From Halovivax ruber XH-70 (GTDB lineage: Archaea; Halobacteriota; Halobacteria; Halobacteriales; Natrialbaceae): a DNA stretch of 64,000 bases. Both the position numbers and the translations under genes were made by a program. Below, piece by piece: positions 1 through 64,000 of the stretch (positions are counted from its first letter, which is position 1; the number at the start of each line of letters is the position of its first letter). The DNA is taken from positions 2,542,001-2,606,000 of the forward strand of contig NC_019964.1 of the NCBI RefSeq assembly GCF_000328525.1. The letters are read 5' to 3'. The notes beneath the pieces were generated by a model. It saw nothing but the letters and a program-made list of their open reading frames with translations. It did not search any database and was not told the origin of the DNA.

Positions 1-180
1 GCGGGTGCGGGAACCGGTGAACTTGCCGTATCCGGGCCGGCCGTGGCCGACGTTGTGGTCCCCGACGAGGACGCGGGGAACGCTTCACAGCCACGACGGT
101 GGCGACGGACGGAGACCCGATTCCGGCGCGACGAACGCGGTCGATATGCGCTGGAGACGGGCATGGACGGGACGCCCTGA
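1..180 (+). CDS. 3' end of a gene, possibly an AMP-forming acyl-CoA ligase (partial)
   Basis: An open frame runs from the first base of the window to a TGA at 178-180 and gives 59 residues. The fragment has a GELAVSGPAVAD stretch and, about 25 residues on, an RTETRFRRDERGRY stretch. These resemble the GEL.VRGP and RTGD..RRDEDGYY regions of acyl-CoA/aryl-CoA ligases. The usual C-terminal domain, which carries the catalytic lysine, is absent, because the frame stops about 20 residues after the RTGD-like motif. If it is a ligase it is therefore C-terminally truncated. The assignment rests on short motifs only. Confidence 0.4.
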   Translation, partial: AGAGTGELAVSGPAVADVVVPDEDAGNASQPRRWRRTETRFRRDERGRYALETGMDGTP

Positions 181-247
181 CGAAACAGTGAGACACAGCG
201 AAGCCGGTTCCCAGAGACGATTGGCGACGATCAGGGGGCCGGCACAA

Positions 248-257
248 CGCATATTGA
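248..257 (+). promoter_or_regulatory. TATA-like box for the glutamine amidotransferase gene
   Basis: GCATATTGAG lies about 30 bases before the ATG at 282. There is no Shine-Dalgarno sequence, so a leaderless transcript is likely. Confidence 0.4.
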
Positions 258-281
258 GCCGGCAACCCAAACACGACTCGA

Positions 282-1007
282 ATGCGCCGACCGCGACTCG
301 CCTTGCTCGATGCCAGCCACGGAGACGAGAACGTCCCACGGAACTACCGCCGCGAGCTGTCGGCCTCGCTCGCCGAATTCGACGTGACGGCTGGGTCGCT
401 GCCGACGGACTACGACGTCGACGGCGTGGTCGTCACCGGGTCGCGATCGTCGGTCTACTGGGACGAAGACTGGATCGAGGCGACGAAGGCGTGGGTCGAG
501 GGCGCGATCGACCGCGGGGTTCCCTGCCTCGGCGTCTGCTGGGGTCACCAGTTACTCGCCGACGTACTCGGCGGCGAGGTCGCCGATATGGGCGTCTACG
601 AGATCGGCTACCACGAGATCGACCGGACGACCGACGAGTCGGTCCTGCTAGCGGGCATCGACGAGACGTTCCTTGCCTTTACGACCCACTCTGACGCGGT
701 CGTCGACCTCCCCCCGAAGGCGATCGAACTTGCCAGGAACGAGTACTCGAACCACGCCTTCCGCCGCGATCGCGTCTTCGGCGTCCAGTTCCATCCAGAG
801 TACGACGCCCAGAGCGCCCGCGATCTGACGATGGAGAAGGAGCTGGACGACGACCGTCGCGAGCGCGTCCTCGCCGGCATCACCGACGAGAACGCCCGGC
901 GAGCCGCCGGAGCCAAGCAACTCTTCGAGAACTTCGTGGCGTACGTCGAGGGCGGAGCCGGCGTGTCCGACGCCACCGACGGCGCCGAACGCGTCGACGC
1001 CGACTGA
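282..1007 (+). CDS. Class I glutamine amidotransferase domain protein
   Basis: This is a 241-residue stand-alone GATase1 domain, of the kind that hydrolyses glutamine to supply ammonia or removes gamma-glutamyl groups. The nucleophile elbow GVCWGHQ places the catalytic Cys near residue 86. The FGVQFHPEYD motif supplies the His (171) and Glu (173) of the triad. There is no fused synthetase domain, so it is not a full GMP synthase or CTP synthase. It resembles the GMP-synthase-like amidotransferases that are common as orphans in haloarchaea, and its substrate is unknown. The gene ends two bases before the convergent MaoC gene's region begins on the other strand. Confidence 0.85.
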   Translation: MRRPRLALLDASHGDENVPRNYRRELSASLAEFDVTAGSLPTDYDVDGVVVTGSRSSVYWDEDWIEATKAWVEGAIDRGVPCLGVCWGHQLLADVLGGEVADMGVYEIGYHEIDRTTDESVLLAGIDETFLAFTTHSDAVVDLPPKAIELARNEYSNHAFRRDRVFGVQFHPEYDAQSARDLTMEKELDDDRRERVLAGITDENARRAAGAKQLFENFVAYVEGGAGVSDATDGAERVDAD

Positions 1008-1466
1008 TCACGCCGTCCCGCGTCGTTCGACGATCACGAGGTCGGTCCGGGTGTGGACCGGGTCGCCGGCGTCGTTCGTCGCACGGAGACGGAAGGAAAC
1101 CTGGCCGCGATCGTCGCTCCAGGGTGCCTTTTCGACGACCGATATCTCGACGGCGAGTGCGTCGTCGGGCCGAACCGGTTCGTGCCAGCGGAGGTCGTCG
1201 ACGCCCGCGGCGGCGACGACGGCCACGTCCGCGAGGACGGTCTCGACGAACGGTCGCATGCAGGCCGCGGCGGTGTGCCAGCCGCTCGCGATGAGGCCGT
1301 CGAAGTGGCGTTCGGCGGCGGCTTCGTCGACGTGGAACGCCTGGGGGTCGTAGCGCTCGGCGAATTCGAGGAGTTCGTCCTCGGTGATCGTGACAGTGCC
1401 GACGTCCCACTCGTCGCCGACGGCGAGATCCTCGTAATACAGCGGCGATGCGATGTCGGTCGTCAT
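1008..1466 (-). CDS. MaoC-like hotdog hydratase
   Basis: The product has 152 residues with one hotdog fold of the MaoC/(R)-specific enoyl-CoA hydratase family. The catalytic pair is visible as D40 and H45 in YDPQAFH, followed by the GLIASGWHT stretch typical of the family. It would hydrate an enoyl-CoA or a related CoA thioester. It is the last gene of a minus-strand operon RidA - acyl-CoA dehydrogenase - MaoC; only 16 bases separate it from the dehydrogenase stop. I infer a role in the beta-oxidation phase of 2-aminobenzoyl-CoA breakdown, given the other genes in this region. The specific substrate is not shown by the sequence. Confidence 0.85.
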   Translation of the reverse strand: MTTDIASPLYYEDLAVGDEWDVGTVTITEDELLEFAERYDPQAFHVDEAAAERHFDGLIASGWHTAAACMRPFVETVLADVAVVAAAGVDDLRWHEPVRPDDALAVEISVVEKAPWSDDRGQVSFRLRATNDAGDPVHTRTDLVIVERRGTA

Positions 1467-1482
1467 GAGTGGGTGACCTCCA

Positions 1483-2709
1483 TCACTCGTAGAGACGGTT
1501 GGCGACGACGAGGCGGTTGATCTCGTTGGTTCCGTCGTATATTTGGGTCCCCTTCGCCTCGCGCATGTAGCGCTCGACGGGGTAGTCGGTCGAGTAGCCG
1601 CGAGCGCCGTGGACCTGGACGGCGTCGGTCGCGATCTCCATCGCGGCGTCGGTCGCGAACGTCTTGGCCATCGCCGCGTCCTGGGTGATCCGCTCGCCGC
1701 GATCTCGACGGTCGGCTGCGGCGAGCGTAAGGAGGCGAGCCGCCTCGGTTCGAGCCGCCATGTCCGCGAGCGAGAAACTCACGCCCTGAAACTCGCGGAT
1801 GGGCTGGCCGAACTGCTCGCGGTCGTCGGCGAAGTCGCGGCTGGCGGCGAACGCGCCCTGGGCGATGCCGACGCCCTGGGCCGCCGTGCCGAGCCGGCCG
1901 ATGTCGAGCCCTTCCATGATGTAGCGAAAGCCGCGGCCCGCTTCGCCGACGAGGTTGTCGGCCGGGACCCGAAGACCGTCGAAGCGGAGTTCGCTCTCGA
2001 CGGCCACGTCGCCCTCCATGCACGGAATGTTCCGGACGACCTCGATCCCGTCTCGCTCGTGGGGGCGCGGGACGCCGATGATGCTGATCCCGTCGTGGCG
2101 AGCGCCGCCACCCGCCGCGTCGTCCGTCGCACCGTCGTCCGCCGCTCCATCGGTCGGATCGGCCCCCTGTTTGTCGGCCGGATCACTCGTTCGTGCGACG
2201 ATCAGGAGGAGGTCGGCGACGGCGCCGTGCGTGGTCCACCACTTGTGGCCGTCGATGACCCACTCGTCACCCTCGAGCCGGGCGGTGGTTTCGAGCGCCG
2301 CAGCGTCGCTTCCCGCCTCGGGTTCGGTGAGCGCGAACGCCGGGATCCAGTCGCCGGAGCAGACGTTCCCGAGCCACTCTTCGCGCTTTCGGTCGTCGCC
2401 GAACGTCGCGAGCGGGTAGCCGACGAGGCCGCAAGCGATGTTGACCGCACCCGCGAGCAGCTTCCACGAGCGGGCCAGTTCCTCGACCGTGATCGCGAAC
2501 GACCGGAAGTCCCGGTCCGCGCCGCCGACGTCGGTGGGGTATGGAACACCGACGAAATCTTCTTCGCCGAGCCGTCTGACGAGAGCCTCCGGAAACTCAC
2601 CCGCCGCTTCGAGTTCGTCGACGCGGGGGTCGACCTCGCGCTCGCAGAAATCCCGGACGCGCTCGCGCTGGGCCTCGTGGCGTTCGTCTATGGTAAACCG
2701 TTCGATCAT
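1483..2709 (-). CDS. Acyl-CoA dehydrogenase family protein
   Basis: This 408-residue flavoprotein has the standard acyl-CoA dehydrogenase layout. FALTEPEAGSD (flavin and substrate contact) sits near residue 130, GHKWWTTHG follows, and the C-terminal helical domain ends in QIYDGTNEINR. The usual catalytic Glu of IYEGTNE is Asp here, which is conservative but unusual. An Asp/Gly/Ala-rich insertion of about 25 residues lies near residues 180-205. The start overlaps the RidA stop by four bases (ATGA), which points to translational coupling. It is expected to oxidise a CoA thioester and pass electrons to ETF. In this context a ring-derived intermediate of anthranilate degradation is likely, but that is inference. 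Confidence 0.88.
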   Translation of the reverse strand: MIERFTIDERHEAQRERVRDFCEREVDPRVDELEAAGEFPEALVRRLGEEDFVGVPYPTDVGGADRDFRSFAITVEELARSWKLLAGAVNIACGLVGYPLATFGDDRKREEWLGNVCSGDWIPAFALTEPEAGSDAAALETTARLEGDEWVIDGHKWWTTHGAVADLLLIVARTSDPADKQGADPTDGAADDGATDDAAGGGARHDGISIIGVPRPHERDGIEVVRNIPCMEGDVAVESELRFDGLRVPADNLVGEAGRGFRYIMEGLDIGRLGTAAQGVGIAQGAFAASRDFADDREQFGQPIREFQGVSFSLADMAARTEAARLLTLAAADRRDRGERITQDAAMAKTFATDAAMEIATDAVQVHGARGYSTDYPVERYMREAKGTQIYDGTNEINRLVVANRLYE

Positions 2710-3158
2710 GGCGACCTCGACGACTCGGCAGCGGTCGCGTCAGGCCCGCCGTCGTCGGCGTCGTCGATCACGGCGAAGCCCTCCATCTCGATCAGCGCCT
2801 CGTCCTGGTAGAAGCCGCTCACCTCGAACAGCGCCATCGCCGGATACTCCTCGACGTAGTCGGTGAAGATATCACCAACCTCGGCGAGGTGCTCGCGGTA
2901 CCGGTCGCGATCGGCGACGTAGACGTTCAGCTTCACGATGTCGTCGCTCGACCCGCCGGCCTCCTCGACGACCGCGGCCAGGTTCGCCATCACCCGATCG
3001 AACTGACCGACGAGGTCGCCGGGGGCGACGATGTCGCCGTCGGGGCCGGAGGCGTCCTGCCCCGCGAGGAAGAGCGTCTTCCCGCCGTCGACGAGGAAGC
3101 CGTGGTTGAACCCATGGGGCTCCGCCAGGCCCGGCGGTGTCACGATCTGTCTGTCCAT
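2706..3158 (-). CDS. RidA/YjgF/YER057c/UK114 family protein
   Basis: The product has 150 residues and belongs to the RidA family of trimeric enamine/imine deaminases. The N-terminal half fits the family (GKTLFLAG.DA..PDG, and D.V...VYV.D). The family's key Arg, which lies in a PAR-type motif and binds the substrate carboxylate in true RidA, is replaced by Met (PAMALFEV). A classical 2-aminoacrylate deaminase role is therefore unlikely. It is the first gene of the operon with the acyl-CoA dehydrogenase and the MaoC protein. RidA-like genes also accompany bacterial 2-aminobenzoyl-CoA clusters. A role in removing the amino group from a CoA-bound enamine is plausible but not proven. Confidence 0.85.
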   Translation of the reverse strand: MDRQIVTPPGLAEPHGFNHGFLVDGGKTLFLAGQDASGPDGDIVAPGDLVGQFDRVMANLAAVVEEAGGSSDDIVKLNVYVADRDRYREHLAEVGDIFTDYVEEYPAMALFEVSGFYQDEALIEMEGFAVIDDADDGGPDATAAESSRSP

Positions 3159-3436
3159 TGCCTGTGGGATTGTGGGGCCGACTCTTGAAGGTTGACCCCG
3201 ATTCCGTCGAAATCGACGGGCGCGAGCGGCCGCTCACCCGACGGTTCCGGCCCGGCGATCCGACGCTGGCGATTCCAGTCCAGCGGTCCCGATCAGGAAG
3301 TTCCAGTCCAGCGACCCTGAGCAGGCAGTTCCAGCCGGCGGCTCCGGCCGATTCGACGAAAGACGCTTTGTCCCAGCCGACACACGACTCGAACTGTGAT
3401 GGACGACCAGCGAACGGGCCGATGGGCGCGAAATGC

Positions 3437-3442
3437 GAGGAG
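3437..3442 (+). promoter_or_regulatory. Shine-Dalgarno sequence deciding the SDR start
   Basis: GAGGAG lies six bases before the ATG at 3449. This supports that ATG over the in-frame ATG at 3422 and over the much longer open frame upstream, whose translation looks like non-coding sequence. Confidence 0.5.
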
Positions 3443-3448
3443 CCAGCG

Positions 3449-4282
3449 ATGAACGAGGAGGACGGAACGAACGGCACGGAAGCGACGGGCGAGGAGGGGG
3501 CAACCGACGGCGACGGCCGATGCGTGGGCCCGGAACTCTCCGGTCAGGTCGCCGTCGTCACCGGCGGCACACGTGGGATCGGCCGCGCCATCGCCGAGTC
3601 GCTGGCGGCCGCGGGGGCGGACGTCGTGCCAGTCTCGCGCACCGACGCAGACGTCGCGGACGCGGTCGCAGCCGTTCGCGAGCGCGGCGCCGACTCGCTG
3701 GCCTGCCCGACGGACGTGACGGACGACGCGGCGGTGAAGACGTTGGTGGATCGCGCCGTCGCCGACCTCGGCGGGATCGACATCCTCGTCAACAATGCGG
3801 GGATCAACCCCGTCTCGGCGATGGGGCGCCCGGAGACGCTCGATCCCGACGAGTTTCGGCGGGTCGCCGAGGTGAACCTCCAGGGCGCGGTCACCTGCAC
3901 GAGCGCGGCCGGTGACGCCCTGCTCGAGGGAGGCGGCGCCGTCGTCAACGTCGCGAGCACGGCCGGCGTGGTCGGAATCAAGCGCCAGCACGGCTACGTC
4001 GCCTCGAAGCACGGACTCGTCGGGTTCACGAAGAGCGCGGCGCTCGACTGGGCACCCGAGGTGCGTGTAAACGCCGTCGCGCCCGGCTACGTCGACACCG
4101 ACCTCACGGCGCCCGTTCAGGAGTACGACGAGCTCTACGATCGGTTGACCGATCGGACACCGGCCGGCCGCTTCGGCGAGCCCGCCGAGGTCGCCGATGC
4201 CGTCTGCTTCCTGGCGAGCGATATGGCGTCGTTCGTCACCGGCGAGTCGCTCGTCGTCGACGGCGGCTTTACGGTGCAGTAG
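3449..4282 (+). CDS. Short-chain dehydrogenase/reductase (FabG-like)
   Basis: From ATG 3449 the protein has 277 residues. After a Gly/Glu-rich N-terminal tail of about 28 residues it shows the classical SDR set: TGGTRGIG (39-46), NNAG near 115-118, and the catalytic S170, Y183 and K187 (Y..SK). The C-terminus (SFVTGESLVVDGG) is typical of FabG-like NAD(P)H-dependent 3-oxoacyl or 3-hydroxyacyl-CoA oxidoreductases. It is followed by an enoyl-CoA hydratase on the same strand and lies back to back with the RidA operon. I infer it acts as a 3-hydroxyacyl-CoA dehydrogenase or ring-ketone reductase in the 2-aminobenzoyl-CoA route. Confidence 0.88.
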   Translation: MNEEDGTNGTEATGEEGATDGDGRCVGPELSGQVAVVTGGTRGIGRAIAESLAAAGADVVPVSRTDADVADAVAAVRERGADSLACPTDVTDDAAVKTLVDRAVADLGGIDILVNNAGINPVSAMGRPETLDPDEFRRVAEVNLQGAVTCTSAAGDALLEGGGAVVNVASTAGVVGIKRQHGYVASKHGLVGFTKSAALDWAPEVRVNAVAPGYVDTDLTAPVQEYDELYDRLTDRTPAGRFGEPAEVADAVCFLASDMASFVTGESLVVDGGFTVQ

Positions 4283-4340
4283 CCTGCATCGAGGCCGGCG
4301 GGGCGAAACACTGACGGATTCGCGTGGCGAGGCCCTCGCC

Positions 4341-5108
4341 ATGGTCAACGCCGCGTTCACGGTCGAGGACGACGTCGGACGGATCGAGTTGCAGCGGCCA
4401 ACGGCGTTAAACGCCGTCGATCTCGCGACGAAAGACGCGATCATCGAGCACGTCCGCGAGTTCGACGAGCGCGAGGACGTCCGCGTCGTCGTCTTCCAGA
4501 GCGAGGGCGACGTCTTCTGCGCGGGCGGAGACATCGAGGAGGTCCGCGAGCTGGGATACGAACTCGAACCGTTCACCGAGAGCTGGAACGAGCTCTTCGA
4601 GGCGATGATGGGGCTGTCGGTCCCGACGGTCGCCCGGGTCGACGGCTGGGCGCTCGGCGGTGGATTCGACCTCGTCTTGCACACCGACATCCCGATCGCC
4701 GCGGACGACGCGAAACTCGGCCAGCCCGAGACCGGCCTCGGCATCGTGAATCACTTCTCGCCGCCCATCCTCCAGGAGACGGTCGGCCTCACGAAGACCC
4801 TCGACATGATCCTCACCGGCGACCCGATCTCGGGGACGGAGGCGGCCGATCGCGGCCTCGTCGCCCGGAGCCTCCCCGCCGAGGAACTCGACGCCGAGGT
4901 CGACCGCGTCGTCGACGCGCTCCGAGAGAAGCCACCGGAGATTCTCCGGAAGGCGAAGCGAGGGATCTACGCCACCGCCGAGATGTCGCCGCGTGCGAGT
5001 CGGTCCTACCTCGAAGCGATCGCTCTCGAGAGCGCTCGGGAAGAACCGTACTATCGGGAAGGGGTTACGGCGCAGCTCGAAGATCGACCGCCGGAGTGGG
5101 TGCCGTAA
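4341..5108 (+). CDS. Enoyl-CoA hydratase/isomerase family protein
   Basis: This 255-residue crotonase-fold protein has the oxyanion-hole segments CAGGD (60-64) and GWALGGG (102-108). The second catalytic acid is present as the Glu of GQPE (130). The first catalytic Glu position, right after GGG, is Asp110. The start at ATG 4341 begins exactly at the conserved N-terminus (VNAAFTVEDDVGRIEL), and the longer upstream frame overlaps the SDR gene. The gene lies 58 bases downstream of the SDR on the same strand, so an operon is likely. It would hydrate an unsaturated CoA thioester, or hydrolyse a cyclic ketone-CoA as some crotonases do, in the degradation pathway proposed for this region. Confidence 0.88.
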   Translation: MVNAAFTVEDDVGRIELQRPTALNAVDLATKDAIIEHVREFDEREDVRVVVFQSEGDVFCAGGDIEEVRELGYELEPFTESWNELFEAMMGLSVPTVARVDGWALGGGFDLVLHTDIPIAADDAKLGQPETGLGIVNHFSPPILQETVGLTKTLDMILTGDPISGTEAADRGLVARSLPAEELDAEVDRVVDALREKPPEILRKAKRGIYATAEMSPRASRSYLEAIALESAREEPYYREGVTAQLEDRPPEWVP

Positions 5109-5162
5109 CGGCCGGGACATCAACTAACTACGACGGGCCGAAGACTGCCCATTGAGCGCTCT

Positions 5163-6536
5163 TCACTCAGCGACGGAACCCGTTCGCTGCCCGTCGAAGG
5201 CCGTCCGCGAGACCGACGCGGCCGATCGACTGAGTTCGACGTCGAGGTCGGTCTCCGGGTCGAGAAGGAGGCGAACCACGTCGCCGTCGACGGTGTGGAT
5301 CGAGACCTCCGTCTCTCGTCGCCGTGAGAGCTGGACGCCGGTGCACTCGGTCCCGTATCGACGAGCCACCGCGACGAGACAGAGACTACAACCGGCCGCG
5401 GCGAGGGCGAGGAAGACGAGCGGGGCGGTACCGATGACGACGAGCGAGCCCACCGACACGATAGCGAGGAGCCCGGCGAACACGCGGGCCACCCGCCGTC
5501 CACGCGCCGATGGGGCGGGAGACGACAACGAGAAGGACGGCCGTCGCGGCCGACGCGGTCGCTCGACGGCCGGCACTCGCGAGCGGACGGCGTGGGTCAC
5601 CGTCGACCGACTCGTGCGCACCGTCGAGCGGAGTCGCCCGACGGGTCGCCGTCGAGCGATGGCAATCAGCGTCACACGTCCCCGGCGGATCGCCCAGGTG
5701 CTCGCCACCCCGAGCGCGCGCCACGCCGTCAGAGCGAATCGGCGTGCGAGTCGAACCGGTGCGGACCGCCACGCCGTCAACACCGATCGTACGAGAGGCG
5801 CGAGCGGCTGGTCCGTCCGCACCGCATACTGCCGATAGGCGGCGTCGACGGCGGTCTCGATCCGGTTCAGAAGCGATCGGACCTGGACCGAGATCCACCA
5901 CGCCGTCGTCGACCGAAGCGAGTGGCCGTGCCGGGACAGTGCCTGCGTTCGGTCGCCGAACCACCGGGCGACTCCCGCGCCGTGCCGTCGGAGCCACCAG
6001 TACGTCCGCGAACTCTGCTCGACGACGGTGACGGAGAGACCGTCCCACAGGCCGCCGATCCGCCGTCCCACGGTGGCGAGCGTGGCCCAGCGGTTCCCCA
6101 GCCAGCGATTCGCGCTCGACGCCGCGCGAGTCGGGAACAGCCGGCCGCCGAAGATGGCCACGAGGGCGGCGAGCGCCGCGAGGGAGACGAGTGCAGGCCG
6201 TACGATCGACTCACCATCCGTCCACGAACCGCCCGTGAGCGAGAGGGCGACAGCGACGAACGTCGCGGACAGGCCGCCGAATACGACGGTGAGCAGGCGG
6301 CGGTCGATCCCCTCGACTGTCAGTCGCGATCGCGTGAAGCTCCGGATCGTGCTGATCGTCGCGTACTCGACGTCGACGAGGTCACCCGCCGAGGAGAGGC
6401 AGACGACTCGGCGGTCGGTCAATCCGATCGAGAGGTGGCCCCGGATCGAATCGTCGACCAATCGCCCCTCAGTCACGACACGAAGATCCTCGTCGGGAAC
6501 GAGGCGCGCTGAAAGCTGCCGACGCGAGGGCTGCAT
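5163..6536 (-). CDS. Membrane protein with N-terminal PH-like domain, function unknown
   Basis: From ATG 6536 the product has 457 residues; a GTG at 6554 is possible but lies too close to the TATA-like box. Residues 1-70 look like a small beta-rich, PH-type domain (E..R..VDDSIRGHLSIGLTDRRVVCLS). Two hydrophobic segments follow near 85-105 and 120-140. A long Arg-rich, Trp-containing middle section of about 150 residues comes next, then another pair of membrane segments near 355-395 (SVGSLVVIGTAPLVFLALAA). A second small beta-rich domain ends the protein (VHTVDGDVVRLLLDPETDLDV). The strongly basic middle is odd for a haloarchaeal protein. It interrupts the catabolic region but has no obvious link to it. 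Confidence 0.65.
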   Translation of the reverse strand: MQPSRRQLSARLVPDEDLRVVTEGRLVDDSIRGHLSIGLTDRRVVCLSSAGDLVDVEYATISTIRSFTRSRLTVEGIDRRLLTVVFGGLSATFVAVALSLTGGSWTDGESIVRPALVSLAALAALVAIFGGRLFPTRAASSANRWLGNRWATLATVGRRIGGLWDGLSVTVVEQSSRTYWWLRRHGAGVARWFGDRTQALSRHGHSLRSTTAWWISVQVRSLLNRIETAVDAAYRQYAVRTDQPLAPLVRSVLTAWRSAPVRLARRFALTAWRALGVASTWAIRRGRVTLIAIARRRPVGRLRSTVRTSRSTVTHAVRSRVPAVERPRRPRRPSFSLSSPAPSARGRRVARVFAGLLAIVSVGSLVVIGTAPLVFLALAAAGCSLCLVAVARRYGTECTGVQLSRRRETEVSIHTVDGDVVRLLLDPETDLDVELSRSAASVSRTAFDGQRTGSVAE

Positions 6537-6561
6537 CGGCTCGATACGCACCACCGATCGG

Positions 6562-6569
6562 CTAAGTAA
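6562..6569 (-). promoter_or_regulatory. TATA-like box for the PH-domain membrane protein
   Basis: Read on the minus strand this is TTACTTAG, about 30 bases upstream of the ATG at 6536. The distance supports a leaderless start there instead of at the GTG at 6554. Confidence 0.4.
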
Positions 6570-6767
6570 GTGACTGCCTAGGGGCTAGGTGGAGACCCCG
6601 GTTCCCGTTCAGAAATCCAACGGAGAGCGTGGGAGACTGGTGTCTGGAGCTCCCCGTCGTCGAGAGCGAATCGGCCGGTGCGTCCGTCGTTCCGCGACAA
6701 GTCTCCCTCCGAGACCGTCCCCGTAACACTGGAGCCCGTGGCACGCGTTCCGACGACACCTCCGGCG

Positions 6768-8417
6768 CTAGTTCGTCCCGGTCTCCTCGCGTTCTCGTAA
6801 CTTCGAGCGCTGTATCTTGCCGGTCTCGGTCGTCGGGAGTGTGTCGAGATACTCGATTTCGCGCGGGTACTTGTACGGGGCGATTGCCGCTTTCACGTGC
6901 TCCTGCAGAGCCTCGGTCAGCGCCGGCGCGGGCTCGGCGCCGTCTTCCGGAACGACGAACGCCTTGACGAGCTGGCCGCGCGCCTCGTCGGGCGCGCCGA
7001 TGACCGCCGTCTGGTAGACGGCGTCGTGTTCCAGGAGGACGTCCTCGACTTCGGGACCGGCGACGTTGTTCCCGCCGGTGATGATCAAGTCGTCCGCGCG
7101 CGAGACGTACTCGAAGCGACCGTCCTCGCGGTGGATGTAGATGTCACCCGGCGCGCTCCAGCCGTCGTAGATGGCTTCGGCTTGCTTCTCCGGGCGATCC
7201 CAGTACGTGACGCCGGTGGGGCCGCGAACGACGAGGAGGCCGGCCTCGCCGCGCGGGAGTTGCTCGCCCGTATCCGGATCGATGACCTTGGCCTCGTAGC
7301 CGGGGACCGGGAATCCCGTCGCCGTCGGATCCATCTCGTCGTGATAGCGGTGGCTGATGAAGATGTGTAGCATCTCGGTCGAGCCGATGCCGTCGGAGGC
7401 TTCGACGCCGAAGTGGTCGCCGATCTGCTCGTAGGTCCGCGGGGGAAGCGGCTCGCCGGCGCTGACCGCCCGGCGCAACGAGGAGACGTCGGCGGACTCG
7501 AGTTGGTCCTCGTGCTCGGCGAACAGCTGGTTGTACGCGGTCGGGACCGAGGCGAGGATGGAGACGTCGTGCTCGTCGACGGCCACGAGGAGGTCGGTCG
7601 GTTCCGGATCCTGTACGAGCACCGTCGTGGCACCAAACCTGAGCGGGAAGGCCACCTCGAACCCGTAGCCGAACGTGAAGGCGATCGGGGCGTTGCTCGC
7701 GAAGACGTCGTCGGGGTTCGGATCGAGGCAGTAGCGGGCGTAGCCGTCGCAGATGGCCAACATTTGACGGTGCGTGTGGACCGTCCCCTTCGGTTTGCCC
7801 GTGGTCCCGCTCGTGTAAGCGATCATGACCACGTCGTCTCGGGTCGTCGTCGGCGCCGAGAGATCGGAGCTCGCCGCGTCGATGAGGTCGTCGTAGCTGT
7901 GATGATCGTGTTCGATCCCATTTTCTTCGACCACGACGATCTCGGCGAGCGACTCGAGCCCCCGTTCGTCCCGTGCGATCTCGAGTTCGTCGAGGAGGTC
8001 GTCGTACACGATGGCGACGGACGCACCGGAGTCCTCGACGACGTAGCTGATCTCGGTCGCGCGCAAGAGCTTCATCGACGGAACTGTCACCGCGCCGATC
8101 TTCTGCGTCGCGAGACAACTGACGACGTACTCCGGCCGGTTCGGGAAACGGACGAACACCCGGTCGCCCGGCTCGACCCCCAGATCGAGGAGGGCATTGG
8201 CGAGCCGGTCGACTCGGTCCTGGAGGTCGGCGTACGTGATCGCTTGGCCATCGAAGATAATCGCCGGTTCGTCACCACGGCCGTGCTCGACGTGGCGGTC
8301 GACCATCTCGGCCGCCGCGTTCACCTCCTCCGGGTAGTGCAGTTCTGGGAGCGCGTGGAACAGGTCCGGCTGTATCGCGTCGTCTGGAAGCCGCTCGGTC
8401 GGGATCGACTCCTGCAT
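6768..8417 (-). CDS. AMP-forming aryl-CoA ligase, probably 2-aminobenzoate (anthranilate)-CoA ligase
   Basis: The product has 549 residues and belongs to the ANL superfamily, which activates a carboxylic acid as an acyl-AMP and then a CoA thioester. The P-loop-like motif YTSGTTGKPKG lies at 201-211. The hinge and A8 region (TGGNNVAGPEVED) follows, and the A10 lysine is K534 in TGKIQRSK. Overall it resembles the benzoate/2-aminobenzoate-CoA ligase group. The ATG at 8417 follows a TATA-like box; a longer in-frame extension would cross that box. It is divergent from trpB. With kynureninase and the 2-aminobenzoyl-CoA monooxygenase-like gene nearby, anthranilate is the most likely substrate. Benzoate or salicylate cannot be excluded. 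Confidence 0.85.
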   Translation of the reverse strand: MQESIPTERLPDDAIQPDLFHALPELHYPEEVNAAAEMVDRHVEHGRGDEPAIIFDGQAITYADLQDRVDRLANALLDLGVEPGDRVFVRFPNRPEYVVSCLATQKIGAVTVPSMKLLRATEISYVVEDSGASVAIVYDDLLDELEIARDERGLESLAEIVVVEENGIEHDHHSYDDLIDAASSDLSAPTTTRDDVVMIAYTSGTTGKPKGTVHTHRQMLAICDGYARYCLDPNPDDVFASNAPIAFTFGYGFEVAFPLRFGATTVLVQDPEPTDLLVAVDEHDVSILASVPTAYNQLFAEHEDQLESADVSSLRRAVSAGEPLPPRTYEQIGDHFGVEASDGIGSTEMLHIFISHRYHDEMDPTATGFPVPGYEAKVIDPDTGEQLPRGEAGLLVVRGPTGVTYWDRPEKQAEAIYDGWSAPGDIYIHREDGRFEYVSRADDLIITGGNNVAGPEVEDVLLEHDAVYQTAVIGAPDEARGQLVKAFVVPEDGAEPAPALTEALQEHVKAAIAPYKYPREIEYLDTLPTTETGKIQRSKLREREETGTN

Positions 8418-8444
8418 ATAACGAGTGTGGTTTTCTATCCCATA

Positions 8445-8453
8445 CCATAATTG
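8445..8453 (-). promoter_or_regulatory. TATA-like box for the aryl-CoA ligase
   Basis: Read on the minus strand this is CAATTATGG, about 32 bases before the ATG at 8417. The 275-base gap up to trpB is AT-richer than its surroundings and is the divergent control region of both genes. Confidence 0.45.
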
Positions 8454-8658
8454 TACCGCCGGGGATGGACAAACGGAGAGTGACTCGCGGGAATGGCCCA
8501 TAATCGGCAAAAAGGTTAATGAAAACAGCATAGACGCCCAGATATACCCTGTCACCACCAGAATTGTTCGTCAGCGACGGTTATCCACCCGTTGGCTAGC
8601 AACGACCGACGCAACCGAACCGGTTGGCGCACCCTATCGTGGTACGTGACGGCATACC

Positions 8659-8665
8659 TTTATTT
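8659..8665 (+). promoter_or_regulatory. TATA-like box for trpB
   Basis: TTTATTT lies about 31 bases upstream of the ATG at 8693. No ribosome binding site is visible, so the transcript is probably leaderless. Confidence 0.5.
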
Positions 8666-8692
8666 GACGGGCGATAGTTTCCCCGGTCGAAC

Positions 8693-9850
8693 ATGTCGAG
8701 TGGCACGTTCGGTGAGTACGGCGGCAGACACGTCCCGGAACCGCTCGAGGAACCGCTTTCGCAACTGGCGAATGCCTACGACGACCTGGGAACAAGCGAG
8801 GGGTTCCAGCGGGAGTTTCGCGACCACCTCCGCGAGTACGCCGGGCGGTCGACACCCCTCTATCACGCCAGAAACCTGAGCGATCGGTACGACGCGGAGA
8901 TCTACTTCAAACGTGAGGACCTGCTCCACGGCGGCGCACACAAGATAAACAACTGTCTCGGGCAGGCGCTGCTCGCGAAGAAAGCAGGCAAGGACCGGCT
9001 CATCGCCGAGACGGGCGCGGGGCAACACGGCACCGCGACCGCGATGGTCGGAGCGCTGTTCGACCTCGAGACCGAGATTTACCAGGGGAAGAAAGACATC
9101 GAGCGCCAGCAGATGAACGTGTTCCGGATGCGCCTGCTGGGCGCGCAGGTAAACGAGGTCACACAGGGCGGCGCGGGGCTAGCGGACGCGGTCGACGCAG
9201 CGCTAGGGGATCTGGTCGAGAACGTCGAGGACACCCACTACCTCGTCGGCAGCGTCGTCGGCCCCGACCCGTTCCCGCGCATGGTCCGTGACTTCCAGTC
9301 CGTCCTCGGCGAGGAAGCTCGCGAGCAGTTCGTCGAACGGACGGGTGACCTGCCCGACGCCGCGGTCGCCTGCGTCGGGGGCGGATCGAACGCGATGGGC
9401 CTCTTCGACGCCTTCCGCGACGACGAGGAAGTCGCCCTCTACGGTGCCGAGGGCGGCGGAAAGGGCGCGGCGTCGACCCAGCACGCCGCGCCGCTCGCGG
9501 CCGGGCGGGACGACGTGATCCACGGGATGAAAACGCGCGTCCTCGACGACGACGTCGAGGTTCACTCCGTCTCCGCCGGCCTGGACTACCCCGGCGTCGG
9601 CCCCGAACACGCCATGTTCCGTGACTCCGGTCGCGTGACCTACGAGGGCGTCACCGACGACGAGGCCCTGGCCGCCTTCCGCGAACTCAGCGAGACCGAG
9701 GGCGTCATCCCCGCGCTGGAATCGAGCCACGCCGTCGCGCGGGCGATCGAACTCGCCGAGGAAAGCGATCACGATACCATCCTCGTCAACCTCTCCGGCC
9801 GGGGTGACAAGGACATGGAGACCGCGGCGGAGCAGTTCGACTTCGCCTGA
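8693..9850 (+). CDS. trpB: Tryptophan synthase beta subunit (stand-alone TrpB-like)
   Basis: This 385-residue PLP enzyme of the TrpB1 type would join indole and serine to make tryptophan. The PLP lysine is K84 in HGGAHKINN, where most TrpBs have HTGAHK. The catalytic Glu is E106 in AETGAGQHG, the phosphate cup GGGSN lies at 229-233, and the late motifs [20 protein letters not shown] and NLSGRGDKD are intact. The region that normally contacts TrpA (about 130-170) looks divergent, with QGGAGLADA where SGS.TLKDA is usual. No trpA or other trp biosynthesis gene is in the window. Its place among tryptophan-degrading genes is unexpected; indole salvage or a changed reaction are both possible. Confidence 0.9.
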
Positions 9851-9863
9851 CCGACGAGAAGGG

Positions 9864-10841
9864 TTATTCCACCCACTCCCGAATCGCCTCGGCCAGCGCG
9901 TCCATCGCCTCGTCCGCCCGTGAGACGCTGTCGGTCAGGCTCAGGAAGCCGTGAGTCATCGACGGGTAGTGGTCGTGGTCGACTGCGACGCCGTGATCGG
10001 CCAGTCGTTCCGCGTAGGCCGCGCCTTCGTCTCTGAGCACGTCGTGACCGGCGGTCACCACCGTCGCGGGTGCCACGCCGGCGAGATCGGGCGTGCGGCA
10101 GACGGTCGCGAACGGGTTGTGTTCGTCGACCGGGCTGCGGAGGTACTGGTCCCAGAACCAGCGAACGTCGGCCTCGGTGAGCAGCGGGCCATCGCCGTGT
10201 TCGTCGTAGGACGGGCGGTCGAACCGCCGGTCCGTCATCGGATACAGGAGGAACTGACCGTCGAGGTCGAATCCGGCGTCTCGCGCCCGGATCGCCGACG
10301 CGGCCGCGAGGTTCCCGCCGGCGCTCGTCCCGACGACGCCGAGTCGGTCGGGATCGCCGCCCAGTTCGGCCGCGTGCGCGGCAGCCCACTGCAGGGCGGC
10401 GTAGGCGTCGTCGGTCGCCGCCGGGAACGGGTGCTCGGGCGCGAGTCGATAGTCGACCGACAGGACCAGCGCGCCCGCACGGCTCGCCAGTTCGCGACAG
10501 ATGTTGTCCGACGAGTCGAGCGTCCCGAGCGTCCAGCCGCCGCCGTGGGTAAAGACCAGCGTCGGCGGGTTCTCGCGGTCGGGCCGGTAGACCCGGATCG
10601 ACAGGTCGCCGCCGGGGCCGTCGATACGCAGGTCCCGCACGGTTCGCAGATCGGGGCTGGCCCCGCCGGAGAACACCTCGTCTTCGATGCGCCGCGCGCT
10701 GGCGACCGAGAGCGCCGACCACTGGGGCACGCCGGCCGCCTGGATGTCCGCGACGACCGCGGCGAGTTCGGGGTCGAGTTCGTCGGTCGACTCCCGATGC
10801 GGTTCGTCGTGCTCGCTCGATTCGACTGCGGTCTCGTCCAT
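9864..10841 (-). CDS. Alpha/beta hydrolase (HSL family), candidate kynurenine formamidase
   Basis: From ATG 10841 the product has 325 residues. It is a hormone-sensitive-lipase-type alpha/beta hydrolase with the oxyanion motif HGGGW (99-103), nucleophile S173 in GTSAGG, D267 in AGHDVLRDEG and H297 in MTHGF. Family members are esterases, amidases and, in animals, arylformamidase, which shares the HGG-type oxyanion motif. It is divergently arranged with kynureninase (171 bases apart) and close to the IDO-type dioxygenase. It is therefore the best candidate in the window for turning N-formylkynurenine into kynurenine. No KynB-type metal-dependent formamidase is seen. The activity is inferred from context; the family alone would only support carboxylesterase. 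Confidence 0.82.
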   Translation of the reverse strand: MDETAVESSEHDEPHRESTDELDPELAAVVADIQAAGVPQWSALSVASARRIEDEVFSGGASPDLRTVRDLRIDGPGGDLSIRVYRPDRENPPTLVFTHGGGWTLGTLDSSDNICRELASRAGALVLSVDYRLAPEHPFPAATDDAYAALQWAAAHAAELGGDPDRLGVVGTSAGGNLAAASAIRARDAGFDLDGQFLLYPMTDRRFDRPSYDEHGDGPLLTEADVRWFWDQYLRSPVDEHNPFATVCRTPDLAGVAPATVVTAGHDVLRDEGAAYAERLADHGVAVDHDHYPSMTHGFLSLTDSVSRADEAMDALAEAIREWVE

Positions 10842-11012
10842 GCGCGGGACATCGGCGGACTGGTAGATGAGTCCACCGCCCGGAACGGAGGACTCGCTCG
10901 GTTTGCCGGCGCACAAATCCGATACCTCGCCGGCGATCGTGCACACCAGCGACGAGATCCGACCGTTCCGACGTCGAAAGCTACCTGTAGGTCGACCACG
11001 ACAGCCGACATC

Positions 11013-12320
11013 ATGGTTGACAGCGAAAGTGAGGGTGACGCCGCGGCCGATGCGAGTCGCCGCGACGCCCGCGAACGCGACCGGGCCGATCCCCTCGCCG
11101 ACTTCCGCGAACGCTTCGAGATTCCCGACGACTACTACATGGACGGCAACTCGCTGGGACCGATCTCCGACGCGGCCGAGGAGAGCCTCCAGCGCGCCGT
11201 GGACCAGTGGCGCGACCAGGCGATCCGCGGCTGGACCGGCTCGGAGCCGCCCTGGTTCTGGTACGGCGAGCGACTCGGCGAGGAGCTCGCCCCCCTCGTC
11301 GGCGCGGACCCCGACGAGGTCGTCGTGGGCAACTCGACGACGATCAACATCCACACGCTCGTTGGAACCTTCGTAGACGCGCGCGAACCGGACGAGCCCC
11401 GCGGTGTCCTCGTCAACGACCTCGACTTCCCGACGGACCACTACGCGATCCAGTCCCAGCTACGCCAGCGCGGGCTCGACCCCGACGAACACCTCCACCT
11501 CGTCGAGAGCAGGGACGGACGGACCATCGAAACCGAAGACGTGATCGACGCGATGGATACCCACGATGTCGGCATCGTCTTCATGCCCTCGGTGCTGTAC
11601 CGCAGCGGGCAGCTGTTCGATATCGAGGCCATCACGGAGGCGGCCCACGAGCGGGACATCCTGGTCGGGTTCGACCTGGCGCACTCGATCGGCGTCGTTC
11701 CCCACGACCTCTCGGAGATCGGCGTCGACTTCGCCGTCTGGTGTTCCTACAAGTACCTGAACGCGGGCCCCGGCGCCGTCGCGGGCCTGTACGTCAACGA
11801 ACGCCACTTCGGCGAGTCACCCGCGCTCGCGGGCTGGTGGGGCCACGACAAGGAGTCACAGTTCGAGCTGAACCTCGACTTTACGCCCGCAGGCGACGCC
11901 GGCGCCTGGCAGGCGGGGACGATCCCGGTCTTCAGCGCCGCGCCGCTGTTTGGTGCGCTCGAACTCACCCACGACGCCGGCATCGATGTGATCCGCGAGA
12001 AGTCGGTCGACCTGACGACCTACCTGATCGACCTCGTCGACGAGCACCTCGCCGAGCGCGGGGTCTCGGTCGGGACGCCCCGTGATCCGACCCGCCGCGG
12101 CGGCCACGTCGCCCTCGAACACCCCGAAGCCGAGCGAATCAGCGAGGCACTTCGCGACCACGAGGTCGTCGTCGACTTCCGCCCACCGAACGTGATCCGC
12201 GTCGCCCCTGCGCCGCTGTACGTGCGCTACGAGGACGTCTACGACGTCGTCGAGATCGTGGCCGACATCATCGACGAGAAGCGCTACGAGAAGTACGAGG
12301 CAGCCGGCGACGTGACGTGA
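11013..12320 (+). CDS. kynU: Kynureninase
   Basis: The product has 435 residues and is a fold-type I PLP enzyme that cleaves L-kynurenine into anthranilate and L-alanine. The PLP lysine is K247 in the signature WCSYKYLNAGPG. D221 and H224 of GFDLAHSIG contact the cofactor ring. The substrate-side motif MDGNSLGP (43-50) and FMPSVLYRSGQ are also typical. An acidic N-terminal tail of about 25 residues precedes the conserved part. ATG 11013 was chosen because the long upstream frame is antisense to the hydrolase gene. Kynureninase fixes the meaning of the neighbourhood, since it connects the IDO-type enzyme to the anthranilate-CoA route. Confidence 0.93.
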   Translation: MVDSESEGDAAADASRRDARERDRADPLADFRERFEIPDDYYMDGNSLGPISDAAEESLQRAVDQWRDQAIRGWTGSEPPWFWYGERLGEELAPLVGADPDEVVVGNSTTINIHTLVGTFVDAREPDEPRGVLVNDLDFPTDHYAIQSQLRQRGLDPDEHLHLVESRDGRTIETEDVIDAMDTHDVGIVFMPSVLYRSGQLFDIEAITEAAHERDILVGFDLAHSIGVVPHDLSEIGVDFAVWCSYKYLNAGPGAVAGLYVNERHFGESPALAGWWGHDKESQFELNLDFTPAGDAGAWQAGTIPVFSAAPLFGALELTHDAGIDVIREKSVDLTTYLIDLVDEHLAERGVSVGTPRDPTRRGGHVALEHPEAERISEALRDHEVVVDFRPPNVIRVAPAPLYVRYEDVYDVVEIVADIIDEKRYEKYEAAGDVT

Positions 12321-12396
12321 TCGGCGCGCTGGCCAGTGACGAATCGGCACGCTGAAACAGCGCTGTAATCGACGCACCAGGGTCAACCGGCCCGAT

Positions 12397-13563
12397 TCAT
12401 CGCGTCTGCGCCGCCGTCTCCTCCTGCATCACCTGCAAGAACTCCATGTAGTCCGTCCCGCCGGTACCGGTCGTGTCGCCGGTCACCGCCCGAATGTACT
12501 GGATGACCTGCCCGAAGTGGACGCGCCGGAAGGTGGCGAGCGAGTCGGTACAGTCGTTGTACGCCTCGCGGAGGTCGTCACGGTCCGCCCGGTCGACGTA
12601 CTCGCCGATCGCCGGTCCACGGTCGAACGCGTCGATCACCTCGCGGTGGGATTCGGGCATGTAGCTGCGCATGTCCGTGAGCTTCTCGACGAGTTCGGTC
12701 GTGGCGTGGTCGACGCCGAGGGCGGCGTCGAGCGAGGGAAGGATGGAACTCTGGGCGCCGGACCCACCGCGGTAGGTGCGCGTCTCGCCGTCGAAGCCGT
12801 CGACGCCCTCGTAGACGACGTCGTCGAACCCCTCGTAGTACGGGCGGTACTCGCGAGCGAAGACCTCGGGGTCGTTGCGCTCGGTCATCCGGCGCATGAT
12901 CTCGGTCTGGGCATCGATCGAGTCGGCGAGGGTCTCGAGTTCGCCGACCAGTGCGTCCGGATCGTCGGCACGGACAGCCTCCTGCGCGTTCGCACCGGCC
13001 CAGAGCGCTTGCCCCGCCCGTGCCTCGATCGCGACGTGGATGACGACGAACCAGCGCTCGTCGTCGTGCTCGGTGAACTGAACGAGTGCCTCGAGATTCG
13101 TCGGCTCTGTGAGCGCGGCGTCTGGTTCGTGGCGGCGCCAGTTGTGGAGACAGAGCTGGTCGTAGGAGAGGATGGGTTTGCGACCGAACCGGCGAGACGT
13201 TTCCACGAGCGGGACGGCGACGGACTCGGGGAGCCGATCGGCGGACGCAGCGTCGACCTGGTGGACGTACGCGCTGGCGAAGAAGCCACTCAAGGTGCAG
13301 AGCCGGATCGCCTCGCGATCCGAGAGCGAGGCGACCGCGTCGGCCGACAATTCGGGCAGCGAATCGACCGCCGGCCGGACGGTCCCCTCGTCCAGCCGCG
13401 CCGGCAGTTCCGCGCCCAGCCGGTCGAACGCTTCCAGGGCCGCGCCGACCGGCGATTCGTGGGCATCGGACTCGAACGAAGGGAGAGGATCGCGCTCGGG
13501 GAGAAAGCCGCGTTCGCGAGAGATATCGTGGTGATCGAGAACAACCGCGGCGGATCGAGTCAT
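12397..13563 (-). CDS. Indoleamine 2,3-dioxygenase family heme enzyme (tryptophan ring opening)
   Basis: This 388-residue protein matches the IDO family, not the tryptophan 2,3-dioxygenase (KynA) family. From memory of human IDO1, the C-terminal half lines up well: VYEG (250-253), GGSGAQSS (266-273), DMRSYMPESHR (298-307), LREAYNDC (331-338), heme ligand H349 in FRRVHFGQVIQYI, and the mobile-loop motif GTGGT (366-370). R240 aligns with the substrate-binding Arg231. The position of human Ser167 appears to be His176, which resembles the active-site His of TDO. It would convert tryptophan and O2 to N-formylkynurenine. It is convergent with kynureninase and divergent from the LLM gene. Confidence 0.9.
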   Translation of the reverse strand: MTRSAAVVLDHHDISRERGFLPERDPLPSFESDAHESPVGAALEAFDRLGAELPARLDEGTVRPAVDSLPELSADAVASLSDREAIRLCTLSGFFASAYVHQVDAASADRLPESVAVPLVETSRRFGRKPILSYDQLCLHNWRRHEPDAALTEPTNLEALVQFTEHDDERWFVVIHVAIEARAGQALWAGANAQEAVRADDPDALVGELETLADSIDAQTEIMRRMTERNDPEVFAREYRPYYEGFDDVVYEGVDGFDGETRTYRGGSGAQSSILPSLDAALGVDHATTELVEKLTDMRSYMPESHREVIDAFDRGPAIGEYVDRADRDDLREAYNDCTDSLATFRRVHFGQVIQYIRAVTGDTTGTGGTDYMEFLQVMQEETAAQTR

Positions 13564-13592
13564 CGTCGAAACGGACGCGAAGGAGCCGTATC

Positions 13593-13600
13593 AATATTTA
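13593..13600 (-). promoter_or_regulatory. TATA-like box for the IDO-type gene
   Basis: AATATTTA (minus strand TAAATATT) lies about 32 bases upstream of the ATG at 13563. It is one of the most AT-rich spots in the catabolic region. Confidence 0.5.
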
Positions 13601-13761
13601 TCCGGTAATAGACACACCGATGGCGAGAGGTGCGGATCAGCACGAGAGGGCGGGCCCCAGTGTGTAAATCCACACGTTGATGGGCGGTTGTTGACATCGA
13701 CGCGGGAGACAGTGGCTCGACGAACGAACGGGTCGGACGAATCGGTCACGCTCACCGTCAG

Positions 13762-13768
13762 GTATACG
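13762..13768 (+). promoter_or_regulatory. TATA-like box for the LLM/monooxygenase operon
   Basis: GTATACG lies about 29 bases before the ATG at 13793. It probably drives the two-gene unit formed by the LLM protein and the large monooxygenase. Confidence 0.4.
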
Positions 13769-13792
13769 TGAACACCTGTCGAGGCTGTGGCC

Positions 13793-14644
13793 ATGCACGT
13801 CGGAATTGGCCTGCCGAACACGCTAGACGCCGACGGCGAGACGCTCCTGTCGTGGGCCCGGCGCGCCGACGACGGACCGTTCTCGAGTATCGGCGTCTTC
13901 GATCGGCTGGTGTACGAAAGCACGGACCCGCTCACGACGCTCGCGACCTGCGCCGGCGTCACCGAGGACGTCCGGCTCGCGACGTCCATCGTCGCCGGCC
14001 CGCTCCGAAACGACGCGTTGCTAGCAAAGCGCGCGGCGACTGTCGACCAGCTCTCGAACGGGCGACTCACGCTCGGACTGGCGCTCGGGGCCCGCCGCGA
14101 GGACTACGAGGCCGCCGGGGCGAGCTACGACGACCGCGGCAAGCGCTTTTCGCGGCAGTTGAGTCGACTTCGGGAGATCTGGGACGACGACGCGTTCGGC
14201 CCCGAGCCCGTCCAGGACAGCGGCCCGCAGGTGCTCGTCGGCGGCGACAGCGACCCGACGTTCCAGCGCGTCGGTCGGTACGGGGACGGGTACATCCACG
14301 GCGGCGGCCCGCCGCGAGCCTTCGAACGGAACGCCCAGCAGGCCCGGGCCGCCTGGACCGAATCGGGACGGCCGGGCGACGCCGACCTCTGGGGGCACGG
14401 CTACGTCGCGCTCGGCGAGGAGGCCGAGGAACGCGGTCGCGAATACCTGCTGGACTACTACGCCTTTACGGGCCCCTTCGCGGAGACGATCGCGGACAGT
14501 CTGCTGACCACCCCGCAGGAGGTGCTCTCGTTCGTCCGCGGCTACGCCGACGCCGGCTGCGACGAACTCCTGCTGTTTCCGACCGTCGCCGACGGGGACC
14601 AGTACGAGAAACTCGAGACGCTGATCGAGACCGAGTGGCGGTGA
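13793..14644 (+). CDS. LLM-class (luciferase-like) F420-dependent oxidoreductase
   Basis: From ATG 13793 (a GTG lies two codons upstream) the protein has 283 residues. It has the bacterial-luciferase-like TIM barrel of the F420-dependent group: the start VGIGLPNT, then DRLVYES, SIVAGPLRN..LLAKRAATVDQLSNGRLTLGLALG, and VLVGGDSDPTFQRVGRYGDGY. These enzymes use F420H2 or FMNH2 for hydride transfer or oxygenation. Its stop is four bases before the start of the large flavin monooxygenase gene, so the two are surely co-expressed. I infer that it supplies or replaces the reductive half-reaction of 2-aminobenzoyl-CoA dearomatisation. The cofactor choice cannot be proved by eye. Confidence 0.85.
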   Translation: MHVGIGLPNTLDADGETLLSWARRADDGPFSSIGVFDRLVYESTDPLTTLATCAGVTEDVRLATSIVAGPLRNDALLAKRAATVDQLSNGRLTLGLALGARREDYEAAGASYDDRGKRFSRQLSRLREIWDDDAFGPEPVQDSGPQVLVGGDSDPTFQRVGRYGDGYIHGGGPPRAFERNAQQARAAWTESGRPGDADLWGHGYVALGEEAEERGREYLLDYYAFTGPFAETIADSLLTTPQEVLSFVRGYADAGCDELLLFPTVADGDQYEKLETLIETEWR

Positions 14645-14648
14645 TCCG

Positions 14649-16814
14649 ATGCAGGTAACCGTCGTCGGCGGCGGCCCCGCCGGCCTGTACGCGAGTCTCT
14701 TGCTCAAAAAGGAGTACCCCAACTGGGAGATCTCGGTCTCCGAACGCGACCCGGCCGACAACACCTACGGCTGGGGCGTGGTCTTCTCCGATGCGACACT
14801 GTCGAACCTCAAAGAGGCGGACACGGAGAGTCACGAGCGCATCACCGACGCTTTCGTTCGCTGGGATCCGATCGACGTCCACCTGAAAGGTGAGTCCATC
14901 CGCTGTGGTGGCCACACCTTCGCCGGCATCATGCGCGCGGACCTCCTGACGATCCTGCAGGAGCGGTGCCGGGCGGTCGGCGTCGACCTGAATCACGACG
15001 TCGCGATCGATGATCCCGAAGCGCTGGAAGCGGAGTCCGACCTGCTGATCGGCGCCGACGGGCTCAACAGCACGGTCAGGGAAACCTACGAGGACGCGTT
15101 CGCTCCGAGCGTCTCGTCTGGATCGGCCAAGTTCGCCTGGTTTGGCACCGAGAAACCGTTCGACGTCTTCACGTTCATCTTCCGGGCAAACGAACACGGC
15201 CTCTGGCGCGTCCACGCGTACCCGGGGCGGATGAGCACGTTCATCGTCGAGTGTACCGAGGAAACCTGGGACGCCGCGGGGATGGACGAGAAGGACGAGG
15301 CGGACGCGATCGCCTACCTGGAGGACCTGTTTTCCGACCACCTCGACGGCTACGACCTGCAGAGTAAGCTCTACGCCTGGCGGAACTTCCCCGTCGTGGA
15401 GTGTGGTTCGTGGTCGAAGCGCGACGAGGTCGTCCTCCTGGGCGACGCGGCCCACACCGCGCATTTCTCGATCGGCTCCGGGACGAAACTCGCCCTGGAG
15501 GACGCCATCTCGCTGCTCGAGGGGTTCAGAGAGCACGGCACCGACGTCCGCTCGGCGCTCAATCACTACGAGAAGGAGCGTCGCCCGCGCGTCGAAGGCC
15601 TCCAAGCCGCCGCCGAGCGCAGCCAATCGTACTTCGAGAACGTCGAGCGATACTGGGACCTGCCGCCGGAACAGTTCGCCTACAATCTGCTGACTCGAAG
15701 CGGTCGCATCTCCTACGACAGCCTCAAGCAGCGCGACGTGGGCTACGCCGACGCCTACGACCGGTGGTTCGAAGCGCAGGCATCGGTCGGCGAGGGCGGG
15801 GCCACAACGCCGAGTGACGGAATCGAGCCGCTCGCTGCCAGTCGACCGCTGAACCAACCGCTCACGCTCCGCGAGACGACCGTCGACAACCGGCTGACCG
15901 TCACCCGGCCGCCGAGCAACGGGTCGACGGATGGGGTCCCTGGGGCCGCGTACCTAGACGACCTCCGTGAGCGGGCGAGGGGCGGGCCCGGCCTCCTGCT
16001 GACCGATCCAGTCGCCGTCAGTCCCGACGGGCGGATCACACCGGGCACTCCCGGACTGTACGAGGACGCACACGTCGACGCCTGGGGCGCGTTCGTCGAC
16101 GAGGTCCACGCGGAGACGGATACCGCGGTCGGCCTGCAGCTGGTCCACGCCGGCCGGCGTGGGGCCACGCGCCACCGCGAATACGGCCTCGACCGGCCGC
16201 TCTCGCCCGAGGAGCGCTGGGAGCTGTACGCACCCTCCGCGAATCCCTACGTCCCAGGCGGTCCCACACCGACCGCGATGGACGCCGACGACTGCGACCG
16301 GATTCGAGAGCGCTTCGTCGGCGCCGCTGAGCGCGCCGCGAACGCCGGGTTCGACTACCTCCAGCTCCACGCCGGCCACGGCTACCTCCTCTCGTCGTTC
16401 CTCTCGCCGCTCACGAACGATCGCGCGGACGAGTACGGTGGCTCGCTCGAGGCGCGGATGCGATACCCGCTTTCGGTCTTCGACGCCGTGCGCGACGCCT
16501 GGCCCGACGGGAGGCCGCTCGGGGCCGCGCTGCAGGCGACCGACTGGAACCTGAGCGGGTTGAAGACCCGAGACTCGCTGCAGGTCGCCCACGAGTTCGC
16601 CGACCGGGACTGCGACCTGCTCTCGATCGTGGCCGGGCAGGCGACCGTTCGCGAACGGCCGCGCTACGATCCAACCGTCCTCGCCGACTTCACCGAGACC
16701 TATCGAAACGAGACCGGGGTTCCGGCGCTCTCGACGAACTACGTGACGACCTACGACGAGGTCAACACGCTCGTCGGCGCGGGCCGCGCCGACCTCTGTA
16801 CGTACAGATCCTAG
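14649..16814 (+). CDS. 2-aminobenzoyl-CoA monooxygenase/reductase-like fusion protein
   Basis: The product has 721 residues in two parts. Residues 1-380 form an FAD monooxygenase: GGGPAGL (7-13), DLLIGADGLNSTVR (131-144) and LLGDAAHTAHFSIGSGT (263-279). It is the type found in 2-aminobenzoyl-CoA monooxygenase/reductase and salicylyl-CoA 5-hydroxylase. Residues 400-721 form an old-yellow-enzyme-like barrel (GRITPG, QLVHAGRRG, LHAGHGYLLSSFLSPL..DRADEYGGS). This second half looks degenerate: the usual PM.MY start is replaced, the Arg before the ATDW stretch is gone (GAALQATDW), and the protein stops right after GAGRADLC, before the RP.L..P flavin-phosphate region. It would hydroxylate and dearomatise anthraniloyl-CoA. 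Bacterial relatives are, from memory, longer by about 50-70 residues. Confidence 0.87.
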   Translation: MQVTVVGGGPAGLYASLLLKKEYPNWEISVSERDPADNTYGWGVVFSDATLSNLKEADTESHERITDAFVRWDPIDVHLKGESIRCGGHTFAGIMRADLLTILQERCRAVGVDLNHDVAIDDPEALEAESDLLIGADGLNSTVRETYEDAFAPSVSSGSAKFAWFGTEKPFDVFTFIFRANEHGLWRVHAYPGRMSTFIVECTEETWDAAGMDEKDEADAIAYLEDLFSDHLDGYDLQSKLYAWRNFPVVECGSWSKRDEVVLLGDAAHTAHFSIGSGTKLALEDAISLLEGFREHGTDVRSALNHYEKERRPRVEGLQAAAERSQSYFENVERYWDLPPEQFAYNLLTRSGRISYDSLKQRDVGYADAYDRWFEAQASVGEGGATTPSDGIEPLAASRPLNQPLTLRETTVDNRLTVTRPPSNGSTDGVPGAAYLDDLRERARGGPGLLLTDPVAVSPDGRITPGTPGLYEDAHVDAWGAFVDEVHAETDTAVGLQLVHAGRRGATRHREYGLDRPLSPEERWELYAPSANPYVPGGPTPTAMDADDCDRIRERFVGAAERAANAGFDYLQLHAGHGYLLSSFLSPLTNDRADEYGGSLEARMRYPLSVFDAVRDAWPDGRPLGAALQATDWNLSGLKTRDSLQVAHEFADRDCDLLSIVAGQATVRERPRYDPTVLADFTETYRNETGVPALSTNYVTTYDEVNTLVGAGRADLCTYRS

Positions 16815-16948
16815 CCCGGTCGGGTGGGCAGGTCTGCGGGCACGGTTTGCCGCAGTTGCTCGCGATGAGACCACCTCGTCCGAGCACCCCGAGTCTCCCG
16901 GCCAGTGAGATAGGAGCGCTTTTCACGTCGCTCGTCCCAACAACTGGC

Positions 16949-18112
16949 ATGCTGGATTACGTCTCCCTGGAGGCAGATTTAGACGCCGAGGAGCGGATGA
17001 TCCGTGACACGGCCCGCGAATTCGTCGACGAGAAGGTCCGCCCGGACATCGCCGACCACTACGAGGCGGGGACCTTCCCCACCGACCTCATCCCCGAACT
17101 CGGGGAACTCGGGTTCTTCGCGCCGAACCTGGAGGGCTACGGCCTCCCGAACGTCTCCGAGACGGCCTACGGCCTCCTGATGCAGGAGCTCGAAGCCTGC
17201 GACTCCGGTGTTCGATCGATGGCCTCGGTGCAGGGCTCGCTCGTCATGTACCCGATCCACGCCTACGGCAGCGAGGCCCAGAAGGACGAGTGGCTCCGAG
17301 ACATGGGGACGGGCGAGGCCATCGGCTGCTTCGGCCTCACCGAGCCCGAACACGGCTCGAATCCCTCCGGGATGGAAACCGCCGCGGAGAAGGACGCGGA
17401 CGGCTACGTCATCAACGGCTCGAAGACCTGGATCACGAACGCGCCGATCGCCGACGTGGCGATCATCTGGGCGCGCGATCGCTCGGCCGACGACGAACCG
17501 GTTCGCGGCTTCCTCGTCGAGACCGACCGCGATGGGTTCTCGACGAACAAGTTAGACGACAAACTCTCGCTGCGCGCCTCGATCACCGGCGAGATTGGCC
17601 TGAACGACGTCCGCGTTCCCGAGGAGAACGTCCTCCCCGGCGTGGAGGGGATGAAGGGGCCGCTGTCGTGTCTCACGCAGGCTCGCTACGGCATCGCCTG
17701 GGGTGCCGTCGGTGCCGCCCGCGACGCATTCGAGCAGGCCCGCGAGTACGCCCTCGAACGCGACCAGTTCGACGGCCCCATCGCGCGCTTCCAACTCCAG
17801 CAGGAGAAACTCGCCGAGATGGCCACCCAGATCACCACCGCCCAGCTGCTGGCCTACCGTCTCGCCGAACTCAAAGAGCGCGGCGACCTCCGCCCACAGC
17901 ACGTCTCGATGGCCAAACGCAACAACGTCCGCATGGCCCGCGACCAGGCCCGTGTCGCCCGCGAGATGCTCGGCGGCAACGGCATCACGACCGACTACTC
18001 GCCGATGCGCCACATGGCGAACATGGAGACGGTCTACACCTACGAAGGCACCCACGACATCCACACGCTGATTCTTGGCCAGGATTTGACTGGGATTGCG
18101 GCTTTTGAGTAG
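16949..18112 (+). CDS. gcdH: Glutaryl-CoA dehydrogenase-type acyl-CoA dehydrogenase
   Basis: From ATG 16949 the product has 387 residues. It carries family hallmarks of glutaryl-CoA dehydrogenase instead of a generic acyl-CoA dehydrogenase: SGVRS.ASVQGSLVMYPI (R89, the likely glutarate carboxylate-binding Arg), IGCFGLTEPEHGSNPSGMET, and the catalytic Y365-E366 in TYEGTHDIH. This enzyme oxidatively decarboxylates glutaryl-CoA to crotonyl-CoA and passes electrons to ETF. It sits 134 bases after the monooxygenase gene on the same strand. A glutaryl-CoA step at the end of aromatic-CoA degradation is well known in bacteria, so it fits as the lower part of the proposed pathway. An independent role in lysine breakdown is also possible. 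Confidence 0.9.
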   Translation: MLDYVSLEADLDAEERMIRDTAREFVDEKVRPDIADHYEAGTFPTDLIPELGELGFFAPNLEGYGLPNVSETAYGLLMQELEACDSGVRSMASVQGSLVMYPIHAYGSEAQKDEWLRDMGTGEAIGCFGLTEPEHGSNPSGMETAAEKDADGYVINGSKTWITNAPIADVAIIWARDRSADDEPVRGFLVETDRDGFSTNKLDDKLSLRASITGEIGLNDVRVPEENVLPGVEGMKGPLSCLTQARYGIAWGAVGAARDAFEQAREYALERDQFDGPIARFQLQQEKLAEMATQITTAQLLAYRLAELKERGDLRPQHVSMAKRNNVRMARDQARVAREMLGGNGITTDYSPMRHMANMETVYTYEGTHDIHTLILGQDLTGIAAFE

Positions 18113-18153
18113 CGAGGTTCGGAGGCCCGAAGGGCCGAGAACCTCGGAAAAGC

Positions 18154-18267
18154 GAACGGGGAGCGAAGCGACCCGTGAGTAGCGCGAGATTCGAACGAGC
18201 GGTGCGAGTGAGAATCTCGGTATGACGAACGGCGACCAGCGGGAGCCGTGAGTAGAGCGCGGTTCGG
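18154..18267. repeat. Direct repeat, copy 1
   Basis: This is the first copy of the imperfect direct repeat. Over its last 87 bases (18181-18267) I count three differences from the second copy at 18388-18474. Confidence 0.75.
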
Positions 18268-18360
18268 AGCGTGCGAGGCCGAGCGAAGTGAGGCCTCGGG
18301 AACGCGAACGGGGAACGGAGTGACCCGTGAGCGCCGTAGGCGCGAGAACCGCGATAATAC

Positions 18361-18474
18361 GAGCGGGGAGCGAAGCGATCCGCGAGTAGCGCGAGATTCG
18401 AACGAGCGGTGCGAGTGAGTATCTCGGTATGGCGAACGGCGACCAGCGGGAGCCGTGAGTAGAGCACGGTTCGG
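18361..18474. repeat. Direct repeat, copy 2
   Basis: This is the second copy, exactly 207 bases downstream of the first. It contains the hairpin GAGATTC...GTATCTC in which one arm is mutated relative to copy 1 (GAATCTC). Confidence 0.75.
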
Positions 18475-18777
18475 GGCGATCGAGGGCTGAGCGTAGCGAA
18501 ATCCTCGGTATGACGAACGGTGAGCGCAGCGAACCGTGAGCAGCGCGAGGGGCCGAACGCAGTGAGGGTACTCAGAAGGACGGGCGGGGAACGTAGCGGG
18601 CGAAGCGAGTGAGAATCGCTAGTAAGACGAAGGGCCGACCGCAGAGAACCCTCGATACTGCGAGCGACGAGAATCGGGCCACCAGCCCACAATTTTGGAC
18701 GCCCGCACGTGCCGAATATCTGGGCGAGGGAAGGCGGTGGGCAATACGTTGATTGGACTGGCCTGCGGGGCATCCGT

Positions 18778-19191
18778 ATGGACGAGTGTCCGTTCTGTGC
18801 GATTGCCGCCGGCCAGGAGCCGGCTCACAGGGTGCTCGAGGACGACGAGACGGTTGCGTTCCTCGATCACGCGCCCATGACGACAGGCCACACGCTCGTG
18901 ATCCCGAAAACGCACGTCCCGACGCTGTCGGTGGCCGATCCCGAGACCGTTTCGAGGGCCTTCCAGACGGCCAGGCGCGTGGGGCGGGCCGTCGAACGAG
19001 CGTTCGACGTGGACGGTTACTCCATCTTGCAGTCCAACGGTGCCGTCGCCGGCCAGGAAGTCCACCATCTGCACGTTCACGTCGTGCCGCGGTTCGAGGG
19101 AGACGGCGTCGAGATCGGCGCCGATCACGAACCACTGTCGCCCGACCGTGGTGCGGACGTGTCCAGGTCGCTCAGGGCGGTGGTGGAATAA
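18778..19191 (+). CDS. HIT family nucleotide hydrolase/transferase
   Basis: From ATG 18778 the protein has 137 residues. The histidine triad is H97-L-H99-V-H101 in the stretch HHLHVHVV. The N-terminal DECPFCAI pair of cysteines may hold a zinc as in Hint-type proteins (C4, C7). GHTLVIPKTH near residues 37-46 is also typical. Such proteins hydrolyse AMP-linked substrates (AMP-lysine, adenosine phosphoramidates). The gene stands alone after the hairpin array. Its exact substrate cannot be told. Confidence 0.9.
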   Translation: MDECPFCAIAAGQEPAHRVLEDDETVAFLDHAPMTTGHTLVIPKTHVPTLSVADPETVSRAFQTARRVGRAVERAFDVDGYSILQSNGAVAGQEVHHLHVHVVPRFEGDGVEIGADHEPLSPDRGADVSRSLRAVVE

Positions 19192-19298
19192 CGCTACCCT
19201 CGAAGGCATGGCACACCCGGAGGAGAGTCGGCGGTGACGACCGGTATCAACGACGCTTTTTCCCGCCGGTGACGAAGAGTCGGTAGACTCGACCGTAA

Positions 19299-20927
<1,629 letters not shown>

Positions 20928-21031
20928 CCGGGCGAACGGCCTGAACGGACCGGACGAGGCTCGACGGCCGTCGGCGTGGCTCCCACGGCAGCAGTGCAAT
21001 TTTTGAGCAGTAACGGAGTACAGCAGTGGCG

Positions 21032-21105
21032 AGCTGACGGGCCGGTGAGGCGCTGACGGACCAGTGACGTGCTGAGCTCGGGCCAGTGACGTGCTGACAG
21101 GTCAC
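21032..21105. repeat. Short degenerate tandem repeat
   Basis: About three imperfect units of 19-22 bases follow each other, with the core CTGA(C/G)...CCAGTGACGTG. CCAGTGACGTGCTGA occurs twice. It lies in the 258-base gap between the ferredoxin and the convergent small gene, where I see no gene. Confidence 0.5.
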
Positions 21106-21185
21106 TACCGATCTGGCAGACACTCCTCGCAGCATCGCTCACAGACTCGTGAGGGATCTGGACGGACAGTCGTCGAAAATCGGCG

Positions 21186-21572
21186 TTACTCGACGTCGTG
21201 GTCGGGGTCGTCTTCGACGGCGCGTTTGAGGGAGTCGCGTCGGGCTTTCGCGTCGCGACCGGTCGCTTCGAGGAGGAAATCGTTCTTCGCGTCGACGGCA
21301 TCGGCGGCGGCCTCCAGTTCGTCCGGACCGAGTTCGGTGGGGTCGCGTTCGTGGAACTCGACGGCGAGTTTGTCCTTCTTCCCGGAGTATTCGACGGCGC
21401 CGACGACGATTCGCTCGAAGACGGGATTGGCTGGTTCCGCGACGACGTGCAGCGAACTACCCTTGAACTCCTCCGTCCCGGTGATCGGGCCGAAGTAGTC
21501 CTCGATGGAGGCTTCCATGTCGGGGATCCGTTCTTCGAGGTACTCACCGCGGCGCATCTTGTACTCCTTCAT
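21186..21572 (-). CDS. Haloarchaeal conserved protein (DUF5611-like)
   Basis: The product has 128 residues and is a small acidic soluble protein without signal or membrane segment. It begins MKEYKMRRGEYLEERIPDM and contains FGPITG and SSLHVVAEPANPVFERI..G. From memory this pattern fits the family DUF5611, conserved in haloarchaea. The function is unknown. Its 3' neighbour is the ferredoxin, in convergent orientation. Confidence 0.85.
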   Translation of the reverse strand: MKEYKMRRGEYLEERIPDMEASIEDYFGPITGTEEFKGSSLHVVAEPANPVFERIVVGAVEYSGKKDKLAVEFHERDPTELGPDELEAAADAVDAKNDFLLEATGRDAKARRDSLKRAVEDDPDHDVE

Positions 21573-21630
21573 GGCTCGTTGGAAATACGGGAGGCTCTTT
21601 ACCTCTTTTCATCCGCGACGAACGAGGATC

Positions 21631-22407
21631 TCAGCGCTCGCGTTCGCCGAGGTAGCCCTTCTTGCACTCGGGGCAGATATCGCCCGCTCGAAGCGAGCTT
21701 CGGTCGCCCGGCGCGACGAACGAGCAGCGCGGACAGAAGAACTCGACGGGGACGTCCTCGTGCGGCCCGGTCTCCCCGGGCGTCGGGGCAGCCCCCGCGC
21801 GCTGGATCCCGCTGGTGGCCGTCGCCGTCTGGCGATCGGCTGCCGTCGAGGCTGCTTCCGGTGAGCCGCCCTCGTCGATCGGGTCGGCCTCGGGAGCGGC
21901 AGTCTCGTCGGACGCAGCCGCCGGCCACTCGGTCGGTTCGTCGGACGCGTCGTCCTGGCCGACGTCGTCGGAGTCTGGCCACGCACCGTGCGCACGGTCT
22001 CGATCGTCCTCGGCGGTGGGTTCGGCGGCTGGTTCCTCCAGAATCTCCGCGTCGTCGGTGATCGGTTCGCCGTGTTCGTCGGTCGGGAGTGATTCGGACT
22101 CGGCCTCGGCCGACTGTGAGTCACCCACGGGCGCCTCGGAATCGGCCGCAGGGGTCGGTTCGGCCGGCACCGTTGCGTCGTCGGCCGACTCCGAAGCGGC
22201 CCCGGCGGACGTCGCCGGCTCGGGGTCGTCCGCCGGCTCGATCCCTCGGACTTCGGTGTTCTCGCTGATAACGGTTCGTTCGCCACACCGTGTGCAGGAT
22301 TCGTACTCCGTCACGGTGACGACGACTTCACTTCCGCGTTCTTCGCGCTCGCGTTCGACTTCTGTCGCCCCGAAGTCGTGCCCGAGCAGCGAACATCGAA
22401 CAGCCAT
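21631..22407 (-). CDS. Zinc-ribbon protein with long acidic linker
   Basis: From ATG 22407 the protein has 258 residues. An N-terminal domain (AVRCSLLGHDFG...CTRCGERTVISENTE) and a C-terminal zinc ribbon (FFCPRCSFV...GDICPECKKGYLGER) flank about 150 residues rich in Asp, Glu, Ala, Ser and Pro that are surely disordered. The paired CxxC motifs suggest zinc binding and perhaps a nucleic-acid or protein partner. It resembles a conserved haloarchaeal family of unknown function. The region upstream of ATG 22407 lacks coding character. It is divergent from the next small gene. Confidence 0.8.
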   Translation of the reverse strand: MAVRCSLLGHDFGATEVEREREERGSEVVVTVTEYESCTRCGERTVISENTEVRGIEPADDPEPATSAGAASESADDATVPAEPTPAADSEAPVGDSQSAEAESESLPTDEHGEPITDDAEILEEPAAEPTAEDDRDRAHGAWPDSDDVGQDDASDEPTEWPAAASDETAAPEADPIDEGGSPEAASTAADRQTATATSGIQRAGAAPTPGETGPHEDVPVEFFCPRCSFVAPGDRSSLRAGDICPECKKGYLGERER

Positions 22408-22524
22408 TGAGTTGGGTAGCCCACGCGGGAGTGAAAAACGTACCGCCTGGTGTCTGACGGGCGTCTCACCCAGACCCCGTCGAGGACGACAAACGTCAAA
22501 TCCTGCGGGCACGAAGAGGCAAGT

Positions 22525-22821
22525 ATGCGAGTCAAGCGGGAGTATCGTGACCGGGACGAGACACAGGTTACGATACTCGACGCTCTCGTCGACCGGAACG
22601 AGGATGGGATGACCGTCTTCGAGCTCCGGGCCGCCGTCTCGATCGACATCGATCGACTGGAGACCGCACTCGCCAACCTCAACGACGACGACCTGATCGT
22701 CGTCGAGAACAGTGCGAGCGAGACGGTGATCAAACCCGCCCCCCGGGTCGTTCCGGAACCAGGCGCGGACGAGTCCGACGGGTCGATCGTGGAGTGGGTG
22801 CGCGAGCGATTCCCCTTCTGA
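22525..22821 (+). CDS. Small winged-helix-like haloarchaeal protein
   Basis: From ATG 22525 the protein has 98 residues. The stretch ETQVTILDALVDRNEDGMTVFELRAAV followed by a second helix and a beta hairpin (DDLIVVEN...TVIKPAP) looks like a winged-helix fold. It ends SIVEWVRERFPF. I recall a haloarchaeal family (DUF6432-like) with this pattern. A DNA-binding or regulatory role is possible but not established. Confidence 0.8.
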   Translation: MRVKREYRDRDETQVTILDALVDRNEDGMTVFELRAAVSIDIDRLETALANLNDDDLIVVENSASETVIKPAPRVVPEPGADESDGSIVEWVRERFPF

Positions 22822-22937
22822 GTCGGCGTCCCGTGACGGACATCGTCCCGACGCGACGATCAGACGGTTTCAGACGCCCGAAATCGACGCCCCAGGTTTG
22901 CCGTCGACGCCAGGCAGCCGTCACGGCGGATCGCCAC

Positions 22938-22944
22938 GTAAAAG
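22938..22944 (+). promoter_or_regulatory. TATA-like box for the GcvT/YgfZ-like gene
   Basis: GTAAAAG lies about 28 bases before the ATG at 22969. It favours that ATG over the GTG two codons upstream. Confidence 0.4.
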
Positions 22945-22968
22945 GGTCCGTATCCCCGACTAGTGACG

Positions 22969-24150
22969 ATGACGAGCATCGAGTCGACTCACGCCGATCA
23001 CGGGGCGACGTTCGCCACTCGAGGCGGCGAGACAGTCGTCTCTCACTACGGGCGCCCGGAGCGGGCCCATCGCGCCGTGCGAAACGGCGTCGGACTGATC
23101 GAGCGGGTCGTCGGCGTCGTCTCCGTCCGGGGCGACGATCGGATCGACTACGTCGACAACGTCCTCTCGAATCGGGTTCCGTCCTCGGAAGGGGAGGGCT
23201 GTTACGCACTGTTGCTCGACCCCCAGGGTGGGATCGAAACGGATCTGTACGTCTACAACGCCGGCGAGCGGGTGCTGTGTTTCACGCCACCAGGCCGGGC
23301 CGCGGCACTCGCCGACGAGTGGGCCGAGAAGGTGTTCATCCAGGACGTCGAGATCGACGACGTGACGGACGACCTCGCGATCTTCGGCGTCCACGGCCCG
23401 CAGGCCACCGAGAAAGTCGCGAGCGTCCTCCACGGTTCGGCGACGCCCGACGAACCGCTCACGTTCGTCCGCGGCTCGACGGCTGACGCCGGCGTGAGCG
23501 TGATTCGAACCGACGCGCCGACCGGCGAGGAGGGATACGAGATTATCTGCGATGTCACGGACGCAGCCGCCGTCTTCGAAGCACTCTCCGTGCAGGGAAT
23601 GAACGCCGCCCCCTTCGGCTACCAGACCTGGGAGTCGTTGACGCTCGAAGCCGGGACACCGCTCTTCGAGCACGAACTCGAAGGCACGATCCCCAACGTC
23701 CTCGGACTCCGGAACGCCCTCGACTTCGCCAAGGGCTGTTACGTCGGCCAGGAGGTCGTCTCACGGGTCGAGAACCGTGGGCAACCCAGCCGCCGCCTGA
23801 TCGGATTGACGCTCGGAACTGAGGACGATACGGGCGAGGCGGACGACACGACCGCGGTAGGCGACTCGACCGAATCGGCCGAGACAGGCGACGGAGCAGC
23901 CGAACCGGCCGACCGAACCGCCACGTCGGGTGCGGCCGTCTTCGATGGAGACAGTGCCGTCGGCGAGGTGACGCGATCGGTAACGAGTCCGACGCTCGAG
24001 ACGCCGATCGCGCTGGCGCTGGTCGATTTCGACCTCGAGGCGACGGCCCTCACCGTCCGTATCGGCGGCGAGGAGATCCCCGCGACCGTGACCGAGTTGC
24101 CCTTCATCGACGGGTCCGAACGGTCCGCGCGGCTGCCGAGTTACCACTGA
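22969..24150 (+). CDS. Folate-binding YgfZ/GcvT-like protein
   Basis: The product has 393 residues and an aminomethyltransferase fold. The signature KGCYVGQE (255-262) is the YgfZ/IBA57 motif and not the GcvT active site, so a tetrahydrofolate-dependent role in iron-sulfur enzyme maintenance is more likely than glycine cleavage. An acidic insert of about 50 residues (near 285-335, rich in Asp, Glu, Thr and Ala) interrupts the C-terminal barrel. It may be a halophile-specific loop. No other glycine cleavage gene is nearby. Confidence 0.85.
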   Translation: MTSIESTHADHGATFATRGGETVVSHYGRPERAHRAVRNGVGLIERVVGVVSVRGDDRIDYVDNVLSNRVPSSEGEGCYALLLDPQGGIETDLYVYNAGERVLCFTPPGRAAALADEWAEKVFIQDVEIDDVTDDLAIFGVHGPQATEKVASVLHGSATPDEPLTFVRGSTADAGVSVIRTDAPTGEEGYEIICDVTDAAAVFEALSVQGMNAAPFGYQTWESLTLEAGTPLFEHELEGTIPNVLGLRNALDFAKGCYVGQEVVSRVENRGQPSRRLIGLTLGTEDDTGEADDTTAVGDSTESAETGDGAAEPADRTATSGAAVFDGDSAVGEVTRSVTSPTLETPIALALVDFDLEATALTVRIGGEEIPATVTELPFIDGSERSARLPSYH

Positions 24151-24234
24151 CCACGCGTCCCGATCGGTCGACCGACGCGGCTGTGTGAAGGGCAACTAGA
24201 GAGTAGTTGACGGAGATGTCCACATTACACAATA

Positions 24235-24243
24235 TTTTTAAAT
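24235..24243 (+). promoter_or_regulatory. TATA-like box for the 200-residue membrane protein
   Basis: TTTTTAAAT is about 26 bases upstream of the ATG at 24264, inside a strikingly AT-rich patch (24222-24250). Confidence 0.5.
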
Positions 24244-24263
24244 TTCCAATCTGTTGTCGGGGT

Positions 24264-24866
24264 ATGCATAGAAAGTGGCTCTGCGGGATGCTTTCCGGAG
24301 GGCTGTCTCTCGTGGTGGCGACCGGGACGGTCGCGGCGAGTCCCGGCGGGCCAAGCGTCGGACGGGCGACCGGAGCCCAGGGTGGTCTCGGTGCGGCGAT
24401 CGTCGGCGGACTCGTGACGCTCGTCGTCGGTGGATTCCTCGTCTGGGGAGCCCGTTCGTATACCAGCACGGTCACCGACATGGCGCGGTCCGAATCGGGC
24501 CGATCGTTCCTCGTCGGGTTCGTCGCATTTCTGGGTATTTTGGGGCTCATATTTCTCGGATTAGCCACTGGAATCCTGCTTCTCGTCGCGATACCGGTGG
24601 CGTTCGTGTACGCCCTCCTCTGCATCGTCGGCTCGATGATCGGTTTACTGGCGATCGGGCGTTCACTGGCCGAGTCGTGGGTGAGCGCCCTTCTCGTCGC
24701 GGTGGTCGTCAGCCTGTTCGTCTCTGGCGTCCCGTTCCTCGGCGGCCTCGTCGGGTTCGTCGTCACCACGGTCGGAACGGGTGCCGTCATCAACCACGCG
24801 CGGGACGATTCGAACACTCGGTACCCGGGATCGTACCCACAACAGGTGAACAAGCGTAACTGGTGA
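24264..24866 (+). CDS. Polytopic membrane protein of unknown function
   Basis: From ATG 24264 the product has 200 residues. A signal-like N-terminus (RKWLCGMLSGGLSLVVATGTVAAS) is followed by hydrophobic segments near 42-62, 80-125 (two helices with a GLILF/GIL pattern) and 135-175. The tail is short and polar (NTRYPGSYPQQVNKRNW). The pattern recalls haloarchaeal proteins found with bactofilin-like polymer-forming proteins, but none is seen here. The family could not be named with confidence. Confidence 0.7.
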   Translation: MHRKWLCGMLSGGLSLVVATGTVAASPGGPSVGRATGAQGGLGAAIVGGLVTLVVGGFLVWGARSYTSTVTDMARSESGRSFLVGFVAFLGILGLIFLGLATGILLLVAIPVAFVYALLCIVGSMIGLLAIGRSLAESWVSALLVAVVVSLFVSGVPFLGGLVGFVVTTVGTGAVINHARDDSNTRYPGSYPQQVNKRNW

Positions 24867-24926
24867 CAGGCCGGGGACGGATAGGAACCCTCCCGGTCAT
24901 CGGGCACCCGTCGTATTCGGGTCCGA

Positions 24927-26009
24927 CTACCGGGACAGCATCGCCCGAAGGTGCTCGGTCGAGAACACCGACGTCGGTCGGTCCATGTGGACGCCGATCT
25001 CGCCGGAGAAGGTTTTGAGGCCCGCGTGCTGGACCGGTTCGGGGAGCGAGTAGGCGCGCCGAATCCAGTGACCGAGTTGCTGGTCGGTGGCAATGTCGCG
25101 CCGCCAGGCGCGTTCGTAGGCGGCGACGGTCGAGGGGTGGTCGGGGTCGATCTCGCGAGCGGCGTGATCGGCACAGCGCATCCCGTAGAGGATGCCACCG
25201 CCGGTGAACGGCTTCGTCTGGGCGGCCGCGTCGCCGAGCAGGAAGGCTCGATCCGCGGTGACGCGGTCGGGGGGACCGACAGGGATCGCACCGGAGCAAC
25301 GATGGGAGACGGAGACGCCGTAGTCGGCGACGAGATCGTCGAAGTGGCGTTTGACTGCCTCACCCGGCGGCGCGGCCAGCCCGTACTCGACGCCGGCGTC
25401 GCCGCGGGGGATCCGCCAGGCGAAGAACGTCGGCGCCGTGAGGTGGACGTCGACGAAGTCGTCGTGATCGGGGTCGTCGTCGAACGCCAGGACACCGTGG
25501 AGGAATTCGTCGGGCTCGGGGAGCGAAAGCGCATCACGGACTCGCGATCGGGGCCCGTCACAGCCCGCGACCAGCTTCGCCGCGAATTCGTGTGTCTCGT
25601 CCGGGCCGGCAGCGGTCAGGACGACCCGGTCGGCCCGCTCCTCGACGTCGGTCACCCGATGGCCCTCGCGGACGTCCGCGCCGGCTTCGCGAGCGAGGTC
25701 GGCGAGGTGGCGATCCAGTTCGACGCGGTCGACGACGTTCGAGACCGGTTCGTCGCGGTAGAACGGATAGGCATCGCTTCCAGGCCCGTCGACGTGAAAG
25801 CGGGCACCTCGCACCTCGTTTTGCAACAGGTTCCCACGGGCACCGTCGCCGGTGAACTGCCAGAGGTCCGTACTGACGTGGCCGGAACAGGCGAGCGGGG
25901 TGCCGATCTGACCGCGTTCGAGGGCGAGGACGTCGTGACCGGCGGCGGCCGCCCGTCTGGCGAACCGTGCGCCGGCGGGGCCGACGCCGACGACCGCGAA
26001 GTCGTACAT
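24927..26009 (-). CDS. Geranylgeranyl reductase family flavoprotein
   Basis: This 360-residue FAD protein begins with the dinucleotide-binding motif GVGPAGA (about 7-13). It also has LALERGQIGTPLACSGHVS, AKLVAGCDGPRSRVR, the substrate-barrel strand FFAWRIPRGD and the second FAD motif LLGDAAAQTKPFTGGGI. The family includes the archaeal lipid reductases that saturate geranylgeranyl chains. It is a paralog candidate and cannot be assigned to digeranylgeranylglycerophospholipid reductase with certainty. The 3' neighbour is the convergent membrane protein gene. Confidence 0.85.
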   Translation of the reverse strand: MYDFAVVGVGPAGARFARRAAAAGHDVLALERGQIGTPLACSGHVSTDLWQFTGDGARGNLLQNEVRGARFHVDGPGSDAYPFYRDEPVSNVVDRVELDRHLADLAREAGADVREGHRVTDVEERADRVVLTAAGPDETHEFAAKLVAGCDGPRSRVRDALSLPEPDEFLHGVLAFDDDPDHDDFVDVHLTAPTFFAWRIPRGDAGVEYGLAAPPGEAVKRHFDDLVADYGVSVSHRCSGAIPVGPPDRVTADRAFLLGDAAAQTKPFTGGGILYGMRCADHAAREIDPDHPSTVAAYERAWRRDIATDQQLGHWIRRAYSLPEPVQHAGLKTFSGEIGVHMDRPTSVFSTEHLRAMLSR

Positions 26010-26220
26010 GGATCGAGTGACTGCCGCGACGGATAAATAGCTTCTCGACGATCACAGCTGGATCGAAAACTGGGACCGACAGGCCACGGACACCGATCGA
26101 CCGGTGAACGGGACAGCTGACGGGAGAGCGGGACGACTGACGAGCGAGCGAGACACCTCCGAACAGCACGGAGACGCGGCCGCAACTTCTTGCCGCTGGC
26201 GCCCAAATCGGAAGGCGACG

Positions 26221-26538
26221 ATGCCAACGACAGCCAACTACACAGACGTCGACGCGACCGCGGGCGCACTGCACTTCATGCGGGACGAACTGGACTGCGA
26301 GGAACTCGGGTTTAGCGTCCTCGAGTGCGACCCGGAGTGGGAAGGGATGGAACACGACCACGCCGATGACGGCCAGGAGGAGGTTTACTACCTCGTCGAC
26401 GGTTCTGCCACGGTCACGGTCGAGGGCGAGGAGATAACGATGGAACCGGGCGACGCGATTCGGCTGGCGCCGGAGGAGACACGGCAGATCCGAACCGGCG
26501 ACACGACGAGCACGTTCGTCATGGCTGGCGCTCCATAA
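26221..26538 (+). CDS. Small cupin protein
   Basis: From ATG 26221 the product has 105 residues and is a single-domain cupin. Motif 1 carries likely metal ligands H and H of EHDHADD and the Glu of QEEVYYLVDG; motif 2 is EPGDAIRLAPEETRQIR, which lacks the usual His. The role may be metal-dependent isomerase, dioxygenase or sugar-binding. Nothing in the context settles it. Confidence 0.85.
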   Translation: MPTTANYTDVDATAGALHFMRDELDCEELGFSVLECDPEWEGMEHDHADDGQEEVYYLVDGSATVTVEGEEITMEPGDAIRLAPEETRQIRTGDTTSTFVMAGAP

Positions 26539-26602
26539 GCGGCTTCGACGGCCGTTCCTCGACGACGTGGTCCGGCGAATTTTCGTTTACCGCGGAGTAA
26601 CA

Positions 26603-26609
26603 ATAATAT
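26603..26609 (+). promoter_or_regulatory. TATA-like box for the thioesterase gene
   Basis: ATAATAT is about 26 bases upstream of the ATG at 26632. Confidence 0.45.
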
Positions 26610-26631
26610 CAGACCGGTTCGAGTACCGACT

Positions 26632-27051
26632 ATGGACGTTCTCGAACGTTTCAACGACCGCTACCCGTTCGGCGAGCACCTCGGCATCGAGCTCACGCAC
26701 GTCGAGGAGGGCTACGTCGAAGGCCAGCTCGAACTCGACGACCACCACTCGCTCTCGGAATCGACGCAACTGGCCCACGGGGCCGTCCCGTTCGGCCTCG
26801 CCGATTCGCTCTCCGCGGCGGCGATCGCCTCGGTCGAGGGCACCCCTGGCCCGACCCTCGACGTACGGATCGACTACCTCCGTCCCGCGACCGGTGACAT
26901 CTACGGCGCCGCGGAGGTCGTCAGATACGGCAACGATACCGGCGTCGTCGAGGTCGAACTTACGGATGCGGAAGATCGGCGACTCGCGACGACACGCGGC
27001 GTGTACAAGACGAATCTCGTCGACGGCGCCAACCCGTTCGTCGACTCCTGA
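26632..27051 (+). CDS. PaaI-type hotdog thioesterase
   Basis: The product has 139 residues and one hotdog fold. The motif LAHGAVPFGLADSLSAAAI (about 46-64) is the helix with the active-site Asp found in PaaI/YdiI thioesterases. TPGPTLDVRIDYLRPA follows as the central strand. It would hydrolyse acyl-CoA or aryl-CoA thioesters in the cytoplasm. It is 9 kb from the aromatic gene set, so no specific pathway link is claimed. Confidence 0.87.
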   Translation: MDVLERFNDRYPFGEHLGIELTHVEEGYVEGQLELDDHHSLSESTQLAHGAVPFGLADSLSAAAIASVEGTPGPTLDVRIDYLRPATGDIYGAAEVVRYGNDTGVVEVELTDAEDRRLATTRGVYKTNLVDGANPFVDS

Positions 27052-27091
27052 TCGACGGCCTGGCGGCTCGCAGGGTCACCACGACCGCGAC

Positions 27092-27667
27092 TCAGCGATC
27101 GAGAATCGAAAACAGCGCTTCGGGATCGCCGTCGAAGCGAGTCAGCAGCGATCGGATCGCTGCGCGGCGCTCGTCGGTGACGACCGCGTGGACCATCCCC
27201 TTGTCGGGCTGACCGTAGACGACGCTCGCGCCTTCGGGTGCGGCGACGATGGCCGGCAACGTCGCCAGGTCTTCCTCGCCGTCGACCAGAATCGTCACCG
27301 GGTCGGGGTCGTCGATCGCCGCGACGAGCGCCCGAATCAGCGCGTCGGTGAGCGCACCCTGTGGATTTTCGACGTCGACCGTCTCGCCGGCCGTCACGGT
27401 CTCGCGGATGACGGCGTCGACCGCCTCGCGTTTGGTGATGCCGTCGACGATGGCGACGTCAGGCGTCCGACCGGCCTCGAGAACGTGGTAGGTGACGACG
27501 TCGCCGACGGTCACGAGCGGTTCGCCGGCAACCTCGAGAAGTGAATGTGGGTCCGTCTCGACGGGCCCGATGGGGTCTTTGAGTTCGTGTCGGAGGGACT
27601 TCGGCAGCGAGACCAGCGGCTCCGGTGGGGAAGCGTCGTCGGCGTCTGACGGAGACGAATCTGTCAC
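27092..27667 (-). CDS. GTP-dependent dephospho-CoA kinase (DUF359 family)
   Basis: Starting at GTG 27667 the product has 191 residues. It shows the DUF359 pattern: VTVGDVVTYHVLE, AIVDGITKRE, VENPQGALTDALI and VLVDGEEDLATLP, followed by VVYGQPDKGMV. This archaeal family phosphorylates dephospho-CoA with GTP in the last step of coenzyme A synthesis. The start codon is chosen because a longer frame would run into spt4, which ends at 27690. It completes the conserved archaeal cluster with spt4 and rpoE. Confidence 0.88.
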   Translation of the reverse strand: MTDSSPSDADDASPPEPLVSLPKSLRHELKDPIGPVETDPHSLLEVAGEPLVTVGDVVTYHVLEAGRTPDVAIVDGITKREAVDAVIRETVTAGETVDVENPQGALTDALIRALVAAIDDPDPVTILVDGEEDLATLPAIVAAPEGASVVYGQPDKGMVHAVVTDERRAAIRSLLTRFDGDPEALFSILDR

Positions 27668-27689
27668 TGGTAGCGTGTGAGCGGTGTGC

Positions 27690-27887
27690 TCACCGGACCT
27701 TGAGCGCGTACGCGCCGGGTTCGTCGACCTGCATCTCCGTCGCGATCTCGGACTCTTCCGGGTGGGCGATGACGACGTAGCCCGCCCAGTCTTCGGTGAG
27801 GGAAGAGGACGCACAGGACGCGCAGGTCTCCGCGTCGGCCTCGTTGACGAGGTGGCACTCGCGACAGACGAGTCGGTTCGACGCCAT
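27690..27887 (-). CDS. spt4: Transcription elongation factor Spt4
   Basis: The product has 65 residues from ATG 27887, with a four-cysteine zinc site (CRECH and CASCAS). It forms the Spt4/Spt5 complex that keeps RNA polymerase processive. Its ATG lies just after the TGA of the upstream rpoE gene, so the two are coupled. A GTG two codons earlier would overlap that stop. Confidence 0.93.
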   Translation of the reverse strand: MASNRLVCRECHLVNEADAETCASCASSSLTEDWAGYVVIAHPEESEIATEMQVDEPGAYALKVR

Positions 27888-27889
27888 CG

Positions 27890-28459
27890 TCACTCACCCG
27901 CCGTGGCTTCCGGCTCGTCGCGCGCTTCCTCGAGCCAGCCGTGCTTGCCGAGGCCGGGCTGTTTGGCCGTCAGCCCGATCTTGGAGTCACGCGGGTTGCG
28001 CTCGTCGATGCTCTTCGTGACGATCCGGGTGCGGATGGCGTCCTCGACGCCGAGGGCCTGGTCGGACTCTGACGAGGAGAGACGCTGGTTCTCGCGATCG
28101 AACGCCAGGTACTCGTCGGAGATCTGCGAGACGTGCAGCAGGCCGTCGACGGGGCCGATGCCGACGAAGGCGCCGAACTCGACGACCTCGACGACCGTCC
28201 CGTCGACGACTTCCTGCATCTTCGGATCGAACGTGACGGCGTCGAACTCGGCCTCGTAGTAGACGCCGGGTTCGTTCGGCAGGACCGTCCCCTCGCCGAT
28301 GTCGTCGACGTCGACGACGGAGACGATGGAGCCGACTTCTTCGTCCATCCGTCCCTCGAGTTTGTCCTGGAGCAATCGCTTCACGAGGTCGGGCGAGACG
28401 TCGCCCAGAGCCTCCGGTGGTACTTCGACCGTGTCTTTCAGTCTGACCCGTTTGTACAT
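27890..28459 (-). CDS. rpo7: DNA-directed RNA polymerase subunit Rpo7 (E')
   Basis: The product has 189 residues. The N-terminal RNP-like domain (YKRVRLKDTVEVPPEALG..) is followed by an S1 RNA-binding domain near 80-160 (GTVVEVVEFGAFVGIGPVDGLLHVSQI). Together with Rpo4 it forms the polymerase stalk, which binds nascent RNA and helps open the promoter. It ends at the spt4 start and begins directly after the PIN gene's stop, forming a tight operon. Confidence 0.95.
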   Translation of the reverse strand: MYKRVRLKDTVEVPPEALGDVSPDLVKRLLQDKLEGRMDEEVGSIVSVVDVDDIGEGTVLPNEPGVYYEAEFDAVTFDPKMQEVVDGTVVEVVEFGAFVGIGPVDGLLHVSQISDEYLAFDRENQRLSSSESDQALGVEDAIRTRIVTKSIDERNPRDSKIGLTAKQPGLGKHGWLEEARDEPEATAGE

Positions 28460-28900
28460 CTATGGTTGAGTGAGTCCCAATTTGTTTCTCCCGCGTAATG
28501 CAAGTACCGGTATCCCTTCCGCGAGCACGCGCTCACGCAGCGGCCGATCGTTCGTGACGACGGCGTCGACCATCCCCGCTTCGGCGAGCTCGACCAGGGC
28601 GTCGTCGGCGTACGATTCTTCCGTGTCGACGGGCAGGCAGCGCTCGGTCGCCAGATCGTGGCCGACGGACGCGGCCGTCCCTTCGGTCCCGCCCTTTTCG
28701 GCGAGTCGACGGAGTTCTTCGAGAACCGGCTGCGGCGTGACCGGCTCGTAGCCGCCTGCCGCCGCCAGTTCCTCGTTCCCTTGCAGGTCGATTGGACGTG
28801 GCCCGCTGTCGAGTAGACGATCGAGTTCGTCGAACAGCCGCACGTCGAGTTCGACGGGCATCATGAGCGCACTCGTATCGAGGGCCACGCGTGTCGTCAT
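28460..28900 (-). CDS. PIN domain protein (Utp23/FAF1-type)
   Basis: The 146-residue product is a PIN-domain nuclease-like protein with acidic residues in [11 protein letters not shown] (N-terminus), an acidic DDALVELA and the motif [10 protein letters not shown]. This type is found throughout archaea between the aIF2 gamma and rpoE genes and is thought to act in rRNA processing. Its start overlaps the aIF2 gamma stop by four bases (ATGA). Confidence 0.92.
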
Positions 28901-30135
28901 TCGTCAGTGAGGGTGCCGACGCCGATCAGTCGCCAGCGCGCACCGATGCGGCGGTTGATCGCGATCTTTGCGCCCGGTTCGGCACAGACCGGCCGTTTGA
29001 GGTTGACCTCGCACTCGCCCGACCGCGCGCTGGTGACGGCGCCGACGGTCGTCGCCGTGCCGACGGTCATCATGAGCGGTTCGCCGGTCGAGATCTCGTC
29101 GATCTCGCCGTCGGCCTCGTCGGCCCCGACGACGCGATCCAGCAGTTCTACCGACATCGTAAAGGACTGCCACGTCGGTGGGAGCGATCCCGGTGGGCCG
29201 GCGAGGCGGCCAGCCAGTGCGTCGCCCTTCGTCAGCGACGGGTCGAGGCCGGTCCCGATGCCGAGCAGGCCACCGGGGGTAGCCGTCTCGACCGAGTCGC
29301 CCGCCGCTTGCAGCGAGCGAATCGTCGTCTCGATCGGAACGTACTCGGATTGGCCGCCTTCCTCGACTTCGCGACCGGGTCGGATCTCGATGGCGTCGTC
29401 GACGGCGAGTTCGCCCTCGACGAGACTGCCACCCAGCACGCCACCGGCGAGCTCCGCGGCCGTCGTTCCCGGTTTGTTGATGTCGAAACTCCGGGCGACG
29501 TGCATCCGCGGATCGGCGTCCGGGTCGCGATCCGGCGTGGGGATCTCTTCCTCGATGGCCTGGATGAGCAGATCCATGTTGACGTTCTGGCCGGCGCTGA
29601 CCGGAACGACGGGAGCGTCCTCGGCGACGGTGCCGGCGACGAACTCCTGGATCTCCTCGTAGTTCTCGCGCGCCCGCTCGCCGTCGACGAGGTCGACCTT
29701 GTTCTGGGCGATGACGATATTGTCGATCCCGATGATGTCGAGCGCCATCAGGTGCTCTTCGGTCTGGGGCTGGGGGACGGGTTCGCTCGCCGAGACGACG
29801 AGGACGGCGCCGTCCATCAGCGATGCCCCAGAGAGCATCGTCGCCATCAGGGTCTCGTGACCCGGCGCGTCCACGAACGAGACGGTCCGTATCGGCTCGC
29901 TCTCCGAGCCATCCGGACACTCCTCCTCGACGGTGAAACACTCGGGTTCGTCGACGTCCGGACACTGCCGGAACGTCGCGTCGGCGTAGCCGAGGCGGAT
30001 GGAGATACCGCGCTTCATCTCCTCCGAGTGCTGGTCCGTCCAGGCGCCCGAGAGCGCCTGCACCAGCGTGGTCTTGCCGTGGTCGACGTGGCCGACGAGT
30101 CCGATGTTCACCTCCGGTTGATCGTTTCCTGACAT
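28897..30135 (-). CDS. eif2g: Translation initiation factor aIF2 subunit gamma
   Basis: From ATG 30135 the product has 412 residues. It is the GTPase subunit that brings initiator tRNA to the ribosome. The G motifs are clear: GHVDHGKTT (about 15-23), DAPGHE (switch II) and AQNKVDL. Three cysteines of the zinc knuckle region are seen ([13 protein letters not shown]). Long upstream sequence in the same frame is not part of the gene. It leads the operon with the PIN, Rpo7 and Spt4 genes. Confidence 0.97.
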
Positions 30136-30263
30136 AAGACGAGAGTAATCTCTACCGGGTTTTCGCCGTCTGCGATTGATAAACCTACTGTTCCGGCACG
30201 GTTGCGGGACTGGCGGTTCGTGGAGAAGTGAAAGCGGGACAACGTAACTGGAACTTGGCGAAC

Positions 30264-30270
30264 CTTTTAC
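30264..30270 (+). promoter_or_regulatory. TATA-like box for the ArsR-type regulator
   Basis: CTTTTAC lies about 27 bases before the ATG at 30294. The gap to the aIF2 gamma gene is a divergent control region of 158 bases. Confidence 0.45.
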
Positions 30271-30293
30271 CCGGTGTGGCGAGAGGCGCCGGT

Positions 30294-31298
30294 ATGAGCG
30301 GAACGCACCACTCGGAGTTCGATCCGTTCGCCGAGGACGCCGTCCCGGCGGACGATCCAGTCTTCGCGTGCACGGACTGTCTCGAACCGGCCGAAGCCTT
30401 CGCGCTCGTCGCCGACGAGACTCGACTGGGAATCTTGCAGGCGCTGTGGGCCGCCGACGAGCGGCCAGTCGCATTCTCGGACCTGCGCCGAGCCGTCGGC
30501 GTTCGCGATTCGGCGCAGTTCAACTACCATCTCCAGCAACTCGAGGGACACTTCGTCACCAAGGTGGACGACGGAAGCCGGGCCGACGGCCGCGGCGAAT
30601 CGAGGGGCACTCACGGTGGTGACGCCGACGGCGCCACCGGGTACGACTTCAAACACGCCGGCGAGAAGGTCGTCCGGTCGGTCATCGCGGGCTCGTTCAA
30701 CGAACACCCGACGATCGAGCCGTTCACCGTGCAGGGGCGATGTGTCGACTGTAACGGCCAACTCGAGGCGAGCTACGGCGAGGAGCACCTGGCGATCGCA
30801 TGCACCGCGTGCGGGCACGGCCACGGCGAGTACCAGTTTCCGCCGGGCGGCCTCGGCGACCGCTCCCGCGTCGAGATCGCCGAGGCGTTCGATCAGCGAG
30901 TGCGCCACTTGCACTGTCTGGCCGCCGACGGCGTCTGTCCGGAGTGCAGCGGCCGCATGGAGACTCGCGTCGTCGAGGCCGACGCCGACTGCTGTCTCGG
31001 CGCCAGCACGCGCGTCGACCACGAGTGCTCCCAGTGCGGGCACACCCTCTGCTCCGCTCCTGGCCTGCGCCTGCTCGATCACTCGACCGTCGTGAACTTC
31101 CATCAGGAACGCGGTGTCCGCCTCGAAGAGCGACCGTACTGGACGCTCCCGTGGTGCGTGTCCGACGAGTACACCGAGCTCGTCGACCGCGAACCGGCCC
31201 GCCTCGCGGTCCGAATGCCACTCGACGGCGACGAGCTTCGCGTGACGATGACCGGTGAGCTCGACGTCCTCGAGACGCGAATCGTCGAGTCGACGTAG
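30294..31298 (+). CDS. ArsR-like helix-turn-helix protein with zinc-ribbon-like domains
   Basis: The product has 334 residues. A winged helix-turn-helix region near 35-90 ([16 protein letters not shown]...[28 protein letters not shown]) resembles ArsR regulators. A domain with two sets of cysteines follows: CVDC..CTACG near 155-185 and CPEC...CSQCG near 215-250. This layout is found in haloarchaeal regulator families of unknown target. The ligand is not evident. Confidence 0.85.
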
Positions 31299-31375
31299 GA
31301 GAAACGAAGCGGGAGACTCCCGATAGGAGAATCGAAACGTGAGACTCCCGATAACTGACGAGCGACGAGCGCCCG

Positions 31376-31498
31376 CTACGTGAGGAGACCGAGCACGTCG
31401 AGGAGTTTGTCGACGTACTTGTCGTATTTCCCCTCCTTCGGGTCGCCATCGTCGGAAGCCGCGTTGGAAGACGCCTCGGACCGTTCGTCGCGAGCCAT
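31376..31498 (-). CDS. Small hypothetical protein (40 residues)
   Basis: A short frame with an ATG at 31498 encodes a polar, acidic N-terminal half and a Lys/Tyr-rich amphipathic end (KEGKYDKYVDKLLDVLGLLT). The amphipathic pattern and the absence of another reading make a real gene plausible. It is below the usual length threshold. No family is recognised. Confidence 0.45.
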   Translation of the reverse strand: MARDERSEASSNAASDDGDPKEGKYDKYVDKLLDVLGLLT

Positions 31499-31540
31499 AG
31501 CGCTACAACGTCCTAACGGATTGATAGTGTTGTCCCCATC

Positions 31541-31852
31541 TTACCACGTCTCGATCCGCCCGGCGCGGACGTCCTCCGCACAGCCCTCGCAGTCCGGGTG
31601 GCCCGCCTCGAAACACGCCGGACGGAACTCCTCGTCGAGCAGGGCGGCGCGGCGTTCGGTGTGGCGACGGCAGACGATCTTGGCCCGGCCCTCCTCGTCC
31701 GAGGGAATCCCGCGGGCGTTCCTGGCGTGCTGGTAGGATTCGCGGGCCTCGGCGAGTTGATCGTCCGTCGAGCGCCGTAGCGACTCGTACTGCCGACCTG
31801 CCTCCTGCAGTTTCCGTGTGAGGAGCCGCTTCAGGCGTCGCCGGTTGGACAT
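31541..31852 (-). CDS. Haloarchaeal conserved protein with C-terminal Cys motif (DUF7091-like)
   Basis: From ATG 31852 the protein has 103 residues. It begins with a basic helix (SNRRRLKRLLTRKLQEAGRQ), has a highly charged middle (DEEGRAKIVCRRHTERRAALL) and ends with FEAGHPDCEGCAEDVRAG, a short Cys-containing segment. The basic start and cysteines suggest an RNA or DNA partner. I recall a haloarchaeal family like this without known function. Confidence 0.75.
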   Translation of the reverse strand: MSNRRRLKRLLTRKLQEAGRQYESLRRSTDDQLAEARESYQHARNARGIPSDEEGRAKIVCRRHTERRAALLDEEFRPACFEAGHPDCEGCAEDVRAGRIETW

Positions 31853-31958
31853 GTCGATGCCATCCCTTCGTCCGGCACCCACATAGGCCCGTCGCCGCCC
31901 CGCGCATTCGCAGCCCAAAAGCGTCGATCGGGGCCGCGCATCGAACGGTTTCAGCAGG

Positions 31959-32810
31959 TCAGAACGGGTCAATCTCCGCAGGGAGCACGTCCGGGACGAG
32001 CCAGTCGGGGAGCGTCTCCCAGCCGAGCGCGTCGTCGCCTGGTCGGGCGTTCGTGTCGAGTCCCGTCCGGTCGGCGGGCCCGTCGCGATACTTGGCCGGC
32101 GGCGCGTCGTGCGCATAGACGCTCTCCGGGTGATCGACGGCCCAGACGTGTAGCACGCACGGCGTCCGGCAGGGCGGCAGGAGCGGCGGGTTACCCTCGT
32201 CGTAGACGGCCTGGTAGTACCACCAGGCCTTGCGCCCCGGGAGGCCGGCGTGATAGTGCCACGGCGAACAGCGCGCGTCGTCCGGTTCCCCTTCGCCGTA
32301 GACTGGCGGCGGATCGACGGGTTCGCCGTCACGCGACGCGATGAACATCACGCCCAGCGCTCGCCAGGTTCGGTTGTCGACGAGGACGGAGCCTGGGCGC
32401 TCGGGATCGAGTACCGTATCGTCACCGATGTACTCGGGATTGAGCCAGTGGGACCACCCGTCCTCGCCTCGCTCGAGCGTGTCGAAGTACGGGCGGTAGC
32501 CGTCGTCGACCAGCGCCCCGACGGTCGGGTACTGATCAGCGAGCGCTTCGGCAACCGCGGTCTGGATGGCGACCGTCTCCGGGTGGTCGTCCGCACAGCC
32601 GCCCGTCGTGGACTCCTCGCAATGGCCGTGACTCGGCTCGATCGTGGCGTCGGGACACCGTCCGTCGAGCCACCGTGCACGTCGGCCCCGATCACCGCCC
32701 GGCCGCTCCGCGCTCGCCCCCGCTCGCCCGGTCGCCGTCGCAGCGAACGCGCCACCCGATACAGCCAGGAGCCGTCGACGGGACAGGACCGGTCTGTCGT
32801 TTGCGCTCAT
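31959..32810 (-). CDS. Tat-exported protein of unknown function
   Basis: From the ATG at about 32810 the product has 283 residues. The N-terminus carries a twin-arginine signal (SRRRLLAVSGGAFAATATGRAGAS), so it is exported folded. The mature part is rich in Trp, Tyr, His and Pro, with RCSPWHYHAGLPGRKAWWYY and PPCRTPCVLHVWAVDHPE; several cysteines may form disulphides or bind metal. No enzyme family is recognised. It stands alone between two haloarchaeal genes. Confidence 0.78.
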   Translation of the reverse strand: MSANDRPVLSRRRLLAVSGGAFAATATGRAGASAERPGGDRGRRARWLDGRCPDATIEPSHGHCEESTTGGCADDHPETVAIQTAVAEALADQYPTVGALVDDGYRPYFDTLERGEDGWSHWLNPEYIGDDTVLDPERPGSVLVDNRTWRALGVMFIASRDGEPVDPPPVYGEGEPDDARCSPWHYHAGLPGRKAWWYYQAVYDEGNPPLLPPCRTPCVLHVWAVDHPESVYAHDAPPAKYRDGPADRTGLDTNARPGDDALGWETLPDWLVPDVLPAEIDPF

Positions 32811-33024
32811 TTCGTCCAGTCCGACACCAACTCCCATCGTAAATCCCACGTCACGCGAACGTGACTGTCACCGATCCACTCCCATCGAACGCCTCACACG
32901 TGTCGATCACCCGGCTCTCGATCGCCGAAACCCGGGGAGAGACGGCCACGTTCCGGCCGAACGGGCGGTCAGCGGGTCCGCACCGAATCGCCTGACTGAA
33001 ACACTTTCGCCCCGGTTACGGCAC

Positions 33025-33032
33025 TTTAAATA
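33025..33032 (+). promoter_or_regulatory. TATA box of the rpa3 operon
   Basis: TTTAAATA is a canonical archaeal TATA box. It lies 57 bases before the start codon, so unlike most genes here this transcript should have a 5' leader of about 30 bases with a Shine-Dalgarno site. Confidence 0.6.
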
Positions 33033-33073
33033 CGATCGGGCACCAATCGGCGTATGCCTCCCGTTGAACACAA

Positions 33074-33080
33074 GAGGAGG
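33074..33080 (+). promoter_or_regulatory. Shine-Dalgarno sequence of rpa3
   Basis: GAGGAGG lies eight bases before the ATG at 33089. It is the clearest ribosome binding site in the window and fixes the start. Confidence 0.6.
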
Positions 33081-33088
33081 CGAGCACT

Positions 33089-34018
33089 ATGAGCGACGTT
33101 AGCCAGCACGCGGCAGACATACACGAGCAGTTTTCAGACCATCTCGACGTCTCGGTCGACGACGTCGAGGACAGACTCACGACGCTCGTCGACGAGTACA
33201 AGGTCCCCATCGAGGAGGCCCGACGCAGCGTCACCAATCACTACTTAGAACAGGCGGGCCTCGAACGCGAGGACATCGCGAGCGGCGGCAGCGAATCCGT
33301 CGAACTCGCCGAGATCGACGAGCCCGAGCAGTGGGTCGACGTGACGGTGAAAGTGATCGAACTCTGGGACCCCCGGAGCGATTCGGTCGCACAGGTCGGC
33401 CTCCTCGGCGACCCGAGCGGGACGATCAAGTTCACGAAGTGGGCCAAATCCGAGCTCCCGGCCCTCGACGAAGGCGGCGTCTACCGCCTCGAGAACGTCG
33501 TCACCGACGAGTACCAGGGACGATACTCGGTCAAGTTGAACAAGACGACCGTCATCGAGGAACTCGACGACGACATCGAGGTCGGCACCGACACCTCCGA
33601 GATCGAGGGGGCGATGGTCGCCATGCAGAGCGGCTCCGGCCTCATCAAGCGCTGCCCCGAGGACGACTGTACGCGCGTCCTCCAGAACGGCCGCTGTTCG
33701 GAACACGGCGAGGTCGAAGGCGAGTTCGACCTCCGGATCAAGGGCGTCGTCGACGACGGGATCGACGCCCACGAGGTCATCTTCGACCAGGAGGCGACGG
33801 AAGCACTCACGGGAATCACCCTGGAAGAAGCCAAAGAGATGGCGATGGACGCGCTCGACACGACGATCGTCGCCGACGAGATCGCCGACGAGATCATCGG
33901 CACCTACTACCGCGTCGAGGGACCGACGTTCGGTCGATACGTCCTCGCCGACGACGTCACGGAGCTCGACGAGCCGGCGGATCCGGATCCCCTGCTGATC
34001 AGAGCGAGGTCGATGTAA
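33089..34018 (+). CDS. rpa3: Replication protein A (RPA3-type single-stranded DNA-binding protein)
   Basis: The product has 309 residues. A helical N-terminus (1-70) is followed by one OB fold near 75-160 (WVDVTVKVIELWDP...VGLLGDPSGTIKFTKWAKS). A zinc-finger-like segment comes next, with cysteines in RCPEDDCTRVLQNGRCSEHG near 185-205, then a C-terminal domain. This matches the haloarchaeal RPA3, which works in DNA repair with a partner. The partner gene follows directly (one base gap), as in other haloarchaea. Confidence 0.93.
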   Translation: MSDVSQHAADIHEQFSDHLDVSVDDVEDRLTTLVDEYKVPIEEARRSVTNHYLEQAGLEREDIASGGSESVELAEIDEPEQWVDVTVKVIELWDPRSDSVAQVGLLGDPSGTIKFTKWAKSELPALDEGGVYRLENVVTDEYQGRYSVKLNKTTVIEELDDDIEVGTDTSEIEGAMVAMQSGSGLIKRCPEDDCTRVLQNGRCSEHGEVEGEFDLRIKGVVDDGIDAHEVIFDQEATEALTGITLEEAKEMAMDALDTTIVADEIADEIIGTYYRVEGPTFGRYVLADDVTELDEPADPDPLLIRARSM

Positions 34019-34019
34019 C

Positions 34020-34646
34020 ATGAGCCAGGCAGAACTCTCGCGCGAAGTCGCCCGCCGCGTCTTCGCCTCGGAATTCAACGACGCGACGTACACGTTCAAG
34101 GAATCGGACGACGAACGCGCGCCCAACTACGCGCTGTTGCCCACCGGCGATCGGGCCAACCGCGTCTTCGCCGTCGGCACCCTCACCGAGACCGAGGACG
34201 TCGGCGACGACTCGGAATACTGGCGCGGCCGCGTCGTCGACCCGACGGGCACCTTCTTCGCCTACGCCGGCCAGTACCAGCCGGAGGCCGCCGCCGTCCT
34301 CCGCGAGGCAGAGGCGCCCGAGTACGTCGCCGTCGTCGGCAAGCCCCGCACCTACGAACCCGACGACGGGTCGGTCACCGTCTCGCTGCGACCCGAGTCC
34401 ATCTCGATCGTCGACGAGACAACCCGCGACCGCTGGGTCGTCGAGACCGCCGAACGCACACTCGACCGCATCGAGGCCTTCCAGGAGTGGGAGGCCGAGC
34501 GCGACGACCCCGAGGGCGGCTCGACCGCCCCGACGAACGAGTACGCCCAGCTCGCCCGCGAGGAGTACGACTCCCCGGTCGAGAACTACCGCCAGGCCGT
34601 CGTCCAGGCGTTAGAGAGTCTGGACGAACTCGAAGCGACGGCGTAG
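34020..34646 (+). CDS. rpap3: RPA3-associated protein (OB-fold partner)
   Basis: The 208-residue acidic protein is encoded one base after the rpa3 stop. It contains a central OB-like segment (VFAVGTLTETEDVG...YWRGRVVDPTGTFFAYAGQYQPEAAAVL, about 45-95) followed by an EYVAVVGKPRTYEPDDGSVTVSLRPESISI strand set and a helical C-terminus. This is the RPA-associated protein family (COG3390), which forms a specific complex with RPA3. Coupling is expected. Confidence 0.92.
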   Translation: MSQAELSREVARRVFASEFNDATYTFKESDDERAPNYALLPTGDRANRVFAVGTLTETEDVGDDSEYWRGRVVDPTGTFFAYAGQYQPEAAAVLREAEAPEYVAVVGKPRTYEPDDGSVTVSLRPESISIVDETTRDRWVVETAERTLDRIEAFQEWEAERDDPEGGSTAPTNEYAQLAREEYDSPVENYRQAVVQALESLDELEATA

Positions 34647-34706
34647 CCACGCACAGACGCCCCGCTGCCACACGTTTTTCACCGCCGTTCCGGCTGCCAC
34701 GCAGCA

Positions 34707-34802
34707 CTATCGGAACCGACGACTGACGAGAACGATCACAACCACTGCCGCGAGAACGCCGACGATCGTCGGGACGAGCTGGCCGCGAGCCCGTAACGAC
34801 AC
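34707..34802 (-). CDS. Possible single-span small membrane protein (31 residues)
   Basis: A GTG immediately follows the TGA of tsr3 (the stop is at 34803-34805), and the frame stays open for 31 codons to a TAG. The product has a short charged start, one hydrophobic helix of about 17 residues (LVPTIVGVLAAVVVIVL) and a basic end (SRRFR), which is a standard single-span layout. It is too short for normal gene calling. The exact stop-start junction supports translational coupling, but chance cannot be ruled out. Confidence 0.35.
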   Translation of the reverse strand: MSLRARGQLVPTIVGVLAAVVVIVLVSRRFR

Positions 34803-35303
34803 TCACTCGTCGACCAGATACTCGTCCTGGACGGCGACGACCTCGCTCGAATCCGCACAGTCGGCGTACCGTCGCAGGGGCTCTTCGTTCAGTTCGAGGA
34901 AGGTCTCGCCCCAGCGGAACGGATCCAGCAGTTCCTCGGCGTGGCCCGGTTCGCCGAGGATCCACAGGCCAGCGGCAAGCGCCTCCACGGTGGTCAGCCG
35001 GAACGGCCGCCCGAAGTTGATTGGGTTGGCCGCGACGAGGAAGGGCAGCGCGCGGTGTTCACCGGGCATCGAGAAGGCCGCTTCGCCGGCGGACTCCCAC
35101 GAGCAATCGAGCGCGACGAGGGTTTCTATCGCCTCGTCCCGATCGGCGGGCGACAGCGCCCGTTCGGCGTGGGGATTGAGGACGACGCCGTAGGGAACCT
35201 GCCCCATCGAACGATGGAGGATCGCCTCGTCGAAGCGCTCCAGCCGCCGGGCCGTACACTTCTTCGGATCGTCGTCGCCCTCGTAGTAGACGTGGACCTC
35301 CAC
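34803..35303 (-). CDS. tsr3: Tsr3/DUF367 family rRNA aminocarboxypropyltransferase
   Basis: The product has 166 residues. It contains [13 protein letters not shown] (about 12-24), the [19 protein letters not shown] stretch, DCSWESA (about 66-72) and [17 protein letters not shown] near 83-99, which together identify Tsr3. The enzyme transfers the 3-amino-3-carboxypropyl group of SAM to a small-subunit rRNA base. In archaea the same family is conserved. The gene is on the opposite strand to rpap3. Confidence 0.93.
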
Positions 35304-35393
35304 TATCGCTTCCCCTCCACGTCTGGTCCTACGGGCCGCGGGCGAAAAGCGAGTCGGTTCCGACTGGTCGGGTACCCGAACTGCCGGTGGCGC

Positions 35394-37265
35394 TCACCCC
35401 TCGTGAACGCGCTCGCCACGGTTCAACCGGGCAGCGATGGCGAACGTCTGTTCGGCCTCCCGATTCGTCGGGAAGTGAGCGGCCATGTAGCGCGCCGTCG
35501 CGACGAGCGGGAGCCGTCGATCCGCGTCGGTTTCCGCGAGCGAATGCTGGCGAAACGCCGCTTCGACGTTCTGGAGGGTGTGGAAGCCGGCGTCCTCGCG
35601 GAGGAGTCCGTGACCGAGCGTGCGCTGCAGGTCGGCGGGCTCCCCGCCGCAGTCGAAGTACTCCGCGACGAGTCGACCCGCCTCGTTCACCTGTCCCTTC
35701 TCGTCGAAGGTCGCCAGAAGGTCGTCGCGAACGTCGCCCGGGTCCCGACCGGTCTCGTTGTCACCGGGCTCCGGGATCGGGGCCGGCGGCGTGTTCAGGA
35801 AGCGGTCGAGGTAGACGCTCAGTGCGGCGTCGAACACGCCGCGGTAGAGCGCGACGGCGTCGGTCCGGCGGGTCGCCTGGTGGACCGCGTTCGCGTAGGT
35901 GAACGTGTGGTGGACCGTGTTCCAGTCGCCGAATTCGTTCGCGGTACCGAACTGTGCGACCCGCGTCGTAGCCGCTCGCGTCACTTCGGCGGCGAGGTCC
36001 GCAGCCGTCGCGCCGTTTCGAATCGCATCGGTGAGCGTCTCGACGATGGCTGCCGGATCGTCGCCCAGAAGCGTCTCCCGAACGTCGGCGGGTCGATCCC
36101 ACGACTCGCCGCGGCCGGCCTCGACCAGCGATTCGATTCCGCTCGTCTCGGTCACGTCGTCGCCGTAGACGTCGGCGAGGAGGGCGACGAGATCGACGGG
36201 CTGGCGCCACGACGACGTCTCGTCGCTGCGCGTCGCGGTCGCGAGCGGCTCGACGAGCGAGGCGAGCGTGTCGGCGACCAGCCCATCTCCGCTGCCGGTG
36301 GCGGACGAGCCAGCTCCCGTACCGGTTGCGCTCGCATCGGTCGTTCCCGTCCCGACTCGGCCGCCGTCGGGCCACCCCACCGCATCGAGGCTCTCGAACG
36401 CCTTGTTCGCGAAGTCGAGTGTATGGCCCGTCGAGAGATAGGGGTGATCGGTCGCCGCCGTGAAGACGAGGTCGGCGAGCGCCGCGTCGTCGTATCCGGC
36501 GGCGACGGCGGTCCGCAGGCAGCGCTCGGCGCCATCCTGATCGCGGACCTCGATGCAGTCGCGAAACCAGGAGCGGAGCCTGTCAAGTGACACCTCACCC
36601 GTCGAAAACGACGGCTGGTCGAATTTGGCGGGCTGGCCGGCACAGTCGGCCGCCACGTGTCGAATGCCGGTATACAGGGCCCGTTTGCGGTCGTCCTCGT
36701 CCAGCGAATCGAGTAGATTCGCCATACAACCCTGGATCGTCAACCCCGACGACCAGCCGTCCTCGCGATACTGAGTGCCGAACTCGAGCGCCGTGGTAAG
36801 CGGGTCCTGCGGATCGACGTCGGCGTCGAGCAACCCGATCGTCGACTTCGCGACCACGAGCCGAAGGTTCTCCTGCAGGCCGCTCTCCAGCCGGTCCGCC
36901 CAGTGTTCCGCCGGTGGCCGGTCGAGCGGCGGGTTCGGATCGACGTGAACCGTCCCGTCACGAATCTCGACGGGATAGGTCTGCACGTCGTCCGCCCACG
37001 GGTCGAACGTGTCTCCGCAGGACAGTTCGAACCGCGCGTGGTGCCAGTGACAGGTGAGGATGCCCTCCTCGACGGTCCCGTCCGACAGCGGAAAGCCCAT
37101 GTGCGGACACCGATTGTCCACCGCTCGCACCGCTCCCTCGTGGTGAAAGAGCGCGATCGCCGTCCCCTCCGGTGTGACGAGTTTTCGCCCCTCCGATTCG
37201 AGTGCTGCCGCGTCGACGACCGGGACGAACCCGTCCGCATCAGCCTCGTTCGCATCTGATTCCAT
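35394..37265 (-). CDS. Large Rieske [2Fe-2S] protein with a long helical C-terminal region
   Basis: From ATG 37265 the product has 623 residues. Residues 12-115 form a Rieske domain with C53-P-H55 and C72-H-W-H75 as cluster ligands, preceded by the beta strand start typical of ferredoxin components. The remaining about 500 residues are mostly helical, have many His residues (GWSSGLTIQGC..., DHPYLSTGHTLDFANKAFE, HTFTYANAVHQATRRTDA) and show no catalytic motif I recognise. They may bind a metal or act in a redox reaction. A Gly/Thr/Ser/Ala-rich linker lies near 310-330. The size is unusual; most Rieske electron carriers are about 110-150 residues. Confidence 0.85.
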   Translation of the reverse strand: MESDANEADADGFVPVVDAAALESEGRKLVTPEGTAIALFHHEGAVRAVDNRCPHMGFPLSDGTVEEGILTCHWHHARFELSCGDTFDPWADDVQTYPVEIRDGTVHVDPNPPLDRPPAEHWADRLESGLQENLRLVVAKSTIGLLDADVDPQDPLTTALEFGTQYREDGWSSGLTIQGCMANLLDSLDEDDRKRALYTGIRHVAADCAGQPAKFDQPSFSTGEVSLDRLRSWFRDCIEVRDQDGAERCLRTAVAAGYDDAALADLVFTAATDHPYLSTGHTLDFANKAFESLDAVGWPDGGRVGTGTTDASATGTGAGSSATGSGDGLVADTLASLVEPLATATRSDETSSWRQPVDLVALLADVYGDDVTETSGIESLVEAGRGESWDRPADVRETLLGDDPAAIVETLTDAIRNGATAADLAAEVTRAATTRVAQFGTANEFGDWNTVHHTFTYANAVHQATRRTDAVALYRGVFDAALSVYLDRFLNTPPAPIPEPGDNETGRDPGDVRDDLLATFDEKGQVNEAGRLVAEYFDCGGEPADLQRTLGHGLLREDAGFHTLQNVEAAFRQHSLAETDADRRLPLVATARYMAAHFPTNREAEQTFAIAARLNRGERVHEG

Positions 37266-37473
37266 GCGAACAAGCACCAGCGCAGATAACAAAACGGTTC
37301 CCTGAATCGCGTTTTTGTTCCTTCATCGACATAAGTGAGAGACGAGATGGCCGGGAGCGCGTGATCGCGACAGCGATCCGCGCAAGCATGGGGAAGGGCA
37401 GGCATACTCCAGGGATTTCACCGGGAGCGAGTCCGCGTCGCGGACGAGCGAGCGGGCCGACGACTGACCCAGA

Positions 37474-37492
37474 AGCGCCGCTTCGCGGCGCT
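37474..37492 (-). terminator. Perfect GC hairpin downstream of ilvA
   Basis: Arms AGCGCCGC and GCGGCGCT flank the three-base loop TTC. It is the second hairpin after the ilvA stop. A terminator role is inferred; archaeal termination mostly uses T-runs and none is strong here. Confidence 0.35.
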
Positions 37493-37532
37493 GTCGGGGA
37501 AGGAGGAAGGCTTTACATCAACGTTTTGCCGA

Positions 37533-37553
37533 GGGCGCGGCCGTGCCGCGCCC
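37533..37553 (-). terminator. Perfect nine-base-pair hairpin just after ilvA
   Basis: Arms GGGCGCGGC and GCCGCGCCC flank a CGT loop. Its near edge is about 17 bases after the ilvA stop and it is flanked by CTTTT and AAAAC on the minus strand. It could be a terminator or an RNA stabiliser. Confidence 0.4.
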
Positions 37554-37569
37554 GCAGCGCAAAAGGTTG

Positions 37570-38781
37570 TTAGTCGAGTTGTTCTACCTGGTACCCCGCC
37601 TGCCGCAGCGAGTCGACGAGGGCGTCGGCGTGATCGTGGCCGCGGACCTCGAGTTCGAGCTCGATCTCGGCGTCCGAGAGTTCGATCTCGCGGGAGGTAC
37701 GGTCGTGGTGGATAGAGTAGATGTTGGCGCCGTGGCCGGCAGCGATGGCGAGCAGTTCTTCGAGCGAGCCGGGGCGGTCCTTGAGGACGGTACGCAGTTT
37801 GAGGTAGCGACCCATCTCGACGAGGCCGCGCATGATGACGGTGGTGAGCGTGTTCATGTCGACGTTGCCGCCGGAGAGCAGCGGGACGATCACCTCGCCT
37901 TCGTCGTAGTCGAAGGCGTCGAAGATGGTGGCGGCGAGGCCGACCGCGCCGGCGCCCTCGACGACGGTCTTCGAGCGTTCCAGCAGGTAGACCATGGTGA
38001 CGGCGATCTCCGCGTCGGTGACGGTGACGACCTCGTCGACGTACTCCTGGATGTGAGCGAAGGTCCGATCCCCGATCGATCGGGTGGCGATGCCGTCGGC
38101 GATGGTTTCGACGTCGTCGATGACGACGCGTTCGCCCTTCTGGAGCGAGGGGGCGGCGCTGGAGGCGCCGGCAGCCTGGACGCCGATCACGCGGATGTCG
38201 GGGTCGATGCCTTTGACGGCAGCCGCGATGCCGCTGATGAGGCCGCCGCCACCGATCGGGACGACGACGGTCTCGACGTCGGGGCACTCCTCGACGATCT
38301 CGAGGCCGAGGGTTCCCTGACCAGCCATGACCTGCTCGTCGTCGAAGGCGTGGACGTAGGTGCGATCTTCCTCGCGCTCGATCTCGTGGGCGCGTTCGGC
38401 CGCGGCGTCGTAGTTCGCCCCGTGGAGGACGACCTCGGCGCCGTAGTTCTCGGTGGCCTTGACCTTCGCCGTGGGCGCGTGTTCGGGCATGACGATGGTC
38501 GAGTCGACACCGACGCGGGTCGCGGCGAGGGCGACACCCTGGGCGTGGTTGCCGGCGCTCGCGGTGACGACGCCTTTCTCCTTGGCCGCCTCGGAGAGCG
38601 TGGCGATGCGGTTGGTCGCGCCGCGGATCTTGAACGCGCCGGTTCGCTGGAAGTTCTCGTGTTTGAGGTGGACCTCCGCGCCGGTCATCGCGGTATAGGT
38701 GTGTGAATACTCGAGGGGTGTCCCACGGGCCGTCTGGGCCACGCGCTCACGGGCGGCCTCGATGTCTGCGAGTTCGAGCAT
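37570..38781 (-). CDS. ilvA: Threonine ammonia-lyase with ACT-like C-terminus
   Basis: The product has 403 residues. It is a fold-type II PLP enzyme with lysine K51 in QRTGAFKIRGA, the phosphate cup GGGGLI near 180-185, and SAGNHAQGVA (about 74-83). The last 80 residues form an ACT-like domain (VVLKDRPGSLEELLAI, DRTSREIELSDAEIELELEV) that fits allosteric control or the short catabolic type. It makes 2-oxobutanoate and ammonia from threonine for isoleucine synthesis or catabolism. The ATG follows a TATA-like box by about 27 bases. Threonine synthase lies 10 kb away. Confidence 0.95.
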   Translation of the reverse strand: MLELADIEAARERVAQTARGTPLEYSHTYTAMTGAEVHLKHENFQRTGAFKIRGATNRIATLSEAAKEKGVVTASAGNHAQGVALAATRVGVDSTIVMPEHAPTAKVKATENYGAEVVLHGANYDAAAERAHEIEREEDRTYVHAFDDEQVMAGQGTLGLEIVEECPDVETVVVPIGGGGLISGIAAAVKGIDPDIRVIGVQAAGASSAAPSLQKGERVVIDDVETIADGIATRSIGDRTFAHIQEYVDEVVTVTDAEIAVTMVYLLERSKTVVEGAGAVGLAATIFDAFDYDEGEVIVPLLSGGNVDMNTLTTVIMRGLVEMGRYLKLRTVLKDRPGSLEELLAIAAGHGANIYSIHHDRTSREIELSDAEIELELEVRGHDHADALVDSLRQAGYQVEQLD

Positions 38782-38803
38782 ACCGTAGCCTACACACAGG
38801 TCA

Positions 38804-38811
38804 CTGTTAAG
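38804..38811 (-). promoter_or_regulatory. TATA-like box for ilvA
   Basis: Read on the minus strand this is CTTAACAG, about 27 bases upstream of the ATG at 38781, compatible with a leaderless transcript. Confidence 0.45.
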
Positions 38812-38890
38812 GATTGTAGTCGGTGCGGGCGCAGCCCGATAGCGCCAGGCCCGCCCACCCCCAGTGTGATGACCCGGATCAGACAGGATT

Positions 38891-38987
38891 GCGGGTCGGT
38901 TCGCGTGCGAGAGGGAATACAGGATGCACGGCGTGTGTCGTGCATCTGTACTCGGGGCCGGGGCCTACATAAACGTAGGGGACCCGC
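38891..38987. other. Structured element (possible ncRNA, leader or operator) upstream of ilvA
   Basis: Outer arms GCGGGTC (38891-38897) and GACCCGC (38981-38987) enclose two hairpins. The larger one pairs 38918-38930 with 38939-38950: TACAGGATGCACG and CGTGCATCTGTA, with one bulged G. The smaller one is CCTAC-ATAAAC-GTAGG (38964-38979). The arrangement resembles a three-way junction. It lies in a 327-base stretch (38782-39108) without a convincing gene. Its role and strand are unknown; it may be a small RNA or a binding site for a dimeric regulator. Confidence 0.4.
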
Positions 38988-39108
38988 AGTGAAAGTGAAA
39001 CCGGGAGACTGCGGCGGGGAAAATCGATCGTCAGACGGAAAGCGGACGACCGTCATTCGTGATGGCAATTCAGCGAGCGGTAGAGCCGATCACCGGACAC
39101 GCAGGACG

Positions 39109-39525
39109 TTACGACCGCGGCCCGACGACGGTGCAGTCGGCGACCCCGTCCTGGACCCGCGATTCGAACGATCGGTCACCGGGCCACTCGGCGGCAGCAT
39201 CGAGACGGGTCGGCTCTCCCACGTACGTCCAGACGCAGTCCGCGTCGACCTCGGGATGGGAACACGAGACGGCGACGCGGACGTACAGCCCGCGGTCGAC
39301 GCCCTCGTACTCGTCCAGCGCGTCGAGGCCTGGATCGTCGACGGCGAGCAGTGATCCCTCGACGGACCCGCCGGGTGCGAGCGTCGGGTACTCGCCCTCG
39401 ACGCGGTGGAGTCCGTCGAGTATCGCGGGCCCCAGATGCGCGGCGTCGGCGGAGCCGACGACGGCCTCGACGCGTGCGGGATCGGTGAGCGTCCCGTACA
39501 CGAAGCAGGTGTGTTCGACCGTCAC
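39109..39525 (-). CDS. Gamma-glutamylcyclotransferase-like (AIG2/GGCT) protein
   Basis: The product has 138 residues. The family motif CFVYGTLTDPARVEAVVG sits at the N-terminus, with the substrate-binding YGTL loop. A likely catalytic Glu is in LDALDEYEGVDRGLYVRV near 70-88. These enzymes release 5-oxoproline from gamma-glutamyl amines or peptides. The specific substrate is not known. Confidence 0.87.
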   Translation of the reverse strand: MTVEHTCFVYGTLTDPARVEAVVGSADAAHLGPAILDGLHRVEGEYPTLAPGGSVEGSLLAVDDPGLDALDEYEGVDRGLYVRVAVSCSHPEVDADCVWTYVGEPTRLDAAAEWPGDRSFESRVQDGVADCTVVGPRS

Positions 39526-39596
39526 TATCGGAGGGTGGACGCCGGTTCACTTTCCGTTATCGGCACACTCAAATCACCGCCGATATTTCGGATCGT

Positions 39597-40979
39597 ATGA
39601 GCGATGGGGGCGTTCGCTCGCGGATGCTCGCCGTCTGGCGGCGCGTCATCGGGCTCGCGTGGCCGATCATGGCCGAGCAGACGACGCGAACGCTGATGCG
39701 GACGGTCGACATCATCATCAGCGGCATGTTCTCGCCGGCGGCGATCACCGCGATCGGACTGGCAGACCTCTACGCGCGCCTCCCGCTTCGCATCGGGCTC
39801 GGTCTCGGCGGTGGCGCGATCGCCCTGTCGAGTCAGGACACCGGCCGCGGAGCAGGCGATACCCGCGACGAGGCCATCACGCAGGCGATCGTGCTCGGGG
39901 CGATCGCGGGCGTTCCGTTCGTCCTCTTCGGGCTCGTCCTCTCCGAGTTCGCGATCAGCGTTCTCGGTGGAAACGCTGCCGTCGTCGCCTACGGGTCGGT
40001 CTACCTCGCACTCGTGATGGTGACGGCGCCGGCACGGCACGTCGGCCTGATCGCCGCCCGGGCGCTTCAGGGGACGGGCGACACCATCTCGCCGATGATC
40101 GTCAACGTCGTCGCGAACGTGGCCAACGTTACCGGGTCGGTCGTCCTGGGACTCGGCCTCTTCGGCGCGCCCCGCCTGGAGATCGTCGGCGTCGGAATCG
40201 CGACGGCCGTCGCCAACGTCTTTACCGGCATCGTCCTCGTCGGCGTCATCGCCAGCCCGTTCCGGCAGGGACGCCTCGTCCGCCCGACGGACTGGGTCGT
40301 GACGAAACAGCTCGTCGCGGTGAGTACGCCTCGCGTCGGCGAAGGGATGGTCGCGACGGCCATCGAGTTTCCCTTCAACTCCCTGCTGCTTCTCCTCGGG
40401 ACCGAGGTGAACGCTGGCTATCAGGTCGGTCGGCGAGTGTACCAGCAAATCACGAGCCCGCTCGGCCGGGGCTACAACGTCGCCGCGAGCGTCGTGGTCG
40501 GCCAGTCCCTCGGGGCGGGCAAGCCCGACCAGGCGCGATTCGAAGGCTGGTCAATCGCCGCGCTCGGCCTCGCGACCGTCGGGGTAATCGGCATCGGACT
40601 CGCCCTGGAGGCGGATACGTTCGTGGCGATCTTCACCGACGACCCCGAGACCGTCGAGTACGCAATCACCTTCGCCGTCGCCTACGGGCTCGGGGCGCCG
40701 CTCCTGGTCACCTACATCGTCATCGCCGGCGCGCTCCAGGGGGCCGGAGAGACGAAGATCCCGTTCGTCGCCCGGGCGAGCGGACTCTTCCTGTTCTACC
40801 TCTGTGGCTCGTACATCGCCGCCATCCCCCTCGGCTACGGCGCGGCCGGCGTCGGCGCCGGGATCGTCGGCTACTTCGCCTGGTCGTTGCTCGTCGTCAC
40901 CGTCGGCTTCAGGTACGGCGACTGGGCCGGGAAGGCGGCGCGGATGATGGACGAGCGCACGGATTCGGAACGCAGCTGA
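39597..40979 (+). CDS. MATE family multidrug/solute efflux transporter
   Basis: The product has 460 residues with twelve membrane segments arranged as two related halves. The N-terminal half begins VIGLAWPIMAEQTTRTLMRTVDIIISGMF, which is the typical first MATE helix pair. A matching repeat begins in the second half near residue 240 (LVAVSTPRVGEGMVATAIEFPFNSLLLLLG). It would export cations or drugs using a sodium or proton gradient. No neighbour suggests the substrate. Confidence 0.9.
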   Translation: MSDGGVRSRMLAVWRRVIGLAWPIMAEQTTRTLMRTVDIIISGMFSPAAITAIGLADLYARLPLRIGLGLGGGAIALSSQDTGRGAGDTRDEAITQAIVLGAIAGVPFVLFGLVLSEFAISVLGGNAAVVAYGSVYLALVMVTAPARHVGLIAARALQGTGDTISPMIVNVVANVANVTGSVVLGLGLFGAPRLEIVGVGIATAVANVFTGIVLVGVIASPFRQGRLVRPTDWVVTKQLVAVSTPRVGEGMVATAIEFPFNSLLLLLGTEVNAGYQVGRRVYQQITSPLGRGYNVAASVVVGQSLGAGKPDQARFEGWSIAALGLATVGVIGIGLALEADTFVAIFTDDPETVEYAITFAVAYGLGAPLLVTYIVIAGALQGAGETKIPFVARASGLFLFYLCGSYIAAIPLGYGAAGVGAGIVGYFAWSLLVVTVGFRYGDWAGKAARMMDERTDSERS

Positions 40980-41069
40980 TCGGCCCGGCAGCGTCGGTTC
41001 GACGAGAGACAGGGAAGGGAATCTATATGTGGGGAAAGGTTTTCGGCGAATGCCTCCATACGCACGGTC

Positions 41070-42326
41070 GTGCGGATCGAAATTCGACCCCAACTGGCGG
41101 TCGCGTTGCTCTTTGCCGTCCTGTTACTGACCGTCGGGGGGTCGATCGCGAGTTCGGAACTCGACGAGCCCGCTCAACGTGGCGAGATTGCGACGGAATC
41201 GTTGGAAGACGGCTCGGAACTCTGGCCGTACACGAGTCGCGGCGAGACGACGAGTCAGCGCACGCTGGCACTCAACGTCATCGTCTACGGCGACGCCGAC
41301 GTGACGGAACGATACCTGCGAGAACGTTCGATGGGAGACTGGGAGGAACTCGAGGCGGAAGAAGCGGACGTCGCACCGGAAGAAGAAGCCGTCCCGGCCA
41401 GTAACGAAACGAGTTCCACCGCCTGGGGACAGGCTGACGGCGCCAACCGTTTCACCTACGTCGAGACGCCGTCGGGGCAGGGCTACTGGCTCCCGGAATC
41501 ATATCAGCTCAAAGACGGTACCTATCTAGGTGAGCGCCACCACATTCGCGCGTACACCGATCCGGCCGCTGGAAACTGGACGGCGATGCAGGCCCACCAC
41601 GAACACTGGGATTGGTTCCAGCTGCGTCATACCGTCCACGGCATCGAGCAATCCCAATCGTACGTCGATGCGGAATTCAAAGATCGGTGGTTCGTCGAGG
41701 AGCTGATCCGAACGAACGTCGGCAACGACCGCAGCGCCGACGCCGACGGCTGGATGACCGTCGTCACCCTGCGCGGCAGCGAAACGCTCGCAATCCTCTC
41801 GCTCCTTCTGGTTGGCTCGATCGGCTGGGGATCGATGGGCCGGAGCGACGTCTACACGTTTTGGAACGACGATGCCGTCCGGGGAACAATCAACGCGCTC
41901 CTCGTCGTGACGTCGATCGTCGCGTTTTACACCTTGATCAGGGTGGCCGGCATCGAAGCCGAACAGTTCTTCGCTGACGCGCCGCCGAAGGCGATCGTGT
42001 CCGTACTCTACCCGTCACTGGTCGTCGGCCTCCCCGTCATCGTCTATCTCGGTTCCCGGCACCTCTCGGCGACGCACGCCTTTACCGCCGCGTCGCTCGG
42101 GTTCGTCGTCGCGATGTTCTTCGATTACACGAACATGGGCGTAACGACACTCCCGCTCAACACGATCGTCCACCAGGCCGCTCTCGCGACGGCACTCGGG
42201 TTCGTCGCCGCAGGCGCCTCCCAGACCGCCCGATCGCCAGTCGTGGAGCCGGGGCACGTCCGAACCGGCGTCCTGCTGTGGGCCGCAGCGATGGCCATTC
42301 CACTGTTACGCTACCTCGGCGTCTGA
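41070..42326 (+). CDS. Polytopic membrane protein with large extracellular domain, unknown function
   Basis: The GTG start at 41070 gives 418 residues. A first membrane helix (LAVALLFAVLLLTVGGSIA) is followed by about 210 mostly polar, acidic residues with repeated W and Y (YGDADVTERYLRERSMGDWEELEAEE, WTAMQAHHEHWDWF), presumably outside the cell. Six or so hydrophobic helices follow from about 240 to the end. The architecture with one helix, a domain and a helical bundle is common for haloarchaeal families without known role. The starting codon is uncertain. Confidence 0.78.
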   Translation: MRIEIRPQLAVALLFAVLLLTVGGSIASSELDEPAQRGEIATESLEDGSELWPYTSRGETTSQRTLALNVIVYGDADVTERYLRERSMGDWEELEAEEADVAPEEEAVPASNETSSTAWGQADGANRFTYVETPSGQGYWLPESYQLKDGTYLGERHHIRAYTDPAAGNWTAMQAHHEHWDWFQLRHTVHGIEQSQSYVDAEFKDRWFVEELIRTNVGNDRSADADGWMTVVTLRGSETLAILSLLLVGSIGWGSMGRSDVYTFWNDDAVRGTINALLVVTSIVAFYTLIRVAGIEAEQFFADAPPKAIVSVLYPSLVVGLPVIVYLGSRHLSATHAFTAASLGFVVAMFFDYTNMGVTTLPLNTIVHQAALATALGFVAAGASQTARSPVVEPGHVRTGVLLWAAAMAIPLLRYLGV

Positions 42327-42365
42327 GCGGGCCGCTAGCGAACACGACCGCATTTCTGTCCGGTG

Positions 42366-42608
42366 TCAATCCGGGCTCCGGTACGGACGCTCCCAGGTCG
42401 GCGTCACCCGCGTGTACAGCACGACGCCCGAGAAGATGACGACGTAGAGCAACCACGAGGGTTGTTCGAGCCAGTCGAACGTCGCCGACGCGACGAACAT
42501 CCAGCCGAGTAACAGGGCGACGTCGGCGACGATCCGACCGCCGTTGTACCGCAGGTACGCGAGCAGGCGTCGCGGCCGCGACTCGATGACCGGCTGCTCG
42601 GAGTCCAT
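42366..42608 (-). CDS. Small two-helix membrane protein
   Basis: The product has 80 residues with two hydrophobic segments (IVADVALLLGWMFVASATF and WLLYVVIFSGVVLYTRV) after a basic N-terminus. It is a conserved haloarchaeal-type small membrane protein without known function (DUF8119-like by recollection). It converges with the upstream membrane gene. Confidence 0.75.
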   Translation of the reverse strand: MDSEQPVIESRPRRLLAYLRYNGGRIVADVALLLGWMFVASATFDWLEQPSWLLYVVIFSGVVLYTRVTPTWERPYRSPD

Positions 42609-42691
42609 ACGGAGACGTGTAGACGGGCGACAATAGGCGTGTCGGCGCTCGCATCCAGACGACCGCGACGGGCGGTACAGCCAGTCGGTCG

Positions 42692-43840
42692 TTATCGCTC
42701 GTCGATCGGGACGTACTCCCGCTCTTCGGGGCCGATGTAGCGCCCGCGCGGGCGGATCAAGCGATTGTCTGCCTGATATTCGAGAACGTGTGCGGTCCAG
42801 CCACCGGTGCGGCTCATCGCGAAGATGGGCGTGTACATGTCGATCGGGATGCCCAGCTGATAGTAGACCGACCCGGAGTAGAAGTCGACGTTAGGGGCGA
42901 TTCCCTTCTCGACGAGGCCCTTCTCCTCGGAGAGGTAGTCCTCGATCGTCGTCGTGATCTCGCACCAGGTGTCGTCGCCGTTCGCGGCGAGTTCCTCGCT
43001 CCGGACCTGGAGGATCTTCGCGCGCGGGTCTTTGACGTTGTAGACGCGGTGGCCGAAGCCGGGGATGCGTCGGCCCTCGTCCGTCGCGCGCTGCACCCAC
43101 TCGCGGGGATCGAGGTCGCTCTCGTCGATCTCGAACATGACCTCCATGACGTCCTGGTTCGCCCCGCCGTGGAGCGGGCCGGAGAGGGCGCCGACGCCGG
43201 CCGTGACGGCCGCGTACATGTCCGCCATCGTCGAGCCGACGACCATCGCGGTGAACGTCGAGGCGTTCAGGCCGTGGTCGGCGTGGAGGATCAGCGCCTG
43301 GTCGAACGTCTCGGCGGCCACCTCGTCGGGTTCCTCGCCGGTGAGCATGTAGAGGAAGTTCGCCGCGAGCCCGAGGTCGGGATCGGGATCGATCGGCGAT
43401 TCGCCCTGGCGCACGCGATCGTACGCCGCGAGGATCGTGGGCGTCTTCGCGACGATCCGGCGGGCCTTCCGGCGGGCCGCCTCACGATCGTCGGCGGGGG
43501 CGTCGGCGTCCCCGTCGGTCGCCGAGAGCATCGAGACGGCGGTCCGCATCGCGGCCATCGGTTCCTCGTCGGCCGCCGCGAGCGAACGGATCGTCTCTTC
43601 GACGGCGTCGTCGATCGTGCGTTCGTCGGCCATCGCGGCCGTGAACTCGTCGAGTTCGTCCCGTGTCGGGAGGTGGCCCCGCCAGAGCAAGAAGAGCACC
43701 TCCTCGAAGGATGCCTCGGCCGCCAGGTCCTCGATGTCGTAGCCACGGTAGATCAGCCGGCCCGCGTCGCCGTCGATCGAGCTCAGCTCGGATTCCGCGG
43801 CGAGTACACCTTCTAGCCCTTTGGTGAGCTCGTCAGCCAT
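42692..43840 (-). CDS. citZ: Citrate synthase
   Basis: The product has 382 residues and matches archaeal-type citrate synthase, which condenses oxaloacetate and acetyl-CoA. The catalytic His residues are seen in GPLHGGANQDV and HRVYNVKDPRAK, and the catalytic Asp is in NVDFYSGSVYYQLGIP. HADHGLNAST is also conserved. An Asp/Ala-rich loop near 115-130 is acidic in the halophile manner. The gene stands alone and is divergent from the membrane gene at 44010. Confidence 0.95.
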   Translation of the reverse strand: MADELTKGLEGVLAAESELSSIDGDAGRLIYRGYDIEDLAAEASFEEVLFLLWRGHLPTRDELDEFTAAMADERTIDDAVEETIRSLAAADEEPMAAMRTAVSMLSATDGDADAPADDREAARRKARRIVAKTPTILAAYDRVRQGESPIDPDPDLGLAANFLYMLTGEEPDEVAAETFDQALILHADHGLNASTFTAMVVGSTMADMYAAVTAGVGALSGPLHGGANQDVMEVMFEIDESDLDPREWVQRATDEGRRIPGFGHRVYNVKDPRAKILQVRSEELAANGDDTWCEITTTIEDYLSEEKGLVEKGIAPNVDFYSGSVYYQLGIPIDMYTPIFAMSRTGGWTAHVLEYQADNRLIRPRGRYIGPEEREYVPIDER

Positions 43841-43980
43841 ACCATGGACTTTCGGTCGGTAGTGGAAAAGAGTTGCCGTTTGCGAGGGATTCTACCACGC
43901 GATTGCTGGCGATCCGTCGCCGGTCGGCTGTCCGGACACAGACAGTGTCCACACGTACTCTGGCGAAATCGGACGGATAG

Positions 43981-43986
43981 TTTAAC
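43981..43986 (+). promoter_or_regulatory. TATA-like box for the SpoIIM-type membrane protein
   Basis: TTTAAC is about 27 bases upstream of the ATG at 44010. Confidence 0.45.
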
Positions 43987-44009
43987 TGTCGGCTCGTCCA
44001 ACCACCGCT

Positions 44010-45494
44010 ATGCGACTCGATCGTGCCGTTTCGACGGCCTGGCACGTGTTGTGGGATCGGCCGTCGGATCTCCTCCCGCTGTACGTCCTCGGGCTGGCCA
44101 TCAGCGGGCTCACACAGGCGGGCGTCCTGCTCGGGGCCGCGCTGATCGGCCTCTACCTCTCGCTGACCGGCCGACTCGAGACGATTCAGGACAACCTCTC
44201 GGGGCTCGGTGGGCCACCCGATCCCGAGCGCGCGCCCGACGCGTTCGCCGCGTGGACCGAGTCACTCGGAACGGCACTGGAACCGGCGATGACGCTCCCC
44301 GTGGGTATCATCACGATCGGAACGACCCTCGTCGTCGTGCTCGTTGCCGTCCTGACCACGACTGCCGTCACCGCCGGTCGGCTCGCTGGCTGTCTCGGCC
44401 GACTCCGGGACGAGCGGGGCCTCGTGGCCGGCCTCGCCGGTGCCAGACGCTACTGGCGATCGATCCTCGCGCTGTACGTGCTCGAACTGGTCGCCTGGAT
44501 CGGTATCACGCTGCTCGCCGTCCTCCTCGCGCAGGCCGGTCCGATCGGCGTCCTCGTCGCCGTGGTCGGCTGGCTCGTCGGCGCCATCTCGATCCGCGCG
44601 ATCTTCGCGTTCGCCCCAGTCGCCGTCGTCGTCGACGAGACGGGCGCCCTCTCGGGCCTGCGATACGCCGCCAGCTACGTCCGCCACCGGACGATCGAGG
44701 CCGCCGGGTACTACCTCGTCGTACTCGTCGCACTCGTCGGGTTCGGCGCCGTCACGGCTGCACTCGGGCGTCTCGGCGTCGCAGCCGGAACGGGGCTTGG
44801 CTACGCGCTACTCGTCCTCCCGTTGCTCGATCTCGTGAAGACGACGCTCTACGGGGGCGGTCGGTTCGCCATCGACCCACCGGCCCGGGTCGAGCGGTCG
44901 CTCGTCGATCAGCTAGTGAGCGCCCTCGGTCGGAGTCTGCGCGAACTCCTCGCGTTCGTCAGGGCGACGCCCGGCGCCCACACCATCGCGACGGTGACGC
45001 TCGTCGGGGGCGTCGTCGCGGGCTGGTTCCTCGCCACACCACTCGCGGGCGCCGTCGAGAGTTCAATCGCCGGACGGCTGGTCGGCCACTCGGCGCCAGT
45101 CGCCGCGGCCGAGTTCTTCGGTAACAACTGGACGGTCGCACTGACGATGGCGTTCGCCGGGTTCTTCGCGGTCGTCCCGGCAATCGTCACGCTCGCGTTC
45201 AACGGACTCGCCATCGGCGTCGTCGCTCGCACCGAAGTCGAACTGGCCGAGTTACTCGCCTTCATGGCACCCCACGGCGTGATCGAACTGCCGGCGATCG
45301 TCGTCGCCGGCGCCGTCGGCATCTTCCTCGGGACGACCTGGGTGCGGACCTGGCGCGGGTCGGGAAGCCGCCTCGAATTGGCCGACGCCCTGGAACAAGC
45401 GTTCTGGGTCCTGCTAGGCGTCGGCATCCTGCTCGCGATCGCCGCCCTGATCGAGGGATTCGTCAGTCCCTACTACTGGCGACCGTTCCTGTAG
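44010..45494 (+). CDS. Membrane protein with C-terminal SpoIIM-like domain
   Basis: The product has 494 residues with about ten membrane segments. The first 280 residues resemble haloarchaeal multi-span DUF7847-type proteins. Residues about 310-494 carry the stage II sporulation protein M signature: NNWTVALTMAFAGF, AFNGLAIGVVA, APHGVIELPAIVVAGA. SpoIIM-like domains are found in many non-sporulating archaea, and their molecular role there is unknown. The fusion of the two membrane modules is seen directly here. Confidence 0.85.
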   Translation: MRLDRAVSTAWHVLWDRPSDLLPLYVLGLAISGLTQAGVLLGAALIGLYLSLTGRLETIQDNLSGLGGPPDPERAPDAFAAWTESLGTALEPAMTLPVGIITIGTTLVVVLVAVLTTTAVTAGRLAGCLGRLRDERGLVAGLAGARRYWRSILALYVLELVAWIGITLLAVLLAQAGPIGVLVAVVGWLVGAISIRAIFAFAPVAVVVDETGALSGLRYAASYVRHRTIEAAGYYLVVLVALVGFGAVTAALGRLGVAAGTGLGYALLVLPLLDLVKTTLYGGGRFAIDPPARVERSLVDQLVSALGRSLRELLAFVRATPGAHTIATVTLVGGVVAGWFLATPLAGAVESSIAGRLVGHSAPVAAAEFFGNNWTVALTMAFAGFFAVVPAIVTLAFNGLAIGVVARTEVELAELLAFMAPHGVIELPAIVVAGAVGIFLGTTWVRTWRGSGSRLELADALEQAFWVLLGVGILLAIAALIEGFVSPYYWRPFL

Positions 45495-45567
45495 GCCCCG
45501 GTGACGGGCGACGGACGACCGGTCGACTGATTTGTGCGGTGCTCTGCGGAACCGAGGAGCCGCCACC

Positions 45568-46965
45568 TCAGGCGTAGGCCTCGAACTCCTGGCCGAAGAC
45601 GAGGAAGTACGCCGTTCCGACGAGACCGATGACGGTGGCGAGTACGAACGCGAGCGTCGGCGATCCCTCCACGATCGTCGCCCCCGAAAGCGGGTTCGAG
45701 AGGCCAGACCAAAGAACCCCACCCAGCGCCGCGCTCGGGATGACCAGCACGTTCCTGACGAGGTAGTACGAGCCAGTCACACGCCCGCCGGCGTCCCGGT
45801 CGGCGGGCCCGACGATCAGCGCCTTGTGCGCGGGCAGTCCCGCGAATCTGAGCCCGGAGAACGCGAAGAGGGCGGCGACGACGGCGGCGTTCGCCGGTGC
45901 CGAGATCAACGCGATCGGGAAGACGGCGTAGACGGCGAATCCCAGCGCGACGACCGGTTTCAACCCGACGCGTTCGGCGAGTTTCGACGCGGGGATCATC
46001 ACGAGCAGGGCGACCAGCATCTCGAGCGCCAGGAGGAGCCCGAAGAACGCCTGGGGCGAGAGCGCGTCGCCGAGGACGGGGAGCGAGACCGGTAGTGTCA
46101 GCCCGACGCCGAGTTCCCGGGTGACGACGAGGACGAAGAAGACGTAGACCATCCCGTTGGCGAATCGGACGAGTGCGTCACCGACGAGCAGCGGTTTCAG
46201 CGGTGCCGGAAGGCTCCCGAGGTCCTCGCGGATCTGCGCGACGCCCGCGAACTCCGAGCCGAGGCTGTCCTCGCTCGCGTCGTAGAGGACGTGCTGGGCG
46301 ACCGTTCCCAGAATACCGAACCCGATCGCGATGGCGAGGATCCACTGGAAGGCGGTGACGACCGACGCCGCGGACAGGGCCTCGGCCGTCGGCCCGCCGA
46401 ACGCGAGGAAGACGACCGCGGCGAGCAGCGGCCCGACCAGAAACGCCGTCCGGCGGAACGTCTCGGTGCTCGCGAACCCCGCGGCGAGACGCGACGGTGG
46501 AACCGCCTGTTTGACGATGGCGAACGTGGCGCCGAGGCCGAACGACTTCCAGGCCTGCGAGAAGAGCAGTCCGACGAAGAGCGCGACGATGGCGAGCGAC
46601 GTCGGTCCGATCGTGACGTCGGCGAGTGCGGGCGCGACAAACCAGATCGCGAACCCGGCCGTCGAGATGGCGCCGAACGCCGTCAGCGCGTACCGCGAGC
46701 CGATTCGGTCCGAAATCGCCCCACCCGGGTAGGGATAGACCGCCGAGACGACGTTCCCGACGGTCCCGAACAGCCCCACGGCGATCCCGCCGGCACCGAG
46801 GGCGACCATGTACTCGGCCATGTACCGGCTCGTCATCTGGAAGCCGAGGCTGAAGGCAAACATCGCGAGCGAGAGCACCAGGACGTCTCGCTCCAGCGCG
46901 AGAAACTGCCTGACTGGATCCAGCGGATCCGGGTCGGCGTCGGTCGCATCCGCCGTGTCGCTCAT
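45568..46965 (-). CDS. Major facilitator superfamily transporter
   Basis: From ATG 46965 the product has 465 residues and about 12 membrane helices after an acidic N-terminal tail. The MFS loop is seen as YPGGAISDRIGSRYALTAFG (near residue 80) and in the second half as IPASKLAERVGLKPVVALG. The upstream extension in the same frame is antisense to the next gene and is not coding. The substrate is not indicated. Confidence 0.88.
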   Translation of the reverse strand: MSDTADATDADPDPLDPVRQFLALERDVLVLSLAMFAFSLGFQMTSRYMAEYMVALGAGGIAVGLFGTVGNVVSAVYPYPGGAISDRIGSRYALTAFGAISTAGFAIWFVAPALADVTIGPTSLAIVALFVGLLFSQAWKSFGLGATFAIVKQAVPPSRLAAGFASTETFRRTAFLVGPLLAAVVFLAFGGPTAEALSAASVVTAFQWILAIAIGFGILGTVAQHVLYDASEDSLGSEFAGVAQIREDLGSLPAPLKPLLVGDALVRFANGMVYVFFVLVVTRELGVGLTLPVSLPVLGDALSPQAFFGLLLALEMLVALLVMIPASKLAERVGLKPVVALGFAVYAVFPIALISAPANAAVVAALFAFSGLRFAGLPAHKALIVGPADRDAGGRVTGSYYLVRNVLVIPSAALGGVLWSGLSNPLSGATIVEGSPTLAFVLATVIGLVGTAYFLVFGQEFEAYA

Positions 46966-47160
46966 GGCGAGGCGTGTGCGGTGGATCCACTTGTCGATTC
47001 CCGTTTCGGGCCCGGCCAGCCAGTTCGATCGATGATTCGATCGAGCGGACCGATCAGTCGCTTCGGTCGAGCGGGACCACCGGACGACGGGACCGTCCTC
47101 ACCCGGGCCGACGTGCCGGAGACCGAACCAGTAAAGACACGCGCCACCATCGTCCATCCC

Positions 47161-48117
47161 ATGACGACGCTGGGAACGGCGAACGCGGCCCCCGGGGAGC
47201 TCGATACGGGTCGGCTCGAGGTCGGCGAGACTCGAGACGGCTCGCCGTTCGGGCTCCCGGTCGCCGTGATCAACGGGGCCGACTCCGGATCGACCCTCTA
47301 CCTGCAAGCAGCGAGCGACGGCGACGAACTGAACGGCGTGGGCGTCCTCCAGCGCGTGGTGCCACAGCTCGATCCCGCCGAGCTCTCGGGGACGATCCTC
47401 GTGGTCGGGATCGTCAACTACCACGCCTATCAGGTCGCCGAACACCGTAACCCGATCGACGACCGGAAGATGAATCGGACCTACCCCGGCGACGAAACCG
47501 GGACATCGAGCGAGCGCATCGCGGCGGCGACGTTCGAGGCCGCGAGCCGGGCGGACCTCGTGCTCGACCTCCACCAGGGATCGACGAGCCGCATGATCGA
47601 CGAGGTACGCGTCCGCTGCGGCCAGCGCCACCGACTGCACGACGAGTGTCTCGAACTCGCCCGCGTCTTCGGCGCCGGCCACATTTTGGACCAGAAAGGG
47701 CCGGAGGGACAGCTGGCCCGCGTCGCCCCGGACGAGGGGATCCCGACGGTCGACCCGGAACTCGGCGGCTGCGTCGGGTGGGACGAATCGAGCATCCAGA
47801 CCGGCGTCGAGGGTGTCTTCAACGTGCTCCGGTACTACGGCTTCCTCGACGGCGACGCGACGGTCGAGCCCCAGATACGCGCCGACGATTTCGACCAGTT
47901 CAGTGCGCCGGCGGGCGGGCTCGTGAGCCTCGCGTGCGATCTCGGTGACCGCGTCGAGGCCGGCGAGACGCTGTTTACGGTGACGACACCGTTCGGCGAG
48001 CCCAAGGCGACCGTCCGTGCGAAGACCGACGGCGTCGTCTGGCGGACCCGACGACTGCCGCAGGTCGCCACCGGCGAGTACGTCTGTTCGGTCGGAACCG
48101 GGGTGGAGACGGTCTGA
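47161..48117 (+). CDS. Succinylglutamate desuccinylase/aspartoacylase-type protein
   Basis: From ATG 47161 the product has 318 residues. It has a zinc-carboxypeptidase-like fold with DLHQGSTSRM as the second zinc-ligand region and a C-terminal lipoyl-like beta domain (SLACDLGDRVEAGETLFTV). The first zinc motif, normally HGDE, reads DGDE (53-56), so one His is replaced by Asp; this may still bind zinc or may mark a distinct subfamily. It could deacylate N-acyl amino acids. Its stop overlaps the threonine synthase start (TGATG), so the two genes are coupled. Confidence 0.83.
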   Translation: MTTLGTANAAPGELDTGRLEVGETRDGSPFGLPVAVINGADSGSTLYLQAASDGDELNGVGVLQRVVPQLDPAELSGTILVVGIVNYHAYQVAEHRNPIDDRKMNRTYPGDETGTSSERIAAATFEAASRADLVLDLHQGSTSRMIDEVRVRCGQRHRLHDECLELARVFGAGHILDQKGPEGQLARVAPDEGIPTVDPELGGCVGWDESSIQTGVEGVFNVLRYYGFLDGDATVEPQIRADDFDQFSAPAGGLVSLACDLGDRVEAGETLFTVTTPFGEPKATVRAKTDGVVWRTRRLPQVATGEYVCSVGTGVETV

Positions 48118-49328
48118 TGGCGTCAGATCTCGTCTGCCCCGACTGCGACGCCGTCTACGAGGCCGGCCCCGACGAACCCTGGCGCTGTGGCTGCGGACAC
48201 GCCCTCGAGTTCGTCGACCGACCGTACCCGGAGGGCCATCCCCGGCCACTGTCGAGTCTCGACACCTCCCGCGGTCTCTGGACGTTCTTCGAGTTCCTCC
48301 CGATCGAGGAACACGTCACCTTCCACGAGGGCTTCACGCCGCTCGTCGACGCCCCCGAGTGGAACGCCGACTTCAAACTGGAGTACGTCTTCCCGTCGGG
48401 CTCGTTCAAAGACCGCGGGGCGACCACGACGCTCTCGCGGGCGGTCGAACTCGGCGTCGAGAAGGTGATCGAGGACTCCTCGGGCAACGCCGGTGCCGCG
48501 ATCGCCACCTACGCTGCACGGGCGGGGCTCCCCGCCGACATCTACGTCCCCGAGGACGTCAAACAGTCGAAACTGATGGCGATCCAGCGCGTCGACGCCC
48601 GGCCCGTCCGGGTGCCGGGCTCGCGCGAGGACGTCACGGCCGCCTGCGTCGACGCCGTCGAGGGCGTCCGTGCGGCCACCGGCAACCAAAACGGCGCGGC
48701 GGCTGACCGTGAGGGTAGTGACGGCCACCCGACCCCCGCCGACGGCCATCCGGACGCCCCCTATCAGACCGGACGCGGCTGGTACGCCAGTCACGCCTGG
48801 AACCCCGCCTTCTACGCGGGGACGATGACGTTCGCCTTCGAGATCGCCGCCCAGCGCGAGTGGAGCGCCCCCGACGCGCTCGTCCTCCCGATCGGACACG
48901 GGACGCTCTTCCTGGGAGCCTACCGCGGCTTCGACCTCCTCCGTGAGGCAGGCATCACCGACACGATACCTCGTCTGCTCGGCGTCCAGTCGGTCGGCTA
49001 CGACCCGATTGTCACCGTCGTCGACGGCGACCGCGTCGTCGAGGAAGGCGAATCCGAGGCGTCCATCGCCGACGGCATCCAGATCCGCGAGCCCGCCCGC
49101 GGCAGTCAGATCGTCGAGGCGATCGAAGCGACGGACGGGACCGCCATCGGCCTCGGCGACGGCGCGGTCGAGAACGCCCTCGATCGACTCCACCGCGGCG
49201 GGTTCTACGTCGAACCCACGACGGCCGTCGCGCCGGCCGCACTCGCCCACCTGCGCGAACTGGGCCACCTCGACGAAGACGAGGACGTCGTCGTGCCGTT
49301 GACCGGCTCCGGCCTGAAGACGATGTAG
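48117..49328 (+). CDS. thrC: Threonine synthase
   Basis: The product has 403 residues. It is a fold-type II PLP enzyme with the PLP lysine in SGSFKDRGATT (about 97-107) and SSGNAGAA near 120-127. An N-terminal zinc-ribbon-like region (VCPDCDAVYEA..RCGCGHALEF) is present, as in many archaeal threonine synthases. It converts O-phosphohomoserine to threonine. An acidic insert lies near 185-215. It is probably co-translated with the upstream aspartoacylase-type gene. Confidence 0.92.
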   Translation: MASDLVCPDCDAVYEAGPDEPWRCGCGHALEFVDRPYPEGHPRPLSSLDTSRGLWTFFEFLPIEEHVTFHEGFTPLVDAPEWNADFKLEYVFPSGSFKDRGATTTLSRAVELGVEKVIEDSSGNAGAAIATYAARAGLPADIYVPEDVKQSKLMAIQRVDARPVRVPGSREDVTAACVDAVEGVRAATGNQNGAAADREGSDGHPTPADGHPDAPYQTGRGWYASHAWNPAFYAGTMTFAFEIAAQREWSAPDALVLPIGHGTLFLGAYRGFDLLREAGITDTIPRLLGVQSVGYDPIVTVVDGDRVVEEGESEASIADGIQIREPARGSQIVEAIEATDGTAIGLGDGAVENALDRLHRGGFYVEPTTAVAPAALAHLRELGHLDEDEDVVVPLTGSGLKTM

Positions 49329-49424
49329 CGACGTCCGACGACCGCCCCACCGCAGTGACCGCGCGGCATCCGCGGACCGGCCGAACCCGACATTCCTATA
49401 CCCGCGCCCCGAAAACGGAGCGAT

Positions 49425-51206
49425 ATGTTCCCAGCGCTTCGCGACGAGGTCGCCTCGGCGCTCGACGCGGCCCTCTCGGCCCGCGAGTTGCCGACCGACG
49501 ACCTCGGGATCGAGGAACCGCCGGACGACGTCGACAGCGTTCTCGCCTCGAGCGTCGCCTTCCGGCTCGCCGGCGAGGTTGGTGCCGCGCCGCCACAGGT
49601 CGCTGCCGAGCTGGCCGACGAGATCGACGTCGACGAGTTGCGCTACGTCGACCGCGTCGAGACCCAGGGACCCTACGTGAACTTCCTGCCGAGTCCCACC
49701 TACTACGCCGAGACGGTCGAGGCAGCGACGGCCGACGACTACGGACACCGGCCGGATCGTGACGAGTCGGTGGTCGTCGAGCACACGAGCGCCAACCCGA
49801 CGGGACCGGTCCACGTCGGCCGCGCCCGCAACCCGATCATCGGCGACGCCGTCGCGACGCTGCTTTCCTACGCCGGCTACGACGTCGACCGCCACTACTA
49901 CGTCAACGACGCCGGGCGCCAGATGGCCGTCTTCACGTGGGCCTACGAGACCTTCGACGAGGCCGAACTCGACCGAGAACCCGACCGCAACCGCATCGAG
50001 TACGACCTGGTTCGCTACTACCGCGAGGGCAACGCGTTCCTCGAAAACGGCCCTGACGACGAGGTCGCGGCGGCAGAAGCCGAGATTGAATCGATCATGC
50101 AGGGGCTCGAGGCGGGCGACGAAGCGACTTACGAGCGCGTGAGCGAGGTTGTCGATCAGGTGCTCTCGGGCATGCAGGAGTGCCTCGCTCGCTTGCCGGC
50201 CGAGTTCGACGAGTTCGTCAAAGAGACGCGCTTCATGCGCGACGGATCGACCGACGACATCGTCGCCCGACTACAGGACAGTGAGGTCGCCGAGCGTGAA
50301 GAGGATGCCTGGCAGCTCGATCTCGAGGCGTGGGGGATCGATAAGTCGTTCGTCTTCCTGCGCTCGGACGGCACGTCGCTGTACACGACGCGCGACCTGG
50401 CCCACCACGAGTGGAAGTTCGAACGTTTCGATCGCGCCGTAACGGTCCTAGGCGAGGATCAGGAGCTACACGCGCGACAGCTCGCGGCCGCCCTCGAGGT
50501 GCTCGGCAACGACACCCATCAACTCACCTCGATGTTCTACGGGTGGGTCAACCTCCCCGGTGGCGAGGGGATGAGCACCCGTGAGGGGACCGGTATCGAC
50601 CTGGACGACCTCTTAGACGAGGCCATCGACCGTGCTCGCGAGGAGGTCGAAGACCGCCTCGACGACCGCATCCGCGACGACGACCTCACCGAGGACGACA
50701 TCGATCGCATCGCCCGACAGGTCGGCATCGGCGCCGTTCGCTACGACATCGTCGCCAAGCAGCCGACCAAGGCCATCACCTTCGAGTGGGACCGCGCGCT
50801 CGACTTCGAGGCCCAGTCGGCGCCGTACGTGCAGTACGTCCACGCTCGCTGCTGTGGCATCCTCGAAGAGGCTGGCCTGGACCCCGGAAACGCACAGGAC
50901 GGACTCGCGACGACGATCGACACGGACGCACTCGCGACCGACGCCGAACGCGACCTGATCGAGACCATCGGCCGCTTCCCGTGGGAGATCGAGGAGGCTG
51001 CCGACGACCTCGAACCCCACCGCATCGCGACGTACACGCGCGAGTTCGCCGAGACGTTCAACGCGTTTTACCGGGAGTGTCCGGTCCTCGCCGACGACGT
51101 CGACACAGACACCCGGGACGCCCGCCTCGCGCTCGTCGCCGCCTCGAAGCACACGATGGCGAACGCGCTGGACGTCCTCGGCGTCGCCCCACCGCGGTCG
51201 ATGTGA
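49425..51206 (+). CDS. argS: Arginyl-tRNA synthetase
   Basis: The product has 593 residues with the ArgRS N-terminal additional domain (1-100), the class I catalytic core and the anticodon-binding helix domain at the end ([15 protein letters not shown]...ALDVLGV). The HIGH-type motif reads HVGR at 130-133, followed by ARNPIIGD. The KMSK-type loop is [11 protein letters not shown]. Both are altered from the consensus; the last His of HIGH is Arg. Many archaeal ArgRSs also deviate here, so activity is expected. It is a single gene with no operon partner. Confidence 0.96.
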
Positions 51207-51332
51207 GCGAGACGACCATCTCACACCGAGGGTCGCAGCCGCTCAGATCGGGAGCACAACACGACGATCGGTGACCCGCGCTACCGGCTACCCTCGCTCC
51301 AGCCCAGCTGGCGATACAATCAGACCGGTCGA

Positions 51333-51692
51333 TCAGTTCCCGTCCGTAAGCGTCGCGACGGTCGGCTGACGATCGTCCGGGGCGAGTTCGGCAATCCGGT
51401 CGAGCGCGTCGAACCCATCGCTTCGAACCACGTCACCCGACCGGCTGTCCCACTCCAGGACGCCGTGGTCGACGAGCCGCGGGATGTGGTTGTGGACGAG
51501 TTCGATCTGCGTCCGTTCGGCGGTCGCCGACGAGCCAGCCGCCGACGGCGCCGTTCCGTCGCGATCGACGAGTTCGACCGCGAGTTCGTCGATCGGCCAG
51601 ACCGCCCGGTCACGGAACAGTTCGAGCACCGACCGCCGGAGGGGGTCCGAGAGAAGTTCACAGGCCTCGGTTGTGTCGATGGGGGTAGCCAT
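51333..51692 (-). CDS. Small winged-helix regulator (DUF7344-like)
   Basis: The product has 119 residues with a compact wHTH (ACELLSDPLRRSVLELFRDRAVWPIDELAVELV) and a second helix-turn part (IELVHNHIPRLVDHGVLEWDSRSGDVV). This matches the DUF7344 type seen in haloarchaeal regulators, which often control stress or membrane genes. A disordered Ala/Ser/Thr loop lies near 48-60. Target genes are unknown. Confidence 0.83.
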   Translation of the reverse strand: MATPIDTTEACELLSDPLRRSVLELFRDRAVWPIDELAVELVDRDGTAPSAAGSSATAERTQIELVHNHIPRLVDHGVLEWDSRSGDVVRSDGFDALDRIAELAPDDRQPTVATLTDGN

Positions 51693-51769
51693 ATCAAATT
51701 GCTCCGGCTGAAAACGTATGACAATTTCCCCAAACTGTTTAGGTTCTCTGGAGTCGGGCGGAGACGGGC

Positions 51770-52600
51770 TCAGGCGTCAGGTTCGGCGTCGGTGATCGCA
51801 CTCGAGACCTCGTCGTGGGACGCAGCGTCGTCAGGGTCGGCTGTCGATGAATCATCCGCCGCAGCCTCGTCCCCCGACGGCCCGGCAGTCTCGACGCCGG
51901 TCAACGTCGTGGCGAGTTCGCGGTACGCGACCGCCGCGTCGCTCTCGGGGGCGTGGACGACGAGCGGTGTCCCCGCGTAGACGCTCGCTCTCACCGCCCT
52001 GTCTTCCGGAATCGCCCCGAGTTCCGCGACACCCAGTTTCTCGGCGATGGTTTCTGGGGGGACGTCACCGGACGGATGGGTCCGCGTGACGAGGAGGCCG
52101 GCGACCTCACCGTCGACTCGATCGACGAGTTCGATCGTCCGCGAGACGTCCTGCACCGCGGCGGGTTCCGGCGTCGCGACGAGGACGACGGCGTCGGCGA
52201 GCCCGAGTGGGAGTATCGACTCGTGGCTCACGCCGGCGCCTACGTCGATGAGTACGTAGTCCACGCGGTCACGGAGGGTCTCGACGACCTCGCCCAGGCC
52301 ATCGGGTTCCGTCTCGGCGTAGTCGGCGAGTTCGTTACCGCTTGGTACCCCGACGATGTTTGCTGCGAGCCGGTAGGTCGCGTCCTCGATCGATGCCTCG
52401 CCCGAGAGCACGTCGTGGAGCGTCGCCGACCCGGGAGAGAGACTGACGAATCCGGCCAGATTCGCCATCCCCAGGTCTGCGTCGACGATCGCGACCCGCT
52501 CACCCGCCTGCGCGAGGGCAGTCCCGAGGTTTACCGTCGTGGTCGTCTTCCCGACGCCACCCTTCCCGCTCGCGATGGCGTACACCGTCTCCTGGGGCAT
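51770..52600 (-). CDS. MinD/ParA-type ATPase
   Basis: From ATG 52600 the product has 276 residues. The deviant Walker A motif KGGVGKTT (13-20) and a MinD-like core (VDADLGMANLAGFV, DYVLIDVGAGVSHE) are clear. A disordered acidic tail of about 40 residues replaces the usual membrane-binding helix, so this is a soluble MinD-family ATPase. It would use ATP-dependent dimerisation to position a partner such as a motility, division or chemosensory component. A GTG two codons upstream is possible as an alternative start. Confidence 0.88.
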   Translation of the reverse strand: MPQETVYAIASGKGGVGKTTTTVNLGTALAQAGERVAIVDADLGMANLAGFVSLSPGSATLHDVLSGEASIEDATYRLAANIVGVPSGNELADYAETEPDGLGEVVETLRDRVDYVLIDVGAGVSHESILPLGLADAVVLVATPEPAAVQDVSRTIELVDRVDGEVAGLLVTRTHPSGDVPPETIAEKLGVAELGAIPEDRAVRASVYAGTPLVVHAPESDAAVAYRELATTLTGVETAGPSGDEAAADDSSTADPDDAASHDEVSSAITDAEPDA

Positions 52601-52631
52601 GGTCACTATCGGATCAGTGGGCCGGGATCAC

Positions 52632-52638
52632 CTTAAAT
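52632..52638 (-). promoter_or_regulatory. TATA-like box for the MinD-type gene
   Basis: On the minus strand this reads ATTTAAG, about 35 bases upstream of the ATG at 52600. Confidence 0.45.
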
Positions 52639-52704
52639 CGTGGCAACCCGTCCGACGGGCGGCAGACGGCTCACGCCGACACGGGCGCTTATCGTGTCAA
52701 CAGG

Positions 52705-52711
52705 TACTTAG
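52705..52711 (+). promoter_or_regulatory. TATA-like box for prf1
   Basis: TACTTAG lies about 28 bases before the ATG at 52736 in the divergent region shared with the MinD-type gene. Confidence 0.4.
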
Positions 52712-52735
52712 CCCTCGCTCCGTTTCGTTTGGACA

Positions 52736-53995
52736 ATGAGTAGCGAGGGAGCCGAGGGCCAAACCGACCGGAAGAAATACGAGTTCCGGAAGGTGATCGA
52801 GGACCTCAAAAATTACGAGGGGTCGGGGACCCAGCTCGTAACGATCTACGTCCCCGACGATCGCCAGATCAGTGACGTCGTCGCACACGTCACCCAGGAG
52901 CACTCCGAGGCCTCGAACATCAAGTCCAAGCAGACCCGGACGAACGTCCAGGACGCGTTGACGAGTATCAAAGACCGCCTCAAGTACTACGACACCTATC
53001 CCCCGGACAACGGAATGGTCCTGTTCTCGGGGGCCGTCGACTCCGGCGGCGGCCGGACCGAAATGGTCACCCAGGTCCTGGAGGGACCGCCCCAGCCGGT
53101 CGAATCCTTCCGCTATCACTGTGACTCGGACTTTCTCACCGAACCGCTCGAGAATATGCTGGCCGACCAGGGGCTGTACGGCCTGGTCGTCCTCGATCGG
53201 CGAGAAGCAAACGTCGGCTGGCTGAAGGGCAAGCGCATCGAGCCAGTCAAGTCCGCCTCCTCGCTCGTCCCCGGCAAACAGCGCAAAGGGGGCCAGTCGG
53301 CCCAGCGATTCGCCCGCCTCCGACTCGAGGCGATCGACAACTTCTATCAGGAGGTCGCGGGCATGGCGAACGACCTCTTCGTCCCCGAACGCCACGATAT
53401 CGAAGGTATCCTCGTCGGTGGCCCCTCGCCCACCAAAGAGGAGTTCCTCGACGGCGACTACCTTCACCACGAACTGCAAGACTCCGTCATCGGCAAGTTC
53501 GACGTCTCCTACACCGACGAGTCCGGGCTCCGCGAACTCGTCGACAACGCCCAGGACGCGCTAGCCGACGCGGAGGTAATGAAAGACAAGCGCCAGATGG
53601 AGACCTTCTTCGAGGAACTCAACGCTGGCGAGCTGGCCACATACGGGTTCGAACAGACCCGGCGAAATCTGGTCATGGGCTCCGTCGAACGGCTCCTGAT
53701 CAGCGAGGACCTCCGCAAGGACGTCATCAGCTACGATTGCCCCGACTGTGGCACCACCGACCGCGAGGTCGTCGACCGGCGCAAGTCGACGACCGATCAC
53801 ACCTGTAGCGAGTGTGGGACGGAAGTGGACGCCGACGACGCCGAACGCGAGGACGCGATCGAACACCTGATCGAGATCGCCGAACAGCGCGGCACGGAGA
53901 CGAAGTTCATCTCGACGGACTTCGAGAAAGGCGAGCAGCTCTACGATGCCTTCGGCGGATTTGCCGGCATCCTCCGGTACTCGACCGGCGTCTAA
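52736..53995 (+). CDS. prf1: Peptide chain release factor aRF1
   Basis: The product has 419 residues. The stop-codon-recognition NIKS motif lies at 61-64 and the peptidyl-tRNA hydrolysis GGQ motif at 185-187. The C-terminal domain contains a zinc-like four-cysteine set (CPDCG...CSECG near 337-363). It ends translation at all three stop codons. The acidic N-terminus fits a halophile. The gene has its own promoter. Confidence 0.97.
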   Translation: MSSEGAEGQTDRKKYEFRKVIEDLKNYEGSGTQLVTIYVPDDRQISDVVAHVTQEHSEASNIKSKQTRTNVQDALTSIKDRLKYYDTYPPDNGMVLFSGAVDSGGGRTEMVTQVLEGPPQPVESFRYHCDSDFLTEPLENMLADQGLYGLVVLDRREANVGWLKGKRIEPVKSASSLVPGKQRKGGQSAQRFARLRLEAIDNFYQEVAGMANDLFVPERHDIEGILVGGPSPTKEEFLDGDYLHHELQDSVIGKFDVSYTDESGLRELVDNAQDALADAEVMKDKRQMETFFEELNAGELATYGFEQTRRNLVMGSVERLLISEDLRKDVISYDCPDCGTTDREVVDRRKSTTDHTCSECGTEVDADDAEREDAIEHLIEIAEQRGTETKFISTDFEKGEQLYDAFGGFAGILRYSTGV

Positions 53996-54218
53996 GGACC
54001 CCGAGTACCCCGTCGTACACCGCCCACGGTCCACCCCCGTTTCGCCCGTCCATCCAGTTCGTCACGGTCGCCCACTCTGGTTCCGCGGTGTAATCGTCCG
54101 ATCGAACTATCGTCGGCTCCCGATTCTCACGAGTGATCCGCTCACCGTCCCCTGTTCGCTCACGACCAGCTGCAGATGACTGGCGAAGACAGCGACACGG
54201 CCGACGCCGCCGACGGAA

Positions 54219-54227
54219 TTCTTAAAC
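54219..54227 (+). promoter_or_regulatory. TATA-like box for the Bat-type regulator
   Basis: TTCTTAAAC is about 28 bases upstream of the ATG at 54251. A longer in-frame start at 54176 would lie before this box, so the ATG at 54251 is preferred. Confidence 0.45.
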
Positions 54228-54250
54228 CCGTGACCGTATACGATAGTCAT

Positions 54251-56086
54251 ATGTCATCACCGGCTGGCGAGGAAAATGGAGACACCGACGTTCGGGCGGT
54301 GTTTTCGTCGGCCGGAACCGGTGAGCCGCTCTCGACGGGGGAAGTCGCCGACGCGGTCGGTCGTGATCCGACGGTCGTCGCCGATCAGTTGGCGGCGCTC
54401 GCCGAGGCGGGCGTCCTCGACTCGAAATCGATCGACGACGGTGAACGGCTCTGGTGGGAGCGATCCACCGATGATCGGGGGCCGTTCGAAGCCACCGGCT
54501 CGCTAGCCCGGCGCGTCATCGAAGTGGTTGGCGAACCTGTCTTCGAGATCGACGGCGACGGCACGCTCGTCGCAGTCAACGACGCGTTCACCGCTCTCCT
54601 TGGCTACGATCGGGCGGACATACAGGGACGGGCACTGTCGTCGATCGGCCCCGGCAACGTCACGACCCAACTCGACGCCCGGCTCCGCGCGACCGAGGAC
54701 GAAACGACGACGACCGACCTCTCGCTCGAGTTCGAACTGGAGCGCGTCGACGGAACGACGGTCCCCGTCACCACGGCGTTCGGCGCGTGGACCGACGACG
54801 CAGGTGCACTTCTGGGTGCCGTCGGAATCGTCCGGGACGACCGCGATCGAAACGCGCGCGAGGCGACGCTCGCCCGCCAGCAGGAACGGCTGGCGATCTT
54901 GAACGACCTTCACGACATCGTCAGCGACGTGACCGCCGCCGCGCTCGAAGGGTCGACACGAGACGAGATCGAAGAGGCGGTCTGTACCAAGCTCGTCCAG
55001 TCGGACGCCTACGCCAGCGCCTGCATCGCCGAGGTCGATCCGACGGGATCGGAACTACAGCCGCGGGTCGAACGTGGCTTCGACGGCTACGCTGACGAGG
55101 TGACGATCTCGACCGATCCGGAATCGCCCCTCGGACAGGGGCCTGCCGCCCGCGCCGTCCGAACGCGGGAGGTACAGGCCTGCCCCAACGTCCAGGCGGA
55201 CCCCACGTTCGAACCCTGGCGAGAGGTCGCCGCCGAACACGGCTTTTCGGGCTGTGTCGCGATCCCGATCCTCCACGAGTCGACGCTGTACGGACTACTC
55301 TGTCTCTACACCGATCGGACCGACGCCTTCGACGAGGACGAACGGGCGGTCATCGGCCAACTCGGCGAGACCGTCGGCCACGCTATCTCCGCCGCGGAAC
55401 GCAAACGGGCGATGATGAGCGACGATATCATCGAAATCGGCCTGCAGTGTCGCGATTTCTTCGAGACACTCGGACTGAGTTACTCCCCGACAGGCACGGC
55501 CCAGTTCCACCAGACGATCCCCGTTGGCGACGGCTCGTACGTCCTCTACGGAACGGCCAGTGACGGCGGCCTGGCCGCCGTCGAAACGCTCGTAGACACC
55601 GACGAAACACCCCAGTACGAGTCCTGCGAGGTCATCTCGACCGATGGCGACGAGACGAGTTTCGAAGTTTCACTCACAGACGCACCGATTCCCTCCGTGG
55701 TCGCCGCCAACGGCGGGTACGTCGACGACGTACGGCTCGTCGACGGCGACCTGTTTACCCGCGTGCACCTCCCGCCTGGTGCCGACGTATCCCGCCTGAT
55801 CGCTGGCCTTCGCGACAATTACCCTGGCATCGAACCGGTAACCAGACGCCAGAAGACGAAACGACGCCCGACCGAGGACTACGTCTCGTCCGTCCTCGAA
55901 TCGACGCTCACCGAGCGCCAGCTGGCCGCCCTGAAAGCCGGGTACTACGCCGGTTTCTTCGAGTGGCCACGCGACAGTTCCGGCGAAGACGTCGCCGAGA
56001 CGCTCGATATCAGCCCCGCAACCTTCCACCAGCACGTCCGCACGGCCGAGCGAAAGATCCTCGACGAATTCCTCGACGGGCGCTGA
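54251..56086 (+). CDS. Bacterioopsin-activator-type regulator (wHTH-PAS-GAF-BAT-HTH10)
   Basis: From ATG 54251 the product has 611 residues. An N-terminal winged helix region (about 12-75: GEPLSTGEVADAVGRD...LAALAEAGVLDSKSIDD) is followed by a PAS domain (near 88-205), a GAF domain (about 220-380) and a BAT-specific region. The C-terminal HTH10 domain reads LTERQLAALKAGYYAGFFEWPR...ISPATFHQHVRTAE. This layout is the haloarchaeal Bat-like family, which senses redox, light or small ligands and activates target genes. The signal and targets are not known here. Confidence 0.9.
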   Translation: MSSPAGEENGDTDVRAVFSSAGTGEPLSTGEVADAVGRDPTVVADQLAALAEAGVLDSKSIDDGERLWWERSTDDRGPFEATGSLARRVIEVVGEPVFEIDGDGTLVAVNDAFTALLGYDRADIQGRALSSIGPGNVTTQLDARLRATEDETTTTDLSLEFELERVDGTTVPVTTAFGAWTDDAGALLGAVGIVRDDRDRNAREATLARQQERLAILNDLHDIVSDVTAAALEGSTRDEIEEAVCTKLVQSDAYASACIAEVDPTGSELQPRVERGFDGYADEVTISTDPESPLGQGPAARAVRTREVQACPNVQADPTFEPWREVAAEHGFSGCVAIPILHESTLYGLLCLYTDRTDAFDEDERAVIGQLGETVGHAISAAERKRAMMSDDIIEIGLQCRDFFETLGLSYSPTGTAQFHQTIPVGDGSYVLYGTASDGGLAAVETLVDTDETPQYESCEVISTDGDETSFEVSLTDAPIPSVVAANGGYVDDVRLVDGDLFTRVHLPPGADVSRLIAGLRDNYPGIEPVTRRQKTKRRPTEDYVSSVLESTLTERQLAALKAGYYAGFFEWPRDSSGEDVAETLDISPATFHQHVRTAERKILDEFLDGR

Positions 56087-56100
56087 CCGACCCCCGCGGT

Positions 56101-56490
56101 TCAGTACAGTAGACTTTCGAGTTTGTCCCGACGGCGCTCCAGATCGATCGCCGGCTCTACGTCCGGATCGTCGATCAGCCGGTCGATCACGAGCAGCGTG
56201 TCGGTTCCAGCCCGCTCGGCGGCATCTAACGCCGATTCGATCGCCGACCGGTTCAGCGCCAGCGACTCCAGGAGTCCCAGCGCGAGCGCAAGCGCGATAG
56301 CCCCTTCACCGTCCGGGAAAGCCACACTGATCCGGGAGAAATCGGGCTCGGTCGACGAGGAATCGGGAGCCGACGCGACGGTCAGACAACGAGGACAGAT
56401 CGCCGCCGCAGCCGCCTCGTCCGGCGCACACGCTCGAAGTGACTCGGGGACGATGAAGACGACTGGGTCGACGGTGCACGGACAGTCCAT
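56101..56490 (-). CDS. DUF6276-like haloarchaeal protein
   Basis: The product has 129 residues and begins MDCPCTVDPVVFIVPE, followed by ICPRCLTV near 31-38, a Cys pair set that may bind a metal. The rest is mostly helical (EGAIALALALGLLESLALN...LDAAERAGTDTLLVIDRLI). By memory this is DUF6276, which often lies next to atpD in haloarchaea, as it does here (25 bases after atpD). The function is unknown. Confidence 0.82.
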   Translation of the reverse strand: MDCPCTVDPVVFIVPESLRACAPDEAAAAAICPRCLTVASAPDSSSTEPDFSRISVAFPDGEGAIALALALGLLESLALNRSAIESALDAAERAGTDTLLVIDRLIDDPDVEPAIDLERRRDKLESLLY

Positions 56491-56515
56491 AGGAGAGAAA
56501 GCGAGGGGTCCGAAC

Positions 56516-57226
56516 TCAGTTGCCGCCGGCGACTGATTCCTGGACGTCGGCGTCGACGAACGGGTCAGCTTCCTCGGCAGCGGCCGCGTCCTCCGCCTCT
56601 TCGGCCTCTTTCTTGTCCTTGATCTTCTTCATGCGGAAGATCTCCTCACGTTCTTGCTCTTCGAGTTTCTGCTCGATGTACTCCTCGCTCTCGTAGAGGT
56701 CGGGGAGCAATTTGAACTCGAGGGCGTTGACGCGACGCTTCGTGGTCTCGATCTCCTCTAGCATCTTCTTCATCGCCGTCTCGACTTCGGCGGCGAGAAT
56801 GATGCTCTCTAAGAGATCCTCGTAGGCCTCGGCGGCCTCGTCGATACGGGCCGAGGTGCCCATGAGCCCGTAGCCACGCTGGTCCAGGCTCTTCGAGACG
56901 CGCGAGGACTCGATCTGCGGGACGACGACGCCCATGATGTTCTTCGACTCGGTAGTGATCTCGGGATGTTCCTGCAGCGCCGCGGCGGCACCGCGAACCG
57001 CGACGTCGCCCTCCATCGCACGGGCCATGTTGATCGTCCGCTGGGCCTCCTCGTAGTCCGAAGTGAGTTCGCCCCGGACGTCCTGCGCGCGATCGAGGAT
57101 GTCCATGAACTCCATGATGAGGCCGTCGCGCTTTTGCTCTAGCGTGCCGTGGCCCCGCTCTGAGAGTTCGATGCGATCCTCGATCGCCATCAACTCCTTG
57201 CGGGTCGGTTTGACGTCGGTGGCCAT
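56516..57226 (-). CDS. atpD: A-type ATP synthase subunit D
   Basis: The product has 236 residues and is an elongated coiled-coil central-stalk protein. The N-terminal [33 protein letters not shown] stretch is typical of subunit D, which forms the rotor axle inside the A3B3 head. The C-terminus has an acidic, Ala/Glu-rich extension of about 35 residues. It is separated from atpB by a zinc ribbon gene and by an opposite-strand gene. Confidence 0.96.
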
Positions 57227-57334
57227 CTTACCGAGACCTTTCGCACCCAGGCGGATAACTGTTTTCAGATGTGCCGGAGACGGTCCAGCGACGACGTCCG
57301 ACCGAGTCCGGAACCACCCGACACCGATTCCGAC

Positions 57335-57538
57335 TTACCCCAGAAACAGATCGATCATGTTCCCCGAGGATTGTCCCCGGTACAGCTCGGAGTAGCCGCA
57401 GTTGGTGCAACTGACGACCTGAAAACTCCGGTTCTGGATATCGAACATCTTCGAGAGTCCACCGCCAGTCGTCGAGATCTTGTCCGTCTCCGTCTTCGTA
57501 TGCCCGCACTTCGGACAGCCGCGTTCTCCGTCCTTCAT
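57335..57538 (-). CDS. Zinc ribbon protein (RPA12/TFS-like ribbon family)
   Basis: From ATG 57538 the product has 67 residues. The paired motifs CPKCGH (near residue 8) and CTNCGY (near 44) form a complete zinc ribbon, with the KMFDIQNRSFQVVS strand between them. Similar small ribbons act as RNA- or DNA-binding accessory proteins. It lies between atpB and atpD on the same strand as the ATP synthase genes. Confidence 0.87.
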   Translation of the reverse strand: MKDGERGCPKCGHTKTETDKISTTGGGLSKMFDIQNRSFQVVSCTNCGYSELYRGQSSGNMIDLFLG

Positions 57539-57590
57539 ATCACGAGATGGAATCCGGAGAACAAAGTATTTGCCGGTCGAGTTGACACGT

Positions 57591-57815
57591 ATGGCTATGG
57601 TAGCCGCGACGATGGTTGCTCTCCTCTTCGTTTCGCTCGCCATGTTCTTCGGCCTCTGGTGGCTGATCGAGGAAGAAACCGCCGATCCGCCGGTGATGGA
57701 CCGGGCGGAGGCCGAACGGCGCGCGATCGAACAGGGCGGGCGCGGAACGAAAGACGGGTCACCAGACGAGCGGCCGAATGACGAACGCGACGACGATGAC
57801 GTCGGCTGGGACTGA
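57591..57815 (+). CDS. Small single-span membrane protein within the ATP synthase region
   Basis: From ATG 57591 the product has 74 residues: an N-terminal hydrophobic helix (VAATMVALLFVSLAMFFGLWWLI) and a highly charged tail rich in Glu, Asp, Arg and Asn. It is read on the opposite strand from the ATP synthase genes and ends 86 bases before the convergent atpB stop. Its start is divergent from the zinc ribbon gene. The function is unknown; some haloarchaea also have an extra gene between atpB and atpD. Confidence 0.7.
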   Translation: MAMVAATMVALLFVSLAMFFGLWWLIEEETADPPVMDRAEAERRAIEQGGRGTKDGSPDERPNDERDDDDVGWD

Positions 57816-57901
57816 CTGAGACCGACAGCAACCACTCGAGACGAGCGACGCACTGGTCAAACGCGTTCGATACCGACAGCAGAACGGAAAGTCGCGAGCG
57901 A

Positions 57902-59326
57902 TCAGTCCGCGGACGCTTCGACCGTCTCGCTCTCGTCTTCGACGTAGTACTGGTCGATGAACTCCTCGTCGACGCGGTTGAGTTCCGCCTTCGGGAGCAT
58001 CGAGAGGAGCTCCCAGCCGACGCCGAGCGTCTCCTCGATCGTCCGGTTGGTGTCGAAGCCTTGCTGGATGAACTCCGCTTCGAACCGCTCGGCGAAGTCG
58101 AGGTACTTGTTGTCACGCTCGGAGAGGGCCTCGCGACCGACGATGTTCACGAGGTCGCGCAGGTCCTCACCCTCCGCGTACGCGGCGTAGAGCTGGTCGG
58201 AGACGTCGCCGTGATCCCCACGGGTGAGGCCTTCGCCGATCCCGTCGTCCATCAGGCGCGACAGGCTCGGGAGGACGTCGATCGGCGGCTCGACACCCTG
58301 ACTGTTCAGGGATCGGTCGACGATGATCTGACCTTCCGTGATGTAGCCGGTCAGGTCCGGGATCGGGTGCGTGATGTCGTCGGATGGCATCGTCAGGATC
58401 GGAATCTGCGTGACCGATCCCTCCTGGCCCTCGATCCGACCCGCCCGCTCGTAGAGCTGGGCCAGGTCGGTGTACATGTATCCGGGGTAGCCACGGCGAC
58501 CCGGGACCTCCTCACGTGCGGCGCCGATCTCGCGCAGCGCCTCACAGTAGTTGGTCATGTCGGTGAGGATGACCAGGACGTGGTAGTCCTTCTCGAACGC
58601 GAGATACTCGGCGGTCGTCAGCGCCAGGCGCGGCGTGACCGTCCGCTCGACGGCCGGGTCGTCCGCGAGGTTCATGAAGACGACCGAGCGCTCCAGCGCA
58701 CCGGTGCGCTCGAAGTCTTCCATGAACTCGTTCGCTTCTTCCTGCGTGATCCCCATCGCACCGAAGATCACCGCGAACTCGGAGCCCTCGTCGTCTCCGT
58801 CACCGCTCTCGTCTTCTTCCGGCACGGACGCCTGGCGCGCGATCTGCAGCGCCAGATCGTTGTGTGGCAGGCCGGAGCCCGAGAAGATCGGGAGCTTCTG
58901 GCCGCGCACGAGCGTGTTCATGCCGTCGATACCGGAGACGCCGGTCTGGATGAACGCTTCCGGGTACTCCCGGGAGTAGGGATTGATCGCCTCGCCGACG
59001 ATGTCCTGGCGTTCGTCCGGCACGATCTCCGGGCCACCGTCGATCGGGTTCCCGGAACCGTCCAGCACCCGTCCGAGGAGATCCTCGGTGACGGGCATCT
59101 TCATGGTCTCGCCGAGGAAGCGGACCGACGCGTTGCGGTCGATCCCCTCGGTCCCCTCGAATACCTGGATCGCGACGAGCCCTTCGCTCGACTCCAGGAC
59201 CTGCCCACGCAGCGTCTCGCCGGCGGGCGTTTCGATCTCGACCATCTCGTCGTAGCCGACGGCTTCGTCGACCTCGGCGAAGACCAGCGGTCCGCTGACC
59301 TCGGTGATCGTCTGATACTCCTTCAT
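57902..59326 (-). CDS. atpB: A-type ATP synthase subunit B
   Basis: The product has 474 residues and is the non-catalytic head subunit of the A3B3 hexamer. The [18 protein letters not shown] beta barrel begins it, and the nucleotide-binding core lacks a normal P-loop, as expected for subunit [16 protein letters not shown] and [18 protein letters not shown] are conserved. It lies one base after atpA, consistent with a tight operon. Confidence 0.97.
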
Positions 59327-59327
59327 G

Positions 59328-61091
59328 TTAGTACAACCCCCTGAGCTGCTCGGCGAGATCAGCTTCGATCTCGTCGATGAACTCGTCGTACTCCTCGGCC
59401 GTGCCCATCCGGTTCAGGCGCGGCGCGGCGTCGACGCTCTGAATCTCGTCGACGGGGACGCCAGCGTCGAGTGCCTCGAAGGCCTCGTCGTTGAACGTCT
59501 TGATCGCCCCGAGCATCTGGTAGGTCTTCTCGGGTTCGCAGTAGGTGTCGACGTCGTGCAGGGCGTTCTGCTGCAGCCACGCCTCGCGGAGGTAGCGTGC
59601 GACCTCCAGCGTCAGCTGCTGGTCCTCCGGCAGCGCGTCCTTGCCGACGAGCTGGACGATCTCCTGCAGTTCTGCCTCCTCGTCGAGCACGTCGACGGCC
59701 CACTGACGGATATCCGGCCAGTCGCCGGCGACGTTGTCGGTGAACCAGGGATCGAGCTGGCCACGATACAGCGAGTAGGACTCGTCCCAGTTGATCGCCG
59801 GGAAGTGTCGACGCTCGGCGAGGTCCGCGTCCAGCGCCCAGAACGTCTTGACGATGCGCAGCGTGTTCTGGGTGACCGGCTCGGAGAAGTCCCCACCCGG
59901 TGGCGACACCGCGCCGACGACCGAGATGGATCCTTCGCCGCCGTTTTGCAGTTCGAATCGACCGGCGCGCTCGTAGAACTCCGCCAGTCGCGCGGCGAGG
60001 TAGGCCGGGTAGCCCTCCTCACCGGGCATCTCCTCCAGCCGGGAGGAGATTTCGCGCATGGCCTCGGCCCACCGCGAGGTGGAGTCGGCCATCAGCGCGA
60101 CGTCGTAGCCCATGTCGCGGTAGTACTCCGCGATCGTGATTCCCGTGTAGATGCAGGATTCACGCGCCGCGACGGGCATGTTCGACGTGTTGGCGATGAG
60201 GCAGGTCCGGGCCATCAGCGGGTTCCCGGTCTGCGGGTCCGGCAGTTCCGGGAAGTCCTCGATGACCTCGGTCATCTCGTTGCCACGTTCGCCACAGCCG
60301 ATGTAGACGACGATGTCCGCGTCGGACCACTTGGCCAGCTGCTGCTGGGTGACGGTCTTGCCCGAGCCGAACGGACCCGGAATCGCAGCCGTCCCACCCT
60401 TCGCGAGCGGGAAGAGGCCGTCCTGGATCCGCTGGCCCGTGACAAGCGGTTCCGTCGGGGTGCGTTTCTCGGCGGCCGGACGGGCGGTCCGAACCGGCCA
60501 CTCCTGGTGCATCGAAATTGCCTCGCCGGTGTCGAGTTCGACGACCGTCTCCTCGACGGTGAACTCGCCGGACTCGACGGCGACGACTTCGCCGCCCTCG
60601 GAGTCGGGCGGGACCATCACCTTGTGTTCGATGGTGACGGTCTCCGGAACGACGCCAACGACGTCGCCGGGTTCGACGACGTCGCCCTCGTCGACCTTGG
60701 GTTCGAATTCCCAGGTCTCCTCCAAGTCGATGCCCGGTGCGTCGACACCGCGGTCGAGGAACGCCGATCCCATCTTCTCCTCTAGGGCGTCGAGCGGGCG
60801 CTGGACACCGTCGTAGATGGAGTCGAGCATCCCAGGTCCAAGGTCGACGGAGAGGGGGTCGCCCGTGTTCTCGACGGGCTCTCCGGGGCCGACCCCGGAG
60901 GTCTCCTCGTAGACCTGGATCGTTGTGACGTTTCCTTCGATCTCGATAACCTCGCCCATCAGCCCTTCGTCGCCCACGTAGACGACGTCGTTCATCCGGG
61001 CGTCGAGGTCCGTGGCGGTCACGACGGGACCGCTCACGCTGTCGATGACACCGTCCTCCTGGACGGTCTCTGTATCTGTTGCCTGACTCAT
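59328..61091 (-). CDS. atpA: A-type ATP synthase subunit A (catalytic)
   Basis: The product has 587 residues and is the catalytic head subunit. The P-loop GPFGSGKT lies at 239-246. The bulge (nonhomologous) region of about 85 residues typical of V/A-type A subunits is present between the barrel and the core. [19 protein letters not shown] and [18 protein letters not shown] are catalytic-core hallmarks. It is one base from atpF. Confidence 0.98.
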
Positions 61092-61092
61092 A

Positions 61093-61419
61093 CTAGTCTT
61101 CTTCCTCCATCAGGTCGATCCCGATCGCGCGTTTGATCTGCTCGCGCAGTCCGCTGCCACCGGTACCGCTGCCGATCGTGACGACGACGGGTTCGACACT
61201 CGTTTCGACGCGCTCGCGGACACCCCGCGAGAGGTGCTCGACGTCGTCGTCGTGCATGACGACGATACCGACACCGTCGTCGTCGAGCGCTCGCTCGGCC
61301 GCGTCGTCGAGTTCGTCGTCCTTGTCGTCGTCGGCCACGTTTTCGAACCGTCTGACGCCGGCGAGCCGGAATCCAGTCGTAAACTCCGGGCTGCCGACGA
61401 CGGCGATTTCCTGGCTCAT
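61093..61419 (-). CDS. atpF: A-type ATP synthase subunit F
   Basis: The product has 108 residues with a Rossmann-like fold: [36 protein letters not shown] and [11 protein letters not shown]. Subunit F regulates rotation with subunit D in the central stalk. Its start overlaps the atpC stop by four bases. Confidence 0.95.
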
Positions 61420-62468
61420 AGGACCACCAGTTCGTCTTCGATCTCCGCTTCGGAGAGGCCGACTTCGCGACCGCGCGCGATGGCGCGGATGTTCTCGACC
61501 TCTCGTTCTTTCGCGAGGATGTACGAGAGCACCGCCGATACCGACACCGGGTAGATGCTCGAGAGTCGATCCGAGTACTCGAGCAACGCCGCATCGAGGG
61601 CGTGCTCGAACTGGATGAGGCTGTCGGCCTCGCGCAGTTGATCGAGTGCGGTCGACAGGCGGTCACCGTACGTCCGATCCTCGGTGATGTGTGTGACGAG
61701 TTCGTCGCGATCGTTCACCAGTCGGTTCAGTTCCGACTCGGTGAACAGGGTACCGCCCTCGATGTAGAACGCCGACGGATCGAGGTCGGCCCCACTCCGG
61801 GCGAGCCTGAGTGCGTTCCGGGCGTTCCGGAAGTCGATCTCGGCCTGCAGGAACTCGACGTACATCGCTTCGGGCCCCTCCTGCGGGCGACCGAGGTCGG
61901 CCAGCAGGCGCTCGTAGAACGTTCGATCGAGGGCGTTCTCGAGCGGAACGAGCGTGCCGGACTCCTCGTAGACCTCGAACGCAGCCGACAGCGGCTCGTA
62001 GAAGATCGTCCGGTTCAACAGTTCGATCACGTCTTCGATCTCGCCGGCGTCGACGAGTCGGTCGAGCAGGGCGTCGTCGAGCTCGCCGGCGCGGATGAGA
62101 TCCGTGCGGATCTCCTCGGCCGGCGTGTCCGTGTAGATGCCCCGAATAACCGTCTTGACGTTCCAGACGTCGAACTTGCGCAGATACCGGGCGATCAGGT
62201 CGTACAGCCGCCCCTCCGACCAGTCGAGCAGGTCGTCGAAGTGTTTCGCGAGGTTGCGATTGAGGGCGTACTCGATCAGGTCGACGCCCGAAAAGCGTGC
62301 GCCGAGTTCGTTGATCTCGTCTTCGTACTCGCGCTCTTCCATGAACCGCGCGATACCGCTCGGCCCCATCCGGATCAGCTTCCGGTAGTCTTCGTCGGCG
62401 AACAGCGTCGCTCTGCGTGACCGGACGCGTGCGTTGACGAACTCCGGATTCGAGGCACCTGTACTCAT
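61416..62468 (-). CDS. atpC: A-type ATP synthase subunit C
   Basis: The 350-residue product is the funnel-shaped subunit C (V-type d homolog) which joins the central stalk to the membrane rotor. Repeated helical segments with conserved aromatic and acidic residues (YRKLIRMGPSGIARFMEEREYEDEI; WNVKTVIRGIYTD) support this. It overlaps atpE by four bases. Confidence 0.95.
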   Translation of the reverse strand: MSTGASNPEFVNARVRSRRATLFADEDYRKLIRMGPSGIARFMEEREYEDEINELGARFSGVDLIEYALNRNLAKHFDDLLDWSEGRLYDLIARYLRKFDVWNVKTVIRGIYTDTPAEEIRTDLIRAGELDDALLDRLVDAGEIEDVIELLNRTIFYEPLSAAFEVYEESGTLVPLENALDRTFYERLLADLGRPQEGPEAMYVEFLQAEIDFRNARNALRLARSGADLDPSAFYIEGGTLFTESELNRLVNDRDELVTHITEDRTYGDRLSTALDQLREADSLIQFEHALDAALLEYSDRLSSIYPVSVSAVLSYILAKEREVENIRAIARGREVGLSEAEIEDELVVL

Positions 62469-63046
62469 TGCTCGAACAGTTGCTCGCTGATTTCGCGGAG
62501 ATTGTCCTCCCAGACGTCTGCGAGGACCGAGTCGAACGTGTTGTTGACCCGGACTCTCGATCCCTCGCTTTCGACGACGACGCCGCCGAGGCAGTCGTAC
62601 TCGCCGGCCACCTCGTAGCCGTCGTAGTCGTCGACGATGGATGCTAAGAGTTCCTGATCTCCGGCACGACCGTAGACGCGCACGTCGTCACCGGCCTCGA
62701 ACTCGTCGCTTGCAGCCGAAAGCAGCGTTCGGGTGAGTTCCTCGCGAGTGTCACCGTCGAGGGAGGTAAGCTCCTCCTCGACGGCCTCGCGAACGTCGCC
62801 CAGCACGTCGCGGCGCGCCTCGAGACGCTCCTGCTTGGCCTCGAGTTGCGCACTGGAGAGGCGCTGTTCGCGCAGCTGCTCGATCTCGCGGTCGGCCTCC
62901 CGTTCGGCCTGGTCGCGGATCTCCGCAGCGTCGTCCTCGGCGTCGGCGACGATCTCGTCGGCGCGAGTCTCGGCCTCTTCGCGGAGTTCCTCCGCACGCG
63001 CGTGGGCTTCCTCTCGAATATCCGCTACGACAGTATCCAAACTCAT
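62465..63046 (-). CDS. atpE: A-type ATP synthase subunit E
   Basis: The product has 193 residues. The first 100 residues form a long charged coiled coil (ADIREEAHARAEELREEAETRADEI...), and the C-terminal part is the globular head-binding domain. It is the peripheral stalk that keeps the head from spinning, usually paired with subunit H. It is 16 bases from atpK. Confidence 0.95.
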   Translation of the reverse strand: MSLDTVVADIREEAHARAEELREEAETRADEIVADAEDDAAEIRDQAEREADREIEQLREQRLSSAQLEAKQERLEARRDVLGDVREAVEEELTSLDGDTREELTRTLLSAASDEFEAGDDVRVYGRAGDQELLASIVDDYDGYEVAGEYDCLGGVVVESEGSRVRVNNTFDSVLADVWEDNLREISEQLFEQ

Positions 63047-63062
63047 TGTGAGAGGTGGTCGC

Positions 63063-63347
63063 TTACTGGACCAGGAAGATGACGACGATGGAGAAAATGA
63101 CGAGCGTCTCCGGCAGGACTGTCAGCAGAATGCCGGGCGCGAGCATGTCACGGTCCTCGGCGATCGCGCCGACGGCCGCAGCGCCGATTCCTCGCTCTGC
63201 GTAGCCGGAGGCGAGCGCCGCGAGCCCGACACCGATCGCCGCCGCCGCAGCGGCCATGTACGAGGCCACTTCGACGTCAGCATCGTTGGTCGCCGCTTCA
63301 GTCGTCTGCAGTGCCGTGTCGAGTAGGTCGGGTACGTTTTCGATCAT
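63063..63347 (-). CDS. atpK: A-type ATP synthase subunit K (rotor ring c subunit)
   Basis: The product has 94 residues and is a two-helix rotor subunit. The first helix spans about 29-50 (ASYMAAAAAAIGVGLAAL), the loop is YAERGIGAAA, and the second helix carries the ion-binding Glu as E80 in LPETLVIFSIV. A 28-residue N-terminal extension precedes the first helix; it may be cleaved or an extra segment. A promoter-like box lies upstream, so it may be transcribed separately. Confidence 0.94.
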   Translation of the reverse strand: MIENVPDLLDTALQTTEAATNDADVEVASYMAAAAAAIGVGLAALASGYAERGIGAAAVGAIAEDRDMLAPGILLTVLPETLVIFSIVVIFLVQ

Positions 63348-63407
63348 GATTGGATGAAGTCCGCACGTTCAGTTGGCTGTGAACAGTCGTACCTGGCTCT
63401 GCACACC

Positions 63408-63416
63408 CCATAAATC
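63408..63416 (-). promoter_or_regulatory. TATA-like box upstream of atpK
   Basis: On the minus strand this reads GATTTATGG about 65 bases before atpK. It sits in the 178-base gap after atpI and could give an internal transcript for the very abundant rotor subunit. Confidence 0.45.
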
Positions 63417-63525
63417 CCTCGAAAGAAATCGATACCGCTAAAAGCTGGGTGGCCCGATTTCGGGAGAATTTGACCGCTGTGAGCGTCGATGGCAGACGCG
63501 AAACGGGCAAGCAGTGAGACCGCGT

Positions 63526-63999
63526 TCAGTCGGCCGTCTGGCCGACGTCACGCCCGAACGGCTCGTACTCCTCGCCGCCGCCCTCGTAGAACTTCTGGTA
63601 GAACTCGACCCACTCGAGGCGGAGCATCTGAATGCCCGCCGAGGTGATCCCGAGGATCAACACGAGGACGTGTCCGAAGACCAGGACCAGGATGCCGGCC
63701 ACGATCGCGATAGCCGAGACCAGTGGGCCGTCACCGAGGTGGATCAGACCGACGAACTCCATCTCGTAGCCCGAGACGTCGTACGTCGGGAGGTTGAACA
63801 CCGTGTGACCGTGGCCGTCGGAGTAGCCACCCCAGACGAGCAGGTTGACCGCGAACGCCATTCCCGCCTTCGCGAGCAGCACCGCAGTCAATCGGAGGTA
63901 CGAGAGGACGTGCCCGAACATCCAGGCCGGCGATTCGACGAGGCCGGTCGCCCCCTCGCCGATGCCGACCATCACGAGGCCGACGAACATCGCGATCAA
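63526..63999 (-). CDS. atpI: A-type ATP synthase subunit I, C-terminal part (runs off the window)
   Basis: The last 157 residues of the large membrane stator subunit are encoded; the start lies beyond the right edge. The hydrophobic segments and the motif LSYLRLTAVLLAKAGMAFAVNLLVW match the C-terminal membrane half of subunit I, which holds the ion channel with the rotor ring. It is upstream of atpK on the minus strand, as expected. Subunit H probably follows beyond the window. Confidence 0.93.
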   Translation of the reverse strand: MIAMFVGLVMVGIGEGATGLVESPAWMFGHVLSYLRLTAVLLAKAGMAFAVNLLVWGGYSDGHGHTVFNLPTYDVSGYEMEFVGLIHLGDGPLVSAIAIVAGILVLVFGHVLVLILGITSAGIQMLRLEWVEFYQKFYEGGGEEYEPFGRDVGQTAD

Positions 64000-64000
64000 G

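Follow-up and report, generated by a model that had tools for sequence, protein, structure and literature searches.

The question raised by this locus is whether the gene at positions 12397-13563 (minus strand; 388 aa, ATG start) encodes an indoleamine 2,3-dioxygenase (IDO) or a tryptophan 2,3-dioxygenase (TDO), and what such an enzyme would do in a haloarchaeon, here Halovivax ruber XH-70, whose genome is a single contig of 3,223,876 bp. The window, by which we mean the whole 64,000-nucleotide stretch of that genome which was analysed, had previously been read by eye, and the initial annotation preferred IDO; the profile searches bear this out. Pfam IDO (PF01231) gave a full-length match of 274.5 bits on residues 9-357 (gathering cut-off 26), whilst the best TDO match (TIGR03036, residues 328-381) scored 20.6 bits where the cut-off is 390.7, this being the sole NCBIfam match of the protein, and Pfam Trp_dioxygenase (PF03301) had no matches across the genome. 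On these scores a TDO identity is rejected, and by family membership the protein is an IDO. A phmmer search of the PDB sequences returned human IDO2 (E=1e-40) and IDO1 (E=8e-36) as the closest solved structures, and several haloarchaeal homologues have already been annotated as IDO by NCBI. The suggested likeness to the animal and fungal enzymes holds in so far as these nearest solved relatives are human, but identity to human IDO is about 25% and the bacterial IDOs are closer (34-38%); the protein of the nearest named relative, Halovivax asiaticus, is 91% identical.

All of the motifs picked out by eye are present: GGSGAQSS (residues 266-273), DMRSYMPESHR (297-307), His349 and the C-terminal GTGGT loop (366-370). 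Residue equivalences come from aligning the protein with the two human enzymes, IDO1 and IDO2; the spacing of 179 between human residues 167 and 346 was checked there. His349 (codon 12517-12519, minus strand) aligns with His346 of human IDO1, the proximal heme ligand, and Arg240 with Arg231, the arginine which binds the substrate carboxylate; Phe172 and Ser268 correspond to Phe163 and Ser263. In the alignment of prokaryotic IDOs both His349 and Arg240 are invariant. At the position of human Ser167 lies His176 (codon 13036-13038, minus strand), which does resemble the distal histidine of TDO, as had been pointed out. However, it does not set this protein apart, since every prokaryotic and viral-contig IDO that was examined carries the same residue: histidine is invariant in the 23 prokaryotic sequences aligned (18 from IDO-positive Halobacteria, two from further Haladaptataceae, two from Methylocystis and one from Sphingobium) and is also found in the IDOs of four viral contigs, of which two share an identical protein. 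The human enzymes have Ser (IDO1) and Thr (IDO2), and in this small sample it is Ser/Thr at position 167 which looks like a eukaryotic departure.

IDO and TDO perform the same chemistry, TDO with a distal histidine and IDO without one. The case for the importance of this residue has rested mainly on mutants, and IDOs which naturally bear it allow the comparison to be tested with native enzymes. In the pocket of the archaeal protein, His349 would ligate the heme, Arg240 would hold the substrate carboxylate and His176, replacing Ser167, could hydrogen-bond the indole NH in the manner of the distal histidine of TDO. The latter is a known catalytic facilitator, and the distal histidine of MarE hydrogen-bonds the indole nitrogen (PMC11904535). 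By analogy, the His-bearing prokaryotic enzymes may be IDO by family and TDO-like in the distal histidine alone. A true TDO or an IDO-TDO hybrid, to which both His176 and the weak TDO match at residues 328-381 might be taken to point, is most improbable given that this match falls so far under its cut-off, that the IDO match spans the full length, and that the top 50 Foldseek hits were all IDO1 or IDO2, although at a TM of about 0.44 and from a low-confidence AlphaFold model (pLDDT 55).

IDO was detected in 18 of 391 Halobacteria genomes, belonging to three families, and a set of 391 genomes drawn likewise yielded no TDO, the search giving matches in two control genomes. In the haloarchaea surveyed it is thus IDO, not TDO, that forms the recognisable entry enzyme to the kynurenine route. 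Kynureninase is nonetheless much more widespread than IDO: of 58 haloarchaeal genomes lacking IDO, 25 have it, even though TDO is found in 0/391. Amongst haloarchaeal plasmid records, the seven with kynureninase are the same seven with IDO, and the presence of IDO on these plasmids offers a route for its spread.

In an unrooted tree, which held three bacterial sequences, all from plasmids, and no fungal one, the 20 haloarchaeal IDOs formed one clade (96/94) which included the sequence from the window and had bacterial proteins (Methylocystis) as its nearest neighbours, with the human IDOs separated by a 100/100 branch. It had been suggested that the gene arrived by transfer from bacteria or fungi or is of old prokaryotic origin; the position of the clade beside bacteria and of the human enzymes behind their own branch lends no support to recent transfer from animals, and a recent fungal origin, less testable with this set of sequences, is likewise unsupported. 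Nor does base composition carry any signal of recent foreign insertion, the IDO gene appearing native with a GC3 of 0.86, like its neighbours.

Four IMG/VR viral contigs (L065/L072, L066/L070, L067/L071 and L068/L069) also carry full-length IDO homologues, which are 31-35% identical to the protein in the window and retain the active-site residues. In L071 a gene for a T4-like DNA polymerase (phrog_262, 626 bits) comes immediately after that for IDO, and L065 encodes a phage endolysin (phrog_7, 221 bits); the IDOs themselves had no match to any PHROG family or GenBank phage. One would not expect phages to encode tryptophan breakdown.

As to what the enzyme does, the gene neighbourhood is informative. 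A kynureninase gene at 11013-12320 (plus strand; TIGR01814, 379.4 bits, cut-off 246.4; PDB kynureninases at E=2e-71) lies beside that for IDO, as the initial annotation had it, but the catabolic cluster around the pair, a gene set of 17 kb, was missed. The two genes are 76 bases apart and convergent, and are therefore not co-transcribed in the window. On the other side of kynureninase is an alpha/beta hydrolase (Abhydrolase_3; 9864-10841, minus strand; Pfam 255 bits), a candidate N-formylkynurenine formamidase. A gene of this family is found near kynureninase in Halovivax, Natronococcus, Natronosalvus and Haladaptatus pallidirubidus; however, the family also holds esterases, the LipP1 esterase model exceeds its cut-off for this protein, and it could be an ordinary esterase. 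At 6768-8417 (minus strand) lies an aryl-CoA ligase (TIGR02262, benzoate-CoA ligase, 388 bits against a cut-off of 375), a putative anthranilate-CoA ligase, whose top two PDB relatives are a benzoate-CoA ligase (2v7b) and an anthranilate-CoA ligase (4wv3).

On the plus strand, the gene at 14649-16814 encodes a fusion of an FAD monooxygenase (FAD_binding_3, PF01494, residues 2-318) with a reductase of the OYE type (Oxidored_FMN, PF00724, residues 401-717). This flavoenzyme is of the 2-aminobenzoyl-CoA monooxygenase/reductase (ACMR) or salicylyl-CoA 5-hydroxylase type; it scores 845 bits with the model for the latter (NF006101), below the cut-off of 1078, and is called no more than "ACMR-type" here. 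Directly upstream of it is an LLM-class flavin/F420 oxidoreductase (13793-14644, plus strand; Bac_luciferase, 119 bits), an adjacency that is shared with four further genomes (G043, G047, G263 and G297), Haladaptatus caseinilyticus and Halomicrococcus. The 229-base gap at 13564-13792, from which IDO and the LLM and fusion genes diverge, may contain a promoter or regulator site common to both sides.

The remaining members of the set are two acyl-CoA dehydrogenases (16949-18112, plus strand, assigned by family models; 1483-2709, minus strand), a member of the enoyl-CoA hydratase/isomerase family which is a candidate ring hydrolase or hydratase (4341-5108, plus strand), an SDR dehydrogenase (3518-4282, plus strand, the true start being slightly upstream), a MaoC-type hydratase (1008-1466, minus strand) whose homologues are annotated as MaoC/PaaZ C-terminal domain, a second tryptophan synthase beta subunit (TrpB) considered below, and a RidA-family protein (2706-3158, minus strand; TIGR00004, 54 bits, below the cut-off of 106). 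The RidA gene is kept near ACMR in Haladaptatus, in Halomicrococcus and in a cluster of the bacterium Paroceanicella.

We consider it likely that the cluster serves to degrade tryptophan aerobically by way of kynurenine, anthranilate and anthraniloyl-CoA. IDO would convert tryptophan to N-formylkynurenine, from which the alpha/beta hydrolase would remove formate, leaving kynurenine; kynureninase would cleave this into anthranilate and alanine, and the CoA ligase would activate anthranilate to anthraniloyl-CoA. The fused flavoenzyme would then hydroxylate and reduce the ring to yield 2-amino-5-oxocyclohexene-carboxyl-CoA, after which deamination, ring opening and beta-oxidation could be shared amongst RidA, the SDR, the enoyl-CoA hydratase, the acyl-CoA dehydrogenases and MaoC. 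RidA proteins have enamines and imines as substrates, which would suit the product of the fused flavoenzyme, and we propose the RidA-family protein as its candidate deaminator. Family membership, individual residues and the conserved gene set are what the sequences show; from these we infer each reaction, the sequence of steps in the lower pathway and what His176 does. Judged from gene content, the cluster probably lets this archaeon use tryptophan as food; a role in NAD synthesis is disfavoured, as NadA is present in the genome and NAD need not come from tryptophan.

Association across genomes bears on whether the upper and lower parts of this scheme belong together. Kynureninase was found in 16 of the 18 IDO-positive genomes as against the 25 of 58 lacking IDO (Fisher p=8e-4), and the full-length ACMR-type fusion in 10/18 as against 1/58 (p=4e-7), the relatedness of the genomes compared meaning that these p-values overstate independence. 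Much of the set recurs with altered gene order on Natronococcus plasmids and in Haladaptatus pallidirubidus and Haladaptatus caseinilyticus, and in Halomicrococcus it is split between two places of one plasmid. That much or all of the module accompanies IDO on Natronococcus and Haladaptatus plasmids with its order shuffled argues for function and not simple synteny. In H. asiaticus, the hydrolase and kynureninase are kept near IDO, the anthranilate genes are absent from its vicinity and the genome has no full-length ACMR, thus the lower pathway is not obligatory.

This last arrangement, the frequency of kynureninase in IDO-negative genomes and the name of the model matched by the fusion would all be in keeping with another reading, in which IDO and kynureninase stop at anthranilate, to be reused for tryptophan synthesis or excreted, whilst the CoA-thioester genes degrade some other aromatic acid such as salicylate or benzoate. 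We regard this as unlikely, considering the association of full-length ACMR with IDO and the inclusion of RidA, which fits an amino-substituted ring. The bacterial relatives of ACMR are instructive here. That of Cupriavidus is flanked by cupin and fumarylacetoacetate hydrolase (FAH) genes, as expected for salicylate degradation via gentisate, whereas that of Paroceanicella is flanked by genes for an SDR, enoyl-CoA hydratases, an acyl-CoA dehydrogenase, an AMP-ligase and RidA. The haloarchaeal set resembles the latter context rather than the former, and no gentisate-type genes (cupin, FAH) were found among the window genes examined.

A different objection concerns the first step. Some IDO-family proteins turn over tryptophan at rates too low to serve catabolism, the enzymes of Erythrobacter and Neptuniibacter and the fungal gamma IDOs being recorded as slow (PMC4217691), and MarE is an example of a related fold that works as a monooxygenase (PMC11904535). 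The haloarchaeal homologue might in the same way be a poor tryptophan dioxygenase and act on another substrate (an indole derivative, D-Trp or tryptamine) or in peroxide/oxygen chemistry, and one of the two IDO-positive genomes without kynureninase could be cited in favour of this. In that genome, G118 (L031, L048), IDO lies near subunits of a Rieske-type ring-hydroxylating dioxygenase, a dihydrodiol dehydrogenase-like SDR and an extradiol dioxygenase-like gene, perhaps another lower pathway. In the other, G351 (L057/L040), a full-length fused flavoenzyme was not detected either. The equivalent of Arg231, the heme histidine and the GTGGT loop are nonetheless all kept in the protein from the window, and its gene adjoins kynureninase and a candidate formamidase, leaving a role of this kind improbable.

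Our preferred reading, a route from tryptophan to anthraniloyl-CoA, has to accommodate the tryptophan synthase gene inside the cluster, which is odd in the company of genes for breakdown. This second TrpB (8693-9850, plus strand; TIGR00263, 546 bits) is one of two copies in the genome; the other belongs to the trpCBA operon at 2.33 Mb and shares 51% identity with it. In several haloarchaea the second TrpB travels with the genes for tryptophan breakdown, and in Halomicrococcus it comes after the run of genes with the fused flavoenzyme, in the same direction. One idea is that it captures indole by joining it to serine; no tryptophanase was recognisable in the genome. Taken together, the prokaryotic IDOs might form a natural class with the IDO fold and a TDO-type distal histidine, serving in haloarchaea an aerobic route from tryptophan to anthraniloyl-CoA into which a dedicated TrpB feeds indole by coupling it with serine, but as a joint proposition this is tentative. 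If it were true, the poorly defined steps which follow the 2-aminobenzoyl-CoA monooxygenase/reductase would be among those encoded by the RidA, SDR, hydratase and LLM genes.

The literature searched, which covered few subscription journals, held nothing specific on archaeal IDO, haloarchaeal kynurenine catabolism or S167H. The IDO family is well established and the distal histidine of prokaryotic IDOs is not presented here as new; it is the archaeal pathway that is undescribed in that literature. The cluster provides a concrete, testable gene set for the aerobic use of tryptophan and anthranilate in archaea.

Set against known systems, the haloarchaeal enzyme shares with human IDO1 and IDO2 its full-length homology, proximal heme histidine, substrate arginine and GTGGT loop, and differs in having His for Ser167/Thr, Ala for Phe227 and Val for Phe164. 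The S167H mutant of human IDO1 (PDB 6CXU, 6CXV; the former crystallised with Trp and cyanide) has the same histidine at the same position, engineered in the human enzyme but natural and invariant amongst the relatives of the haloarchaeal one. With TDO (KynA) it has in common the proposed reaction and the distal histidine, in contrast to the lack of any family-level sequence match. The bacterial IDOs on Methylocystis and Sphingobium plasmids also bear the histidine; however, the bacterial loci seen do not lie beside kynureninase or ACMR. The closest parallel to the lower pathway is the aerobic anthraniloyl-CoA pathway of Azoarcus evansii and Arthrobacter Rue61a, which likewise has a CoA ligase and a fused monooxygenase/reductase; in Arthrobacter Rue61a anthranilate-CoA ligase activity has been shown and the metabolites support a CoA-thioester route (PMC3534580). 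The RidA, SDR, enoyl-CoA hydratase and acyl-CoA dehydrogenase genes of the haloarchaea are as in Paroceanicella, whilst the pathway proposed here differs from those of Azoarcus evansii and Arthrobacter Rue61a in being archaeal, in being fed by IDO and kynureninase, and in the addition of LLM, TrpB and MaoC genes.
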